In this document: one piece after another, positions 1 through 64,000 of the stretch
Layout of the letters: each line of letters opens with the position of its first letter
Position numbering within the stretch: the first letter of the stretch is position 1
DNA from: Chromobacterium violaceum ATCC 12472
GTDB taxonomy: Bacteria; Pseudomonadota; Gammaproteobacteria; Burkholderiales; Chromobacteriaceae
Direction of reading: 5' to 3'
NCBI RefSeq assembly: GCF_000007705.1
Contig: NC_005085.1
Location: 2,055,752 to 2,119,751, forward strand
Length of the DNA stretch: 64,000 nucleotides
Program-made: the position numbers and the translations under genes
Notes under the pieces: generated by a model
What the model saw: the letters and a program-made list of their open reading frames with translations, nothing else
Databases searched by the model: none
What the model was told of the DNA's origin: nothing

Positions 1-2
1 TG

Positions 3-323
3 AAGGAGCGGCCGCTGGAGGGGACGTTCGACGGATACCTGGTCGGCTATCCCGACTTCGGATACGACGGCAAGAGCATGTTGCGTTGCCTGGGGCGGTG
101 GGTGATGCAACCCATCGTCAATGGCCAGTTCGTTTCTTCGAATTGCGGCCCCAAGGGCGGAAACAGCGGCGGAGCGATACTCGCGCAGGAGAACGGCGAG
201 TGGCAGGCCAGGATGCTCGGCATCGTGACCGACGGTTCGGCGAGCGATGGGGTGTTGAATGCCGGCGGCGTGCCGCTGTCGGAGGAGGACTTGAACGCGC
301 TGGTGTCGGCATTGCACCGCTGA
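3..323 (+). CDS. trypsin-like serine protease, C-terminal part (partial)
   Basis: The frame is open at the left window edge and ends at a TGA at 321-323, so only the last 106 residues are seen. The motif GGNSGG at 156-173 is the nucleophile-serine signature of the chymotrypsin/trypsin (S1) fold, where the serine attacks the substrate peptide bond. The following segment, about 40 residues with a GIVTDG stretch, fits the last strand of such a fold. The catalytic His and Asp would lie upstream of the window and cannot be checked. An internal ATG at 78 should not be taken as the start, because the coding frame runs through it from the edge. Export and substrate are unknown. Confidence 0.7.
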   Translation, partial: KERPLEGTFDGYLVGYPDFGYDGKSMLRCLGRWVMQPIVNGQFVSSNCGPKGGNSGGAILAQENGEWQARMLGIVTDGSASDGVLNAGGVPLSEEDLNALVSALHR

Positions 324-417
324 GGAGGCGGCTTGAGGGGAGGAGCGTATCCGCGTAAGACCTAGGACAGGGAAAAGGGAGCCGTGAGGCTCCCCTGTAT
401 CAATGCGCGACAGGCCG

Positions 418-888
418 TTAGAACGGAATGTCGTCGTCCATGTCGTCCATGCGCGGAGCCGGCTTCGGCTCCTGGCGGCGCGGCGCGGCCGGGGCTTCCT
501 GGCGCGGGGCCGGGGCGCTGTAGCCGTAACCGTCATCCATGCCGCCGCCCATGCCGCCGCCGGAGGACGCGCCCATTTCGCTGCGGCCGCCTTGCAGGCT
601 CAGTTCGTTGACGCGGACGTCCGGGGATAGGCGCTTATTGCCGTCCTTGTCCTGCCATTCGCGCAGCGTCAGCTGGCCGTACACGGTCACCTGCTGGCCT
701 TTGGCCAGGTAGTTCTTCAGCGATTCACCGCGCTTGCCCCATACCTGGCAGCTGAACCAGTTGGTGGACTTGCGTTCGCCGAAGCCGATGTCGCTGGCCA
801 CGCGGAACGACAGGACGGGCTCGCCGCTCGGGGTGTAGCGCAGTTCGGCGTCGGCGGCCAGGCGGCCGTCAAAGGTGATGCTGTTCAT
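418..888 (-). CDS. ssb: single-stranded DNA-binding protein
   Basis: Binds and protects single-stranded DNA in replication, recombination and repair, and recruits partners through its C-terminal tip. The 156-residue product has an OB-fold region over roughly residues 1-98, a flexible Gly/Pro/Met/Ala-rich linker, and ends in DDDIPF, the conserved acidic SSB tail that docks partner proteins. A GGAG ribosome site lies just upstream of the ATG. The N-terminus (MNSITFDGRLAADAE) is not the usual NKVILIGRLG-type start of the major bacterial SSB, so this may be a divergent or second SSB. It sits near uvrA and an MFS gene, a common betaproteobacterial neighbourhood, but here an OmpA-family gene intervenes. 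Confidence 0.93.
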   Translation of the reverse strand: MNSITFDGRLAADAELRYTPSGEPVLSFRVASDIGFGERKSTNWFSCQVWGKRGESLKNYLAKGQQVTVYGQLTLREWQDKDGNKRLSPDVRVNELSLQGGRSEMGASSGGGMGGGMDDGYGYSAPAPRQEAPAAPRRQEPKPAPRMDDMDDDIPF

Positions 889-1246
889 TCAATTCTCCGG
901 ATAAGTTCAAACTGCTCGGCCTGCGCCGCGAGCATGCCCGCATGGCGGCGCGCTCCGGCTCCCGTATTCGCGGCGGCATGCGCGGATGCGGCATCGACGC
1001 CATCCGCCATGATACCGCGCGGGCGGATCCCAGGGCTGGGCGCCTGCACAAAGATCAGCGGTCAGGGCGCGGCTTTCGGGCAGGCCTGGCGATTGGGCCG
1101 TATTATACACGCCAATCGGCTTCCCTTTGTCGCCGTTACGGTGCAAGCTGAAGCGTTTCCGCTTGGGACGTTGCGATGGGCCGTCGCCGGGGAACTGTCC
1201 CGGCCTGCGGCGGTCTGTTCTGGATTTGTTCGGAAAGGATGCTGAC
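889..1246. other. intergenic region between divergent ssb and OmpA-family gene
   Basis: This 358-base gap holds no supported gene. The only clear signal is a minus-strand TATAAT at 1102-1107 (listed separately). The small ORFs that cross it on both strands show no recognisable domain. Confidence 0.5.
1102..1131 (-). promoter_or_regulatory. putative sigma-70 promoter reading toward ssb
   Basis: A perfect -10 hexamer TATAAT lies on the minus strand at 1102-1107 within TGTATAATACGG. The best -35 at a sensible spacing is GACAAA at 1126-1131 (18 bp), a poor match. If used, the ssb mRNA would carry a leader of roughly 210 nt. Confidence 0.4.
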
Positions 1247-1918
1247 ATGATGAAGAACGCGATGGTATCGATGCTGGTTGCCGTGAGCGTGGCCGGCCTC
1301 TCCGGCTGCGCCAACATGAGCGACACGCAGAAGGGTGTGGGCGGCGGCGCGGCGATCGGAGCCGGCGTGGGCGCGGCGATCGGCGCGCTGACCGCGGGCG
1401 GCCACGGCGGACGCAGCGCGGCCACCGGCGCGGCGATCGGCGGCCTGTTGGGCGCCGGCGGCGGCTATCTGTGGTCGCAACACATGCAGAAGCAGAAGGA
1501 GGCGATGGAGCAGGCGACCAAGGGCACCGGCATCGGCGTCAGCCAGACCGCCGACAACCGCTTGAAGATCAATATTCCCAGCGACGCCTCGTTCGACACC
1601 AACAGCTACGCGCTGAAGCCCAGCCTGAAGCCGGTGCTGGACAAGCTGGCCACCACGCTGCAGCAGAACCCGGTGACTTCGGTCAACATCATCGGCCACA
1701 CCGACAACACCGGCAGCGACGCGATCAACAACCCGCTGTCAGTCAACCGCGCCAAGGCGACGCAGGGCTACCTGGCGTCGCGCGGCGTGGACATCAACCG
1801 CATCGGCATCGACGGACGCGGCTCGCGCGAGCCGGTGGCCGACAACGGCACCGTGTCCGGCCGCGCGATGAACCGCCGCGTCGAGATCTACGTGGCGGAG
1901 CCGGCGCAGGCCAAGTAA
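1247..1918 (+). CDS. OmpA-family glycine-zipper lipoprotein (YiaD-like)
   Basis: Predicted outer-membrane lipoprotein that anchors to peptidoglycan through a C-terminal OmpA domain. The ATG at 1247 is preferred over an in-frame upstream start because AAGGA lies about 8 bases before it and a lipoprotein signal follows, with lipobox LSGC at residues 18-21. A glycine-zipper segment (about residues 30-75) precedes the OmpA-like domain, which shows the diagnostic IIGHTDNTGS and NRRVEIYV stretches. The 223-residue length and order match YiaD-type proteins. An ATG at 1250 is an equivalent alternative start. It stands alone between ssb and the convergent MFS gene, with a shared terminator downstream. 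Confidence 0.88.
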   Translation: MMKNAMVSMLVAVSVAGLSGCANMSDTQKGVGGGAAIGAGVGAAIGALTAGGHGGRSAATGAAIGGLLGAGGGYLWSQHMQKQKEAMEQATKGTGIGVSQTADNRLKINIPSDASFDTNSYALKPSLKPVLDKLATTLQQNPVTSVNIIGHTDNTGSDAINNPLSVNRAKATQGYLASRGVDINRIGIDGRGSREPVADNGTVSGRAMNRRVEIYVAEPAQAK

Positions 1919-1937
1919 GCCGGCATCCGGGGCGATC

Positions 1938-1971
1938 AAAAAGGGCGGCACCCCTTGGGGTGGCCGCCCTT
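1938..1971. terminator. bidirectional intrinsic terminator
   Basis: An inverted repeat, AAGGGCGGCACCCC paired with GGGGTGGCCGCCCTT with one bulge, sits between the convergent OmpA-family and MFS genes. Both flanks have short A/T runs. Confidence 0.75.
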
Positions 1972-1995
1972 GTCGCATTCATGCCGGCGACGGGA

Positions 1996-3357
1996 TCAGA
2001 ACGTGGCTTCGATCAGCCGCTTGACCTCGGCCTCGTCCCACTGCTGCTGGGACACCTTCAGGTAGGCGACACGGTCGGCCAGCAGCACCGAAGCCTCGTG
2101 CACGCCGGCCACGCCGGCCAGCTCGCGGGACAGCGCGTCGGCGTCGCCGCGCCAGGACTCGCCGATGTGGAACATCACCGAGCGCACCGCCTTGGGCGGC
2201 TGCATGCCCAGCGACCAGGCCAGCCACGACAGCATCAGCAGCGTGGTGAAGCCGAACACGCCGGCCGGCCCGTAATGGCTGTACAGCCAGCCGCCGGCGG
2301 CCGCGCCCAGGAACAGGCCGAACGATTGCGAGGTGTTGTACACGCCGATCGCGGTGCCCTTGGCGTCGGCGGGGGCGATCTTGGAGATCAGCGAGGGCAG
2401 GGTGGCTTCCAGGATGTTGAAGGCGATGAAGTACAGCGACAGCCAGACCACGATCAGCCAGAAGCTGTCCAGCGCCAGCGCCATGCCCAGCTGGGCGGCC
2501 GTCATCAGCGCGATGGCGCCGACGAACACCGGCTTCAGCCTGGCTTTCTTTTCGCCGTAGATGATGGCCGGCACCATCAGGATGAAACCTATCACCGTCA
2601 CCGGCAGGTAGACCTCCCAGTGCTGGGACTTGTCCAGGTGCGCGGTCTTGATCAGCGCGAACGGCACGGTGACGAACATCGCCATCTGCGCCGCGTGCAG
2701 CGCGAAGATGCCGTAATTGAGCCGCAGCAGCTGGCCGTTCTTCATCACCGCCGGCAGGCGCTTGGCGTTGGCCTCGGTGTCGGAGTGGAAGCGGGACTGG
2801 GCCGGGTCGGGGATGAGCAGCCACACGCCGATCAACGCGGCCAGCGACAGGAAGCCGGTGAGGGCGAAGATGCCGTTGACGCCGATGAACTTGGCCAGGA
2901 TGGGGCCCAGCACCAGGCTGGCGGCGAAGGTGGTGCCGATGGACATGCCTATCATCGCCATCGCCTTGGTGCGGTTCTCCTCGCGGGTAAGGTCGGCCAG
3001 CAGCGCGGTGATGGCGGCGGAGATGGCGCCGGCGCCCTGGATCACGCGGCCCACGGTGAGGGTGGCGATGTCGTGCGCGCCGGCGGCGACGAAGCTGCCG
3101 ATGGCGAACAGGAGCAGGCCGCCGTAGATCACTTTCTTGCGGCCGATGCGGTCGGACAGCATGCCCAGCGGCAGCTGCAGCAGGGCCTGGGTCAGGCCGT
3201 AGCTGCCCAGCGCGATGCCGATCAGCGTGTGGTTGTCGGCGCCCTGCAGGGTTTTGGCGTAGATGGCGAAGACGGGCAGGATCAGGAACATGCCCAGCAT
3301 GCGCAGGGCGTAGATACCGGCCAGCCCCAGGCTGGCCCGCAATTCAGTGGCATTCAT
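1996..3357 (-). CDS. MFS transporter, YajR-like with C-terminal extra domain
   Basis: Inner-membrane major facilitator transporter, probably a proton-driven drug or metabolite exporter; the substrate is unknown. The 453-residue protein has 12 hydrophobic segments and the MFS loop 2-3 signature GMLSDRIGRKKV (about residue 65). After the last helix, the final 70 residues form a soluble tail (VMFHIGESWRGDADAL onward) resembling the ferredoxin-like YAM domain of YajR. It is divergent from uvrA with a short gap, and this uvrA/MFS pairing is common in betaproteobacteria. A long opposite-strand frame over it is a GC-rich shadow. Confidence 0.88.
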   Translation of the reverse strand: MNATELRASLGLAGIYALRMLGMFLILPVFAIYAKTLQGADNHTLIGIALGSYGLTQALLQLPLGMLSDRIGRKKVIYGGLLLFAIGSFVAAGAHDIATLTVGRVIQGAGAISAAITALLADLTREENRTKAMAMIGMSIGTTFAASLVLGPILAKFIGVNGIFALTGFLSLAALIGVWLLIPDPAQSRFHSDTEANAKRLPAVMKNGQLLRLNYGIFALHAAQMAMFVTVPFALIKTAHLDKSQHWEVYLPVTVIGFILMVPAIIYGEKKARLKPVFVGAIALMTAAQLGMALALDSFWLIVVWLSLYFIAFNILEATLPSLISKIAPADAKGTAIGVYNTSQSFGLFLGAAAGGWLYSHYGPAGVFGFTTLLMLSWLAWSLGMQPPKAVRSVMFHIGESWRGDADALSRELAGVAGVHEASVLLADRVAYLKVSQQQWDEAEVKRLIEATF

Positions 3358-3512
3358 GCGGTGAGATTTCGGTTTTGCGTATCTGGATTGTAACGACCGC
3401 GCCGGGCAAACGGATGACGCCTTTGCACCGTCATTGCAAGGACAAGTGGAGCCGGGCCGGCCAAGTCGGGTATATTAACAGGTTCCCTGACGACGGTGAG
3501 TAACAGCTTCTT

Positions 3513-6344
<2,832 letters not shown>

Positions 6345-6405
6345 CAGACCCAAACGATGCGCCGGCCATGGCCGGCGCCAGACACATCGCATACAAGAGG
6401 CAGGC

Positions 6406-6852
6406 ATGCTGAGCTTAGGCAAGATCGATCACATTCACATCCGCGTCAAGGACGTGGCCACCGCCCTGAAATGGTACCAGCGCGTGCTGGGGCTGGCTCC
6501 CGACGCGCGCTACAAGACCGACGGCGCGCACAACAACGCCATGCTGGCCAACGCCAGCGGCAATGTGCGGCTGGCCATCAGCGAAGACGCCGAGGCCGCG
6601 CCGTCGGACGCGCAGGGCGCGGTGGCCTTCGTGGTCGGCGGGCAGGATTTTCTGGAGTGGATAGACCGCCTGGCCGTCGAGCGGGTCACCAACCGCGAAG
6701 GCCAGACCATCGCCCGCGATTCGGTGCACGACCACCGTTTCTTCTGCGCGCTGTCCTTTGTCGACCCGTTCGGCAATCCGTACGAAATCGTCAGCTACGA
6801 CCACACTTGGCTGGTCGGCAAACTGAAGCTGGGCGGCCAGCTGGCCGTCTGA
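6406..6852 (+). CDS. VOC-family (glyoxalase/bleomycin resistance-like) protein
   Basis: A 148-residue single-domain protein of the vicinal oxygen chelate fold, which usually dimerises and binds a divalent metal at paired beta-alpha-beta modules. The N-terminal strand IDHIHIRVKDV supplies the first metal-ligand histidine and the C-terminal FVDPFGNPYEIVSY supplies the glutamate, both typical of the family. The substrate (glyoxalase, dioxygenase or thiol transferase type) cannot be told from sequence. It lies about 60 bases after uvrA on the same strand and ahead of an intrinsic terminator. Start ATG is preceded by an AGAGGCAGG stretch. Confidence 0.8.
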   Translation: MLSLGKIDHIHIRVKDVATALKWYQRVLGLAPDARYKTDGAHNNAMLANASGNVRLAISEDAEAAPSDAQGAVAFVVGGQDFLEWIDRLAVERVTNREGQTIARDSVHDHRFFCALSFVDPFGNPYEIVSYDHTWLVGKLKLGGQLAV

Positions 6853-6865
6853 CCCCGCGTTCCCG

Positions 6866-6893
6866 ACACCCGCCGCCAGCGGGTGTTTTTCTT
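6866..6893 (+). terminator. intrinsic terminator after VOC gene
   Basis: ACACCCGC / GCGGGTGT stem with a 5-base loop, followed by TTTTTCTTT. Confidence 0.8.
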
Positions 6894-6906
6894 TGAGGAG
6901 GCTGCC

Positions 6907-7218
6907 ATGGGCCATTACCTGAGCGACAATCCCGCGCCCGAGGATGTGGCGGCGCTGCCGGGGCTGACGCTGCTGGAGTTCGGCGTCGACTGGTGTCCGC
7001 ATTGCCAGGGGGCGCAGCCCTTGCTGGCGCAATATCTGGCGAGCCGGCCGCCGTTGCGCCACCTGGCGGTGGAGGACGGCAAGGGCCGGCGGCTGGGACG
7101 CTTGTACGGCGTCAAGCTGTGGCCGAGCTTCATCCTGTTGCGCGATGGCGCGGAGATCGGCCGGGTTGTCAGGCCGCAGAGCCTGGATCAGCTGGAGGCG
7201 TTGTCCGCGGGCGTGTAA
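6907..7218 (+). CDS. thioredoxin-like protein with CPHC active site
   Basis: A small (103-residue) cytoplasmic thioredoxin-fold protein. The redox motif DWCPHC places the two cysteines at residues 30 and 33; CPHC is a DsbA-like dipeptide rather than the thioredoxin CGPC, which suggests a more oxidising disulphide. A WPSF segment near residue 76 provides the family's cis-proline position. There is no signal peptide. Start ATG at 6907 is chosen for the GAGGAG ribosome site at 6895-6900; an earlier in-frame start would overlap the terminator T-tract. Partners are unknown. Confidence 0.8.
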   Translation: MGHYLSDNPAPEDVAALPGLTLLEFGVDWCPHCQGAQPLLAQYLASRPPLRHLAVEDGKGRRLGRLYGVKLWPSFILLRDGAEIGRVVRPQSLDQLEALSAGV

Positions 7219-7353
7219 AAGGCGTTGATGCCGGCTTTGCGCGCAAAGCCTCCGGTTTTAGCCGTTTTTTAAGCGGGTTCGGATATCTTGCATGCCCGGT
7301 CCGACGCCGGCCGCCGCATCGGGCGGCGGCCCGTCGGGCGTTTGGAGATATCC

Positions 7354-7734
7354 ATGTTCGAAATGGGAAAAAGCTATAGCCGCGAGGAAATCCACGCGGC
7401 GGTCGGCGGCAACAAGCATTCCTACCTGCCGCGCAAGAAGGGCAAGGTGGTGGCCGCCTGCCTGCGTCCGGACCTGAATCCCGACGCGCCCAATGTGATT
7501 CTGTGCAACTCCTGCCCGCCGGAGCGCGCGGCGGGGGAGCAGCTGGCGCGCCAGGGCGGCGCGATCCCGGTGTTCCTGAAGGAAGGCGCCGGCAGCTGGA
7601 CATTCCAGGGCCTGTTCCGCGTGGTGGGCGAGGAAACCCATCCGGACGCCTGCGCGCCGTATGCCGCGCGCAGCGCCTGGACCCGGGGGCAGATCAAGCG
7701 GGTGCTGAAACTGGAGAAGCAGGTCCAGTTCTGA
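7354..7734 (+). CDS. uncharacterised small protein, possibly PUA/SRA-like
   Basis: A 126-residue protein that I do not recognise with certainty. Start ATG 7354 follows a GGAG site; an upstream in-frame start lacks one. The N-terminus (MFEMGKSYSREEIHAAVGG) and the middle block with paired cysteines (ILCNSCPPERAAGEQLARQ) are followed by an FQGLFRVVG strand. The opening pattern F-x-x-G-x-x-Y-x-R-x-x-I-H recalls the SRA-like domain in some McrA-type restriction proteins, but no nuclease motif is present. It stands alone between terminators, so context gives no function. Confidence 0.65.
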   Translation: MFEMGKSYSREEIHAAVGGNKHSYLPRKKGKVVAACLRPDLNPDAPNVILCNSCPPERAAGEQLARQGGAIPVFLKEGAGSWTFQGLFRVVGEETHPDACAPYAARSAWTRGQIKRVLKLEKQVQF

Positions 7735-7775
7735 CTCGCCGGCGTCCGGCTTAGGGGCGCGTGGACATGTTGGCA

Positions 7776-7811
7776 GGCCGGAACCCGCAGAGGGTTCCGG
7801 CCTTCGCTTTT
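7776..7811 (+). terminator. intrinsic terminator
   Basis: GGCCGGAACCC / GGGTTCCGGCC perfect 11-bp stem with a 5-base loop, then TTCGCTTTT on the plus strand. It also lies just past the 3' end of the convergent chitinase gene. Confidence 0.8.
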
Positions 7812-7817
7812 CCGCGC

Positions 7818-9137
7818 CTATTTCAGCTTGACGCCCCAGTTGTCCTCGACGCAGCGCTGGTAGTTGCCTGCCTGCAAGGCGCTGTACGGCGTCTGGTAGC
7901 TGACCAGCTGGCACTGGTAGTCGTGCTGCCACTGCCAGTCCTTTTCCCAGTAGATGTTGTAGGCGGCGGAGCTGGCCGAGGTGAAGCGCTGCATATTGGC
8001 GCAGGACAGCTGCTCGCCGCCGTAGTCCCAGCCCAGGTCATGGGCGAACTGCTTGTAGTAGTCGATGCGGTTTTGCGCCGCCTGGCGCTCGGTGCCGCCG
8101 CCGCATTCGCCGTTGATGATCTGGATGGTGGTGGCGAAGTTGTTGCCGGCGCCGGCCGCCTTGTCCGCGGCGTTGGGCACCCAGGTGCCATCAATCACAT
8201 GCAGCATGGATGGCTTGGGCGGCTGCGGATAGACGAAGAAGAAGGTGGCGGAGGCGAGGTTGAGCCAGGTGCTGGCCACCAGGTCCGGGTTTTGCAGCAG
8301 CACCGACTGGTCGCCGTTGTTCATCGCCTGCGAGAACGGACCGTAGTTGTAGTTGTACGACAGCTGCTTGGCGCCGCGGCCGTAGTATTTCTTCCAGCTG
8401 CCGTCGGGGTTCTTGCCGCAGGTCCATACCTTGTTGAACACCGGATCGTTGCACTCGGTGTTGTAACCGCAGGCGCTGCCGCTGTCGGCGCAGCCCATCT
8501 CGCGCAGGTAGGCCAGGCCCTGCCGCCATTGCGGCACGGTGTCGCTGGCGTCGTGGTTGCCGGTTTCCTGGCCGAAGTGGGCGAACATGGTGGCGAGGCT
8601 ATGGCGGCAGATGGCATCGGCGTCGCGGCCGTCGCCGTAGTCGTCGCAGACGCCGGGGAATTTGGCCACCGCCTGCAGGAAGCGGGTGTAGGTGTAGCTG
8701 GCGTCGCGGCGGCTGAAGTAATAGTCCCATTTGGCCGACGGCAGCAGCCGCTCGACGCGGCGCACGTTGACCGGATTGGCGGCGCGGCCCGGGGCCACCT
8801 GTTCCACCTGCTCGTTGGACAGCGTGCGGATGGAAGCCTTCACCTTGCGGAAGAAGTCGTTGTTGGTCAGCTCGGCCTCGTGCTGCAAGGCCTGTTGCAG
8901 CGTCGGGACCGGGGGCGCGGCGTCATCCAGCTTGCGCATGGCGCCATCGACATGGGCGATCCAGGAGCCCTTGGGATTGGCTCCCGGCGTTTCGCCGCGG
9001 GTGGGCCACTTGGCTTGCCAGTCGCGGCCCTGCCACTGCACTGTCTGGCCCTTCTGATAGATGGCGCGGGCTTGCCATGGCGCGGCCAGGGCGGGGAGCG
9101 GCAACAGGGACAGGATGATGAAGGCTGACAGTTTCAT
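7818..9137 (-). CDS. secreted chitinase, glycoside hydrolase family 19
   Basis: Hydrolyses chitin by the inverting GH19 mechanism outside the cell. The 439-residue precursor has a signal peptide (cleavage after ALA near residue 18), a CBM5/12-like chitin-binding module over about residues 19-60 (the Y-x-x-G-x-x-V-x-W-x-G-x-x-W-x-A pattern), a linker, and a GH19 domain from about residue 125. The catalytic glutamate region reads MFAHFGQETGNHD, and the hallmark YYGRGAKQLSYNYNYG is present. Numerous cysteines fit an exported enzyme. GAGGAA precedes the ATG. A promoter and palindrome lie upstream (separate entries); the gene is monocistronic. Confidence 0.94.
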   Translation of the reverse strand: MKLSAFIILSLLPLPALAAPWQARAIYQKGQTVQWQGRDWQAKWPTRGETPGANPKGSWIAHVDGAMRKLDDAAPPVPTLQQALQHEAELTNNDFFRKVKASIRTLSNEQVEQVAPGRAANPVNVRRVERLLPSAKWDYYFSRRDASYTYTRFLQAVAKFPGVCDDYGDGRDADAICRHSLATMFAHFGQETGNHDASDTVPQWRQGLAYLREMGCADSGSACGYNTECNDPVFNKVWTCGKNPDGSWKKYYGRGAKQLSYNYNYGPFSQAMNNGDQSVLLQNPDLVASTWLNLASATFFFVYPQPPKPSMLHVIDGTWVPNAADKAAGAGNNFATTIQIINGECGGGTERQAAQNRIDYYKQFAHDLGWDYGGEQLSCANMQRFTSASSAAYNIYWEKDWQWQHDYQCQLVSYQTPYSALQAGNYQRCVEDNWGVKLK

Positions 9138-9158
9138 ATCGGTTCCTCATGGTGGGCA

Positions 9159-9207
9159 TGCCGATCGGCACGTAATACCACTATGGAACCAATATGAGAT
9201 ATGTCAA
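9159..9207 (-). promoter_or_regulatory. chitinase promoter with palindromic operator candidate
   Basis: On the minus strand, a perfect -35 TTGACA (9202-9207) is followed after 16 bp by CATAGT (9180-9185, 4/6 match to -10). Just downstream, spanning the likely start of transcription, lies a perfect 12-bp palindrome TGCCGATCGGCA (9159-9170). Its position suits repression; the regulator is unknown. Confidence 0.6.
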
Positions 9208-9339
9208 TTGCAAATCTGTGCCGTCAGTTCAATCCATGGCGGAAGCGATGGAAAGCGCGGCGTCCGAGGCGGGCGCTGGGCGCGAAGCCGGCCTGGAGAA
9301 GACGCGTAAAGCGCGGGGGCAGCGGACTGCCCGGCGCGC

Positions 9340-9606
9340 TTAGCGGCGGTGGTGGTGGGACGGACGCGGGCCGGCGCCGGGATTGGCGGTCGGGTGGCGG
9401 AAATTGATGCGGCCCTTGGTCAGGTCGTACGGCGACATTTCCACGGTCACGCGGTCGCCCAGCAGCACGCGGATGCGGTGCATCTTCATCTTGCCGGAGC
9501 CGTAGGCCAGGATCTCCATATTGTTGTCCAGCCTCACGCGAAAGCGGGACTCGGGCAGCATTTCGATGACGACGCCTTCCAGTTCGATCATGTCTTCCTT
9601 GGACAT
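9340..9606 (-). CDS. infA: translation initiation factor IF-1 (extended variant)
   Basis: Binds the ribosomal A site during initiation. The S1/OB-fold core is clear ([20 protein letters not shown] to LTKGRINFR). At 88 residues it is longer than the usual 72, because the last 16 residues form a basic His/Arg/Pro-rich tail ending HHHRR. Many betaproteobacteria carry two infA genes, one in the ribosomal-protein operon and one solitary; this solitary gene, away from ribosomal genes, matches the second type. AGGAAA precedes the ATG. Whether it is the essential copy cannot be judged from this window. Confidence 0.93.
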
Positions 9607-9845
9607 AGCGTTTCCTTTCTCATACGGTAATGAAATGGCTTCGCGCGGCGGTCGGTGCGACTGCCGCGGCGAGGCGTTTGAGCTTCAGTTCGGTGACCTG
9701 CGGAATGGGCGCGATGCCGGCCCAAGAGGCAAGGCTGAGCGTCGGGCCGCGGTGGCCGGACGGTTGAAATCCAGAGGCAAGCCGGTATTGTACCGTCAAG
9801 CGGGCGGAGCGGTCACGGTTTTGTTCGCGGGCAGGGGAAAAACGT

Positions 9846-11327
9846 TCAGCCATTCGGCGCCAACTGTTCGCAGGCGAGCTGGCCGACGCGCACCAGGGCC
9901 GCCAGGTAGCGTTCGTCCAGCGGGTAGCAGCAGGACAGGCGCATCGCGTTGCGGTAGCGGCCGCCGGGCGAGCTGAGCGGGCCGGGAATCAGGCTGATCT
10001 TCTCCGCCATCGCGGCGTGGAACAGCGCCACGCTGTCGCAGCCCTCCGGCAGTTCCAGCCAGATCAGGAAGCCGCCCTGGGGCTGGGTGGCGCGGGTGCC
10101 GGCCGGGAAATGGCGGGCGATCAGCCCGCGCACCTTCTCCACGTGCGCGGCGTAGCGGCGCTTCAGCGTGCGCAGGTGGTGGTCGTAGCCGCCCGATTCC
10201 AGAAACGCGCCCAGCGTTTCCGCCAGCACCGCCGGCTGCGCGACGGAGGAGGCGAATTTCAGCTTGCGCAGCGCCGCGCCGAAGCGGCCGCCTTCCATCC
10301 AGCCGATGCGGAAATCCGGCGCCAGCGTCTTGGTATAGCTGGCGCAGACGATGACCCAGCCGTCGGCGTCGAATGCCTTCACCGCCGGCGCCAGGGTGTC
10401 GGAAAACTGCAGTTCGGCGTACAGAGCGTCCTCGATCAGCGGCACCTGGTGCCGGTTGACCAGCTTCGCCAGCCGCTTCTTGTTCTCCAGCGGCATGCAG
10501 CAGCCCAGCGGATTGTGCACGTTGGGCATGGCCACCAGCGCCTGGATGCGTTTTTCCTCCAGCAGCACTTCCACCGCGTCTATCGACAGGCCCGTCTGCG
10601 GATCGGTGGGAATCTCCACCGCCTTCAGCCCCAGGCTGGCCAGCAGCGGCAGCAGGTTGAAATAAGTCGGCGATTCCAGCCCCACCGCGTCGCCGTGGCG
10701 GGTGACGGCGCGCAGCGCCAGCTGCAGCGCCTCCATGCAGCCGTGGGTGAGGATGATGTTGTCCGGCTGCAGCGTCATGCCCAGGTCCATGCCGCGGCGG
10801 GCGATCTGGGTGCGCAAGCGTTCCGGGCCCGGCGGCAGCGCGTAGGTGCTGACCATGCCCGGCTGGCGGCGCAGGATCTGGCCCATCAGCCTGGCCAGCT
10901 TGTTGCCGGGATAGAAGTCGCCGCCGCGCGGGCAGGCCAGCGCCAGGTCGATGAAGCCCTCGGACTGCTGCGCCTGCAGCACGGTGCCGATCAGGTCCAG
11001 CACCGCGTGCTTGGTCGGCGAGGCGGGGCCGCTCTCGGTGCCGGCCTGCCGCGCCGGGGACGGCAGCCGCGCGCGCACGTAGTAGCCCGACTGCGGCCGC
11101 GCCTCGATCAGGCCGCGGTCTTCCAGCACGCGGTAGGCGCTGACCACGGTGTTGAGGCTGAGCTGGCGGCTGTGGGCGGCACGGCGCACCGACGGCAGCC
11201 GCGAGCCGGGCGGCAGCGTGCCGCGGCTGATCGCCAGCGACAGGTCGTCGGCGAGCTGCTGATAGAGGGTGGCGGCGCTGTTCTGCATCGTCGGGCTTTC
11301 GGCGGGGAGGGGCACAGCGTTCATCAT
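9846..11327 (-). CDS. MocR-family regulator (GntR HTH fused to aminotransferase-like domain)
   Basis: A DNA-binding regulator that probably senses an amino compound through pyridoxal phosphate. The 493-residue protein has a GntR winged helix at about residues 20-85 (PPGSRLPSVRRAAHSRQLS) and an aminotransferase fold I domain to the C-terminus, with the PLP-anchoring lysine in CASYTKTLAPDFRIGW. It is divergent from a LysE-family exporter gene, the usual arrangement for a MocR protein controlling a neighbour. A closely similar pair occurs at 49.8-52.1 kb. The second in-frame start (11288) is possible since no good ribosome site precedes either. Confidence 0.9.
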   Translation of the reverse strand: MMNAVPLPAESPTMQNSAATLYQQLADDLSLAISRGTLPPGSRLPSVRRAAHSRQLSLNTVVSAYRVLEDRGLIEARPQSGYYVRARLPSPARQAGTESGPASPTKHAVLDLIGTVLQAQQSEGFIDLALACPRGGDFYPGNKLARLMGQILRRQPGMVSTYALPPGPERLRTQIARRGMDLGMTLQPDNIILTHGCMEALQLALRAVTRHGDAVGLESPTYFNLLPLLASLGLKAVEIPTDPQTGLSIDAVEVLLEEKRIQALVAMPNVHNPLGCCMPLENKKRLAKLVNRHQVPLIEDALYAELQFSDTLAPAVKAFDADGWVIVCASYTKTLAPDFRIGWMEGGRFGAALRKLKFASSVAQPAVLAETLGAFLESGGYDHHLRTLKRRYAAHVEKVRGLIARHFPAGTRATQPQGGFLIWLELPEGCDSVALFHAAMAEKISLIPGPLSSPGGRYRNAMRLSCCYPLDERYLAALVRVGQLACEQLAPNG

Positions 11328-11356
11328 AGTGGAGGGTGACAGTTGCTGAAAAGATT

Positions 11357-11399
11357 AATCTGTAACCAGATCAATAATGGATTTTTGAATCTGTATCCA
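11357..11399. promoter_or_regulatory. direct repeats, candidate MocR operator
   Basis: AATCTGTAACCA (11357-11368) and AATCTGTATCCA (11388-11399) match at 11 of 12 positions and are spaced 31 bp start to start, about three helical turns, in the divergent MocR/LysE promoter region. Direct repeats are typical of MocR operators. Binding is inferred. Confidence 0.5.
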
Positions 11400-11472
11400 T
11401 CAAGACAGTCCGCTTAGCATGTCCGGGTGGGCAAGGGCCTGTCGCCGCTTGCCGTTTCGCAGGAGATCCTCG

Positions 11473-12093
11473 ATGCCGGAATTCGCTTTGCTGTCCTATG
11501 TCGCCCTGATGTCGATCACGCCGGGGCCCAATAACCTGATGCTGGCCTCGTCCGGCGTCAATTTCGGCTTCCGCCGCACCGTGCCGCACATGCTGGGCAT
11601 CAGCCTGGGCTGCGCGCTGCAGGTGTTCATCGTGGCCATGCTGCTGGCGCAGATGCTGGGCTGGCTGTCGTCGTGGCGCCTGCCGCTGGCGGTGGCCGGC
11701 TGCGTCTACCTGTTGTGGCTGTCGTGGCAGATCGCCCGTTCCGGCCAGCCGGAAGCGCGCGAGCAGGCCCGGCCGCTGGGCTTCATCGGCGCGGCGCTGT
11801 TCCAGTGGCTGAATCCCAAGGCCTGGGTGATGGTGCTGAACGCGTCCATCCTGTTCATGCCGGCTGGCGAGGGCGGGCGCTGGCTGGCGGCGCTGTTGCT
11901 GGCGCTGGTGTTCGCCGTGGTCAACCTGCCCTGCATCAGCGTGTGGGCCTGGGGCGGCGAGAAACTGCGGCGCTCGCTGTCCGCGCCCCGCGCCTTGCTG
12001 CTCTACAACCTGACGATGGGCGCGCTGATGGCCGTCACCGCGCTATGGCTGCTCTATGACGAACTGGCACCGGCGCTTGCCCTGACGGCATGA
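11473..12093 (+). CDS. LysE/RhtB-family amino acid exporter
   Basis: Inner-membrane exporter of amino acids or related metabolites, 206 residues with about six hydrophobic helices. The N-terminal signature SITPGPNNLMLASSG is diagnostic for the LysE/RhtB family. Start ATG 11473 is chosen because AGGAG lies at 11461-11465; a longer frame starting at 11419 would add a non-hydrophobic, Arg-rich lead. Expression is probably governed by the divergent MocR regulator. The specific substrate is unknown. A paralogue with a near-identical signature lies at 51471. Confidence 0.9.
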   Translation: MPEFALLSYVALMSITPGPNNLMLASSGVNFGFRRTVPHMLGISLGCALQVFIVAMLLAQMLGWLSSWRLPLAVAGCVYLLWLSWQIARSGQPEAREQARPLGFIGAALFQWLNPKAWVMVLNASILFMPAGEGGRWLAALLLALVFAVVNLPCISVWAWGGEKLRRSLSAPRALLLYNLTMGALMAVTALWLLYDELAPALALTA

Positions 12094-12191
12094 TGTCCTT
12101 TTCTGGCAGGGGCTTGTCCGGAGATGGCCTTATTTGCTGGCCATATCCGCCATACGATGCTGTCCATATCCACACCGCCGGGGGAGGCGAA

Positions 12192-12743
12192 ATGAAAAAG
12201 ACCGCATTGCTGGTGATTGATGTCCAGGATTCCTTTCTGCACCGCCCGTACTGGGACGAGCGCGAGCTGCCCGCCTATCGGGACGCGCAACTGAGGCTGA
12301 TCGCCGGCGCCGAGGCGAGCGGGGTGCCTGTCGTCAACATTCTCCATACCGACGACGACGAGGCCTTCCGGCTGGAGTCCGGGCTGGTCAAGCCGCAGTC
12401 CTGGCTGAAACACCGGCCGGCGGCGTCTTTCGTCAAGCATGTGCACAATGCGCTGACCGATTCCGGCCTGCAGGACTGGCTGATCAAGCATGGCATCCAG
12501 AAGCTGGTGATTTCCGGCATCCGCACCGAGCAGTGTTGCGAAACCACCACCCGCGTGGCCTCAGACTTGGGCTACGAGGTGGATTTCGTCACCGAGGCGA
12601 CCTTGACCTTTCCGATGACCCATGCGGGCAGCGGCGCGGTCTACAGCGCCGCCGACATCCGCGCCCGCACCGAGCTGGTGCTGGCCGGGCGCTTCGCGAC
12701 CATCGTCACGGTGGAAGAGGCCCTGCGGCGGATGGCGGATTAA
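12192..12743 (+). CDS. isochorismatase-family cysteine hydrolase
   Basis: A 183-residue cytoplasmic hydrolase of the isochorismatase/nicotinamidase superfamily. The catalytic triad is visible: Asp10 in LLVIDVQDSF, the lysine in AASFVKHVHNAL, and the nucleophile cysteine in ISGIRTEQCCETTTR. The substrate (nicotinamide, an N-carbamoyl compound or isochorismate) is not defined, and no siderophore genes adjoin it. Start ATG 12192 has a strong GGGGAGG site 5 bases upstream; a longer frame from 12090 lacks one. Its stop overlaps the left end of a palindromic repeat. Confidence 0.88.
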   Translation: MKKTALLVIDVQDSFLHRPYWDERELPAYRDAQLRLIAGAEASGVPVVNILHTDDDEAFRLESGLVKPQSWLKHRPAASFVKHVHNALTDSGLQDWLIKHGIQKLVISGIRTEQCCETTTRVASDLGYEVDFVTEATLTFPMTHAGSGAVYSAADIRARTELVLAGRFATIVTVEEALRRMAD

Positions 12744-12855
12744 GAGCGGCCAACAGCATTCCTGATGCGGCGCTGCGCCGGCTTGTCGTACCCAAGTACG
12801 GCCTGCGTCGGCGCGCCTTGCCTCTGCCGTGAAACTGATTTTTGTTGGCCGCTCT
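12743..12855. repeat. dispersed palindromic intergenic repeat, copy 1
   Basis: A 113-bp element bounded by a perfect 13-bp inverted repeat (AGAGCGGCCAACA at 12743-12755, TGTTGGCCGCTCT at 12843-12855). An inner hairpin has CGTAC-CCAA-GTACG at its tip. A second, diverged copy occurs at about 48243-48358 and shares TGCGTCGGCGCG and CTTGCCTCTGCCGT. No reading frame is conserved. This looks like a REP/MITE-type unit. Confidence 0.75.
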
Positions 12856-13021
12856 AATTCCTTTCCGCTCCGGCTCCCCCCGCCGGGGGGCAAGGAAGTC
12901 CATCATTCCCGAGCTGACTCATGGTGGCGAGGGACGGCATCGGATTCCGGGCAGGCGCTTGCGGATTGACGCCGTCATGCCATAAGGTGTCGAAATGCAA
13001 CTATCCGCACAAGGAGCAAGC

Positions 13022-13234
13022 ATGTCTCAACACGCATCGAGCGTCCCGCCCGACGGGCTGCCGGCTTATCGGCTGCTGACCGGGCCGGACGACTCGGCCT
13101 TCTGCAAACGGGTCAGCGAAGCGCTGGCGCAGGGCTATCGGCTGCATGGCTCGCCGGCGGCCACCTTCAACGGCGAGCGCGTGATCGTCGCGCAGGCGGT
13201 GCTGTGGCCGGGAGCGAACGATGCCGCTGGCTGA
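13022..13234 (+). CDS. DUF1737-type small protein
   Basis: A 70-residue protein with the pattern YRLLTGPDDSAFCKRVSEAL, then GYRLHGSP and FNGERVIVAQAVLWP, which I recognise as the DUF1737 family of unknown function. Start ATG 13022 is preferred to 12995 because AAGGAG lies at 13010-13015. The 3' end overlaps the next gene by 14 bases, so the two are translationally coupled. No membrane segment or catalytic motif is visible. Confidence 0.8.
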   Translation: MSQHASSVPPDGLPAYRLLTGPDDSAFCKRVSEALAQGYRLHGSPAATFNGERVIVAQAVLWPGANDAAG

Positions 13235-14123
13235 CGTGGCGCAGGCGCTGGCCATCGTGCTGGTCTGGGGCGTGAACTTCGTGGTGATCAAATGGGGCGT
13301 GGCCGGCGTGCCGCCGCTGCTGCTGGGCGCGCTGCGTTTCGCGCTGGTGGCGCTGCCGGCGGTATTCGTCATCAGGCGGCCGGCCCTGCCGTGGCGCTAC
13401 CTGGCGCTGTATGGGCTGACGGTGGGCGTGGGGCAGTTCGGCTGCCTGTTTTCCGCGATCAAGCTGGGCATGCCGGCCGGACTCGCCTCGGTGGTGCTGC
13501 AGTCGCAGGCCTTTTTCACGCTGCTGCTGGCTCGGGTGTTTCTAGGCGAGCGCTGGCAGGCCAGCCAGCTGGTTGGCCTGCTGCTGGCTTTGGGCGGCCT
13601 GGCGCTGATCGGCATGGGCAAGGGCGGCGACATGACCGCGGTCGGCTTCGGCCTGACCATCGCCGCGGCCACCAGCTGGGCAGCGTCCAATGTCGTGGTG
13701 CGCGCGATAGGCCGCGCCGGCTTCAAGGTGGAGCCGCTGGGCCTGGTGGTGTGGTCCAGCCTGGTGCCGCCGATTCCCTTCCTGCTGTTGTCGTGGCGGC
13801 TGGAAGGCGGCGAGCGCATGGCGGCGGCGCTGCGAGGCTTCGACGGGCAGTCGCTGTTCGCCGTCGCCTATCTGGCCTTTGTGGCCACCATGTTCGGCTA
13901 TGGGCTGTGGAGCCGCCTGCTGGCGCGGCACGCCGCGGCCAAGGTGGCGCCGTTCTCGCTGCTGGTGCCGGTGGTGGGATTGCTGGCTTCGCACTGGCTG
14001 CTGAGCGAGACGCTGACGCCCGCTCAGTTGGCCGGCAGCGGCCTGCTGATGGCCGGCCTGCTGGCCACGGTGTTCGGCGGCAGGCTGTTGGCGGCGGCGG
14101 AGGGCAGGACTCGCCGTGCGTGA
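13221..14123 (+). CDS. EamA-family (DMT) membrane transporter
   Basis: A 300-residue inner-membrane protein with about ten hydrophobic helices arranged as two EamA repeats, typical of the drug/metabolite transporter superfamily that exports amino acids or other metabolites. The opening segment ALAIVLVWGVNFVVIKWGV is characteristic of the first repeat. It overlaps the upstream DUF1737 gene by 14 bases and the downstream regulator gene by 8 bases, so the three form one translationally coupled cluster. The substrate is unknown. Confidence 0.9.
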   Translation: MPLADVAQALAIVLVWGVNFVVIKWGVAGVPPLLLGALRFALVALPAVFVIRRPALPWRYLALYGLTVGVGQFGCLFSAIKLGMPAGLASVVLQSQAFFTLLLARVFLGERWQASQLVGLLLALGGLALIGMGKGGDMTAVGFGLTIAAATSWAASNVVVRAIGRAGFKVEPLGLVVWSSLVPPIPFLLLSWRLEGGERMAAALRGFDGQSLFAVAYLAFVATMFGYGLWSRLLARHAAAKVAPFSLLVPVVGLLASHWLLSETLTPAQLAGSGLLMAGLLATVFGGRLLAAAEGRTRRA

Positions 14124-15030
14124 CGTCTATTTCCTGCTGTCGCCCTGCGTGCTGCTGCTGGACCTGGCCGGCCCGGCCGACGCTTTCAGGCTGGCAGGCC
14201 AGCATGGCGCGGCGTTCCGGCTGCATTACGTGAGCGCGTCGACGGAGGTGGAGACCTCGCTGGGCCTGCCGCTGGGCGGCCTCGCGCCCTTGCCGGACGC
14301 GCTGCCGGACGGCGCGGTGGTGGTGGCGCCGGGTTCGACCCCGTCCATCGAGGCCTATGCCAGGCCGGAGGCGAGGCGGGTGGTCGCCTGGCTGGCCTCG
14401 CGCCGGCATCGAACGGGCATACGCTGGGCGGGCGTCTGCTCGGGCAGCCTGCTGCTGGCGGAGGCCGGCCTGTTCGACGGCCGCGCCTGCACCAGCCACC
14501 ACTCCTTGATCGAACGGCTGCGCGCGCTGGCGCCGGCGGCCCGGGTGCAGGAAAACCGGGTGTTCGTCGCCGACGGTCCGTGCTACAGCAGCGCAGGCAT
14601 CACCGCCGGCATCGATCTGGCGCTGCATCTGATCGCCGAATTGGCCGATCCCGCCGTGGCCCGCGCGGTGGCGCGCGAGATGGTGGTGTATTTCCGCCGC
14701 TCGCCGCAGGATCCGGAGCTGTCGCCGTGGCTGGCCTGGCGCAATCACCTGCATCCGGCGCTGCACCGCGCGCAGGACCTGATCTGCTCTGATCCGGTGC
14801 GCGATTGGCCGCTGGACGAACTGGCGGCCAGGGTCCACGTCAGCGCCCGCCACCTGTCGCGGCTGTTCCGCGACCAGGCCGGCGTCTCCGCGCACGACTA
14901 CCACCGCGCGCTGCGCCTGACGCTGGCCGAGCAATGGCGCTCGGCGGGGCTCAGCAAGGAAAAAGCCGCGCTGTCCGCCGGTTTTTCATCGGCCAGGCAG
15001 ATGAACCGGGCCGCCGCCGCGCATGACTGA
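14116..15030 (+). CDS. GlxA-type regulator (DJ-1/PfpI domain plus AraC HTH)
   Basis: Transcription regulator of 304 residues, starting at GTG 14116. The N-terminal DJ-1/PfpI-like domain (about 1-185) contains the nucleophile-elbow cysteine in WAGVCSGSLLLAEAGL. The C-terminal AraC region (about 215-304) shows two HTH units, LDELAARVHVSARHLSRLF and AALSAGFSSARQM. The protein stops at NRAAAAHD, slightly earlier than the usual end of the second HTH, so the tail may be truncated. It is coupled to the upstream EamA exporter gene, which it may regulate. Confidence 0.85.
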   Translation: MRDVYFLLSPCVLLLDLAGPADAFRLAGQHGAAFRLHYVSASTEVETSLGLPLGGLAPLPDALPDGAVVVAPGSTPSIEAYARPEARRVVAWLASRRHRTGIRWAGVCSGSLLLAEAGLFDGRACTSHHSLIERLRALAPAARVQENRVFVADGPCYSSAGITAGIDLALHLIAELADPAVARAVAREMVVYFRRSPQDPELSPWLAWRNHLHPALHRAQDLICSDPVRDWPLDELAARVHVSARHLSRLFRDQAGVSAHDYHRALRLTLAEQWRSAGLSKEKAALSAGFSSARQMNRAAAAHD

Positions 15031-15054
15031 GCGGCGGCGCATGCCGTCCGCGTC

Positions 15055-15081
15055 TCAAGTTTCATCAGTTATTGCCGATGT
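15055..15081 (+). promoter_or_regulatory. sigma-28 (FliA) flagellar promoter
   Basis: TCAAGTTT, 11 bases, then GCCGATGT. Against the consensus TAAAGTTT-N11-GCCGATAA this matches 7/8 and 6/8 with exact spacing. It lies 63 bases before the flgP-like start, placing the pair with late flagellar genes. Confidence 0.75.
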
Positions 15082-15143
15082 TTCAGGTTGACGAGCTCCG
15101 GGAATGGTTCATACCATTCCATCAACACCTATCGGTAATTGCC

Positions 15144-15854
15144 ATGAATACAGTCCGCCGTATGCCTCGCCTCGCCTTGCTTGCCCTGATGGCCGGTTTG
15201 ACCGCCTGCGCCACGCCCGCCCCGCAGAAATCCTCGATGGGCGCGCCGATGCCGATGAAGGAGAGCGGCTCGGTCCCGTCGGGAGTCGGCTACGTCGGCT
15301 CCGGCGACGAGGCCGCCAGCGGCGAGGAGGTGAAGGTGGTGGTGAAGGAAGTGAATCCCTTCCGGCCCATCGTCGTCCGGGTGACCGGCTCCGGCGCCGC
15401 GCCTTACACCAACAGCCTGACGCCGTCGCAGCGCAAGCTGCTGGCGATGCGGGCCGCCCGGCTGGACGCTTTCCGCTCGATAGCGGAACAGGTGCAGGGC
15501 ATGAAGCTGGTCGGCAACAGCTCGGTGTCGAACATGATCGCCAACAGCGATAGCTTCCGCACCTATGTGGACGCCTATCTGCGCGGCGTCACCATCGTCT
15601 CCACCGTGATGAAGCCGGACGGCACCAGCGAGGCGGTGGCCGAAATCACGCTGGATCAGGAGTTCTACAAGCAATTCCGCAATTCGATGGAAAAGACCGG
15701 CAGCGTGATGCAGGCCGCCAAGGAAACCGGCACCGCGGGCGCGCTGTGTCCGGAGGGCAATTGCGGCGCCACCAAGGTGGTCCCCGCGCCGGCGGCTATG
15801 CCCATGACCGCCTCACCTGCCCGCTACAGCAGCAATTTCTACGTGAACCAGTGA
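15144..15854 (+). CDS. flgP: FlgP-like LPP20-family outer-membrane lipoprotein
   Basis: Predicted lipoprotein of 236 residues with lipobox LTAC at residues 19-22. The central domain (VRVTGSGAAP through AEITLDQEFYKQF) resembles the LPP20/FlgP family, which forms basal-disk or stabilising structures around sheathed and polar flagellar motors. Start ATG 15144 is chosen because it puts a proper signal peptide at the N-terminus; an upstream in-frame ATG at 15072 falls in the promoter. The TGA stop overlaps the next ATG by one base, and the partner is FlgT-like, supporting the flagellar assignment. A FliA promoter precedes it. Confidence 0.72.
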   Translation: MNTVRRMPRLALLALMAGLTACATPAPQKSSMGAPMPMKESGSVPSGVGYVGSGDEAASGEEVKVVVKEVNPFRPIVVRVTGSGAAPYTNSLTPSQRKLLAMRAARLDAFRSIAEQVQGMKLVGNSSVSNMIANSDSFRTYVDAYLRGVTIVSTVMKPDGTSEAVAEITLDQEFYKQFRNSMEKTGSVMQAAKETGTAGALCPEGNCGATKVVPAPAAMPMTASPARYSSNFYVNQ

Positions 15855-17146
15855 TGAAGCGAACCGCTATCCGTGCCGCCGCTCTTGCGGCGGCATTTGT
15901 TTTGTCGGCCGCGGCGCGGGCGGAACGCCTGAGCGCCGAGGGCGTGGCGCCGCTGGACAACGGACCGGTGGCCGCGCGCCACATGGCGATACAGGATGCG
16001 TTGAAGCTGATCTCCATCCGCCAGGGCGCGCGGATCGAGTCGACCCAGGTGATGGAGATGGGCAGGCAGGGAGAGTCGGGCACGCTGACCGCCGCCGCGC
16101 CGGTTCAGGGATCGGTGCGGGTGGTGAGCGAGTACGCCGAAGGCAAGCTCTATCATGTCAAGGTCGAGGTGGATACCGCCAAGGCGGCGTCCGTGTCGAA
16201 CTCCGCATCCGAGAGGCGGAGCGATCCGTCCTGCCCGATGCCGGTGGGGCGGTCGATGAAGCGCAAGCTGGTGACCACGTATTTCGATGTCGCGCGCCCG
16301 GCCGAGGCGTCCGACATGCCGGACCTGGCGACGGCGCTGCCGACCGAGCTGGCGCGGCGGCTGTCGCGCAACGCCATGCTGATGGTGAGGGACGCCAACA
16401 CCGTGTCGGTGCTAGCGGACAGCCGTATCGCCGAGCCGGACGCCGGCTGGCAAACCGCGAGCCAGCTGGGGCAGCGCGAGAACGTGCAGTTCGTGGTGGC
16501 GGGGCGGGTATTGTCCACCTCGGTGACCGAAAAAGGCGTAAGGCTGTCCCTGTTCGAGTCCAACAACACCAGCCAGCAGGGCGCCTTCTACAACGGTCCC
16601 TTCGCCGGCATGTTCGGCAACGGCGTCAAATACGTGCCCACGCAGCGGCAGTTCGACCTCGAGTTCTGGATATACGACGGCCTGACCGGCTCGCTGCTGG
16701 CCAGGGAGCGCGTCAACGGCATGGCCAGCTCCAAGGGGCCAATCATCCCGCCCCAGCCCCAGCCTTTCGCTTCCGGGGCCTTCTGGCAGGGTGACTACGG
16801 CAAGCTGGTCAGCCAGCTGCTGGATCGCGCGTCCGACCGCATAGACAACATCATCTCCTGCATTCCGTTCTCGGCCCGGGTGGTGAGGCTGGAAGGCAAG
16901 CGCGTCTACATCAACGCCGGCCTGCTGGACGGCATGGCGGTCGGGGACAAGCTGCTGTTGTACAAGCGCGCCAGCGGCCAGCCGCTGCGCGACCTGATTT
17001 CCGGCCGCGAGCTGGGCATGCCGGAAAGCCTGAACGGCGACGTGAGCCTGATCCAGGTGCAGCCCAATTTCTCCATCGGCCTGGTGCAGGGCAGCGGCCG
17101 GGCGCCGTCGGAGGGCGATTACGTCCGCTTTGGAACGGCGCGCTGA
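15854..17146 (+). CDS. flgT: FlgT-like flagellar assembly protein
   Basis: Secreted periplasmic protein of 430 residues with a signal peptide ending near AAARA (residue 23). An N-terminal domain (APLDNGPVAARHMAIQDAL) resembles FlgT domain N, the middle region (about 140-330) resembles the TolB-like FlgT-M domain, and the C-terminal part with GMAVGDKLLLYKR resembles FlgT-C. FlgT forms the H-ring around the motor in Vibrio and is genetically linked to flgP/flgO. The start overlaps the flgP stop (TGATG). No other flagellar structural gene is adjacent. Identification rests on domain order and operon partner. Confidence 0.72.
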   Translation: MKRTAIRAAALAAAFVLSAAARAERLSAEGVAPLDNGPVAARHMAIQDALKLISIRQGARIESTQVMEMGRQGESGTLTAAAPVQGSVRVVSEYAEGKLYHVKVEVDTAKAASVSNSASERRSDPSCPMPVGRSMKRKLVTTYFDVARPAEASDMPDLATALPTELARRLSRNAMLMVRDANTVSVLADSRIAEPDAGWQTASQLGQRENVQFVVAGRVLSTSVTEKGVRLSLFESNNTSQQGAFYNGPFAGMFGNGVKYVPTQRQFDLEFWIYDGLTGSLLARERVNGMASSKGPIIPPQPQPFASGAFWQGDYGKLVSQLLDRASDRIDNIISCIPFSARVVRLEGKRVYINAGLLDGMAVGDKLLLYKRASGQPLRDLISGRELGMPESLNGDVSLIQVQPNFSIGLVQGSGRAPSEGDYVRFGTAR

Positions 17147-17177
17147 TGTTGGTTTTTTCTGCTCAAAGTTCCGCTGT

Positions 17178-17211
17178 TTGCAATTTATTTTTGTATTGAT
17201 AAGTATTATCA
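17178..17211 (+). promoter_or_regulatory. Fur box overlapping iron-importer promoter
   Basis: TGATAAGTATTATCA (17197-17211) matches the 7-1-7 Fur consensus TGATAATNATTATCA at all but one defined position. A TTGCAA (17178-17183) 16 bp before TAAGTA (17200-17205) makes a plausible promoter whose -10 lies under the box. Iron-dependent repression of the downstream ABC operon is expected. Confidence 0.82.
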
Positions 17212-17272
17212 GCTGGTGTTACGGTGCGTCCCTGCACATCGCGTTTCGTCTCAATCAAACAGGGGATACACC

Positions 17273-18265
17273 TTGAAACAGCAACTGATGTTGGCCGCCG
17301 CGCTGGCGGCCGCGGCCGGGCCGGCGCTGGCCGAGGAAGTGGTGGTATACAGCGCGCGGGGCGAGCAACTGCTCAAGCCCATCGTGGAAGCCTACAAGAA
17401 AGAGACCGGCGTCAGCGTCAAGCTGGTGTCGGACAAGGAAGGCCCGCTGATGGAGCGCCTGCGTGCCGAAGGCCGCAACAGCCCGGCCGACCTGTTGCTG
17501 ACGGTGGATGCCGGCAATCTGTGGCAGGCCGAGCGCATGGGCCTGCTGAAGGCGGTGCAGTCGCCGGTGCTGGATGCCAACGTTCCGGCCCACCTGCGCG
17601 ACCCGGCCAGGCAGTGGTACGGCCTGTCCATCCGCGCCCGCACCATCTTCTACAACACCCAGAAGGTGAAGCCGTCGCAGCTGTCCAGCTACGCCGATCT
17701 GGCCGATCCCAAGTGGAAAGGCAAGCTCTGCCTGCGCACTTCCAAGAAGGTGTACAACCAGTCGCTGGTCGGCATGATGCTGGCCGAGACCGGCCCGGCC
17801 AAGACCGAGCAGGTGATCAAGGGCTGGGTGGGGAATTTGGCCGCCGCGCCGTTCCCCGACGACACCAAGATGCTGGAAGCCATCGCCGCCGGCCAGTGCG
17901 AGGTCGGCATCGCCAACACCTATTACTACGGCCGGCTGATGGAGAAGTCGCCCAAGCTGCCGCTGGGCATCTTCTGGGCCGACCAGGCGGGCAAGGGCAC
18001 CCACGTCAACATCTCCGGCGCCGGCGTCACCCGTTACGCCAGGAACGAGAAGGGCGCGGTGAAGTTCCTGGAGTGGCTGAGCTCGGAGAAGGCGCAGAAC
18101 CTGTTCGCCGACGTCAACATGGAATTCCCGGTCAACCCCAAAGTGAAGCCCGACGCCCGCGTGGCGGCCTGGGGCGATTTCAAGCACAACTACATCAACG
18201 TCTCCCAAGCCGGCGCCCGCCAGGCTGAGGCGGTCAAGCTGATGGACCGCGCCGGCTACAAGTAA
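17273..18265 (+). CDS. fbpA: ferric iron ABC transporter, periplasmic binding protein
   Basis: Captures ferric iron in the periplasm and delivers it to the permease. Start is TTG 17273, with AGGGGA 6 bases upstream and an immediate signal peptide ([19 protein letters not shown]); the mature protein begins [13 protein letters not shown]. The 330-residue length and the paired tyrosines in [11 protein letters not shown], the usual iron ligands of FbpA/FutA-type proteins, support the call. It is the first gene of a three-gene operon with permease and ATPase, behind a Fur box. An ATG at 17288 is a less likely start because it shortens the signal's basic end. Confidence 0.92.
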
Positions 18266-18336
18266 GCCGCGCCTCTTGTATCGAACCGGGCCTGCCGTCA
18301 CGCGACGGCGGGCCCGCCGCCGTTGGATCGCATCGC

Positions 18337-19941
18337 ATGCCGTTTACCGTTTCGCGCTGGCGCGCGCCGGCCGCCGCCGCCAGCCTGCTCACTCTGATAC
18401 CGCTGGCGGTGATCGCCATGGGCCTGCTGGAGCCCGACGCCGAAGCATGGCGCCACCTGGCCGAGTACACGTTGCCGGAGCTGCTGCGCAACACCGTCGT
18501 CCTGCTGTCTGGCGTCGGCGCCGGCGTGCTGCTGCTGGGTGTGCCGCTGGCTTGGCTGACCGCGGTGCACGACTTTCCCGGGCGCCGTTTTTTTGCCTGG
18601 GCGTTGATGCTGCCGCTGGCGATGCCAGCCTATGTGATGGCGTTCTCCCAGCTGGGCCTGTTCGACTTCACCGGACCGTTCCAGACCTGGCTGCGGGAGG
18701 CGTTCGGCAGCTCGGCCTGGGTGCCCGACATCCGCTCGACGCCCGGCGTGGTGATGGTGCTGTCGCTGGCATTCTATCCCTACGTCTACCTGCTGGCCCG
18801 CGACGCTTTCGCCGGCATGGGACGGCGCGCGCTGGAGGTCGGGCAATCGCTGGGCCTGTCGCCGCTGGCCGGCTTCTTCAAGGTGGCGCTGCCGATGGCC
18901 CGGCCCTGGATCGCCGGCGGCTTGGGCTTGGCGCTGATGGAGACGCTGGCCGATTTCGGCACCGTCGCCATCTTCAATTTCGACGCCTTCACCTCGGCCA
19001 TCTACAAAGCCTGGTTCAGCCTGTTCTCGCTGTCCGCCGCCAAGCAGCTGGCGTCGCTGCTGGTATTGCTGGTGTTTGTCTTGCTGTGGCTGGAGCAGCG
19101 CGCGCGCGGCCAACGCGGCTATGTGCCGGCGGGCAGAGCGGCGCCGCTGCCGCGCGCCCGCTTGCCGGGCTGGCGCGGTTGGCTGGCAAGCGCCTGCTGC
19201 GCGCTGGTCTTGCTGTTGGCCTTCGCTTTGCCTTTCGGCCAGATTCTGGTTTGGGCGGCCGAGCATGCCGCCAGCGAGCTGGACGCCGATCTGCTCGACA
19301 GCCTGAAAAGCTCGCTGGCGCTGGCGGCGATGGCGGCGGCCCTGGTGCCGGCCATCGCGCTGCTGCTGGTTTTCGCCGTCCGGCGCGACTCCGGCAGCCG
19401 GCCTTGGGCGCGGCTGGCCACCCTGGGCTACGCGGTGCCGGGCACGGTGCTGGCGGTCGGCGTGTTCGCGCCGGTGGCGGCGCTGGACAATCTGCTGCTC
19501 GGCTGCTTCGGCCGCTGGCTGCCGGAAGGGACGTCCGCGGTGTTCAAGGGCACGCTGCTGGTCCTGCTGCTGGCCTATGCCTCGCGTTTCCTGGCCGTCG
19601 CGCACTCCGCGCTGGACGCGGCGATGCAGCGCATCAGCCGCAGCCAGGAGGAGGCGGCCCACAGCCTGGGCCTCAGCGGCGCCCGCTTGCTGGGGCGGCT
19701 TTACCTGCCCTTGCTCAGGGGCGGTCTGTTCACCGCGATGCTGATGGTGTTCGTCGACGTGATGAAGGAGATGCCGATCACGCTGATGACCCGGCCCTTC
19801 GGTTGGGACACGCTGGCGGTGCGCATTTTCAACCTGACCAGCGAGGGCGAATGGCAGCGCGCGGCGCTGCCCTCGGTGGCCATCGTGCTGGCCGGCCTGC
19901 TGCCGGTCTTGCTGCTGTCGCGGCAGAAGCCTGGAGTGTGA
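18337..19941 (+). CDS. fbpB: ferric iron ABC transporter, fused permease
   Basis: Inner-membrane channel of the importer. The 534-residue protein has about twelve hydrophobic helices in two tandem binding-protein-dependent permease domains, each with an EAA-type loop (ALEVGQSLGLSPLAGF near residue 167 and AHSLGLSGARLLGRLYLP near 440), as in FbpB/SfuB-type iron permeases. It lies 71 bases after the binding protein and two bases before the ATPase gene. All features are intact. Confidence 0.93.
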   Translation: MPFTVSRWRAPAAAASLLTLIPLAVIAMGLLEPDAEAWRHLAEYTLPELLRNTVVLLSGVGAGVLLLGVPLAWLTAVHDFPGRRFFAWALMLPLAMPAYVMAFSQLGLFDFTGPFQTWLREAFGSSAWVPDIRSTPGVVMVLSLAFYPYVYLLARDAFAGMGRRALEVGQSLGLSPLAGFFKVALPMARPWIAGGLGLALMETLADFGTVAIFNFDAFTSAIYKAWFSLFSLSAAKQLASLLVLLVFVLLWLEQRARGQRGYVPAGRAAPLPRARLPGWRGWLASACCALVLLLAFALPFGQILVWAAEHAASELDADLLDSLKSSLALAAMAAALVPAIALLLVFAVRRDSGSRPWARLATLGYAVPGTVLAVGVFAPVAALDNLLLGCFGRWLPEGTSAVFKGTLLVLLLAYASRFLAVAHSALDAAMQRISRSQEEAAHSLGLSGARLLGRLYLPLLRGGLFTAMLMVFVDVMKEMPITLMTRPFGWDTLAVRIFNLTSEGEWQRAALPSVAIVLAGLLPVLLLSRQKPGV

Positions 19942-19942
19942 A

Positions 19943-20986
19943 ATGGACAAGACGCTTGAATTCGACGCGGTGAGCCTGGCTTTCGCCGGCCGGCCGGTGC
20001 TGGACGGCATGAGCTTCGCGCTGGAGGCGGGCGAGATCGCCTGCCTGCTGGGCGGCTCCGGCTGCGGCAAGACCACCGCGCTGCGCTGCATCGCCGGCTT
20101 CGAAACGCCGTCCGCCGGCCGCATCCGGCTGGAGGGCGAGACGGTATTCGGCGTCGGCGCCGCGCTGCCCGCGCATCGGCGGCGCGTCGGCATGGTGTTC
20201 CAAGACCACGCGCTGTTCCCGCATCTGACCGTGGCCGCCAACGTGGCGTTCGGCCTGCCCGCCTTGCGCCGGGCCGAGCGCAAGGCCAGGGTGGCGGAGA
20301 CGCTGCGGCTGGTGGGGCTGGAAGAGGAGGCGGCGCGCTATCCGCACCAGTTGTCCGGCGGCCAGCAGCAACGGGTGGCGTTGGCGCGGGCGCTGGCGCC
20401 AAGGCCGCGCCTGCTGCTGCTGGACGAGCCTTTTTCCAATCTGGACGCCGAGCTGCGCGAGCGGCTGGCGCGCGAAGTGCGCGCCATCCTGCAATCCCAG
20501 GGCATCTCGGCCTTGATGGTCACCCATGATCAGCACGAGGCCTTCGCCGTCGCCGACCGGGTGGGCGTGTTGCACCAGGGGCGGCTGCAGCAGTGGGATA
20601 CGCCGGACGCGCTCTACCACCGCCCGGCCAATCGCTACGTGGCCGGCTTCATCGGCCAGGGCGTATTCCTGCCGGGCCGGGTCAGCGGGCGCGCGGTGAT
20701 GCTGGAGACCGGCGAGCTGCGGGCCGAGGACGAGCTGGGCTTCGCCGACGGCGCCGAGGTGGAGGTGTTGCTGCGCCCCGACGCGGTGCAGCCGGAGCCG
20801 GGCAGCCCGCTGCGGGCCAGGGTGGTGGACAGGGTGCTGCGCGGCACGGTCAGCCATTACGCGCTGGAACTGCTGTCCGGCCGGCGCTTGTTGGCCGAGT
20901 TGGGCCACGGACAGCCGCTGCAAGTCGGGGACATGGTGGGCATCCGGCTGCAGCCTCGGCCGCTGCTGGCTTTCGCCCGGGGGTGA
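19943..20986 (+). CDS. fbpC: ferric iron ABC transporter, ATPase
   Basis: Cytoplasmic ATPase that powers iron uptake, 347 residues. Walker A is GGSGCGKT at 37-44, the ABC signature LSGGQQQR is near 137, and Walker B LLLLDEPF is near 157, followed by the H-loop in LMVTHDQHEA. The C-terminal 110 residues form a TOBE-like regulatory domain. It is the last gene of the Fur-box operon; a convergent ybaK-like gene starts its stop codon three bases later. Confidence 0.94.
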   Translation: MDKTLEFDAVSLAFAGRPVLDGMSFALEAGEIACLLGGSGCGKTTALRCIAGFETPSAGRIRLEGETVFGVGAALPAHRRRVGMVFQDHALFPHLTVAANVAFGLPALRRAERKARVAETLRLVGLEEEAARYPHQLSGGQQQRVALARALAPRPRLLLLDEPFSNLDAELRERLAREVRAILQSQGISALMVTHDQHEAFAVADRVGVLHQGRLQQWDTPDALYHRPANRYVAGFIGQGVFLPGRVSGRAVMLETGELRAEDELGFADGAEVEVLLRPDAVQPEPGSPLRARVVDRVLRGTVSHYALELLSGRRLLAELGHGQPLQVGDMVGIRLQPRPLLAFARG

Positions 20987-20989
20987 GGC

Positions 20990-21457
20990 TCAGGCGAAGG
21001 CCTGGCAGACGTCCACCCACTGGCCGGCGGTGATGTCGCCGAGCGCTTCCGGGCTGATCCGCACCGCGCTGTGCACCGCGCCGGCGGCCGGCAGCACTTC
21101 GTCGAAGGCCTGGATGGACACGTCCAGGTAGATGGGCAGCTCGCGGGCCAGGCCGAACGGGCAGACGCCGCCGACAGGGTGGCCGGTGATGGCTTCCACC
21201 TCTTCCGGCGGCAGCATCTTGCCCTTGCCGAAGGCGTCCTTGAACTTGCGGTTGTCGATGCGGGCATCGCCGCGCGCGACCAGGATCACGTCGCGGCCGT
21301 CGTTCAGGCGGAAGGCCAGCGTCTTGGCGATGCGGCCGGGCTCCACGCCGTGGGCGGAGGCGGCCTCGGCCACGGTGGCGGTGCTGACGTCCAGCTCGAT
21401 GATGGCAATGTCCGCTTGGCGGGCGGCGAAGAAGGCTTTGACCGATTCCAGGCTCAT
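20990..21457 (-). CDS. YbaK/EbsC-family aminoacyl-tRNA deacylase
   Basis: A free-standing editing protein of the YbaK/ProX superfamily that probably hydrolyses mischarged Cys-tRNA(Pro) or a related aminoacyl-tRNA. The 155-residue product shows the family lysine in GRIAKTLAFRL and the GGVCPFGL loop that shapes the substrate pocket. YbaK, EbsC and ProX subtypes cannot be separated by eye, so no gene symbol is given. It is convergent with, and almost touching, the iron ATPase gene. Confidence 0.88.
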   Translation of the reverse strand: MSLESVKAFFAARQADIAIIELDVSTATVAEAASAHGVEPGRIAKTLAFRLNDGRDVILVARGDARIDNRKFKDAFGKGKMLPPEEVEAITGHPVGGVCPFGLARELPIYLDVSIQAFDEVLPAAGAVHSAVRISPEALGDITAGQWVDVCQAFA

Positions 21458-21570
21458 GGGCGGTTCTCGTCGGGAAGGATGGCCGGACCATTATTCCCGA
21501 TGCGAACCAAAGGCGCCAGGTCCGGCGTACGCCCGCGGCCGGTTTCGACGCCAGCGGTGCGCCGGCGCGG

Positions 21571-21609
21571 AAAACGCCCCGTCGCAGCGTCGTCCGCTGC
21601 CGGGGCGTT
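21571..21609 (-). terminator. probable terminator of the first chemoreceptor gene
   Basis: AACGCCCCG (21573-21581) pairs with CGGGGCGTT (21601-21609) around a 19-base loop, followed on the minus strand by a TTTT. Confidence 0.5.
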
Positions 21610-21650
21610 CGATGGGGCGGTGGGCCAGGGACGCAACTTTGGACAGTCTT

Positions 21651-22778
21651 TCAGGACTGCCGCACGATCTCGGCAAGTTTGTCGGCGATGTCCTGCGAAG
21701 TGGCGGCCTGCTCTTCGGCGGCGTTGGCGATCTGCACTACGAAGTCGCGCATATTGTTGATTTCGCCGACGATGATGCCCAGCGCCTGCTCGGCGCGCTG
21801 GAAGTCGTTTTCAGTGGCGTCCACCTGCTGGCGGCCGCGCTCGATCGCGTCCACGTTCTGCTTCACCTCGTTCTGGATGTCGCGGATCATGTCGCCGATT
21901 TCCTGGGTGGCCTTGGTGGTGCGTTCGGCCAGCTTGCGCACCTCGTCCGCCACCACGGCGAAGCCGCGGCCCATCTCGCCGGCGCGGGCGGCCTCGATGG
22001 CGGCGTTCAGCGCCAGCAGGTTGGTCTGGTCGGCAATGTCCTTGATGACGTTGACGATCTGGCCTATGGTCTCGGAGCGCTGTCCCAGCGACTCCAGGCT
22101 GTCGGCGGTGTCGCGCACCATGCCGCCCACGTTCTTCATGCCGCTGCTGGTTTCGCTGACGATGCCGGCGCCCTTGCGGCCTTCGCCCAGCATCAGTTCC
22201 GCCGATTCTGACGCCGACGCGGTCTGCACCGCCACGTTCTGTATCGTGGCGCTCATCGCCTGCATGTTTTCCGACAGCTCGTTGACGCGGGCCTCCAGGA
22301 AGTCGCGGCGCTGATTGCCCTGTTCCTGCAATTTCTGGGCGCGGATTTCGGATGACACATCCTGGAAGCTGGCCATGAAGCACAGCAACTGGCTGGGGTT
22401 GGCGGAATCCCAGATCGGGAACACCTTGGTTTCGAACATGACCTCGCCCACCGGGATCATCGCGGTGTGCTGGGGAATCTTGCCGCTGGCCAGGTCCGCC
22501 AGGATGCGGCGGTTGTGTTCCGGATCGCGGTGGAATTGATGGATGCTGTGGCCGTGAGCGCGGTTGACGTCGACGCCGGCGCGGAATTTCTGGTTCATCA
22601 TCTCGCGGTGGCGGCCCAGCACGTCGCGCGCGGTCTGGTTCATGTAGAAGATCGTGTTGTCGCGGGTGGTATCGCACAACATGATCAGATTGTCGGCGTG
22701 GTCCAGCACGCTTTCCAGCTGGCGCACCATGCGCGCCGCGTCCTCGGCCTTGCTTGCCGCTTTCTTGAAACCAAACAT
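21651..22778 (-). CDS. cytoplasmic methyl-accepting chemotaxis protein with PAS domain
   Basis: Soluble chemoreceptor of 375 residues with no transmembrane helix. A PAS domain covers about residues 20-150 ([17 protein letters not shown] to [12 protein letters not shown]), then a helical MCP signalling domain with the highly conserved tip ([19 protein letters not shown]) that binds CheA and CheW. Start is set at 22778, after GGGAGACAGGG, because the longer frame begins with a non-PAS lead and lacks a ribosome site. PAS suggests sensing of redox, oxygen or a small ligand. No CheR-docking pentapeptide is seen at the C-terminus. Confidence 0.9.
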
Positions 22779-22900
22779 CCCTGTCTCCCGGCTAAGTGTT
22801 TCTACTGGTGTAGTTATTTTGGGTTTGGTTGACTCAGGACATAAAAGCAAGCTTTTTCTAGGCTTTGGTCAAGTCTTCTGCGTTGATTTTAAAGGGGAAT

Positions 22901-23389
22901 TCAATCCTCCAGCGGCAGCGACAGGGTCTCCTTGACTTCCTCCATCACTACATAGCTTTTCGACTCTTTCGCCGACGGCAGTTGCAGCAGAATGTCTCCC
23001 AGCAACTTGCGGTACATCGACATGTCCGGGATGCGCGCCTTGATCAGGTAATCGAAATCGCCTGACACCAGATGGCATTCCAGGATTTCCGGAATGCTCA
23101 TGATCTCGCGGCGAAAGGCGTCGAAGATATTGCCGGACTTGGCTTCCAGCTTGATCTCCACGAATACCAGCAGAGAGCCGCCCAGCGCGTGGGGATTGAG
23201 GCGGGCGTAATAGCCTTCGATGATGCCGTCGCGTTCCATGCGCCTCACCCGTTCGGTGCAGGGGGTGGTGGACAGCCCCACTTTTTCGGCCAGCTCGGTC
23301 ATGGCGATGCGGCCGTTTTTCTGCAGGATGCGCAGGATCTTGCGGTCCATCTTGTCCAGCGCTTTGGCGGAGGCGGAAATTGACTTCAT
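22901..23389 (-). CDS. lrp: Lrp/AsnC-family regulator, probable regulator of dadA-alr
   Basis: Feast/famine regulator of 162 residues. The N-terminal HTH (LAEKVGLSTTPCTERVRRME) and the C-terminal RAM/ACT-like domain (CHLVSGDFDYLIKARIPDM) are both complete. It is divergent from dadA, and Lrp-type proteins commonly activate dad operons in response to alanine, so this is its probable target. It differs from a general claim of global Lrp function, which cannot be tested here. A candidate binding palindrome lies between the genes. Confidence 0.92.
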   Translation of the reverse strand: MKSISASAKALDKMDRKILRILQKNGRIAMTELAEKVGLSTTPCTERVRRMERDGIIEGYYARLNPHALGGSLLVFVEIKLEAKSGNIFDAFRREIMSIPEILECHLVSGDFDYLIKARIPDMSMYRKLLGDILLQLPSAKESKSYVVMEEVKETLSLPLED

Positions 23390-23417
23390 GTTTTCACTGT
23401 TTATGTGCGAAAGATTT

Positions 23418-23440
23418 GAGAATGATCATTTGATTCTCAT
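23418..23440. promoter_or_regulatory. inverted repeat in the lrp/dadA promoter region
   Basis: TGAGAAT (23418-23424) and ATTCTCA (23434-23440) form a perfect 7-bp inverted repeat with a 9-base spacer. A TATACT (23474-23479) resembling a -10 for dadA lies downstream. It is a candidate Lrp site by position. Confidence 0.5.
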
Positions 23441-23528
23441 CAATTTCAGTGAAAAAAACCAGATGTCAATGCATATACTAGCGGAATTCACTATCAGGTA
23501 GTGGCAAGACTACAAACGGAGACAGGCA

Positions 23529-24836
23529 ATGAAGGTAATCGTGCTGGGCGGCGGCGTTCTGGGGGTATCCACCGCGTGGTATCTGGCCAAGGCAGGCTGC
23601 CAGGTGACAGTGCTGGAGCGCCAGGACGGCGTGGCGCTGGAGACCAGTTTCGGCAACGCCGGCCAGATTTCCCCGGGCTACTCCGCCCCGTGGGCGGCGC
23701 CCGGCATTCCGTTGAAGGGGCTGAAGTGGATGTTCCAGCGCCACGCGCCGCTGGCCATTACCCCGGACGGCAGCCTGTACCAGCTGCAGTGGATCGCCAA
23801 GATGCTGGCCAACTGCAACGAGAAGGCCTACGCGGTCAACAAGGGCCGCATGATGCGCCTGGCCGAGTACAGCCGCGACAAGATCAAGGAGCTGCGCGCG
23901 GAGACCGGCCTGCAGTACGAAGGCCGCCAGGGCGGCACGCTGCAGCTGCTGCGCAGCCAGGCCCAGGTGGAGGGCATGGCCAAGGACATCGCTGTGCTGC
24001 GCGAGTGCGGCGTCGATTTCAACGTGCTCGATCCGGACGGCTGCGCCCGCGTGGAACCTGCGCTGGCGGCGGTCAAGCACAAGCTGGCCGGCGGCCTGCA
24101 GCTGCCGAACGACGAAACCGGCGACTGCAATCTGTTCACCAGCCGCCTGGCGGAGCTGGCCCGCGACAAGGGCGTGGAATTCCGCTTCGGCGTGACCGTG
24201 GACGGCATCGAGAATGATGGCAAGCGCATCACCGGCGTGCGCATCGGCGACGAGCTGCTGCGCGCCGACCACTACGTGGTGGCGATGGGCAGCTATTCCC
24301 GCGACATGGTGAAGGAGCTGGGCATCGACATCCCGGTCTACCCGGTCAAGGGCTACTCGCTGACCGTGCCGATCACCAACCCGGACGGCGCGCCGACTTC
24401 CACCATCCTGGACGAAACCTACAAGGTGGCGATCACCCGCTTCGACAACCGCATCCGCGTCGGCGGCATGGCCGAGCTGTCCGGCTACAACCTGGAGCTG
24501 AACCCGCGCCGCCGCGAGACGCTGGAAATGGTGGTGGGCGACCTGTACCCGAACGGCGGCGACATCAAGGCGGCCAGCTTCTGGACCGGCCTGCGCCCGA
24601 TGACGCCGGACGGCACGCCGATCATCGGCGGCACCCGCTTCGCCAACCTGTCGCTGAACACCGGCCACGGCACGCTGGGCTGGACCATGTGCGCCGGCTC
24701 CGGCAAGGTGCTGGCCGACATCATTACCGGCGCCAAGCCGGAAATCAGCGTCGACGGCCTGTCGATGCAGCGTTACGCCAAGCAGGGCGAAACCCTGGTG
24801 GTGCCGGTGATTCGTCCCGCGGTGCAAGGGGCCTGA
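23529..24836 (+). CDS. dadA: D-amino acid dehydrogenase, small subunit type
   Basis: Membrane-associated FAD enzyme that oxidises D-alanine and other D-amino acids to keto acids, passing electrons to the respiratory chain. The 435-residue length is typical. The N-terminal dinucleotide-binding motif [19 protein letters not shown] and the C-terminal FAD-binding end ([17 protein letters not shown]) are both present. It is followed 3 bases later by alanine racemase, giving the dadA-dadX operon for catabolising L-alanine via D-alanine. AGGCA precedes the ATG. Confidence 0.96.
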
Positions 24837-24839
24837 AGC

Positions 24840-25910
24840 ATGCGTCCGTTGATCGCGACGATACGGCTGGACCATTTGCGGCATAACTATCTGCAAGCGC
24901 GCGCCGCCCACGGCGACCGCGCGCTGGCGGTGCTGAAGGCCAACGCCTACGGCCATGGCGCGGTCCGTTGCGCCCAGGCGCTGGCCGACATCGCCGACGG
25001 CTTCGCCGTCGCCTGCCTGGAGGAGGCGCTGGAGCTGCGCGCCGCCGGCATCGCCAACCCCATCCTGTTGCTGGAGGGCGTGTTCGACGCCGAGGAACTG
25101 AAGGCGGTGGACGAGCATGGCCTGTGGATGGCGGTGACCAGCGAGGAGCAACTGAGCATGGTCGAGCAGTCGAATCCGTCGAGGCCGTTCAATGTCTGGC
25201 TGATGCTGGATTCCGGCATGCACCGCGAAGGCTTCCTGCCGGAAAATTATCACCAGGCTTGGCATAGGCTGCAGGCCAGCGGCAAGGCGGGCGGCATCAC
25301 CAAGATGACTCACTTCGCCCGCGCCGACGAGCCTGAGATCCCGATGACCTTCGCGCAGCTGGAGGCGTTCGACGCCGCGGTGCGGGGCCTGCCGGCCGGC
25401 GACGAGTCGGTCGCCAACTCGGCCGGCATCCTGTGCCACCCGCGCGCGCAGCGCAACTGGGGCCGCGTCGGCATCGCGCTGTACGGCGTGACGCCGCTGC
25501 CGGCCGGATTCGGGCAGGGCGACGCGCTGCGCCCGGTGATGCGTTTCTCCAGCAAGGTGTTCGGCGTGCGCGAGCTGGGCGTCGGCGAGCCCATCGGCTA
25601 CGGCGACAACTTCGTCACCGAGCGCCCGACGCGCGTCGGCCTGGTGGCCTGCGGCTACGCCGACGGCTACCCGCGGCGCGCTTCCAGCGGCAGTCCGGCG
25701 TTGGTGGATGGACAGCGCACGCGGCTGATCGGCCGGGTGTCGATGGACATGCTGACCGTGGATCTGACCGATCTGCCGGCAGTCGGCGTCGGCAGCGAGG
25801 TCGAGCTGTGGGGGGACGGCGTGTCGGTCAACGAGGTGGCGGCCCACGCCGGCACCATAGGCTACGAGCCCTTGTGCAACGTCAAGCGCGCGCGCTTCGT
25901 CTACCGTTGA
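24840..25910 (+). CDS. alr: alanine racemase (catabolic type)
   Basis: PLP enzyme interconverting L- and D-alanine. The PLP lysine lies in LAVLKANAYGHG near residue 34, and the C-terminal barrel part shows GYADGYPR and the catalytic-tyrosine region GYGDNF. The 356-residue length is typical. Immediate linkage to dadA (3-base gap) points to the catabolic DadX role, though the enzyme may also feed D-alanine to peptidoglycan. An intrinsic terminator follows. Confidence 0.95.
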   Translation: MRPLIATIRLDHLRHNYLQARAAHGDRALAVLKANAYGHGAVRCAQALADIADGFAVACLEEALELRAAGIANPILLLEGVFDAEELKAVDEHGLWMAVTSEEQLSMVEQSNPSRPFNVWLMLDSGMHREGFLPENYHQAWHRLQASGKAGGITKMTHFARADEPEIPMTFAQLEAFDAAVRGLPAGDESVANSAGILCHPRAQRNWGRVGIALYGVTPLPAGFGQGDALRPVMRFSSKVFGVRELGVGEPIGYGDNFVTERPTRVGLVACGYADGYPRRASSGSPALVDGQRTRLIGRVSMDMLTVDLTDLPAVGVGSEVELWGDGVSVNEVAAHAGTIGYEPLCNVKRARFVYR

Positions 25911-25927
25911 CGGCAGCGTTGTTCACG

Positions 25928-25956
25928 AAAAAGCCCGGCCATGAGCCGGGCTTTTG
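25928..25956 (+). terminator. intrinsic terminator of dadA-alr
   Basis: AAAAGCCCGGC / GCCGGGCTTTT stem with CATGA loop, then TTTTGCTTT. Confidence 0.88.
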
Positions 25957-25975
25957 CTTTGGCAAATAGATGGGT

Positions 25976-27295
25976 TCAGTCGCGCTGCGCCACCAGCTTT
26001 TCCACTCTTTGCGTCGCGTCGCGGGTGCGTTCGGCCAGCTTGCGCACTTCGTCCGCCACCACGGCGAAGCCGCGGCCGGTTTCGCCGGCGCGGGCGGCCT
26101 CGATCGCGGCATTCAATGCCAGCAGATTGGTCTGATCGGCGATGGACTGGATGGTGCTGACGATGGTGGCGATCTCGGCCAGGCTGCGCTCCAGCTGCTG
26201 CCGCTGCAGGCTTTCGCCGCTCAGCGCTTCCGAGCGTTTTTCCGCGTCTATGTCTATCAGCGCGCCGACCACCCGCAAAGGCGCGCCGTCCGCCGCGCGC
26301 CGGGTCTGGCCGCGGGCGTGGAACCAGCGGTATTCGCCGTTCTTGCATTGCAGCCGGTAGTCGAGGTCGTAGGGCGTCTGGCCGCTGCGGTCGCCCAGAT
26401 GGGCGGCGAAGGCGTCCAGCACCGTCTGCTTGTCTTCGGGATGCAGCCGGCTGGACCAGCTCTCCAGCACGTCGGGGAATTCCTGCTCGCTGTCGAAGCC
26501 CAACAGTCGGCGGAACTGGGGCGACCACCAGAAGGCATGCGCGCCGCTGACCGGGTTGGCCGGATCGACCTCCATGTCCCATAGCCCCTCGGCCAGCATT
26601 TCACTGGCCAGCTCGAAGCGCGTCATGGTGCGCTCCAGCTGCAGCTGTTGCCGGCGCAGGGCCGTGATGTCGGCCAGCGAGCCGGCGACGCGCAGGGGCA
26701 CGCCCTTGCCGTCCCGCAGCGTGGCGCCGCGGGCGCGAAACCAGCGGTAATCGCCGTTTTTGCATTGCAGCCGGTATTCAATGTCGTATGGCGTGGTGCC
26801 GCCGCGGTCGTTCAGGTGCGCGGCGAAGGCGTCCAGCACCCGTTGCCGGTCTTCCGGGTGCAGCCGGCCGGCCCAGCTGCCCAGCACGTCCGGAAACTCC
26901 CTGTGATCGTGAAAACCCAGCAGCGCGCGGAAGGTTTGCGACCACCAGAACACGTTGTCGGGATTGAGCGGATCGCCGGCCACCACCGACATGTCCCACA
27001 ATCCTTCGCTGGCGGCGCGGTTGACCAGATCGAAGCGCGTGTTCAGCAGTTCCAGCTGGCGCTCCGCCTCCTCTTGCCGTTGCTGCAGTTGGCGCAGCTT
27101 GCTGTCGGCTTGCTCGCGCTCGCGGTCGGCCTGGCTGATCTGAAGGTCGCGCTGCTCCCAGACCTGGGACAGCTTTTCTCCCAGCGCGCGCCAGCGGTCG
27201 CTGCCGTCTATCCTCCATGTGGCCGATTCGCCGCGCAGCACGGCCTCCGCGGCGTTTTCGAGTTGATCGATCATCTTGTTGCCTACAAGCCACAT
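25976..27295 (-). CDS. tandem-PAS protein with minimal chemoreceptor signalling tip
   Basis: Soluble signalling protein of 439 residues. A coiled coil (about 40-95, Gln/Glu-rich) precedes two PAS domains with PAC motifs, about 100-230 and 235-365, which are strikingly alike (both contain [10 protein letters not shown]...LDAFAAHL and YRLQCKNG...YRWF), showing an internal duplication. Only about 70 residues of MCP domain follow, containing the conserved tip ([19 protein letters not shown]) with hardly any flanking helix. It ends shortly after ERTRDATQR. Start at 27295 follows CCGGAG. It may signal to CheA/CheW without methylation sites. Confidence 0.82.
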
Positions 27296-27488
27296 GGCAT
27301 CGCTCCGGAGGTGAAGGTCAGGCTTTAAGCATAGCGGCGGCGGTTTCTCATGAAATATGTATAAATACGGCGCTTGCCGCGGGCGGGAATGTGGGACGCT
27401 GCCCGGGATATTCATTTGTGGTTTAATGGGCGGCTTTGATTTTTAAGACCGATCCTACCCTCCGATGCGGAGCCGGGAAACATACGCC

Positions 27489-29165
27489 GTGAACAAACGC
27501 CTCCCCATCGTCGTGGCCGCATGGCTGGCCTGCTGCCAGTCGGCCCTGGCCGATTCCCTGCCGCCGCAGGCTGAGCATGACGGCGCCGACGCGCGTCGCC
27601 TGTTGCAGGACAGCGACCGCCGTTTCGACAATCTGATCCAGCAGCAAAGGATGCGCCAGCTGAAAAGCGAAGGCAGCAATCTGGAGGCGGAACGCGCGCC
27701 TCAGATGGAGGGGGGGAGCTGCCTGCCGGTCAGCGGTCTGAAGCTGGCCGGCATCAGGCTGTTGTCGCGGGAGGAGGTGACGGCGCTCGGCCCGCCGCGC
27801 GGAACCTGCCTGGACATCGCGGAGCTCAACCGCTTCAGCCGGGCGTTGACCGCCTTGTACCTGGAGCGCGGCTTCATCGCCGCAAGGGTGAGGCCGGAAG
27901 GGCCCGACGCCGACGGCGCGCTGACGCTGAGGGTGGTGGAGGGCAAGGTGGCGGCGATACGCGGCGACGCGGACGCGCCCAAGGCCGGCAACCTGTTTCC
28001 CGGCATGCTGGGCAAGCCTTTGAACGTGCATGATCTGGACCAGGGCCTGGATCAGGCCAACCGGCTGCGTTCCAACAAGGTGACTGTCGACGTGCTGCCC
28101 GGCGATGCCGCGGGCGAATCGGCGCTGCAGCTGCATAACCAGCCCGCTGTCCGGCTGTCCGGCGGACTGTCGCTGGACAACGCCGGACGGGACAGCACCG
28201 GCCGCATGCAGGCGGGCGCCAGCCTGAACTGGGACAATCCGGCCGACTGGAGCGATCTGCTCAACCTGTCGGTCCAGACCACCACCGCGCGGCAAGAGAT
28301 CCGGCACAGCCGCAGCGAGTCGCTGTTCTATTCCCTGCCTTACGGCTACTGGACATTGAGCGCCTTCGCCAGCCATGCCGACTACCTGATACCCAATACC
28401 CTGCAGTCGGGCTTGGTGGTGCAGTTGTCCGGCACCACCGAACAGAACGGCTTGCGGCTGGACAGGGTGTTGTCGCGCGGGCAGAACCATGTGCTGACCG
28501 CCGACGCGCAGCTGGTGCAGAAACGAGTGCGCAACTTTTTCCAGGATGTGCGTTTGGATAGCAGCATGAACCTGACAGTTCTGGAGGCCGGCGTGTCGCA
28601 ACTGCTGATCCAGCCCGCCGGCCTGCTGCAGCTGGACGGCAGCGTGCAGCGCGGCGTGCGCTGGCTGGGCGCGGATGCGCCGGATCCGCTGCATCCGGGC
28701 GCCGCCAATCCGCAATTCACCAAGCTGAGGCTGGGTCTTGCCTGGTTCCGCGGGCTGGCGCTGCCCGGCGGCCCTTATCAGTTGCAGATCGCCTTGTCCG
28801 GCCAGGCCAGCCGCGACGAGTTGCCCGGCGTCGAGCGGCTGGACATCGCCGACGCCAGCGCGGTGCGCGGCTTCCGCAACAACTCGCTGGTGTCGGAAAC
28901 CGGCTGGTATTGGCGCAACACCCTGTCCCGCCGCTTCATGGCGGGCGGCTGGAGCCTGACGCCGCGCGTGGGCGTGGACGGCGGTCGGGTGCTGCAGCGG
29001 GACGCACGGGAAACCTGGCAGGACATCGCCGGCGCGGCGGTCGGCCTGGCGTTGGCGCGGGGCGGGCTGACGCTGGACCTCGACTACAGCCGGCCCTTGC
29101 GCAAGCCGCAGGGCTGGCTATCGGAGGGCCACATCCTGTTCGCCCGGCTCAACTGGCAGTGGTAA
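27489..29165 (+). CDS. two-partner secretion outer-membrane transporter (FhaC/ShlB family)
   Basis: Outer-membrane beta-barrel that exports the haemagglutinin encoded next to it. The product of about 558 residues has a signal peptide (VNKRLPIVVAAWLACCQSALA, GTG start 27489), a POTRA region (about residues 80-200, including VEGKVAAIRG), and a C-terminal ShlB-type barrel with the conserved ending LNWQW, in which the last residues are aromatic. An upstream in-frame ATG at 27465 lacks a ribosome site. A seven-base G run (27710-27716) lies in the coding frame. A hairpin separates it from the TpsA partner. Confidence 0.88.
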   Translation: MNKRLPIVVAAWLACCQSALADSLPPQAEHDGADARRLLQDSDRRFDNLIQQQRMRQLKSEGSNLEAERAPQMEGGSCLPVSGLKLAGIRLLSREEVTALGPPRGTCLDIAELNRFSRALTALYLERGFIAARVRPEGPDADGALTLRVVEGKVAAIRGDADAPKAGNLFPGMLGKPLNVHDLDQGLDQANRLRSNKVTVDVLPGDAAGESALQLHNQPAVRLSGGLSLDNAGRDSTGRMQAGASLNWDNPADWSDLLNLSVQTTTARQEIRHSRSESLFYSLPYGYWTLSAFASHADYLIPNTLQSGLVVQLSGTTEQNGLRLDRVLSRGQNHVLTADAQLVQKRVRNFFQDVRLDSSMNLTVLEAGVSQLLIQPAGLLQLDGSVQRGVRWLGADAPDPLHPGAANPQFTKLRLGLAWFRGLALPGGPYQLQIALSGQASRDELPGVERLDIADASAVRGFRNNSLVSETGWYWRNTLSRRFMAGGWSLTPRVGVDGGRVLQRDARETWQDIAGAAVGLALARGGLTLDLDYSRPLRKPQGWLSEGHILFARLNWQW

Positions 29166-29276
29166 GCGCTGGTGTTGTAAATGAAACGAAAAAATTATTC
29201 ACATCATTGCAAACGAGTATTTCAATTGATTTGATTTAAGAAAACTCTTAGATTGCAAATCAAACACTTGTTTTAG

Positions 29277-29318
29277 CGGGCGGGCCGTCGAGCGAGGGCC
29301 GCCCGTTTCCTTTGTTTC
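29277..29318 (+). terminator. hairpin between the two-partner secretion genes
   Basis: CGGGCGGGCC...GGCCGCCCG stem followed by TTTCCTTTGTTT. It may be a partial terminator or processing site reducing the transport-gene transcript before the adhesin gene. Confidence 0.55.
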
Positions 29319-29330
29319 GAGGGGATGATG

Positions 29331-32300
29331 ATGAAAAAAACAAAATTCGATTTGTCCGTGACCGGCCGGGTGGCCGCCGCCTTGACGCTGGCCTTCGTGC
29401 TGGCCGACAACGGCATGGCCGCAGGCATCGTGGCGGGCGGCGCCAACCAGCCGCAAGTGAGCACCGCCGCCAACGGCGCGCAGGTGGTCAACATCGTTGC
29501 GCCGACCGCGGCCGGCGTATCGCATAACCAGTATCAGGACTTCAACGTCAACCAGCCGGGCGCGGTGTTCAACAACTCGCTGCAGGGCGGCGCGTCCCAG
29601 TTGGCCGGCCAGCTCGCCGGCAACGCGATGCTGGGCGGCAACCAGGCCAGCGTGATTCTGAACGAGGTGGTCAGCCGCAACCCGTCGCTGCTGCTGGGCA
29701 AGCAGGAAGTGTTCGGCAAGGCCGCCGACTACGTGCTGGCCAACCCCAATGGCATCACTTGCAACGGCTGCGGCTTCATCAACATCCCCCGCGCCTCGCT
29801 GCTGGTCGGCACCGCCAATCTGCAGAACGGCGCCATCGCCTCGCTGCAGGCGGCGAACAACGGCAACGCGCTCAGCATCGCCGGCTCCGGCGCGTCCAGC
29901 GTCAGCGTGCTGGACCTGATCGCGCCGCGTCTGGACATCCGCGGCAATGTCGCCGCAACCGACGCCATCCGCGTCCGCGCCGGCTTCAACACCGTCGATT
30001 ACGCCAGCGGCCAGGTGATCGCCACCGCGCCGACGCCGGACGGCGTGGGCAGGCTGGACAGCTATTTCCTGGGCGCGATGCAGGCGGGCCGGATCAACAT
30101 CGTCAGCACCGCCGCGGGCGCGGGCGTCAATGTCGGCGGCAACCTCGCCGGCGGGGACGAGCTGACCGTCAACGCCGCGGGCGCGCTGGCGGTGCAGGCT
30201 GCGCAGCTGAAGGGCAGGCAACTGGCGCTGAGCGGCGCCAGCGTGGATATTTCCGGCCGGGTGGACAGCGAAACCGGCAAGGACAGCAAGCACGACGAAA
30301 GCTGGTTCATCTGGAAGACCGGCGAGAGCAACAGCGTGTCCAGCAAGACCGACGCCAGCGTCAAGCGCGCGTCGCTGCAGGGCGACAGCGTCACGGTCAG
30401 CGCCGCGGGCGGCGCCCACGTCGGCGCGGCCGACATCCAGGGCCAGGACGTGAAGCTGTCCGGCGCCAGCGTCAGCCTGGACGGCCAGCTGGCGGAAAGC
30501 AGCGCCCAGAGCAGCGACCACGCCTGGAAGAACTCCTGGGCCTTCAACCAGGACAAGAGCAGCACCACCCAGCAGCAGTCGACGGCCCGGATCAAGGCCG
30601 GCCATGACGCGGAAATCTCCGCTGCCGGCACGGACATCGCCATCGCCGGCGCCAGCGTGCAGGCCGGCAACAACGTGAAGCTGTCGGCCGCGGGCGGCGT
30701 CAAGCTGTCGGCGTTGACCGAAACCGACATCAGCCGCGACACAGGCAACCGCAAGAACGACGGCGCGGCGCTGGAAACCGGCAACTGGGACAATAGCAGC
30801 AGCCAGCAGCGGCTGGTGCAGGCCCAGGTGCGCGCCGGCAACGCGCTGGGCGTGACCGCCGGCGGCGACATCAACGCGCAGGCGGCCTCGCTGCAAGCCG
30901 GCGGCGACGCCATCCTGTCCTCGCAGGGCAAGACCGCGCTGGCTACGCAGACCAGCGCGAACAGCAGCAGCACGCAGAACGGCAAGACCTACTGGGGCGG
31001 CATCGGCGGCGGCGGCAACCAGAACAACAGCAGCAGCGCCACAGTCAACACCGGCAGCGCCGTCAACGCCGGCGGCAAGCTGTTCATCAACGGCGACGCC
31101 GGCATCGCGATCAACGGCAGCCAGGCCAAGGGCGCGCAGGGCGCTTACGCCAAGACCCAGTCCGGCGGCGTGGTCATCGACAGCGCGCTGGATCTGACCC
31201 AGACCCGCACCGACCAGCGCACCGGCACCGCGTTCAACATCACCAGCAGCGCCAGCAAGGGCAGCACCAGCAAGCAGGACGCGGTGGCTGCGTCGCTGAA
31301 GTCCGATGCCGAGCTGCAGCTGATCTCCGCCGGCGACGTGGCGGTGACCGGCAGCCTGGTCAAGGCGGCGCAGGCGCTGAACATCCAGGCGGTGGGCGAC
31401 ATCAAGGTGGCCAGCCAGGCGGTGGAATCCCACAGCCAGTCGAACGATACCCAGCTGGCGCTGCGCGGCGTCGGCGCCGAAACCGGCGACCAGCAATACC
31501 GCGGCGGCGTGCGCATCGAGCACACTTCCAGCAGCCAGCAACTGGACAAGACCGACCAGGCCGGCTCGCTGCTGTCCGGCGGCAGCGTCAAGCTGGCGGC
31601 GGGCAACGACCTGGCCGTCAGCGGCTCCAAGCTGGAAACCAGCGGCGGCGACGCCAGCCTGTCCGGCCAGAACGTCAGCCTGGCCGCGGCCCAGGCCACC
31701 CAGCGCAGCGACCAGTCCAGCACCGTCACGGGCGGCGGCCTGTATCTGACTGGCGGCCTGGACAAGACCGGCGCCGGGCTGGAATTCGGCCAGAGCAGCA
31801 GCCGCGCGGTCAGCGACGGCAGCGTCGCCCAGGTCAGCGAAGTGAAGGTCGGCGGCAAGCTCGACATCGTCGCCGGCAACGGCATGGGCCAGGTGCAGAA
31901 TCAGGGCACGCAGATCAAGGCGGGCGGCGCGGTGAGCGTGGTTGCCGGCGACGTCAGCAACCAGGCGGCATCCAACCAGCAGTCCGCCCAACAGAGCAGC
32001 AGCCACTGGGGCGCGGACGTCGGCGTCAACGTCGACTACAGCGGCATCACCCGTCCCATCGTCAACGCCGGCGGCAGCGTGGCCAAGGGCGACGTGGCCG
32101 GCGCGGCGGGGCAGGCCGGCCAGCTGGGCGCGGCCAACCTGGGCGTGGACATCAGCGCCACCGGCGGCAGCGCCCAGTCGCACAGCCAGAGCAGCGCCGC
32201 GGTGACCACCAGCATCGCCGGTTCGTCGGTCAGCGTGACCGCGGGCGGCGCGTTGAAGGACCAGGCTACCCAGTATCAGGCCACGCAAGGCCAGGTGAAC

Positions 32301-34217
32301 ATCCGCGCCGATAGCCACCAGATGACGGCGGCCGCCAATACCCAGAGCCAGAGCAGCCAGGCGAGCGAAGGCGGCGCCAGCGTGCGCGTCTACACCACCA
32401 CCGGCGAGGACGTGAACGTCAAGGGCAGCGGCCAGGGCAGCTACAGCAGCGGCCAGGGCGCGACCAGCGCCGCGGTCACCGGTTCCATTCAGTCCGCCGG
32501 CGGCGTCAACATCCAGGTGAACAACGACGCCAGCTACCAGGGCGCGGCGATCAACGGCGGCAGCGGCCAGGTCGGCATCCAGGCCGGCGGCAAGCTGGCG
32601 CTGACCCAGGCGAACAACACCAGCAGCAGCCAGCAGCATGATGTCAAGGTCGACGTCGGCCTGGGCATCAGCACCAGCCCGATCGACGGCGGCAGCAAGC
32701 TGGGCGGCAGCGGCAAGCTGGGCGTGGACAATGCGCAAAGCCAGAGCGCATCCAGCGCCGCGGCCAGCGGCAGCGTGCAGGCGGCCGGCGGCATCGCGCT
32801 GAGCTCGGGCAACGGCCTGACCGTGCAAGGCGGCAGCCTGCAGAGCGGCGGCGACATCAAGCTACAGTCCGACGGCAAGGTGAGCCTGCAGGCCGCAACC
32901 GGCAGCGACAGCAAGACCGGCAGCGGCTGGGGCTTCAACGTCAACGCCGGCGGCAGCCAGAGCGACGGCAAGGACACGGCCAGCAAGGGCTTCAACGTCG
33001 GCGGCGGCGCGCAGCTGTCCAGCCAGAGCGAGTCGTCGGCCAGCCAGGCTGGCGCGCAAGCGAAGGCTGGCGGCCAGCTGACCGTCAGCTCCGGCGCGAT
33101 GGGCAAGGACGCGATCTCGCTGCAGGGTAGCCAGCTGTCTGGCCAGGGCGTGAAGCTTGACGCAGAAAACGGCGGCATCAGCCTGCAATCGGCGCAGAAC
33201 GCCAGCCAGAAGAACGACTGGAGCGCCAATGCCAACCTGGGCGGCGGCAACACCGCCAAGACCGCGAAAGACAACGGCCAGCCCAAGGCCGAAGGCGTCA
33301 GCAACACCTACCAGGTCGGCGGCGGTTTCGGGGTCAAGGTCGATCAACAGGACAAGCTGGCCAACGCCAACGCCACGGTCAGCGGCGGCCAGGTCGACAT
33401 CCATGCCGACGGCCAACTGGCGTTGTCCGGCGCCAACATCAGCGGCGGCAAGGTGACGGGCAGCGTGGGCGGCAACGTGGCGGTGGAGAGCCGCCAGGAC
33501 CGCAACAACAGCACCACGGTGGACGTGGGATTGAAGGCGGACCGCTCCAACGGCAAGAACCCCAGCGTGGTGGATCAGGCGGCCGCGGCGGCGGGCCCGC
33601 TGTCCGGCCAGGTGAAGGAGAAGGCGACCGAGGCGGTGAACAAAGTGGCCGACAAGGTGGAGGAGAAGTACAACAGCCTGGCCTTCGCCAACGGCAAGGA
33701 CAGCACCAATCCGGTCAGCTTCAGCAAGGACGCGGACGGCGGCAGCGTGAAGCTGCCTGACCAGCCGACCAGCGGCGAAGCCAAGTCCGGCGTGGTCGAC
33801 GGCGCGCTGCGCAAGGGCGGCGAAACCCTGAAGGACAAGCTGCTCAACCCGCAGGACAAGGGCACCCAGGTGTCGGGCGTGATCGATGTCAGCGTCAAGA
33901 AGGATGACAGCGTCGGCGCCGTCAGCGCGATCCGCGGCGATGCCGGCGTGGATCTGTCCGTCGGCGGCAAGGTCCAGTTGAACGGCGGCCGGATTTCGTC
34001 CGGCGGGCAGGTGAATCTGGGCGACGCCAAAGTCGAGACCAGCAGCATCCAGACCAGCAGCTACACCGGCGCCGGCGGCGTCAAGCTGGACGGCACGCCG
34101 GCGGCCATCGTGCAGCAGGCGGTCAAGGATGTCACCTCAGGCAAGGCGCCGCTGATCCATGTCGAGCGCAGCAGCCAAACCCAGACGGTGGCTGGCGAAG
34201 TGCAATCCGGCAAGTGA
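29331..34217 (+). CDS. filamentous haemagglutinin-type TpsA adhesin
   Basis: Very large exported protein of about 1628 residues. A signal peptide ends near NGMAA. The TPS secretion domain follows, with LANPNGITCNGCGFINIPR and DLIAPRLDIRGNV, the motif set recognised by the partner transporter. The rest is a repetitive Gly/Ser/Asn/Gln-rich beta-helix with haemagglutinin repeats and many SGAS/SGQGV-like turns. The third ATG (29331) is chosen because GAGGGG ends 6 bases before it; the first (29325) is directly abutting that site. No VENN motif, toxin tail or immunity gene is visible. An adhesin or biofilm role is likely. Confidence 0.88.
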   Translation: MKKTKFDLSVTGRVAAALTLAFVLADNGMAAGIVAGGANQPQVSTAANGAQVVNIVAPTAAGVSHNQYQDFNVNQPGAVFNNSLQGGASQLAGQLAGNAMLGGNQASVILNEVVSRNPSLLLGKQEVFGKAADYVLANPNGITCNGCGFINIPRASLLVGTANLQNGAIASLQAANNGNALSIAGSGASSVSVLDLIAPRLDIRGNVAATDAIRVRAGFNTVDYASGQVIATAPTPDGVGRLDSYFLGAMQAGRINIVSTAAGAGVNVGGNLAGGDELTVNAAGALAVQAAQLKGRQLALSGASVDISGRVDSETGKDSKHDESWFIWKTGESNSVSSKTDASVKRASLQGDSVTVSAAGGAHVGAADIQGQDVKLSGASVSLDGQLAESSAQSSDHAWKNSWAFNQDKSSTTQQQSTARIKAGHDAEISAAGTDIAIAGASVQAGNNVKLSAAGGVKLSALTETDISRDTGNRKNDGAALETGNWDNSSSQQRLVQAQVRAGNALGVTAGGDINAQAASLQAGGDAILSSQGKTALATQTSANSSSTQNGKTYWGGIGGGGNQNNSSSATVNTGSAVNAGGKLFINGDAGIAINGSQAKGAQGAYAKTQSGGVVIDSALDLTQTRTDQRTGTAFNITSSASKGSTSKQDAVAASLKSDAELQLISAGDVAVTGSLVKAAQALNIQAVGDIKVASQAVESHSQSNDTQLALRGVGAETGDQQYRGGVRIEHTSSSQQLDKTDQAGSLLSGGSVKLAAGNDLAVSGSKLETSGGDASLSGQNVSLAAAQATQRSDQSSTVTGGGLYLTGGLDKTGAGLEFGQSSSRAVSDGSVAQVSEVKVGGKLDIVAGNGMGQVQNQGTQIKAGGAVSVVAGDVSNQAASNQQSAQQSSSHWGADVGVNVDYSGITRPIVNAGGSVAKGDVAGAAGQAGQLGAANLGVDISATGGSAQSHSQSSAAVTTSIAGSSVSVTAGGALKDQATQYQATQGQVNIRADSHQMTAAANTQSQSSQASEGGASVRVYTTTGEDVNVKGSGQGSYSSGQGATSAAVTGSIQSAGGVNIQVNNDASYQGAAINGGSGQVGIQAGGKLALTQANNTSSSQQHDVKVDVGLGISTSPIDGGSKLGGSGKLGVDNAQSQSASSAAASGSVQAAGGIALSSGNGLTVQGGSLQSGGDIKLQSDGKVSLQAATGSDSKTGSGWGFNVNAGGSQSDGKDTASKGFNVGGGAQLSSQSESSASQAGAQAKAGGQLTVSSGAMGKDAISLQGSQLSGQGVKLDAENGGISLQSAQNASQKNDWSANANLGGGNTAKTAKDNGQPKAEGVSNTYQVGGGFGVKVDQQDKLANANATVSGGQVDIHADGQLALSGANISGGKVTGSVGGNVAVESRQDRNNSTTVDVGLKADRSNGKNPSVVDQAAAAAGPLSGQVKEKATEAVNKVADKVEEKYNSLAFANGKDSTNPVSFSKDADGGSVKLPDQPTSGEAKSGVVDGALRKGGETLKDKLLNPQDKGTQVSGVIDVSVKKDDSVGAVSAIRGDAGVDLSVGGKVQLNGGRISSGGQVNLGDAKVETSSIQTSSYTGAGGVKLDGTPAAIVQQAVKDVTSGKAPLIHVERSSQTQTVAGEVQSGK

Positions 34218-34271
34218 GCTGGATGAGGCGCGGGGCCTTGGCTCTGTGCTGATATAGACTATCCTGAAAGA

Positions 34272-34312
34272 GACAACGGCGGCGCCGCCAGGCGCCGCCG
34301 TTGTCTTGCCGT
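34272..34312 (+). terminator. strong intrinsic terminator after TpsA
   Basis: GACAACGGCGGCGCC (34272-34286) pairs perfectly with GGCGCCGCCGTTGTC (34291-34305) around a 4-base loop. Short T runs follow (TTGCCGTTTT). Confidence 0.82.
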
Positions 34313-34327
34313 TTTCAGGGGAAGAAA

Positions 34328-34708
34328 TTGAATCGGGTTGTCAGAAAAATACTGCTGGTGGAAGATCAGCCGCTCAATCTGTCGTTGCTGGAGCACATGC
34401 TGGACTGGTTCGACTTGCGGGCGGATGTGGCGATAGACGGCCTGCAAGCGGTGGAAATGGCCTGCACCGGCGCCTACGCGCTGGTGCTGATGGATATCCA
34501 GCTGCCGGGCATAGATGGCGTGGAGGCCACGCGCCGGATTCGAAGCTGCGGGCTGCCGTGTCAGCCCGCCATCATCGCGATGACCGCCAACGCCTACCAG
34601 GGAGAGCGCCGCCGCTGCCTGGAGGCGGGCATGGATGACATGCTGGTCAAGCCGTTCAAGCTCGACGACTTGCGCCGCGTGATCGATGCCTACCTGCCTT
34701 CGGCTTGA
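34328..34708 (+). CDS. single-domain response regulator (receiver only)
   Basis: A 126-residue receiver domain of hybrid-kinase type. The acidic pair is in KILLVEDQPLN, the phospho-acceptor Asp in ALVLMDIQLPGIDG, the Thr switch in IIAMTANAY, and the Lys in MLVKPFKLDD. All four switch positions are present. Start is TTG 34328, 4 bases after an AGGGGAAG site; the longer frame would begin inside the TpsA terminator. With no output domain, it probably relays phosphate or signals to a partner protein. Its kinase is not adjacent. Confidence 0.85.
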   Translation: MNRVVRKILLVEDQPLNLSLLEHMLDWFDLRADVAIDGLQAVEMACTGAYALVLMDIQLPGIDGVEATRRIRSCGLPCQPAIIAMTANAYQGERRRCLEAGMDDMLVKPFKLDDLRRVIDAYLPSA

Positions 34709-34732
34709 TGAGGCGCAGGCATCGCGCCCGTC

Positions 34733-35572
<840 letters not shown>

Positions 35573-35677
35573 CTTGCTCTCCTGTCTGAATGCATGCCGC
35601 CATTCTTGCAGTGAAAAACCAGATAAAAAAGCGCAAAATTCAGCTTATATTCATCAGAAAAACTGATTGGTTGGCTA

Positions 35678-36577
35678 ATGAAAACCACGCTGGAACAGTG
35701 GCAGGTGCTGCGCGCGATCGTGGAAGAGGGCGGCTTTGCCCAGGCCGCGGAGACGCTGCATCGCAGCCAGTCCGCGGTCAGCTACGCGGTGGCCAGACTG
35801 CAGGAGCAGCTGGGCGTGGCCTTGCTGCGCCAGGAGGGGCGGCGGATGCGGTTGACCGTCGAAGGCGAGGTATTGCTGCGCGAGGCTGGCGAACTGCTGC
35901 GTCAGGCCGACAGCTTGGAGCGGCGCGCGGGCAGTCTGCGACGGGGCTGGGAGCCGGAGCTCAAGGTGGCGATGGACAGCCTGCTGCCTGTCGAGGTGGT
36001 GCTGGCCGCCTGCGGCGATTTTGCCGGCCACTGTCGCGAGACGCGGCTGCGACTGCACGAGGTGGTGATGTCAGGCGCCGACGACGCCTTATACCAGGGC
36101 GATGCCGCATTGGCGGTGGCGGGACGGGTGCCGCAAGGGTTCCTGGGCGATTGGCTGCTGGATGCGGAATTCATCGCCTGCGCCGCGCCGGGCCACCGCC
36201 TGCACGCGCTGGGCGGCGAGCTGGACGGCGAAAAGCTGCGCGGCGAGGTGCAGGTGGTGCTGCGGGATACCGGCATCCGCCAGCCGCGCGACGAAGGCTG
36301 GTTGGGCGCGCGCCAGCGCTGGACGGTGTCGCAGCCGGAAACCGGCATCGCGATGGTGGAGGCGGGGCTGGCCTTCGGCTGGCTGGCGCGCCACCGCATC
36401 CGGCGGCAGCTGGCCGAGGGCAGCCTGAAGCCCTTGCCGCTGAAAAGCGGGGCGGTGCGCAAGGCGTCGTTGTACCTGGTGCTGGCGGAACCGTCGTCCG
36501 CCGGACCCGCCTGCCTGTATCTGGCGGACGCCTTGAGGCGGGCGGCCGCCGACTGGCGCAGCGGCTGCGCTCAGTGA
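35678..36577 (+). CDS. LysR-family transcription regulator
   Basis: A 299-residue regulator. The winged helix-turn-helix (AQAAETLHRSQSAVSYAVAR, about residues 20-45) is followed by a type-2 periplasmic-binding-protein-like effector domain. The 105-base gap to the divergent pirin gene should contain the operator. An effector ligand cannot be guessed from sequence. The 3' end overlaps the convergent GntR-family gene by 7 bases. Confidence 0.92.
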   Translation: MKTTLEQWQVLRAIVEEGGFAQAAETLHRSQSAVSYAVARLQEQLGVALLRQEGRRMRLTVEGEVLLREAGELLRQADSLERRAGSLRRGWEPELKVAMDSLLPVEVVLAACGDFAGHCRETRLRLHEVVMSGADDALYQGDAALAVAGRVPQGFLGDWLLDAEFIACAAPGHRLHALGGELDGEKLRGEVQVVLRDTGIRQPRDEGWLGARQRWTVSQPETGIAMVEAGLAFGWLARHRIRRQLAEGSLKPLPLKSGAVRKASLYLVLAEPSSAGPACLYLADALRRAAADWRSGCAQ

Positions 36578-37245
36578 TTGGCCTGCTGGCCCTTCAGGTA
36601 GCTTTCCAGCGCGTGGCCGGCCGACAGGATGTGGAAGCGCAGGAATTCCGCCGCTTCGTCCGCCTTGCCCTGGCGGCACAGCTCCAGCAGCCGGGTGTGC
36701 TCCTCGTGGGCGCGCTCCATGGTGCGGGTGAACAGGATCTGCATCCGGGTGTAGCGGTCGGTCTTGTTGTGCAGCTGCTCGATCAGCGCCAGCGTGTTTG
36801 GCCGGCGGGCGGCGCGGTACAGCGCCAGGTGGAAGCGGGAGTTGATCTCGCCCCAGTGGCGCACGTCGTTGTTGTTGAGCGCGACCTCGAATTCCCGCAG
36901 CGTCTGCTGGGCGGCTTCGTGGTCGGCCGAGCTCTGACAGGGAATGGCCGCCTTCAGCAGCGAGCATTCCAGCATCGCCCGCACTTCCAGCAATTCCAGG
37001 ATGTCTTCCAGCGACAGCTTGGACACCAGGGCGCCCTTGTGGTCGATGATCTGGATCAGGCCCTCGGCTTCCAGCTGCCGCAGCGCTTCCCGCACTGGCA
37101 CCCGGCTGACGCCGTATTCATTGGACAGCGCCTCTTGGCGCAGTTGTTGGCCGTCGGCGAACTCGCCGGACAGGATGCGACGGCGCAGGGACTCGGTGAC
37201 GGCACTGGTAAGCGTCTGGCGCTTGATCGGCTGCAGGGTGGTCAT
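36571..37245 (-). CDS. GntR-family regulator, FadR/FCD subfamily
   Basis: A 224-residue regulator with an N-terminal winged helix (ALSNEYGVSRVPVREALRQ, about residues 35-70) and a C-terminal all-helical FCD ligand domain that typically binds an acid through a metal. The reading frame is intact. An IS3-family element is inserted only 15 bases upstream of its ATG, separating it from its probable native promoter and operator at 38480-38530 (separate entries). It may therefore be silent or driven by IS read-through. No ribosome site is visible before the ATG. Confidence 0.92.
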   Translation of the reverse strand: MTTLQPIKRQTLTSAVTESLRRRILSGEFADGQQLRQEALSNEYGVSRVPVREALRQLEAEGLIQIIDHKGALVSKLSLEDILELLEVRAMLECSLLKAAIPCQSSADHEAAQQTLREFEVALNNNDVRHWGEINSRFHLALYRAARRPNTLALIEQLHNKTDRYTRMQILFTRTMERAHEEHTRLLELCRQGKADEAAEFLRFHILSAGHALESYLKGQQANH

Positions 37246-37255
37246 GGTGGATGCG

Positions 37256-37260
37256 ACGTC
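37256..37260. repeat. target-site duplication, left copy
   Basis: ACGTC directly left of the IS3 element; identical to 38452-38456. Confidence 0.75.
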
Positions 37261-37269
37261 CCCCCACTT

Positions 37270-38133
37270 TCAGTAGCAGAGAGCTTTAGAGTCCGGGCTT
37301 AATTGACCTGATTTCTCTGCAAGTGATTCGGCATAGGCAGCTGGCGTCAAACCACCCAGTGCTTTCTTGGGCCTTTCGTTGTTGTATTCCCTACGCCAGG
37401 CTTCGATGACGACCTGGGCATGGCGCAGGCTGGTGAACCAGTGTTCGTTCAGGCACTCATCCCGGAAGCGCCCGTTAAATGATTCGATGTAAGCGTTCTG
37501 ATTCGGCTTGCCTGGCTCGATCAGAAAGAGCTGCACCCCACGAGCGTGTGCCCAGGTCAACATCGCTCGGCTGCAGAATTCCTTGCCGTTATCGGTCCGG
37601 ATGGCTTTGGGCAAGCCACGTGTCTGCGCCAGCTGGTCGAGGACGCGGGTCAGATGCAGACCTCCCATCGCACGTTCCGGAACAATGGCGACTGCCTCAT
37701 GCGTGGCATCATCGACTACCGTCAGATTTTTGATGACCCGCCCCTCTGCCGTTCGGTCGAACACAAAGTCCATCGACCAGACCTGATTGGCGGCCAAAGG
37801 ACGGGCCAGTGGGTGACGGTCGGCCACAGGGATTTTCTTGCGCTTGCGCCGGCGAATTTGCAGACCGGCCTCAGCATAGAGCCGATCCACCCGCTTGTGA
37901 TTGACCACCATGCCGCTCTGCCGCAGTTTCAAATAGATCATGCCGGCGCCGTAGCGTCGGTGCCGTTGCGCAAGCGCGATGATCTTCGCTTTCAAGACGG
38001 CATTGCGATCGGTGGCGGGCTGATAGCGGAATGAACTGGGACTCATGCCGGCCAGGCGCAGCGATTTGCGCTCGCTGAGCCCTTTGCCCACCAGATGGCG
38101 CACCAGCTCCCGCCGTGACGGTGCGCTCACCAC
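37270..38133 (-). CDS. IS3 transposase, OrfB (DDE integrase domain)
   Basis: C-terminal half of the IS3 transposase, about 288 residues from the frameshift site. After a HTH_21-type segment, the rve integrase core shows the three acidic residues: Asp in VWSMDFVFD, Asp in [10 protein letters not shown], and Glu in [12 protein letters not shown]. It is normally made as an OrfAB fusion by -1 frameshifting at the A-AAA-AAG site 38133-38139; a GTG at 38133 could give OrfB alone. The frame is complete, so the element may be active. Confidence 0.9.
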
Positions 38134-38390
38134 TTTTTTCTCAGGGCTTCTTTGGCAATCTCGTTCTCGAGCATGGTCTCGGCCAAGAGTTTTTTCAGGC
38201 GCGCATTCTCTGTCTCCAGCTCCTTGAGACGCTTGGCCTCCGAGACATTCATTCCGCCGAATTTGTTGCGCCAGAGGTAATAGCTGGCTTCCGAGAAGGC
38301 GTGCTTGCGGCACAGTTCGGCAATGGGCATTCCCGCGTCGGCTTCGCGCAGGAAGCCGATGATCTGTTCTTCGGTGAATCGTTTCTTCAT
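38127..38390 (-). CDS. IS3 transposase, OrfA (helix-turn-helix)
   Basis: An 87-residue DNA-binding protein starting at ATG 38390, with GGAG upstream; a TTG two codons earlier is less likely. The HTH is [20 protein letters not shown], followed by a leucine-zipper-like helix ([17 protein letters not shown]). Near its 3' end the heptamer A-AAA-AAG (38139-38133) allows -1 slippage into orfB before the TGA stop at 38127-38129. It recognises the element's ends and represses its promoter in known IS3 members. Confidence 0.88.
38133..38139 (-). other. programmed -1 frameshift site
   Basis: On the minus strand, the slippery heptamer A-AAA-AAG lies in frame with orfA, followed by TGG TGA. Slippage enters orfB. 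Confidence 0.75.
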
Positions 38391-38451
38391 ATCCAATCTC
38401 CGTGTGTGGTTGATTGGACTCTAAAGTCACGTGCTACTCAATACCGGGGGG

Positions 38452-38456
38452 ACGTC
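38452..38456. repeat. target-site duplication, right copy
   Basis: ACGTC directly right of the IS3 element; identical to 37256-37260. Confidence 0.75.
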
Positions 38457-38479
38457 GGATGGGCTTATCTGTCAGTCAA

Positions 38480-38530
38480 TCGGATACATGCAAATGTATT
38501 CGATTATACGGAGCTTCACTGTACTGGCAA
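38480..38530 (-). promoter_or_regulatory. probable native promoter and operator of the GntR gene
   Basis: On the minus strand, TTGCCA (38525-38530), 16 bp, then a perfect TATAAT (38503-38508), followed by a palindrome TCGGATACAT-GCAA-ATGTATTCGA (38480-38503) that spans the likely transcription start. Such palindromes suit FadR-type regulators. Removing the IS element would place this about 235 bases before the GntR start. It now reads into the IS3 transposase genes. Confidence 0.65.
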
Positions 38531-38582
38531 GCGGCAAAACTGAACATTTTTGTCGCGATTTTATAAGAATGGGGAAGGGGGA

Positions 38583-38613
38583 AAAATAAAGCCCGACGCG
38601 AGGTCGGGCTTTT
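38583..38613 (-). terminator. intrinsic terminator of the tRNA operon
   Basis: On the minus strand, AAAGCCCGAC / GTCGGGCTTT stem followed by ATTTTTCC. It follows the last tRNA-His gene. Confidence 0.85.
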
Positions 38614-38620
38614 CTGTTTC

Positions 38621-38697
38621 TGGGGTGGATGATGGGACTCGAACCCACGACAACCGGAATCACAATCCGGGACTCTACCAACTGAGCTACATCCACC
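38621..38697 (-). tRNA. tRNA-His (anticodon GTG), copy 3 in transcription order
   Basis: 77 bases including the encoded CCA and the extra G-1 that pairs with C73, typical of bacterial tRNA-His. The anticodon loop reads TTGTGAT, and the T-arm GTGGGTTCGAGTCCCAT and the D-arm AGCTCAGTTGGTAGAG are standard. Identical in sequence to the two neighbouring copies. Confidence 0.97.
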
Positions 38698-38722
38698 GCT
38701 GATGACGCGATGGTCGAAACCT

Positions 38723-38799
38723 TGGGGTGGATGATGGGACTCGAACCCACGACAACCGGAATCACAATCCGGGACTCTACCAACTGAGCTACATCCACC
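38723..38799 (-). tRNA. tRNA-His (anticodon GTG), copy 2 in transcription order
   Basis: Same 77-base gene as at 38621, with no differences seen. The spacer to copy 3 is 25 bases and the spacer to copy 1 is 44 bases. Confidence 0.97.
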
Positions 38800-38843
38800 G
38801 TCGAAACAGTGAGACCGCGGCGGCGCCGCAATCATTCAAATTG

Positions 38844-38920
38844 TGGGGTGGATGATGGGACTCGAACCCACGACAACCGGAATCACAATCCGGGACTCTA
38901 CCAACTGAGCTACATCCACC
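38844..38920 (-). tRNA. tRNA-His (anticodon GTG), copy 1 in transcription order
   Basis: Same 77-base gene as the other two copies, with CCA encoded. It lies 26 bases downstream (minus strand) of the tRNA-Arg gene. Confidence 0.97.
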
Positions 38921-38946
38921 ACTGTGTTTTGCCATCGCTGTGCGAC

Positions 38947-39023
38947 TGGCGCGCCCGACAGGAATCGAACCTGTAACCCCCGGCTTAGAAGGCCGGTGCT
39001 CTATCCGGTTGAGCTACGGGCGC
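38947..39023 (-). tRNA. tRNA-Arg (anticodon TCT)
   Basis: A 77-base gene with acceptor GCGCCCG / CGGGCGC, anticodon loop CTTCTAA, T-arm containing GGTTCGATTCC and an encoded CCA end. The TCT anticodon reads AGA and AGG codons, rare in this high-GC genome. Confidence 0.96.
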
Positions 39024-39041
39024 TCTATCGGGCATTGTGTC

Positions 39042-39118
39042 TGGTCGGGGCGGCGGGATTCGAACTCGCGACCCCCTGATCCCAAATCAGGTGCGCTACC
39101 AGGCTGCGCTACGCCCCG
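39042..39118 (-). tRNA. tRNA-Pro (anticodon TGG)
   Basis: A 77-base gene with acceptor CGGGGCG / CGCCCCG, anticodon loop TTTGGGA (anticodon TGG), T-arm GAGTTCGAATC and encoded CCA. It is the first gene of the tRNA operon, directly after the promoter. Confidence 0.96.
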
Positions 39119-39131
39119 AACAGAGACCGCA

Positions 39132-39160
39132 ACTATACGGATGAGGCATGGGGCTGTCAA
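39132..39160 (-). promoter_or_regulatory. strong sigma-70 promoter of the tRNA operon
   Basis: TTGACA (39155-39160), 17 bp, then TATAGT (39132-39137): a perfect -35, perfect spacing and 5/6 -10. It starts 14 bases before the tRNA-Pro gene. Confidence 0.88.
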
Positions 39161-39343
39161 CGGCTTTGTGCAAATATTTTAGCGGGTTTCAGGGGTGTTT
39201 TTAGGTCGTCGGAATAGGGTGGGCGAATTTTCTTTATTTATCTTGATCTTAAGAAAAATAATCGGCGGAGCGCTCTTACTGCGCTGCGCGATTAATGCGA
39301 GAATAGCGGCCGTTATTTACCTGCATCAATATGGGAATCAGGC

Positions 39344-40195
39344 ATGTCGGCACAATTGATCGATGGCAAGGCGGTAGCGGAAAAACTGCTGGAAAAGGTA
39401 AGCGCGGGCGTGGGCGAGCGGTTGGCCCAAGGCAAGCGGGCGCCGGCGCTGGCGGTGATCCTGGTCGGCGATAATCCGGCCTCCGCGGTTTACGTGGGCA
39501 GCAAGAAGAAGGCTTGCGAAAAGGCGGGCATTCGTTCCGTGGCCTATGACCTGCCGGCGTCCACCAGCCAGCAGCAGCTGCTGGAAATCATCGACGGCCT
39601 GAATGCGGACGACGCCGTGGACGGCATCCTGGTGCAATTGCCGCTGCCGGAGCAGATCGACCCGCAGGCGGTGATCGAGCGCATCGATCCGAAAAAGGAC
39701 GTGGACGGCTTCCACCCTTATAATGTCGGCCGGCTGGCGATCAAGATGCCGCTGATGCGGCCGTGCACGCCGCGCGGCGTGATGACGCTGCTGGAAGAAT
39801 ACGGCATCGATCCCAAGGGCAAAAAGGCAGTGATCGTCGGCGCGTCCAACATCGTCGGCCGCCCGCAGGCGCTGGAGATGCTGCTGGCGCGAGCCACCGT
39901 CACCGTTTGCCACAGCGCCACGCGCAATCTGGCGGAGGAGGTGGCCGCCGCCGACATCCTGGTGGTGGGCGTGGGCATTCCCAACTTCGTCAAGGGCGAG
40001 TGGGTCAAGCCGGGCGCGGTGGTGATCGACGTGGGCATCAACCGGCTGGATACCGGCAAGCTGTGCGGCGACGTGGAATTCGACGCGGCGCGCGAACGCG
40101 CCGGCTTCATTACCCCGGTGCCGGGCGGCGTGGGGCCGATGACGGTGGCGACCTTGTTGCAGAATACGCTGGATTCCGCCAATCTGAACGCCTGA
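39344..40195 (+). CDS. folD: methylenetetrahydrofolate dehydrogenase / cyclohydrolase
   Basis: Bifunctional NADP-dependent enzyme interconverting 5,10-methylene- and 10-formyl-tetrahydrofolate in one-carbon metabolism. The 283-residue protein has the catalytic lysine region [14 protein letters not shown], the folate site motif [15 protein letters not shown], and the NADP-binding [15 protein letters not shown]. It is followed, after a terminator, by purU, another 10-formyl-folate enzyme, so the two share a metabolite though probably not a transcript. Start ATG has GGAATCAGG before it. Confidence 0.97.
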
Positions 40196-40232
40196 GCAGG
40201 ACGCCGCGTTCGCGCGGCGGCCGCAGCCAAGC

Positions 40233-40277
40233 TCGCCACAGCGGCGCGACGCGCCTGGCTGTGGCGATTTTGTTTTC
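40233..40277 (+). terminator. intrinsic terminator after folD
   Basis: TCGCCACAG (40233-40241) pairs with CTGTGGCGA (40259-40267), then TTTTGTTTT. Confidence 0.75.
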
Positions 40278-40375
40278 CGCGGCGGCGGCCTGGTCTTGAT
40301 CATGCCGCCGCATGAATTTGCAGACAGCTGCGCGGCTGATTTAGTATTACTTGAAATTAATTTACGGATTTGCTT

Positions 40376-41239
40376 ATGAGTCACGACAAGCATTCGGCGA
40401 CGCTGTTGATCAGCGCGCCGGACAAGAAGGGCCTGGTAGCGGCCATCGCCAATTTCCTGATGACTTACAACGCCAACATCATGCATGCCGACCAGCATCA
40501 GGACACCAGCGAGAACCTGTTCCTGATGCGGGTGCAGTGGGATCTGGACGGTTTCACGCTGCCGATGGACAGCTTCGCCGCCGCTTTCCAGCCCATCGCC
40601 GACGAGCACGGCATGAACTGGAAGGTGTCGCTGTCCGCGCGCAAGCCGCGGATGGCCATCTTCGTGTCGCAGTACGAGCATTGCCTGGTCGACTTGATGC
40701 ACCGCTGGCGCATCGGCGAGCTGGATTGCGACATCCCGCTGGTGATTTCCAATCACGAAACCTGCCGCCGCCTGGTGGAGTTCAACGGCATTCCGTTCCA
40801 CGTGATCAAGGTCACCAAGGACAACAAGGCCGAGGCCGAGGCCGAGCAGTTCCGCCTGCTGGAAGAGGCGGGCGTCGATTTCATCGTGCTGGCGCGCTAT
40901 ATGCAGATTCTGTCCGGCGAATTCGTCGAGCGCTATCCGGACCGCGTGATCAACATCCACCACAGCTTCCTGCCGGCTTTCGACGGCGCCAAACCCTATC
41001 ACCGCGCTTTCGCGCGCGGCGTGAAGCTGATCGGCGCCACCAGCCACTACGTGACCGAGGATCTGGACGAAGGCCCGATCATCGAGCAGGAGGTGACCCG
41101 CATCTCGCACCGCGACACGGTGGAGGACCTGGTGGAGAAGGGCCGCGACCTGGAGAAGGTGGTGCTGTCCCGCGCCGTGCGCTGGCATCTGGACAATCGC
41201 GTGCTGTCTTACAGCAACAAAACCGTGGTTTTCGACTGA
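40376..41239 (+). CDS. purU: formyltetrahydrofolate deformylase
   Basis: Hydrolyses 10-formyl-tetrahydrofolate to formate and tetrahydrofolate, balancing the one-carbon pool. The 287-residue protein has an N-terminal ACT-like regulatory domain (about 1-80) and a C-terminal formyltransferase fold with the catalytic Asn-His pair in VINIHHSFLPAF and the Asp in LDEGPIIEQEVT. The true start is ATG 40376; an upstream TTG-initiated frame adds only two residues. The region before it is AT-rich. Confidence 0.95.
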   Translation: MSHDKHSATLLISAPDKKGLVAAIANFLMTYNANIMHADQHQDTSENLFLMRVQWDLDGFTLPMDSFAAAFQPIADEHGMNWKVSLSARKPRMAIFVSQYEHCLVDLMHRWRIGELDCDIPLVISNHETCRRLVEFNGIPFHVIKVTKDNKAEAEAEQFRLLEEAGVDFIVLARYMQILSGEFVERYPDRVINIHHSFLPAFDGAKPYHRAFARGVKLIGATSHYVTEDLDEGPIIEQEVTRISHRDTVEDLVEKGRDLEKVVLSRAVRWHLDNRVLSYSNKTVVFD

Positions 41240-41246
41240 GGATGCC

Positions 41247-41837
41247 ATGCGCCTGTTGATCGACGATGTGCTCGATTTGCTGCGCCTGCGGGTCAAGCCG
41301 CTGGCGGCCTACCAGTACGTCTGGTGGCAGCCCGCGCTGCTGCTGACGCTGATGGGCGCGGTTTCCAGCGGCGACACGGCCGAGCTGGGCGGCAACATCG
41401 CCGGCCGCATCGGCTTCATGGTGCTGTTCACCTGGCTGCAGACCTTGCTGTTCGCCCGCTTCATGGGCGTCTGGCTGCGTTGGGGCAAGGGCGAGGTGGG
41501 CGGCTCGCTGTTCGGGCTGGTGGTGGTGGCCAGCGGCCTGCAGGTGGTGGAGCCGCTGACCAGCTGGCTGCCGGGCGACGCCGCCAGGGTGGCGGATATT
41601 CTGCTGTCGCTGCTTGGGTTGGTGGTGCTGGTCAATGCGCTGTCCAAAGTGTCGCAGGTGTCGGTGACCCGCACCCTGGTCGGTGTGGTGCTGTTCGCGC
41701 CGCTGTCGCTGCTGTTGCTGGCGACGACTTTGTCCTTCGCCAAGACCGCAGGCTGGGTGGAGTTGCCGCCGGATATGGTGGAAATGATGCAGCAGAAGGG
41801 CATTGCCAGCGCTCCTGCGCCGGCGGCGAAAAAGTAA
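41247..41837 (+). CDS. Yip1-like integral membrane protein
   Basis: A 196-residue protein with about five hydrophobic segments (the first near residues 25-40, the last near 150-165) and a short Ala/Pro/Lys-rich C-terminal tail. The pattern resembles the Yip1 superfamily seen in many betaproteobacteria as uncharacterised membrane proteins. It begins 7 bases after purU with an AGGAT ribosome site, so it is probably co-transcribed, but no folate link is evident. No catalytic motif is present. Confidence 0.7.
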   Translation: MRLLIDDVLDLLRLRVKPLAAYQYVWWQPALLLTLMGAVSSGDTAELGGNIAGRIGFMVLFTWLQTLLFARFMGVWLRWGKGEVGGSLFGLVVVASGLQVVEPLTSWLPGDAARVADILLSLLGLVVLVNALSKVSQVSVTRTLVGVVLFAPLSLLLLATTLSFAKTAGWVELPPDMVEMMQQKGIASAPAPAAKK

Positions 41838-41854
41838 GCTGTTCGGCAGGCGAG

Positions 41855-41889
41855 AAAAAAGGACACGCGCACGCGTGTCCTTTTTGTTT
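41855..41889. terminator. bidirectional intrinsic terminator
   Basis: GGACACGCG / CGCGTGTCC stem, flanked by A and T runs on both sides, between the Yip1-like gene and the convergent Nudix gene. Confidence 0.85.
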
Positions 41890-41904
41890 TGAGGGTTTGG
41901 GTCC

Positions 41905-42375
41905 TCAGTCCACCTTGGCGATGTAGCGGGCGAGGCCCAGCAGGGCGCGCAGCGCTTCGCCCTTGGCGGTTTCCTCGTTGCGCAGCCTGGCGTAGCGGCG
42001 CAGGATGGCCCGGCCTTCGACGAACAAATCCATATCGGTATCCGGCGACGACACCAGCGCGATGCGCTCTATCTCGTTCTGCGGCTTCGGCTGTCCCTGG
42101 GCGATGCACAGGTAGACCTTGTGGGCGTTGAACGGGGTGATGTGGTCGAACAGGTACAGCATGGAGTTGATGCGCAGTCCGGTTTCCTCGCGGATTTCCC
42201 GAATCAGCGCCTGGGAGCGCAATTCGCCGCGATTGGCCTTGCCGCCGGGGAGGTTGTAGCGGCCGCCGCGGCTGGCGGTGACCAGCACGCCATCCGGCAT
42301 CTCGATGATGGCGGTGGCGCGTCTGGCCAGGTCGCTGGGCAGGCGTTCGTTCTTACGGTCTTCCAATACGTTCAT
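41905..42375 (-). CDS. Nudix hydrolase
   Basis: A 156-residue single-domain phosphohydrolase. The Nudix box is complete: GGKANRGELRSQALIREI continuing REETGL, which matches GX5EX7REUXEEXGU and provides the metal-binding glutamates. The substrate (an oxidised nucleotide, dinucleotide polyphosphate or nucleotide sugar) cannot be inferred. It lies before the convergent terminator and is followed upstream by a 150-base gap to uppP on the same strand. Confidence 0.88.
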   Translation of the reverse strand: MNVLEDRKNERLPSDLARRATAIIEMPDGVLVTASRGGRYNLPGGKANRGELRSQALIREIREETGLRINSMLYLFDHITPFNAHKVYLCIAQGQPKPQNEIERIALVSSPDTDMDLFVEGRAILRRYARLRNEETAKGEALRALLGLARYIAKVD

Positions 42376-42432
42376 TCTTCCAAAATGTCATTATTTGATG
42401 AGGTCTGACGCCTCGAGCCAGCATTCCAAACA

Positions 42433-42463
42433 CAGATGGCGCCTTTATGGGGCGCCGTCTGTG
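42433..42463 (-). terminator. hairpin downstream of uppP
   Basis: CACAGACGGCGCC / GGCGCCATCTGTG with one mismatch and a CCATAAA-type loop on the minus strand; only a short T run follows, so terminator function is uncertain. Confidence 0.4.
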
Positions 42464-42528
42464 CTTCAATACGTAGAATTACTGGTCACATGCCATTTTA
42501 TATCAAGGCGCGACCATGTGCAGCGTGT

Positions 42529-43359
42529 TTACACGAGTTTGAACAATAAGCCGACAACTCCGACCAAGAGGCAGTAAAAGCCGAAAGGACGCAGCGACTC
42601 GATCTCGGTTTTCTTGAAGTAGCGCATCAGGAACCAGGTGCTCGCGTAGGCGCAAAGCCCGGAGACGGCGCCGCAGGCCAGCAGCAGGCCCCACTCGGCG
42701 GAACCGTTGCCGCGGTGGGCGAGCTTGGGGATTTCCAGCAGGCCGGCGGCGGTGATGATGGGCGTGGCGAGCAGGAAGGAGAAACGGGCGGAGGATGCGT
42801 AGTCCAGGCCGTGGGCCAGGCCGGCCACCAATGTGGCGCCGGAGCGGGAAAAGCCGGGCAGCAGCGCCAGCGCCTGGCCGGCGCCGATCTTGATCGCGCC
42901 GGCGAAGCTCAGTTCGGACAGTTCGTGCGAGGCGGTTTTCTTCTTCAGCTTGTCGCCCCACAGCAGCAGCAGGCCGTTCAACGCCAAGAAAACCAGCACG
43001 GCGGTGGTGCTGGCGAACAGCGCGCGCAGCTGCTTTTCCAGCAGCAGGCCCAGCAGGCCCGCGGGGAGGGTGCCGGCGATCACTAGCCACATCAGGCGCG
43101 CATGCGGGTTGCTGGCGCGTCCGCCGGCTTTCAGCCAGCCGCCGATCAGGTCCACCCAGTCGCGGCGGAAATAGATCAGCAGCGCGGCGGCGGTGCCCAG
43201 GTGCAGCATCACCATGAAGGGCAGGAAGTCGGGATGGGTGCGGTTGATCGACCAGTGCAGCCAGTCGGGTATCAGCACGCCGTGCCCCAGGCTGCTGACG
43301 GGAAATAATTCGCTGACGCCCTGGATCACGGCAAACAGCAAGGCTTCGATCGCGTTCAT
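42529..43359 (-). CDS. uppP: undecaprenyl-diphosphate phosphatase
   Basis: Inner-membrane enzyme (BacA family) that dephosphorylates undecaprenyl diphosphate to recycle the lipid carrier for peptidoglycan, and can give bacitracin resistance. The 276-residue protein has eight predicted helices. The conserved active-site elements GVSELFPVSSLGHGVL (near residue 15) and LPGFSRSGATLVAGL (near residue 165) are both intact. It has no adjacent cell-wall genes. Confidence 0.95.
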   Translation of the reverse strand: MNAIEALLFAVIQGVSELFPVSSLGHGVLIPDWLHWSINRTHPDFLPFMVMLHLGTAAALLIYFRRDWVDLIGGWLKAGGRASNPHARLMWLVIAGTLPAGLLGLLLEKQLRALFASTTAVLVFLALNGLLLLWGDKLKKKTASHELSELSFAGAIKIGAGQALALLPGFSRSGATLVAGLAHGLDYASSARFSFLLATPIITAAGLLEIPKLAHRGNGSAEWGLLLACGAVSGLCAYASTWFLMRYFKKTEIESLRPFGFYCLLVGVVGLLFKLV

Positions 43360-43468
43360 GGCTCCCCCTTGGATAGGACGCGGAAGAAACGGGACGGCAT
43401 CGCCGTTCCCGTTCCGAAGAATGACCGCTTCTTAACGCGCAAGCCAGCTGTACGGTTTACCGGAGCCT

Positions 43469-44098
43469 TCAGTGCGGGCGGCGCGGCTGTTCCTGTTCCA
43501 GCGCCTGCTCGTCCTGTTCCAGCTTGAGGCGGATGGCGGCGAAGAAATCGTGGATGCCGTGCACGGACGGGGAGAGGGCGGCCAGCAGTTCCGCGCGCGC
43601 CTCCTCGGAGAGGGCGTCGACGACGGGGCGCATTTCCGGGTCGGGATGGCGCTCGAAGCCCAGGATCATGATCGGCTCCAGCAGCGGCGCGTCGTCCGGC
43701 GAGTCGAACAGCAGGCCCCAGTCGTCATTCAGCAGCTCCATGCCGGCGGCGAAGCCCTCGGCCCAGTCGTTGCCGCGGGGATTGCCATCGGCGTCGGCCT
43801 CCAGCCAGGGCTGGAATTCGCCGTGCTTCAGCGCTTCGGCGATGTCCTGCCAGTGGCCGCGCAGCAGCGACACGAACTGCTCCAGGGCCTTCTCGCTGGG
43901 GAAGGCCGACTCGTCGTCGAAGGCGTCCCCCAGGATCAGGGGCAGGCATTCGGCGGGGCGGATGGCTTCCGGTCCGGCGAGCAGCGCGGCGAAGAAGCCG
44001 TCCAGCCGCTCCAGGTTCATGCAGCCGTGATCGGCGAAGCGGGCGAGGGTGGCGGACAGGCGTTGGTATTCTTGCTCGCTGAGCGGCTTGTGGGACAT
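43469..44098 (-). CDS. YecA/UPF0149-family protein
   Basis: A 209-residue acidic cytoplasmic protein of the UPF0149 (YgfB/YecA) family, of unknown biochemical role. Characteristic blocks are NLERLDGFFAALLAGPE near residue 30 and GNDWAEGFAAGMEL near residue 105. The C-terminal extension is Glu/Gln-rich. It lacks the SEC-C-type cysteine cluster often found in YecA, so it is the shorter form. Start at 44098 gives MSHKPLSEQEYQ; the upstream extended frame lacks support. Confidence 0.8.
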   Translation of the reverse strand: MSHKPLSEQEYQRLSATLARFADHGCMNLERLDGFFAALLAGPEAIRPAECLPLILGDAFDDESAFPSEKALEQFVSLLRGHWQDIAEALKHGEFQPWLEADADGNPRGNDWAEGFAAGMELLNDDWGLLFDSPDDAPLLEPIMILGFERHPDPEMRPVVDALSEEARAELLAALSPSVHGIHDFFAAIRLKLEQDEQALEQEQPRRPH

Positions 44099-44144
44099 GG
44101 CGGATTTCCAGTGGGTCAGGCGGCCATTATGCGGCAGCGCTGCG

Positions 44145-44178
44145 CAAAACAAAACCGCCCGCGCGGAGGCGGGCGGTT
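44145..44178 (-). terminator. intrinsic terminator of nupC
   Basis: AACCGCCCGC / GCGGGCGGTT stem, followed on the minus strand by TTTTGTTTT. Confidence 0.8.
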
Positions 44179-44197
44179 GATCGGAGGAGCGGGCGGC

Positions 44198-45388
44198 TCA
44201 GTAGGAGGCCAGCACCAGGCCGGCGATCAGCGCCGACAGGATGCTCACCAGCGAGGAGCCGTAGACCAGCTTCAGGCCGAAGCGGGACACCATGTTGCCG
44301 CGCTCCTCGTCCAGGCCTTTCACCGCGCCGGCGATGATGCCGATGGAGCTGAAGTTGGCGAAGGACACCAGGAAGATGGACAGCACGCCGCGGGTGTAGG
44401 AAGACAGGTGGGCCGCCTGGTTCTTCAGTTCCAGCATGGCGACGAACTCGTTGGTCACCAGCTTGGTGGCCATGATGCTGCTGGCGGTCAGCGCCTCGTG
44501 GGACGGCACGCCCATCAGCCAGGCGAACGGCCAGAACACGTAGCCCAGCATGGTCTGGAAGTTGATGCCGAAGATGGAGGTGAAGATGAAGTTGACGCAG
44601 GCGATCAGGGCGATGAAGCCGACCAGCATGGCGGCGACGATCACGGCGATCTTGAAGCCGGTCAGGATGTACTCGCCCAGCATCTCGAAGAAGGACACGC
44701 GGTGGCCTTCGTTGCTGATCAGCTCGTCCTCGCCCAGCGCGCTGTCGTAGGGGTTGATCAGCGACAGCACGACGAAGGTGCTGAACAGGTTGAGCACCAG
44801 CGCGGTCACCACGAAGCGCGGCTCGATCATCTGCATGTAGGAGCCGACGATGGACATCGACACGGTGGACATCGCGGTGGCGGCCAGCGTGTACATGCGC
44901 TTCTCATCGAAGGTGTTGATGATGTTCTTGTAGGCGATGAAGTTTTCGGACTGGCCGACCATCATCGAGCTGATGGCGTTGAACGATTCGATCTTGCCCA
45001 TGCCGCTGATCTTGGACAGCACGAAGCCGATCGCGCGGATCACCACCGGCAGCACGCGGATGTGCTGCAGGATGCCGATCAGCACCGAGATGAAGACGAT
45101 GGGCATCAGCACGTTCAGGAAGAAGCTGAACTCTTCCTTGTTCTGGATGCCGCCGAAGGCGAACTTGGTGCCTTCGCCGGCGAAGTCCATCAGCTTGGTG
45201 AAGACGCTGGAGATGCTGCCGACGATGGCGAGGCCGTAGGTGGTGTTGAGCAGGAAGAACGCCAGGGCGATCTCGATGACCAGCAGCTGGATCACGGAGC
45301 GGATCTTGATGTTCTTCCGGTCGCGGGCGACCAGCTGGGTGAGGGCCAGTACCACGACCAGGCCGATCAGAAATTGGACGATATGCAT
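44198..45388 (-). CDS. nupC: concentrative nucleoside transporter
   Basis: Inner-membrane proton-coupled importer of nucleosides (CNT family). The 396-residue protein has about ten hydrophobic helices and the family motifs [13 protein letters not shown] (substrate and ion site) and [10 protein letters not shown] plus FANFSSIGI near the C-terminus. All are intact, and length matches NupC of other proteobacteria. No nucleoside catabolic gene is adjacent. A pair of direct repeats lies in its upstream region, possibly an operator. Confidence 0.92.
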
Positions 45389-45573
45389 GATGAATGTCGC
45401 TTTGTGGGTTTCTTCCTGCCGGGGCAGGCATCGAGCAAGGTTCCGGTCCCGCCTGTTGCCGCGGGCCGTATGCCGGTTTTTATAAAAATGCGGTCAGCGC
45501 CGCGCCGCCCGGCATGCACTTTGGGTGGATGAGGTCGGCGAGAGCACAATGCGCTGAAGCGGAGGATAATACT

Positions 45574-45602
45574 TGTCTTTAGATCAAACAATCTGTCTTT
45601 AG
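45574..45602. promoter_or_regulatory. direct repeats upstream of nupC
   Basis: TGTCTTTAG occurs at 45574-45582 and 45594-45602, spaced exactly 20 bp start to start, in the AT-rich region about 190 bases before the nupC start. A minus-strand TATTAT lies immediately downstream. It is a candidate regulator site. Confidence 0.45.
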
Positions 45603-45611
45603 GTAAAGATA

Positions 45612-45649
45612 AACGGCCCGCTTTGGCGAAGTCGCCAAAACGGGCCGTT
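45612..45649 (-). terminator. intrinsic terminator of rlmD
   Basis: AACGGCCCGCTTTGGCG pairs with CGCCAAAACGGGCCGTT with one mismatch, followed on the minus strand by TTATCTTT. Confidence 0.8.
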
Positions 45650-45655
45650 GTCCCG

Positions 45656-47200
45656 TCATTGATCCGAAGCGGCTTCCTCGGCGTCGCGGCGGGCTTTCTC
45701 CGCGAAGTAGTGCGCGCGGCGGGCTTCCTTGGCGGCGGCTTTCTCCGCCAGCTCGGCGGCCTTTCTTGCCTTCTCCGCGTTTTCTTCCGCCAGGCGCGCC
45801 GCTTTGGCGGCCTCGCGTTCGGCGGCTTCCAGCGCCTCGATTTCCTCGACTTCCTTGCGCGTCTTGCAGGGGCCGGTCTTCTCGAACCAGGCCACCGACT
45901 CTACGTGCGCGGTGTGCGGGAACATATTGATGATGCCGGCCGCCTTCAGCGTGTAGCCCTTGGTGTGCACCAGCACGCCGGCGTCGCGCGCCAGCGTGGA
46001 CGGATTACAGGACACGTAGACGATGCGTTGCGGCGCGGTCTCCTCGGTGATGGCCTTCAACAGCTGCACCGCGCCGTCGCGCGGCGGATCGACCAGCATC
46101 TTGTCGAACTTGCCAAGCGCCGCGAACGACTCCTCGGTCACGTCGAACAGGTTGGCCATTTCGTAGCTCACCTTGTCCTGCAGACCGTTGTGGGTGGCGT
46201 TTTCCACCGCACGCCTCACCAGCGGCTGGCTGCCTTCCATGCCGTGCACCACGGCGCCGGAACGGGCGATGGGCAGGGTGAAGTTGCCGATGCCGCAGAA
46301 CATGTCGGCGATGCGCTCGCCCGGCTGCGGATCCAGGAACTTCAGCGCGCGCGCCACCATCACCGCGTTGATCTGCGGGTTCACCTGGGTGAATTCGGTC
46401 GGGTAGTAGGGCATCTCCACCGCGAATTCCGGCATGCTGTAGGTCAGCTTCGGCGCGTCCAGCGGATAGATCGGGTAGCAGGTGTCCGGCCCCTTGGGCT
46501 GCAGCCAGATCTGCAGCGGCCGCTCGGCCGCGCCGTGCTTGTCGGAAAACGCCTTCAGGATGGCGAAGTCGGCATCGGTGATGTCGTCCATATTGCGGAA
46601 CACCAGGATGTCGAGCTTGTCGCCGACCGCCACTTCCACCTGCGGCATGCGTTGGCTGATGGACAGCGTGGCGATCATTTCGCGCAGCGGCATGATCAGG
46701 TCGGAGATGTGCTTGGGCAGGATGTGGCACTCGCGCATCTCGGCAATGTAGCTGGAGCTCTTCTCATGGAAGCCGACCAGCACGCCGCCCTTTTTGGCCA
46801 CCATGCGGGCGGACAGGCGGGCGCGATGACGGTAGTGCCAGGCCGGTCCGGCGATGGGGGTGAGCACGCGCTCGGCCTTGACCTTGCCGATGCGCTTCAG
46901 ATTGTCTTCCAGCACGCGTTGCTTGATCGCCACCTGGGCGGTGAATTCCACGTGCTGCATCGAGCAGCCGCCGCAGACGCCGAAGTGCGGGCAGCGCGGA
47001 TCGGCGCGCATGAAGCTTTCCTTCAGCACGGCGCTGGTCTGCGCGTTTTCGTAGCTGGGCTTCTTGCGGTAGCTGCTGTAGATAACCTTTTCATACGGCA
47101 GCGCGCCATCGATGAAGAGGGTTTTGCCGTCAACGTGGGCGACCCCCCGGCCTTCGTGATCCAGCGATTCGACCAGGGCAATAGTCTGTGGGTGCGTCAT
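45656..47200 (-). CDS. rlmD: 23S rRNA (uracil-1939-C5)-methyltransferase with helical tail
   Basis: Methylates U1939 of 23S rRNA with S-adenosylmethionine. An N-terminal TRAM domain (about 1-60) precedes an iron-sulphur cluster motif [14 protein letters not shown], the SAM site [15 protein letters not shown], the motif VDPPRDGAV, and the catalytic cysteine in [13 protein letters not shown]. After the fold ends, about 65 residues form an Ala/Glu/Lys-rich helix ([20 protein letters not shown] and beyond), absent from typical RlmD and of unknown use. Total length is 514 residues. Confidence 0.93.
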
Positions 47201-47338
47201 CGTCTTGCTTGCAAAATCAAACGGTAAAACGCGGATTTTCTCAAAAACCGGGGATTCTTGCTGGTTTTTTTACGATCCCGGAATTCCTGGCCTTTCTGTT
47301 AGAATCCGGATATGAGTCATGGTTACAGAAGGTGCGGT

Positions 47339-48244
47339 ATGTTGAAGCGGTTGTCGTTGCTGGCGCTGGGATGGTGGCTGGCGGTTCCCGTGCAGGCGGC
47401 GGTGATGCCCGCGCCGGATGTCGCGGTCAATCCCATCGGCCGGCATTTGGTGCTGAACTTGCCGCAGGCGCGGCTGTTCCTGTACCAGGACGGCAAGCTG
47501 GCGCGGATTTTCCCGGTGGCGGTCGGCAAGATGCTGACCCAGACCCCGACCGGCAGTTTCGACATCACCGGCATCTACCGCGCGCCCAGCTGGCACGTGC
47601 CCAAGTCCATCCAGGAAGAGATGCGGCGCAGCGGCAAGGAAGTGCAGACCGTGGTGCCGCCGGGCCCCAACAATCCGCTGGGCCCGGTTTTCGTGCGTTT
47701 CGGCGAGAGCAGCCTGGGCCTGGGTTTTCACGGCACCAACGCGCCCGGCTCGGTTCCGGGCTTCCGCAGCCACGGCTGCGTGCGGCTGCGCAACGACGAC
47801 GCGCTGGAGCTGGCCAGGACCGTCAGCCGCGGCGACGCGGTCACCGTCGCCTACCAGACCATTCTGCTGAGCGAGGACGAAGCCGGCCAACTGTGGCTGA
47901 CCGTCTACCGCAATCATTACAAGCAGAGCGATCCGTCGCTGCCCTACCTGGCCGATACGTTGCTGGCCTGGCAGCGCCAGCACCAGCAGGCCTTGTTCGG
48001 GCAGCGGGTGGACAGCGCGCTGAAGCAGCGCGACGGCAAACCGGTCTGTCTGAGCTGCAAGAGCGGCAAGACGGAAGTCAGCGGCAGCCTGAGCGCGTTG
48101 CCATGGCTGTCCAGGCTGAATCCGCCCGCTCCGGTTCCGACGCCCGCCGCGCCGGCGGCCAGCCAGCCGCAGCAGCAGGAGCGCGAGCCCGGTCCGCCGT
48201 CGGCCAAGGCCGGCCAGCGCGCCCGCGCCGTCGCCAGGGGCTAA
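47339..48244 (+). CDS. L,D-transpeptidase family protein (YkuD)
   Basis: Periplasmic enzyme of 301 residues probably cross-linking peptidoglycan or attaching lipoproteins to it. A signal peptide ends near VQAA, and the YkuD catalytic signature is complete: HGTNAPGSVPGFRSHGCVRL, with nucleophile Cys and His. A Pro/Ala/Gln-rich tail of about 40 residues follows. Start ATG 47339 is preferred because GAAGGTG lies 9 bases before it, over an earlier in-frame ATG at 47312. It is followed immediately by a palindromic repeat. Confidence 0.9.
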   Translation: MLKRLSLLALGWWLAVPVQAAVMPAPDVAVNPIGRHLVLNLPQARLFLYQDGKLARIFPVAVGKMLTQTPTGSFDITGIYRAPSWHVPKSIQEEMRRSGKEVQTVVPPGPNNPLGPVFVRFGESSLGLGFHGTNAPGSVPGFRSHGCVRLRNDDALELARTVSRGDAVTVAYQTILLSEDEAGQLWLTVYRNHYKQSDPSLPYLADTLLAWQRQHQQALFGQRVDSALKQRDGKPVCLSCKSGKTEVSGSLSALPWLSRLNPPAPVPTPAAPAASQPQQQEREPGPPSAKAGQRARAVARG

Positions 48245-48358
48245 GAACGGCTAACAGAGCCCCTGACGCTGCGTTGCGCCGACTTGCCGTATTGCCTGTG
48301 CTGTCTGCGTCGGCGCGGCTTGCCTCTGCCGTAAAACCGAGTTTTGTCAGCCACGCTC
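48243..48358. repeat. dispersed palindromic intergenic repeat, copy 2
   Basis: A diverged second copy of the element at 12743-12855, about 70% alike by eye. It shares TGCGTCGGCGCG and CTTGCCTCTGCCGT; the terminal inverted repeats (AACGGCTAACAG / TGTCAGCCACGCT) are imperfect here. It begins at the stop codon of the L,D-transpeptidase gene, as copy 1 begins at the stop of its upstream gene. Confidence 0.7.
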
Positions 48359-48439
48359 AGGCCGCAGGCCTGATGCGATGGACCGGGGGCCGCTTTCGCG
48401 GCCCCGTTTCGTTTGGGACGGTTCGTCCCATGCCTGGGC

Positions 48440-49717
48440 TTACTGGGCCGCGGCTTTCAGCGCCTGGCCGATGTCGGCCAGGATGTCGTCGATGTGCTCG
48501 ATGCCAATGGACAGCCGGATCAGTTCCGGCTTTACCCCGGCGCTCAGTTGCTCCTCCGGCGAAAGCTGGCGGTGGGTAGTGGTGGCGGGGTGGCAGGCCA
48601 GCGACTTGGCGTCGCCGATATTGACCAGCCGCGTCACCAGCCGCAGCGCGTCGATGAAGCGGCCGCCGGCTTCGGCGCCGCCCTTGATGCCGAAAGACAG
48701 GATGCCGGAGGCGCGGCCGCCCAGATAGCGGTCGGCCAGCGGCTTGCTGGGGTGGTCAGGCAGGCCGGCGTATTCCACCCATTCCACCGCCGCGCTTTCC
48801 TTCAGGAAGCCCGCTACTTTCAATGCGTTGTCGCAAATGCGGTCCATGCGCAGCGCCAGCGTTTCTATGCCCTGCAGGATCAGGAAGGCGTTGAACGGCG
48901 ACAGCGCCGCGCCCATATTGCGCAGCGGCACCACGCGGGCGCGGGCGATGTAGGCGGCCTCGCCCAGCGCTTCCACGTAATTGACGCCATGGTAGCTGAC
49001 ATCCGGCTCGTTCAGCCGCTTGAAGCGCGTCTTGTGTCGCCCCCATGGGAATTTGCCGGAGTCGACAATGGCGCCGCCTATGCTGTTGCCGTGGCCGCCC
49101 AGGTATTTGGTCAGGCTGTGGACCACGATGTCGGCGCCGTGCTCGAACGGCCGGCACAGGTAGGGCGAGGGCACGGTGTTGTCGACGATCAGCGGCAGGC
49201 CGTGGCGGTGGGCTTCGGCGGCGAAGGCGGCGAAGTCCACCACATTGCCCAGCGGATTGCCTATCGATTCGCAGAACACCGCCTTGGTGCGGTCATCCAC
49301 CAGCGCGGCGATGGCTGCCGGGTCCTGGTAGTCGACGAAGCGGACTTCGATGCCCAGCTGCGGGAAGGTGTGGGCGAACAGGTTGTAGGTGCCGCCGTAC
49401 AGCGTGCGGGTGGCGACGATGTTGTCGCCGGCCTCGGCGATGGTCTGGATCGAATAGCTGACGGCCGCCATGCCTGAGGCCACCGCCAGCGCGCCGACGC
49501 CGCCCTCCAGCGCCGCTATCCTCTTTTCCAGCACGTCGGTGGTGGGATTCATGATGCGGGTGTAGATATTGCCCTGCACCTTGAGATCGAACAGGTCGGC
49601 GCCATGCTGGGTGCTGTCGAAGGCGTAGCTGGTGGTCTGGTACAGCGGCACCGCCACCGCCTTGGTGGTCGGGTCGGGGCTGTAGCCGGCGTGGACGGCG
49701 AGGGTTTCCAGTTTCAT
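48440..49717 (-). CDS. metY: O-acetylhomoserine sulfhydrylase-type PLP enzyme
   Basis: A 425-residue Cys/Met-metabolism PLP enzyme that makes homocysteine from O-acetylhomoserine and sulphide. The PLP lysine is in VHSLTKYLGGHGNSIGG, and QTTSYAFDSTQHGADLF near the N-terminus plus IYTRIMNPTT are characteristic of the MetY branch rather than MetB/MetC. No SAM or S-box-like riboswitch is seen upstream. It stands alone. A cystathionine-gamma-synthase-like activity cannot be excluded. Confidence 0.9.
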   Translation of the reverse strand: MKLETLAVHAGYSPDPTTKAVAVPLYQTTSYAFDSTQHGADLFDLKVQGNIYTRIMNPTTDVLEKRIAALEGGVGALAVASGMAAVSYSIQTIAEAGDNIVATRTLYGGTYNLFAHTFPQLGIEVRFVDYQDPAAIAALVDDRTKAVFCESIGNPLGNVVDFAAFAAEAHRHGLPLIVDNTVPSPYLCRPFEHGADIVVHSLTKYLGGHGNSIGGAIVDSGKFPWGRHKTRFKRLNEPDVSYHGVNYVEALGEAAYIARARVVPLRNMGAALSPFNAFLILQGIETLALRMDRICDNALKVAGFLKESAAVEWVEYAGLPDHPSKPLADRYLGGRASGILSFGIKGGAEAGGRFIDALRLVTRLVNIGDAKSLACHPATTTHRQLSPEEQLSAGVKPELIRLSIGIEHIDDILADIGQALKAAAQ

Positions 49718-49819
49718 CGTGGCGGCTCCTGGTCAGGCGTTTGTCATGGCTGTCTACCTTAGCGCCGCCGGCTGTCGATCACAAGGACATAAAAATCATA
49801 CTGGATATGACTGTCCGTT

Positions 49820-51247
49820 CTAATGGCCTTCTGCCAGTTCGCCCGCCAGCTCGCCCACCCGGATCAGCGCGCGTTGGTAGGCCTCGTTCCATGGATAGCA
49901 GCACGACAGCCGCAGGCAGTTGCGGTAGCGGCCTTTGGCCGAATACATCGCGCCCGGCACCACAGTGATGCGTTCGGCCAGCGCGGCGCGGAACAACTGC
50001 ATGGTGTCGGCGTGGCTGGGCAGTTCCACCCACAGCAGGCAACCGCCGGAGGGCAGGGTGGCGCGGGTGCCGTCCGGGAAGTGCTGGGCCACCGCGCCGC
50101 GCAGTTTTTCCATCTGGCTGATGAAGTGGCGGCGGAGCAGCCGCAGGTGGTGGTCGTAGCCGCCGCTTTCCAGGTATTCGGCCAGAGTTTCCTCCAATAG
50201 CGCCGGCTGGCCCAGGCTGCTGGAGAATTTCAGCCGGCGCACCTCGCTGAGGAAGCGTCCCGGCGCGATCCAGCCTATGCGGAAGCCCGGCGCCAGCGTC
50301 TTGCTGTAGCTGGAGCACAGCAAGACCCAGCCGTCGCGGTCGTAAGCCTTGACCGCGTCCGGCGTCGAGGCGCCGTAAAACAGCTCGGCGTGCGGAACGT
50401 CCTCGATCAGCGGCACCTGGTAGTCGTTGACCAGCTGCGCCAGCCGCCGTTTCGCCTCTGGCGGCATGGTGCTGCCCAGCGGATTGTGCACGGTGGGCAT
50501 GGCGACGACGGCGTTCAGCCGCTTTTCGGACAACAGCAGTTCCAGCGCGTCCAGCGCCAGGCCGCTGGTGGGGTGGGTGGGGATTTCGATCACCGCCAGG
50601 CCCAGATCCTTCAGCATCGGCAGCAGCGCGAAATAGGTGGGCGACTCCACGCCCACGGTGTCGCCCGGCTTGCAAACGGCCCTGAGCGCCAGTTGCAGCG
50701 CTTCGGTGCAGCCGTTGCTGATCACCAGCTCGTCCGCGGCCAGCACGCAGCCCCAGTTGACCGCGCGCTGGGCGATCTGCCGCCGCAGCCGCTCCGAGCC
50801 CGGCGGGAAAGGGTAGTCGGTGGTCAGCTCCGGGTGCTGGCGCAGCAGCCGCCCCATGATGTGCTTGAAGCGGGTGGTGGGGTAGAAGTCGCTGCCGCGC
50901 GGGCTGGCCAGAGCCAGGTCGATGAAATCGGCCTGGCTCTGCACGCCCATCACCGCCTCGATCTGGTCCACCACCTCGCCGGTGTGGTGGGCGGCGCTCT
51001 GGCGGCGCATCCGCGGCAGCGGCAGGCTGGCGGCCGATTTGACGTAGAAGCCCGACTGCGGCCGGGCTTCGATCAGGCCGCGGTCTTCCAGCATGCGGTA
51101 AGTCTGCAGAATGGTCGACGGGCTGACCTTGTGCATCGCGCAGGCCTTGCGCACCGAAGGCAGTCGTTCGCCCGGGCGCACGGTGCCGTTCCGGATCAGC
51201 TCCATCCATTCGTTGACCAGCTGCTGGTACAGCGTTTCGCCGCTCAT
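49820..51247 (-). CDS. MocR-family regulator (second copy)
   Basis: GntR-HTH/aminotransferase fusion of 475 residues, paralogous to the one at 9846-11327. The winged helix spans about residues 8-70 (GERLPSVRKACAMHKVSPST), and the PLP lysine is in CSSYSKTLAPGFRIGW. Like its paralogue it is divergent from a LysE-family exporter, which it probably controls. The conserved layout of the two modules indicates an ancient duplication of regulator plus exporter. Confidence 0.9.
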   Translation of the reverse strand: MSGETLYQQLVNEWMELIRNGTVRPGERLPSVRKACAMHKVSPSTILQTYRMLEDRGLIEARPQSGFYVKSAASLPLPRMRRQSAAHHTGEVVDQIEAVMGVQSQADFIDLALASPRGSDFYPTTRFKHIMGRLLRQHPELTTDYPFPPGSERLRRQIAQRAVNWGCVLAADELVISNGCTEALQLALRAVCKPGDTVGVESPTYFALLPMLKDLGLAVIEIPTHPTSGLALDALELLLSEKRLNAVVAMPTVHNPLGSTMPPEAKRRLAQLVNDYQVPLIEDVPHAELFYGASTPDAVKAYDRDGWVLLCSSYSKTLAPGFRIGWIAPGRFLSEVRRLKFSSSLGQPALLEETLAEYLESGGYDHHLRLLRRHFISQMEKLRGAVAQHFPDGTRATLPSGGCLLWVELPSHADTMQLFRAALAERITVVPGAMYSAKGRYRNCLRLSCCYPWNEAYQRALIRVGELAGELAEGH

Positions 51248-51318
51248 GCGGGGCTCCTCGTCTTGGAGTGGGGTACAGAAAAATCGGATGTCGGTACAGT
51301 TTTGGACGAAACCGACCG

Positions 51319-51346
51319 TAACAGTTTGATCAATTCAAAACTGTTA
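51319..51346. promoter_or_regulatory. inverted repeat in the second MocR/LysE promoter region
   Basis: TAACAGTTT (51319-51327) and AAACTGTTA (51338-51346) form a perfect 9-bp inverted repeat with a 10-base spacer. A further GTACAGTTTT lies just upstream. Confidence 0.55.
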
Positions 51347-51368
51347 TGGTCTCAATTCTATTTTTTTG

Positions 51369-51380
51369 AATCTGTAATTG
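51369..51380. promoter_or_regulatory. AATCTGTA motif shared with the first MocR/LysE module
   Basis: AATCTGTAATTG, within TTTTTTTGAATCTGTAAT, resembles AATCTGTATCCA within ATTTTTGAATCTGTATCC at 11382-11399. It is a candidate common operator half. Confidence 0.4.
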
Positions 51381-51470
51381 TCCAGCGCAAACGCCTAACA
51401 TGGAGTCCTTGAGTCGGGGGACTGCCCCGCATGCGCCGGCGGCCTGCCGGCTGTGGTTTCAGGAGTGATC

Positions 51471-52097
51471 ATGAATCTGTTTGCGCTTGTCACTTACTTG
51501 CTGGTGATGTCCATCACCCCGGGTCCCAACAACCTGGTGCTGGCCTCGTCCGGCGTCAATTTCGGTTTTTCCCGCACGCTGCCGTCCCTGCTGGGCATGG
51601 CGCTGGGCCTGTCCTTGCAGATCGGCCTGCTGTCGCTGTTCCTGGGCGCGCTGATATCGTTGATGGCGTCCCTGCAGCTCTACCTGGCCGTGGCCGGCTG
51701 CGCTTATCTATTGTGGCTGTCCTGGAATCTGGCCCGCGCCGGCAAGGCCAAGGCGGGAGACGCCGGCGCGCGGCCGATGGGCTTCTGGGGCGGCCTGATG
51801 TTCAACTGGCTGAATCCCAAGGTGTGGCTGATGGGCTTCAACCTGGTGATGGTGTTCCTGCCGGCGCAGATGAACCCCTGGCATGCGGCCGGCGTGTTCG
51901 CCCTGGTGTCCTTCGCCACCAGCCTGCCGTGCATCGCGGTGTGGGCCGGCTCCGGCGTCGCCATCCGCCGTTTCCTGGACTCGCCGCTGCGGCTGCGCGC
52001 CTTCAACTGCAGCATGGCGGCGATGCTGGCGCTGACCGCGGTGTGGTTGCTGGCGGAGATGCTGCCGGCCCATTCGCTGGCTGCGCTGATGGTTTGA
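51471..52097 (+). CDS. LysE/RhtB-family amino acid exporter (second copy)
   Basis: A 208-residue inner-membrane exporter with about six helices and the signature SITPGPNNLVLASSGVNFGF, almost the same as in the paralogue at 11473. Start ATG 51471 is chosen because AGGAG lies at 51461-51465. It is divergent from the second MocR-family regulator. The substrate is unknown; paralogy suggests two related but different exported compounds. A strong terminator follows. Confidence 0.9.
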   Translation: MNLFALVTYLLVMSITPGPNNLVLASSGVNFGFSRTLPSLLGMALGLSLQIGLLSLFLGALISLMASLQLYLAVAGCAYLLWLSWNLARAGKAKAGDAGARPMGFWGGLMFNWLNPKVWLMGFNLVMVFLPAQMNPWHAAGVFALVSFATSLPCIAVWAGSGVAIRRFLDSPLRLRAFNCSMAAMLALTAVWLLAEMLPAHSLAALMV

Positions 52098-52112
52098 GCC
52101 CCGATTTTCCCG

Positions 52113-52137
52113 AGCCCGCGTTTGCGGGCTTTTTTGT
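52113..52137 (+). terminator. intrinsic terminator after LysE copy 2
   Basis: AGCCCGC / GCGGGCT stem, then TTTTTTG. Confidence 0.88.
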
Positions 52138-52186
52138 TGGCGGCGTACAATGACGCCTTTGTGTTTTTCTCAGAGTCCAACCCATC

Positions 52187-53572
52187 ATGATCCGTACCCG
52201 TTTCGCCCCCAGCCCCACCGGTTACCTGCACATCGGCGGCGTGCGCACCGCGCTGTTCTCCTGGGCCTACGCCCGCAAAAACAACGGCGTGTTCGTGCTG
52301 CGCATCGAAGACACCGATCTGGAGCGCTCCACGCCGGAATCGGTGAAGGCGATCCTGGACGGCATGCACTGGGTGGGTCTGGACTACGACGAGGGCCCGT
52401 TCTACCAGACCCATCGTTTCGACCGCTACAAGGAAGTGATCCAGCAGCTGCTGGACAGCGGCCACGCCTACCACTGCTACTGCAGCAAGGAAGAGCTGGA
52501 GGCGATGCGCGCCGAGCAGGAAGCCCGCGGCGACAAGCCGCGCTATGACCGCCGCTGGCGTCCGGAAGCCGGCAAGACCCTGCCGGCCATCCCGGAAGGC
52601 GTGCAGCCGGTGGTGCGCTTCAAGACCCCGCTCTCCGGCGTGGTGGCTTGGGACGACGCGGTCAAGGGCCGCATCGAGATTTCCAACGAAGAGCTGGACG
52701 ATCTGATCATCGCCCGCCCGGACGGCAGCCCCACCTACAACTTCTGCGTGGTGGTGGACGACTGGGACATGCGGATCACCCACGTGATCCGCGGCGACGA
52801 CCATGTCAACAACACCCCGCGCCAGATCAACATCCTCAAGGCGCTGAACGCGCCGCTGCCGGTGTACGGCCACCTGCCGATGATCCTGAACGAGGACGGC
52901 CAGAAGATGTCCAAGCGCCGCGACGCGGTCAGCGTGGTGGATTACGCCGACAAGGGCATCCTGCCGGAAGCGCTGCTGAACTACCTGGCGCGCCTGGGCT
53001 GGGGCCACGGCGACGACGAATTCTTCAGCATGGAGCAGTTCGTCGAGTGGTTCAGCCTGGAGGCGGTGAGCCCGTCGGCCAGCCGCTTCAACCACGAAAA
53101 ATTCATGTGGCTGAACGCCCAGCACATCAAGGCCGCCGACAACGCCCGCCTGGCCGAGCTGATCGCGCCGCGCCTGGCCGCCGCCCATGTCGACACCGCC
53201 CATGGCCCGGCCATCGGCGACGTGCTGGCACTGGTCAAGGAGCGCGTGCAGGATCTGAACGCGCTGGCGCTGGAAGTGGATTACTTCTACAAGAAGCGCG
53301 AACCGGCCGCCGCCGATGTGGAAAAGCATCTGGCCGGCGACGCCGTCGAGCGCATGGGCCGCTTCGCCGACCGTCTGGCCGCGCTGGAAGCCTGGACCGC
53401 CGAATCGATCCACGAGCTGTTCAAGCCGTTCTGCGCCGACGAGGGCATCAAGATGGGCCAGCTGGGCATGCCGCTGCGCGTGCTGGTGTGCGGCACCACC
53501 CAGACGCCGTCGGTTGACGCGGTGCTGGCGCTGATCGGCAAGGAAGAAGTGCTGCGCCGCATCCGCGGCTGA
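52187..53572 (+). CDS. gltX: glutamyl-tRNA synthetase
   Basis: Charges tRNA-Glu for protein synthesis. The 461-residue class I synthetase shows the HIGH-type motif PSPTGYLHIGGVRTALF at residues 8-24 and the KMSKRRDAVSV loop near residue 240. Four cysteines/histidines of a zinc-binding site (CYCSKEEL) are visible. A C-terminal anticodon-binding domain completes it. A single copy is seen here; whether another exists for tRNA-Gln is unknown. Length is typical of proteobacterial GltX. Confidence 0.97.
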   Translation: MIRTRFAPSPTGYLHIGGVRTALFSWAYARKNNGVFVLRIEDTDLERSTPESVKAILDGMHWVGLDYDEGPFYQTHRFDRYKEVIQQLLDSGHAYHCYCSKEELEAMRAEQEARGDKPRYDRRWRPEAGKTLPAIPEGVQPVVRFKTPLSGVVAWDDAVKGRIEISNEELDDLIIARPDGSPTYNFCVVVDDWDMRITHVIRGDDHVNNTPRQINILKALNAPLPVYGHLPMILNEDGQKMSKRRDAVSVVDYADKGILPEALLNYLARLGWGHGDDEFFSMEQFVEWFSLEAVSPSASRFNHEKFMWLNAQHIKAADNARLAELIAPRLAAAHVDTAHGPAIGDVLALVKERVQDLNALALEVDYFYKKREPAAADVEKHLAGDAVERMGRFADRLAALEAWTAESIHELFKPFCADEGIKMGQLGMPLRVLVCGTTQTPSVDAVLALIGKEEVLRRIRG

Positions 53573-53590
53573 TTCTGTCCGGCTGGCATC

Positions 53591-53628
53591 ATCGCCCCCG
53601 CCGCCCTGATGGGCCGCGGGGGTTTTGT
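53591..53628 (+). terminator. intrinsic terminator after gltX
   Basis: CCCCGC...GCGGGG stem over a GC-rich loop, then TTTTGTTT. Confidence 0.7.
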
Positions 53629-53634
53629 TTGCCC

Positions 53635-55050
53635 TCAGCCGGAGGCCAGCCGCGCCAAGTAGCGCAGGCCGCTGATGCTGGGGAAGAAGCAGTAGGCGCC
53701 GCCGCGGGTATGGATCAACCGGGGGAAGCCGGTGATGCGCTTGTTTCCGTGTCCCTTGGCGCCGGGCCGTGCGTCGGTGAAAGAGCTTTGGTCCACGTGA
53801 TTGACGCCGAGGAACACGTCCTCTCCGCTGATGTTGAACACCGCGTTGCCTTGTTCCGACCCGCCGGGGCCGGTGGCCGATTTGACGAAATGGGAGTCCA
53901 GCGCCCACTGGCTGGTGACGAACTCGAACTGGTTGCTCAGGCTGGCATTGATGAAATAGCCGATCAGGCCGCGCTTCTGCTGGTCCGGCTTGGCCGGGTC
54001 GTATTCCGGCCCGTAAGGCATGGCGCGGCGCACGATGCGGTGCGAGGGGCTGCCGGCGCCCACCACGCCGCCGTCGCGCGGGTTGCTGCGGCGGATGTGG
54101 GAGCCGATCGGACACTTCAGGCCCAGCGTGTCGTCCTGGTTCACGTCATCGCTGACATAGTGGAAAGCGTTGAGCTGGTCCGGCGGCAACGCGGCGCCGG
54201 CGTCGCTTGGCATCAGCGTCAACGGATTGCCGTTGCGCCAGCGGCCGCAGACTTTGGCCGCCAGCATTTCGGCATCCATGCCCAGCTGGGCGGCATAGGT
54301 CTGCAGGAAGCGCTCGAAGCCGGGCACGTCCTGTTCCAGGATGCGGAAAGCGGCGAAGCTGCTGTTGAGGGACAGCTCTTCCGGTTGCAGCGTGTAGCGG
54401 CCGTTGCTTTCGTTGAGGTAGCCGAGCAGGAATTCGCCGGTGGCCACCACCGGCTGATCGTCCGGGACGTCGCGCTTGCGCGGCGGGGCGCCGTCTATGG
54501 TGGGCTGGGCGATGCTGTCGCGGTAGCCGAAGTGGACGCGGTTGTCGGGCAGCGCCACGGCGTCCTGGGCCGACAGCTCAGTCACGCCGGATGCGGCGAA
54601 GGCGCGGCGCAGCGTGGCCGATGCCGGCTCCAGCTGCGCTTCGCCGCCGTCCACCCACAGGCTGAGCAGCGCATGGACCTGCTGGCCATCGTTCAGGCCG
54701 CCTATCCAGTGTTCCGGGGCGCTGTCGTCGCAGTCCCCGATGCCGGCGGCGATGCCCGGGTCCGTGGCGCCCTTGTAGAACGAGGCATCGAAAGTCTGCA
54801 GCTGCGCATCGCTGAGACCCAGCCGGGACAAACCGACGCGGGTGAAGCAGAGGTTCAGGAAGTGGACCGGTTTTTGCTGGCCGCGCTGGGCAGTGGCGAT
54901 CGGCGGGAGTCCCAGCTGTCCGTCCACCAGTTTGAGGATCAAGCCGGCCGCGCCGGCCTTGTCGTCGATGCGCAGGATGAAATGCCGGGCGCGCTCCACC
55001 CGGTAACCGCGCAGGATGGTGCCTTGCACGTCGTCGTAGGGGATGCTCAT
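53635..55050 (-). CDS. DyP-type haem peroxidase
   Basis: A 471-residue dye-decolorising-type peroxidase. The distal Asp is in GYRDSIAQPTIDG, where the usual GXXDG has Ser for the second Gly, and the proximal haem-ligand His is in CPIGSHIRRSNPR. The distal Arg is probably in the HRIVRRAMPYG segment. No signal peptide or Tat motif is seen, so it is probably cytoplasmic or exported with a partner. Start at 55050 follows CCGGAG; the longer frame adds 15 non-conserved residues. It is preceded by a small co-directional gene. Confidence 0.88.
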   Translation of the reverse strand: MSIPYDDVQGTILRGYRVERARHFILRIDDKAGAAGLILKLVDGQLGLPPIATAQRGQQKPVHFLNLCFTRVGLSRLGLSDAQLQTFDASFYKGATDPGIAAGIGDCDDSAPEHWIGGLNDGQQVHALLSLWVDGGEAQLEPASATLRRAFAASGVTELSAQDAVALPDNRVHFGYRDSIAQPTIDGAPPRKRDVPDDQPVVATGEFLLGYLNESNGRYTLQPEELSLNSSFAAFRILEQDVPGFERFLQTYAAQLGMDAEMLAAKVCGRWRNGNPLTLMPSDAGAALPPDQLNAFHYVSDDVNQDDTLGLKCPIGSHIRRSNPRDGGVVGAGSPSHRIVRRAMPYGPEYDPAKPDQQKRGLIGYFINASLSNQFEFVTSQWALDSHFVKSATGPGGSEQGNAVFNISGEDVFLGVNHVDQSSFTDARPGAKGHGNKRITGFPRLIHTRGGAYCFFPSISGLRYLARLASG

Positions 55051-55114
55051 GATCGCTCCGGAAAAAAGGATGCGGCCAGCCGCGGGCGGCCGCATCGGGG
55101 AGGGCTCGCCGCGC

Positions 55115-55567
55115 TTAGGGCAAGGAGGCTAGGATCGTCTGCACGGTGGCGTCGTAGGCCTGGTACAGGCCTTGGTTCAGATCGTGCTGGGAGGCGTCGT
55201 TCTTGGCGATGAAGGCGGTGAAGGCGGCAGTGTTGTTGGCCACCGGGATCAATTTGGACGCGCCATCGACGAATTGCAGCAAGGCGTCGAATATGGGGCC
55301 GACCTCTTTGACGAAGTCCTGAATGTACTTGTCGAAACTGCCGTCGTATTCGGTGATGACGGCGAGGACGTAGTTCTGGCTGGAGTTGATGCCCGGCTGC
55401 AGATTGGCGACGGCGCGGTCCAGCAACAGGGTGCGGGCATAGTGCACGGTGCCGATTTTCGTCAGGGCTTCATGCAGCTTGGTCTGGTTTTCGCTGACGG
55501 TGGATGCCAGGGCGATCAGGTCGGCATTGGGCGCCACCGGCATCATCAGGGTAAGGGGGCTGGCCAT
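55115..55567 (-). CDS. small protein upstream of DyP peroxidase, unknown function
   Basis: A 150-residue soluble protein without a signal peptide. Start at 55567 follows an excellent AAGGAGG. Conserved-looking features are TVHYARTLLLD, then VITEYDGSFDKYIQDFV and PIFDALLQFVDG, a pattern recalling proteins with a dimeric alpha/beta-barrel fold linked to peroxidases. I do not recognise a named family. It lies 64 bases before the DyP gene on the same strand, so the two are probably one operon. It may be a cargo, partner or regulator of the peroxidase. Confidence 0.7.
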   Translation of the reverse strand: MASPLTLMMPVAPNADLIALASTVSENQTKLHEALTKIGTVHYARTLLLDRAVANLQPGINSSQNYVLAVITEYDGSFDKYIQDFVKEVGPIFDALLQFVDGASKLIPVANNTAAFTAFIAKNDASQHDLNQGLYQAYDATVQTILASLP

Positions 55568-55703
55568 GTTTTCCTCCTTGAGTAGGGTAGTTGGAGGTTG
55601 AAACATAGGTAGCGGACAGTCTGTTCGATATGGTGCCGAATACGTAGTGCCGGCGGTTTGGCGCGCCGGCGGGCGTTTGCCGCAGCGAGATTCGCTCGGG
55701 GGA

Positions 55704-56084
55704 TCAGCGTCTCAGCCACTGCCAGCTGGCGATGCCGGCCATGGTCATCAGCAGCGAGCCGCTGACATGCACGGCGATGGCGGCGAAGGCCGGTTGCAGC
55801 TGACCCTGGCGCAGCAGGTCCACCACCTCGGCGGAGAATGTCGAAAAGGTGGTGAGGCCGCCGCAGAAGCCGGTGATGATCAGCAGCCGCCACAGCGGCG
55901 ACAGCATCGGCATGTCGGCGAACAGCGCCACGGCCACGCCGATGATGTAGCCGCCGACCAGGTTGGCGGCCAGCGTGCCGGGGGGCAGGGAAGGGAACAG
56001 GCTGTTCAGGCGCAGGCCCAGGAACCAGCGCAGCAGCGCGCCGGCGGCGGCGCCTATGGCGATGGCGAGTATGGATTTCCACAT
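55704..56084 (-). CDS. crcB: fluoride ion channel/exporter
   Basis: A 126-residue inner-membrane protein with four hydrophobic helices that exports fluoride as a dimer. The signatures are [13 protein letters not shown] (first conserved Asn) and [15 protein letters not shown] (central pore Thr/Phe residues). Start at 56084 fits the family length; longer in-frame starts to 56546 would run through a terminator. A candidate structured RNA with its own terminator lies upstream (56164-56285), but it does not match the known fluoride riboswitch. Confidence 0.92.
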
Positions 56085-56163
56085 GGCGGCGAAAGGTGTC
56101 GATGGATGATGGCCATTGTGCATCGGCATCGCGGATTCGCCTAGCGCGGCCTGGCTGGAGGGA

Positions 56164-56190
56164 ATAAAAAAAGAGCCCCAGGGGGGCTCT
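56164..56190 (-). terminator. intrinsic terminator upstream of crcB
   Basis: On the minus strand, AGAGCCCC / GGGGCTCT with a 3-base loop, then TTTTTT. It ends the candidate RNA below. Confidence 0.88.
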
Positions 56191-56285
56191 GAATTGCACC
56201 TTCGCTCAGGTGATCGAGGTTTGGTCTGCGACCTGGCATCGATCATGTCCCGCTCGCTATCCCGTTGGAGACCGCGAACCGGACA
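56164..56285 (-). ncRNA. candidate structured RNA or riboswitch-like leader upstream of crcB
   Basis: This stretch of about 122 bases on the minus strand has no supported gene. It holds stems GTCC/GGAC (56281-56284 with 56247-56250), TCGC/GCGA (56254-56257 with 56274-56277), GATCGA/TCGATC (56212-56217 with 56239-56244) with inner GGTC/GACC, and CACCT/AGGTG (56197-56201 with 56208-56212), ending in the terminator. A GATAAT -10-like hexamer sits at 56292-56297. It is not the crcB fluoride motif. A CGAAGGTGCAA stretch weakly recalls a glycine-aptamer strand, but the rest does not fit. Could be a leader controlling crcB or a free small RNA. Confidence 0.45.
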
Positions 56286-56460
56286 AGGCACATTATCCCG
56301 ATCAGGCCCTGGCGCCAGTAGCATGATTGTTGATGGCTTGTGTGACGGGGTGTAATCAAAACGACTGGGATTTAACACTTTCGCAAAAGAATCGGCAAAT
56401 AAGCCGGGCATTCGGTTTTTGCCGTTATCATGGAGTCTTTCAGACAGTCGGGAGCAAGCC

Positions 56461-56886
56461 TTGACGACGCCGTTGCCGGTGCTGGACACGCGTACCATCA
56501 GCATGCGCTGGGGTGATATGGACGCGGTGGGCCATCTCAACAACACCTATTATTTCCGCTATCTCGAGCAGGTCCGCATCGAGTGGCTGCAGGGCATGGG
56601 ATTCGGCATCGAGCCGGACGGCATAGGCCCGGTGCTGGCCAGCACCAGCTGCACTTACCGCAAGCAGCTGACCTATCCGGCCACGCTGGACATCACCATC
56701 GAGCTGGAAAAGCTGGGGCGCAGCAGCCTGAAGCTGCGCCACCACTTTTACCGCAGGGACGATCCCGGCGTGGTCTACGCCAGCGCCGAGGTGCTGCTGG
56801 TCTGGGTGGATTACAAGGCCGAGAAGTCGGTGCCGATCCCGGACGCGATCCGAGCGGCGATAACGCGCGCGCCGACCGCGGCCTGA
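56461..56886 (+). CDS. acyl-CoA thioesterase, 4HBT hotdog family
   Basis: A 141-residue hotdog-fold thioesterase acting on acyl-CoA. The 4HBT signature [20 protein letters not shown] (near residue 15) contains the catalytic Asp. A TTG start at 56461 is preceded by GGGAG; no ATG in frame starts earlier with support. It is divergent from the crcB leader and convergent with mnmC by only a few bases. The physiological acyl-CoA is unknown. Confidence 0.85.
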
Positions 56887-56892
56887 GATGGG

Positions 56893-58875
56893 TCACAGCG
56901 CGTCCGGGTCCAGCTTGCGGCGGATCAGGTCGCGCAGCAGGAAACGGGACGGATGCACCGCCCGCATCAGATCGGCGGGCAGCGGCGCCGGCTCGCCCTC
57001 CAGCAGCGAAGCCAGTATCTCGCCCGACAGCGGCGCGGTGATCAGCCCGCGCGAGCCGTGGGCGGCGTTGACGTACAGGCCCTCGGCCCACGGGCAGGCC
57101 GTGGCCGGCCGCAAGGTCGCGTCGCGCGCCAGTTCGCGGTAGGCGTGGACGAAATCGCGCGCCGCCACCGCGGGGCCGACCAGCGGCAGGTAGTCTGGGC
57201 TGGTGCAGCGGAAGGCGGCGCGCCCGTCCAGGTGCTCAGGCGCGTCGCGGTCCAGGCTGGCGCGCAGCGACGGGGCCAGTTCGGCCAGCATGGCCAGGTT
57301 TTCCGCATGCTCGCCGTCGTTGACGCCAAGGTCGTCGGTGTCGAACTTGAAGGTGGCGCCCAGGCAATGGCGGCCGCCGCGCGCGGGGGAGATATAGCCT
57401 TCGCCGCAGAGCACGGTGCGCAGCCGGCTGCTTTCCTCGCTGGCGGGGATGCTGGTGATCTGGCCGCGGATCTTTTTCAGCGGCAGATGGCGGGTGCTGT
57501 CGAACTGCGCGGTTTCGGCCGCGCCGGCCAGCACCACCACGGACGCCACCGCCAGCGGCCCCTGCTCGTCGCCGGCGGTCCAGCTGCGTTGCGCCGGATC
57601 GTAATCCAGCGTCAACGCGGTGCGGCCGGTCTTGATCACGATATTCGGGTGGTCGGCCAGCTGGCGCACCAGCGCGGGCGGATGCACCCAGCCGCCCTGG
57701 GGGAAGAACAATCCGCCGCATGGCAGATCCGTGCCGGCCAGCTCGCTGGCGGCGTCCCGATCCAGCGGCCGCATCACCGATTCCGGCAGGTTCAACTCGG
57801 CCAGCGCCTGCTGTTTTTCCGCTTCCTTGCCGTCATGCGCCAGCTGCAGCACGCCGCAGGCCTGCCAGTCGCCGTCCTCGGGCAGCAGGCAGCGCAGCGC
57901 GCGCAGGCTGTAGGCGTAGCCGGACAGCACCAGCCGGGTCAGCGGCGTCAGGTGGGGGGAGAGCTTGGTGTACAGCACGCCCTGCGGATTGCCGGAGGCC
58001 GCGCTCGCCAATTGCGGCATCCGCTCTATCAGCGTCACCTGCCAGCCGCGCAGCGCCAGGCTGCGCGCGCTGGCGGCGCCGGCCAGGCCGCCGCCGACCA
58101 CGATGGCGCTGCGCTCGCGCCAGCGGGGCTCGGGCCGGGCGTACCAAGGCGCTTGCCAGCCGGCGTCAGGCGGCGTGGCGATCCAGCCGTGGCTGATATG
58201 GCGCTTGGCGCCGTGGCCGGGCGCTTTCCTGACTTCGAAACCGGCCCCGGCCAGGCCGCGCCGCACCGCGCCCGCGCTGGTGAAAGTGGCGAAGCTGGCG
58301 CCGGGACCCGACAGGCGGGCCATCTGCTCGAACAGCGCCTGCTGCCACATGTCCGGGTTTTTGGACGGCGCGAATCCGTCCAGGAACCAGGCGTCGACGC
58401 GTGCATCCAGCTGGGGCAGCACCTCCAGCACGTCGCCTATCATCAGCGTCAGCGTCACCCTGCCGCCGGCGAGCACGAAGCGGTGCCAGCCCGGCGTCAG
58501 AACGTCGTATTGCGCCAGCAGCTGGGAAGACCATGGCTCCAGCTCCGGCCACAGCGCCAGCGCCTGGGCCAGGTCGGACGGGGTCAGCGGAAACTTCTCC
58601 GCGCTGACGAAGTGCAGCCTGGCGCCGGCCGGCGCGCGCGCCTCGAAGCATTGCCAGGCGCAGAGGAAATTCAGGCCGGTGCCGAAGCCGGTTTCCGCGA
58701 TGGCGAATGAGCCGGAGGGGGGCAGCGCGGCGAAGCGCTCCTCCAACTGATTGTGGCGGAGAAAGACGTGGCGGGTCTCCTCCAGGCCGGAGGCGCGGGA
58801 GAAATACACGTCGCCGAAGACGGCGGACATGGGCTGGCCGTCCTGCCAGACGAGTTGGGCGTGAGAGTGGGTCAT
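56893..58875 (-). CDS. mnmC: bifunctional tRNA wobble-uridine modification enzyme MnmC
   Basis: Completes 5-methylaminomethyl-2-thiouridine at U34 of certain tRNAs. The N-terminal methyltransferase domain (about 1-240) shows SFAIAETGFGTGLNFLCAW and DAWFLDGFAPSKNPDMW. The C-terminal FAD oxidoreductase (about 255-640) starts with AIVVGGGLAGAASARSLALR. Both halves are intact and the 660-residue length is typical. It lies 6 bases from the convergent thioesterase gene. Confidence 0.95.
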   Translation of the reverse strand: MTHSHAQLVWQDGQPMSAVFGDVYFSRASGLEETRHVFLRHNQLEERFAALPPSGSFAIAETGFGTGLNFLCAWQCFEARAPAGARLHFVSAEKFPLTPSDLAQALALWPELEPWSSQLLAQYDVLTPGWHRFVLAGGRVTLTLMIGDVLEVLPQLDARVDAWFLDGFAPSKNPDMWQQALFEQMARLSGPGASFATFTSAGAVRRGLAGAGFEVRKAPGHGAKRHISHGWIATPPDAGWQAPWYARPEPRWRERSAIVVGGGLAGAASARSLALRGWQVTLIERMPQLASAASGNPQGVLYTKLSPHLTPLTRLVLSGYAYSLRALRCLLPEDGDWQACGVLQLAHDGKEAEKQQALAELNLPESVMRPLDRDAASELAGTDLPCGGLFFPQGGWVHPPALVRQLADHPNIVIKTGRTALTLDYDPAQRSWTAGDEQGPLAVASVVVLAGAAETAQFDSTRHLPLKKIRGQITSIPASEESSRLRTVLCGEGYISPARGGRHCLGATFKFDTDDLGVNDGEHAENLAMLAELAPSLRASLDRDAPEHLDGRAAFRCTSPDYLPLVGPAVAARDFVHAYRELARDATLRPATACPWAEGLYVNAAHGSRGLITAPLSGEILASLLEGEPAPLPADLMRAVHPSRFLLRDLIRRKLDPDAL

Positions 58876-58973
58876 TTATTTGATCAGCGTCGGCGATGGA
58901 GGGCCGGCGGGAAGGGTAAATCGATTTGACGCCATTGTCTCATGCCGGGCATGAGCGTCCAAGTTCAAGCGCC

Positions 58974-59447
58974 TCACCCGGTCCACCGCAGGTTGAAGGT
59001 GGTGACCGAGGTTTTGGGGTGGTGGCTGCCCACGTTGACCCTGGGCAGGTAGCCGACCGCCAGCGCCAGGGATTGGGTGCCTAGGCTGATTGTGGGCAAG
59101 GCTGCCGGACCATTGTGGCCGGAACCGTGCAGATAGCCGGCTTGCAGGCCGATGCCGGCGAAGACCGGGCCGAAGATTTCCCATTCGCGCCGCCAGCCCA
59201 GCGTGACGAAGTTTGCATCCTTGCGGAAGGAGTCCCGATAGACGCCGGCGCGTGAGAACCAGCGGCCATTGTCCTGATCGCCCGCAAATGCCCACTCGAG
59301 CCCAGCTCCGGGGTTGTCTTGATTGAGATTGCAGGTGGAACAGCCGTGATGAAGGGAGGCGCCGAACAGCAACAGGGAGAAGTCGCGGGCCTGGGAGGCT
59401 TGAGCGGACATGAGCAATGCGGCGGCGATCAATGCGAGGCGCGTCAT
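58974..59447 (-). CDS. small outer-membrane beta-barrel candidate
   Basis: A 157-residue exported protein with a signal peptide ending at QARD (about residue 20). The mature part alternates hydrophobic and aromatic residues (GAGLEWAF, WFSRAGVYRDSF, TLGWRREW, GIGLQAGYLHGSG), and ends NLRWTG, close to the aromatic C-terminal signature of outer-membrane barrels. The pattern recalls small lipid A-modifying barrels such as PagP/PagL, but no catalytic motif is certain. A CSTC pair near the mature N-terminus could form a disulphide. Function unknown. Confidence 0.6.
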   Translation of the reverse strand: MTRLALIAAALLMSAQASQARDFSLLLFGASLHHGCSTCNLNQDNPGAGLEWAFAGDQDNGRWFSRAGVYRDSFRKDANFVTLGWRREWEIFGPVFAGIGLQAGYLHGSGHNGPAALPTISLGTQSLALAVGYLPRVNVGSHHPKTSVTTFNLRWTG

Positions 59448-59541
59448 GGTTTCCCCTTGCTGAGCGACGGTGGTATCGAGCGTATTATTTGAACGTCATT
59501 GCCTTGATTTGAGCGTAGTCAATCCTTGGTGTTTGGCAACT

Positions 59542-59570
59542 CTTGAAATGGGCATTGGCCTCCCCAAAAT
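59542..59570 (+). promoter_or_regulatory. sigma-32 heat-shock promoter of clpB
   Basis: CTTGAAA (59542-59548), 13 bases, then CCCCAAAAT (59562-59570). This matches CTTGAAA-N13-CCCCAT-type RpoH promoters closely, and ends 38 bases before the clpB start. Confidence 0.85.
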
Positions 59571-59608
59571 GGAAGTCATCGACAAGATTCAAACGGGGAA
59601 CCGACACC

Positions 59609-62188
<2,580 letters not shown>

Positions 62189-62204
62189 TCCGCCTCTTGC
62201 CCGC

Positions 62205-62236
62205 AAAAACGGCCGCTGATGCAAGCGGCCGTTTTT
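62205..62236. terminator. bidirectional intrinsic terminator
   Basis: AAAAACGGCCGCT / AGCGGCCGTTTTT perfect 13-bp stem with a 6-base loop, shared by convergent clpB and tag. Confidence 0.9.
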
Positions 62237-62255
62237 CATGGGAGGGCTGCCGGCT

Positions 62256-62825
62256 TCAGCCGCCGGGGTCCGGATGCAGGAAGCAGCCGGACAGGTGGTC
62301 GTTGACCACGCCGCAGGCCTGCAGGTAGGCGTAGACCACCGTGCTGCCGACGAAATTCATGCCAGCCTTTTTCAGCGCCTTGCTGATGCGGTCGGACAGT
62401 TCGGTGCTGGCCGGCACCCGCGCGTCGTCGCGGCGGCGCAGGATGGGCTGGCCGTCGACGTGCGCCCACAGCCAGTCGGCGAAGCTGCCGTGCTCCCGCT
62501 GCATCCGCAGGAATACCTTGGCGTTGCGGATGGCGCTCTGGATTTTGAGCCGGTTGCGGACGATGCCGGGATCCTGCATCAGCCGCTCGACATCGTCGTC
62601 GGTCATCGCCGCCACCTTGGCCGGATCGAAGCCGTGGAAGGCGGCGCGGTAGCCCTCGCGCTTTCTCAAAATGGTGATCCAGGACAGGCCGGCCTGCGCG
62701 CCCTCGAGCACCAGCATCTCGAACAGCTTCTGGTCGTCGCGCTCGGGACGGCCCCATTCCCGATCGTGGTAGGCGACGTACAGCGGATCGTCGCCGCACC
62801 AGGCGCAGCGTTGGATCTCGTTCAT
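62256..62825 (-). CDS. tag: 3-methyladenine DNA glycosylase I
   Basis: Excises 3-methyladenine from alkylated DNA. The 189-residue protein shows the Tag zinc ligands, RCAWCGDDP and VAYHDREWG at the N-terminus and NDHLSGCFLH near the C-terminus, plus the base-binding FEMLVLEGAQAGLSW. Start ATG 62825 overlaps the fliW stop (ATGA), so it is translationally coupled to a flagellar regulator, an odd pairing. A longer upstream frame is only the antisense-free shadow of fliW. Confidence 0.95.
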   Translation of the reverse strand: MNEIQRCAWCGDDPLYVAYHDREWGRPERDDQKLFEMLVLEGAQAGLSWITILRKREGYRAAFHGFDPAKVAAMTDDDVERLMQDPGIVRNRLKIQSAIRNAKVFLRMQREHGSFADWLWAHVDGQPILRRRDDARVPASTELSDRISKALKKAGMNFVGSTVVYAYLQACGVVNDHLSGCFLHPDPGG

Positions 62826-63265
62826 GGCGTGTGCAGCAGGATGTCGATCTTGAGGCCGGTCTTCTGGATGCCGCGGCGCGAGGACAGGCTGATCACCAGC
62901 GGATTGCACAGATTGGCCTGCAGCGCGCCCAGCACCGGGTGGGAATCGCGATCGAGGTCCAGCGGACGATACAGCATCAGCAGGATGGCGGCATCCTGCG
63001 GTCCGGACAACTGCAGCTGCGCGACTTCCTCGTCCGACAGCTCGATCTGAAAACGCACGCCCAGCCTGTCGGGCAGCGCCAGGCTGAAGGTGATGCCGGG
63101 ATCGTCCAGCGACTGCAGCCAATACATTTGCGGCGTCGGCTGGGTGATGTCGTGGAACAGCTTGAAGCGGGTGCAGTTTTCCAGCGCGGGAATGCCCTGG
63201 GGGAAGGTGATGATGGTGGTCTCGTCGACCTCGACGTTGCCGAGCTGGTTGGAATCGAAGCGCAT
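62822..63265 (-). CDS. fliW: flagellar assembly factor FliW
   Basis: Binds flagellin and antagonises the RNA-binding regulator CsrA, linking flagellin level to its translation. The 147-residue protein carries the FliW features ITFPQGIPALENCTRFKLF near residue 20 and RPLDLDRDSHPVLGALQANL near residue 100, and a typical C-terminus. Its stop overlaps the tag start by 4 bases. No csrA or fliC gene is adjacent here. Confidence 0.9.
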   Translation of the reverse strand: MRFDSNQLGNVEVDETTIITFPQGIPALENCTRFKLFHDITQPTPQMYWLQSLDDPGITFSLALPDRLGVRFQIELSDEEVAQLQLSGPQDAAILLMLYRPLDLDRDSHPVLGALQANLCNPLVISLSSRRGIQKTGLKIDILLHTP

Positions 63266-63549
63266 GGCGTTCTCCTGTGCGGGAAGTGTGGGGCCGTCAG
63301 CGATGATACCCGAGCGCGGGCGTTGCCGCGACGGCGCGGCCAGACCCCGCTTGTGCTGGCAAATTTGTCAGCCTATACATGGTATTGCGTCAGGTGGAAT
63401 TACGCGAATGTCTTAAAGCGCCGGGCCGTGGACAGGGCTGTCCTGCCGCGTGCCGCGTCGCGGTTTTACGCAGCGTTCATCGATCGGCAAGGCGGCATGT
63501 CCGGTGTCCGGCGCTCAGGGACCGGCCCGTCTGGAAGGGGCAACGTGGC

Positions 63550-64000
63550 ATGGAGCTGAAACCGAAACGGTTCCTGGTCCTGGATGATCAACTGGTCCTG
63601 CGCAAGCTGATTTCGCGGCAGGCCAGCTTCTTCACCCGGTTCGCAGTGGAAATAGACGAATTCAGCGATCCGGCCGAGGCATTGCGCAGCATCGCCGAAG
63701 GCGGTTATCACCTGGTGATCACCGACATCGGCATGCCCGGCATGAACGGGATCGATTTCATCAAGAATGTGGCGCGGCTGGGATATCAGTCCGCGTTGCT
63801 GATCATTTCAGGCTATGACGGCAAGACGCTGCAGACCATCGCCGACATGTCCGTCAATCTGGGCTTGAGCTGCACCCGCTTCCTGTCCAAACCCTATTCC
63901 GCCGAGGCGTTCGTCGCCGCGCTCAACGGCATTTTCAGCGAAATGGAACGCAGCGAGGCGCCGGCGGTCGGGGATGTCGCCCAACTGCTGGCGGATCTGG
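63550..64000 (+). CDS. response regulator, N-terminal receiver (partial at window end)
   Basis: The frame runs from ATG 63550, 9 bases after GGAAGGGG, to the right window edge and continues beyond. The receiver motifs are all present: the acidic pair in RFLVLDDQ, phospho-Asp in LVITDIGMPGMNG, the Ser switch in LLIISGYD, and the Lys in RFLSKPYS. About 150 residues are visible, and a downstream output domain would lie outside. The gene starts 284 bases from fliW, divergent, but a link to motility is only contextual. Confidence 0.85.
   Translation, partial: MELKPKRFLVLDDQLVLRKLISRQASFFTRFAVEIDEFSDPAEALRSIAEGGYHLVITDIGMPGMNGIDFIKNVARLGYQSALLIISGYDGKTLQTIADMSVNLGLSCTRFLSKPYSAEAFVAALNGIFSEMERSEAPAVGDVAQLLADL

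Follow-up and report, generated by a model that had tools for sequence, protein, structure and literature searches.

Displacement of a conserved promoter from a GntR/FCD regulator gene by an IS3-family element in Chromobacterium violaceum

Introduction

Two described systems come closest to the arrangement considered here. In Escherichia coli BW25113, transposition of an IS5 copy lying in nmpC was found by experiment to depend on a host promoter (PMC11677980), and in Paracoccus the IS407-group elements ISPam3 and ISPfe1 were shown experimentally to have outward promoters in their terminal parts (PMC3281130). The locus of C. violaceum ATCC 12472 that we describe resembles the first of these in having an insertion sequence (IS) oriented with the host gene and downstream of that gene's promoter; the E. 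coli element, however, is of another family and lies within the gene, and its promoter dependence was established experimentally, whereas our argument is drawn from sequence. With ISPam3 and ISPfe1 it shares the IS family and an insertion just upstream of a gene, but the outward promoters proven there have no counterpart recognisable by a simple scan in the element here. A search of titles and the opening parts of abstracts concerning C. violaceum GntR proteins, IS3 elements, transposases or transcriptomes, and autoregulation by GntR regulators with an FCD domain, yielded no description of this locus. The IS involved is an ordinary one, and the locus is a clear natural case of events already known in kind.

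All coordinates are those of the window, the whole stretch of 64,000 nucleotides of the C. violaceum chromosome that was analysed.

The regulator and its conservation in the family

The gene, gntR (36571..37245, minus strand), encodes an intact GntR/FCD-family transcriptional regulator of 224 amino acids, and the ORF list agrees with an initial annotation of the window, made from the letters alone, in placing its ATG start at 37245. Pfam profiles for both domains scored above their cut-offs (GntR, 69.2 bits; FCD, 80.1 bits), with the GntR winged helix-turn-helix at the N-terminus and the FCD domain at the C-terminus, as is proper to the GntR/FCD family. The gene had also been likened to the FadR type, a description that fits no more than loosely: the cut-offs of the two FadR equivalog models are 189 and 249.2 bits, and the protein scored 24.1 and 23.7. 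The highest NCBIfam scores were for phnR_burk (98.9 bits) and CsiR (71.4 bits), and the protein fell below the cut-off in all 19 models listed; it is thus like PhnR-type and CsiR regulators in its GntR plus FCD architecture, and unlike them in lying below the NCBIfam cut-offs. The closest solved structure by sequence, 3c7j, is of a GntR-family regulator without a stated function. The conserved neighbours of gntR gave nothing explanatory about function in the three genomes scanned (L131, L135 and L144), in all of which folD lies upstream of it.

The protein is widespread. A match at E <= 1e-55 was present in 60 of the 61 family genomes, none being found at that threshold in the remaining one (G027, a genome that is 61% complete). 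In 58 genomes the homologue was at least 76% identical, only a 60-64% match being present in G014 and G046; when attention is confined to the 57 family genomes of at least 90% completeness and at most 5% contamination, 56 have a close (at least 76% identical) homologue. Between the C. violaceum gene and those of three near relatives there are 27-32 synonymous differences, and a further 4-6 nucleotide differences fall in codons that change the amino acid, the corresponding figures among the three relatives themselves being 17-42 and 1-4; K147R is the sole residue unique to the C. violaceum genome in this comparison. The regulator protein therefore stays intact and conserved, with no clear decay, and the insertion described below may simply be recent.

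Elsewhere in the window (29325-34217, plus strand) is an open frame of 1630 amino acids, the start of which, judged by eye, resembles a filamentous-haemagglutinin-type secreted protein.

The element and its point of insertion

Upstream of gntR, and in the same orientation, lies a complete IS3-family element of 1204 bp (37254..38457, minus strand), recognised by comparison of copies and by alignment of homologues. The genome, a single contig of 4,751,080 bases, contains five full-length copies with 100% identity, all of 1204 bp and with identical ends (CGACGTCCCCCC... and ...GGGGGGACGTCG), and homologues from other genera align along element positions 1-1204. The first frame, orfA (38127..38396, minus strand; HTH_Tnp_1, 80.6 bits), has a likely ATG start at 38390, and the motif AAAAAAG just ahead of its stop, both read from the letters; it overlaps the open frame that holds orfB (37270..38430, minus strand), which contains an integrase core (rve_3, 105.7 bits) and scores 233 bits with the NF033516 transpos_IS3 model (cut-off 160). 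Overlapping frames with such a motif are characteristic of the IS3 family, and orfB would be expected to be reached from orfA through a -1 frameshift. Among the best 12 of 3344 plasmid records, one annotated as ISCte3 was 75.7% identical over all 1204 bases, and those annotated as IS1404 were 70.5-70.9% identical, again over all 1204 bases. We take both ISCte3 and IS1404 to be members of the IS407 group. Full-length alignment, the orfA plus orfB frames and a 4-bp target duplication are common to them and to the element here, which by its identity is nevertheless a different one; on these comparisons it is classed as an IS1404/ISCte3-like member of the IS3 family. Elsewhere in the genome is a remnant (L006:1441-1600) in which two sequences resembling the IS ends stand near each other; it might have arisen from this element as a non-autonomous derivative.

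The initial annotation had taken ACGTC, present at both edges, as a duplication, and had placed the element 15 bases upstream of gntR. Neither point can be upheld. Every one of the genome's five full-length copies has CGACGTC/GACGTCG at its ends, and homologues align over the 1204 bases, so ACGTC belongs to the element and is ruled out as a target duplication. Comparison of the flanks reveals instead a duplicated GATG, at 37250..37253 on the gntR side and 38458..38461 on the promoter side. Three of the five copies have matching 4-bp flanks; the unmatched flanks of the other two (L002 and L003) suggest recombination or an adjacent deletion after insertion. Among relatives' copies of which both ends could be located by exact motif, the flanks match in L161/L173, L164 and L165, and do not match in L162 and L166. 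A duplication of 4 bp agrees with membership of the IS407 group, for four elements of which PMC3281130 lists values of 4, 4, 4 and 2, taken here as duplication length.

The empty site survives in relatives: in C. piscinae DSM 23278 (G009; L008/L113) and C. vaccinii MWU205 (G018; L010/L114) the sequence ...GACAGATAAGCCCATCCACC-ATG reproduces the C. violaceum flanks letter for letter, if the duplicated CATC is counted once, and in G008 the site has two base differences. The insertion point is therefore 8 bp before the gntR ATG, and these 8 bp (37246..37253, minus strand, including one copy of the duplication) are what relatives' sequences identify as the original leader beside the start codon.

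The promoter beyond the element

On the far side of the element, and now facing it, is the sequence TTGCCA-16-TATAAT (38530-38503, minus strand), which has 11 of 12 consensus matches and is the lone promoter-like site on both strands of 37150-38650. Since shuffled sequence gave a mean of 0.7 such sites, the credibility of this promoter rests on its conservation rather than on the scan. After identical sequences had been collapsed, and with one genome taken per species, 57 distinct upstream sequences were available, C. violaceum included. A -10 box (one mismatch allowed) occurs at -36 to -70 in 54 of the 56 others, and the two exceptions (L142 and L145) have an altered -10 but keep the exact palindrome discussed below, at -44; from this it follows that no IS intervenes in any of the 56, and that an element between promoter and gntR is found only in the C. 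violaceum genome. This phylogenetic footprint identifies the promoter beyond the IS as the ancestral gntR promoter. Directly upstream of it are three tandem tRNA-His (gtg) genes (38621-38919, minus strand), adjoined by genes for tRNA-Arg and tRNA-Pro (38947-39118).

With relatives having the promoter 36-70 nucleotides from the ATG, and with two exact empty sites, it is firmly established by sequence comparison that the element displaced a conserved promoter-palindrome unit from gntR by 1.2 kb. The central proposal of the initial annotation, that an IS splits gntR from its own promoter and a palindrome, is in this respect borne out, as are the two sequences that it placed beyond the element.

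The palindrome as a candidate operator

The palindrome, TCGGATACAT-GCAA-ATGTATTCGA (38480..38503), was delimited from the letters, a core search and relatives' sequences, and lies over the expected transcription start, as a candidate operator might. It is present with at most two mismatches in 41 of the 56 other upstream sequences and with three mismatches in five; in none of 11,400 mononucleotide-shuffled upstream regions was it present at two or fewer, so its conservation exceeds chance. In the remaining ten it is absent (6-7 mismatches), yet all ten (L141, L144, L146, L147, L148, L149, L152, L153, L087 and L093) keep the -10 box.

We think it rather probable that the regulator binds this palindrome, and self-regulation through it is plausible: it straddles the expected start, it is conserved, and the dyad is retained despite a change of spacer, all of which points that way. 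The spacer change is in Crenobacter luteus (L092/L151), in which GAATACA-N6-TGTATCC is kept, as would be expected for a dimeric protein. Against this must be set the ten sequences without the palindrome, given that the DNA-binding domain hardly changes: it is almost unchanged in the eight of them that were compared (all but L087 and L093), and no residue of the protein separates 38 palindrome-bearing sequences from the eight that lack the palindrome (50 of the 56 rows compared). These facts, together with the failure to find a second copy at two or fewer mismatches in the C. violaceum genome, would suit a different interpretation, in which the palindrome is the site of another protein, or forms a hairpin in the 5' leader. 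We consider this possible but on the unlikely side; the dyad of Crenobacter speaks against it, and the hairpin version has the further difficulty that in Aquitalea one arm is changed without compensation in the other. In any case, the ten sequences without the palindrome provide natural variation that would help to locate the true motif of the regulator.

Does the palindrome mark a wider regulon? At exactly three mismatches, the C. violaceum genome has seven sites in addition to that at gntR (reversed-pattern control, 0), and a search of the genus (19 genomes) gave 62 sites with two or fewer mismatches, 13 at gntR and 49 elsewhere (control, 7). Palindrome-like sites are thus in excess over the control (7 vs 0, and 49 vs 7), many of the 49 being the same sequence recurring across several species (L111 and L112 are among the sites). 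Among the minority of sites that were opened there was no convincing second target. That of L167-L169 is within a long open frame. In G013 (exact) and G005 (one mismatch) the palindrome adjoins another gene, by eye that of a TetR-type regulator. A site before topA (recognised by eye from its translation) occurs in C. violaceum and G011, but the majority of the other species compared do not keep the dyad there. Ten further sites (four of the three-mismatch sites of C. violaceum and six from relatives, including those of G013 and G005) each lie inside a frame of 732-2214 nucleotides, but this discriminates poorly, since DNA as G+C-rich as this has many long antisense frames. In view of the lack of a second C. 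violaceum site at two or fewer mismatches, it may well be that the recognition domain, itself conserved, acts at further targets that have a different motif.

How might gntR now be expressed?

With its leader interrupted by a 1204-bp element 8 bp before the ATG, and 4 bp of target duplicated, gntR is likely to be mis-expressed in this strain. We put at roughly two in three the chance that it is reached by read-through from the ancestral promoter, which, as originally noted, points into the transposase genes. Most likely a single orfA-orfB-gntR transcript would be made, with gntR as the distal cistron, its level altered and probably lower, and still subject to whatever control acts at the palindrome. 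Such read-through is the simplest route because the element and gntR have the same orientation, the stop of the orfB frame is only 24 nucleotides ahead of the gntR ATG, and neither a terminator-like site nor an outward promoter is recognisable. A simple scan found no minus-strand terminator-like site within the element, the sole one on that strand (38612-38588) being upstream of it. Likewise, the promoter scan of both strands of 37150-38650 detected no promoter-like site inside the element, nor any within 37245-37260, where a promoter would, according to the initial annotation, have told against displacement. Rho-dependent termination inside the element may count against read-through, and so, by analogy, could a promoter that a simple scan would miss.

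Such a promoter is the basis of a view that we regard as unlikely, namely that the gntR-side end of the IS drives the gene outward, so that its promoter has been replaced rather than relayed and gntR is freed from control at the palindrome. ISPam3 and ISPfe1 activate downstream genes from terminal outward promoters (PMC3281130), and there is a -35-like hexamer, TTGACG, at 37350; it has no convincing -10 partner, however, and 147 of 200 shuffled sequences matched or exceeded the best promoter-like score at this end (5.2). With the same hexamer weights, which are approximate E. coli values, the ancestral promoter scores 14.17, against at most 6.65 anywhere on the minus strand of the element.

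Predicted RNA structure at the gntR start qualifies the read-through model. When the terminal repeats are folded as two isolated ends, they are predicted to pair with -61.5 kcal/mol, the base of the stem being 8 nucleotides before the gntR AUG, so that in the read-through RNA this stem could block gntR translation, which may then depend on ribosomes finishing orfB. The promoter having been moved by 1204 bp, and the predicted stem lying beside the AUG, it is conceivable, though we doubt it, that gntR is effectively silenced, either because few transcripts cross the IS or because the pairing of the repeats blocks initiation, making the strain a natural knock-down. The 4-6 differences in amino-acid-changing codons, slightly more than the 1-4 among relatives, would agree with this. 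On the other hand, the coding sequence is intact with its one unique residue (which a recent insertion would explain as well), and orfB translation, ending so close upstream, could melt the stem. Read-through with reduced output is the reading that we prefer.

Could the host promoter serve the element?

The initial annotation went on to suggest that the element may have captured a repressor-controlled promoter: GntR released by its ligand would then raise transposase, and transposition would be tied to a host signal. This is topologically possible, the promoter and the element sharing a direction, and it has a precedent in E. coli, where the IS5 copy in nmpC relies on the nmpC promoter that lies upstream of it (PMC11677980), but it is speculative and seems to us improbable. 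The palindrome is only a putative GntR site, and the ribosome-binding site and start of orfA are predicted to be mostly paired in a hairpin (mean unpaired probability 0.16) in transcripts from the host promoter and from an internal start alike; transcription from the host promoter would therefore not necessarily yield more transposase. Similarly improbable would be a single negatively autoregulated operon, in which GntR, encoded by the last cistron, represses the promoter that feeds both transposase and gntR, and the inducing signal also releases transposition of this copy.

Implications

At this locus a widely conserved regulator has, in nature, been parted from its promoter. The strain in which this has occurred is a widely used type strain and, if gntR expression is altered, the phenotypes of that strain may not represent the genus. 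Whether an IS can come under the control of a host repressor could also be tested simply at this locus.
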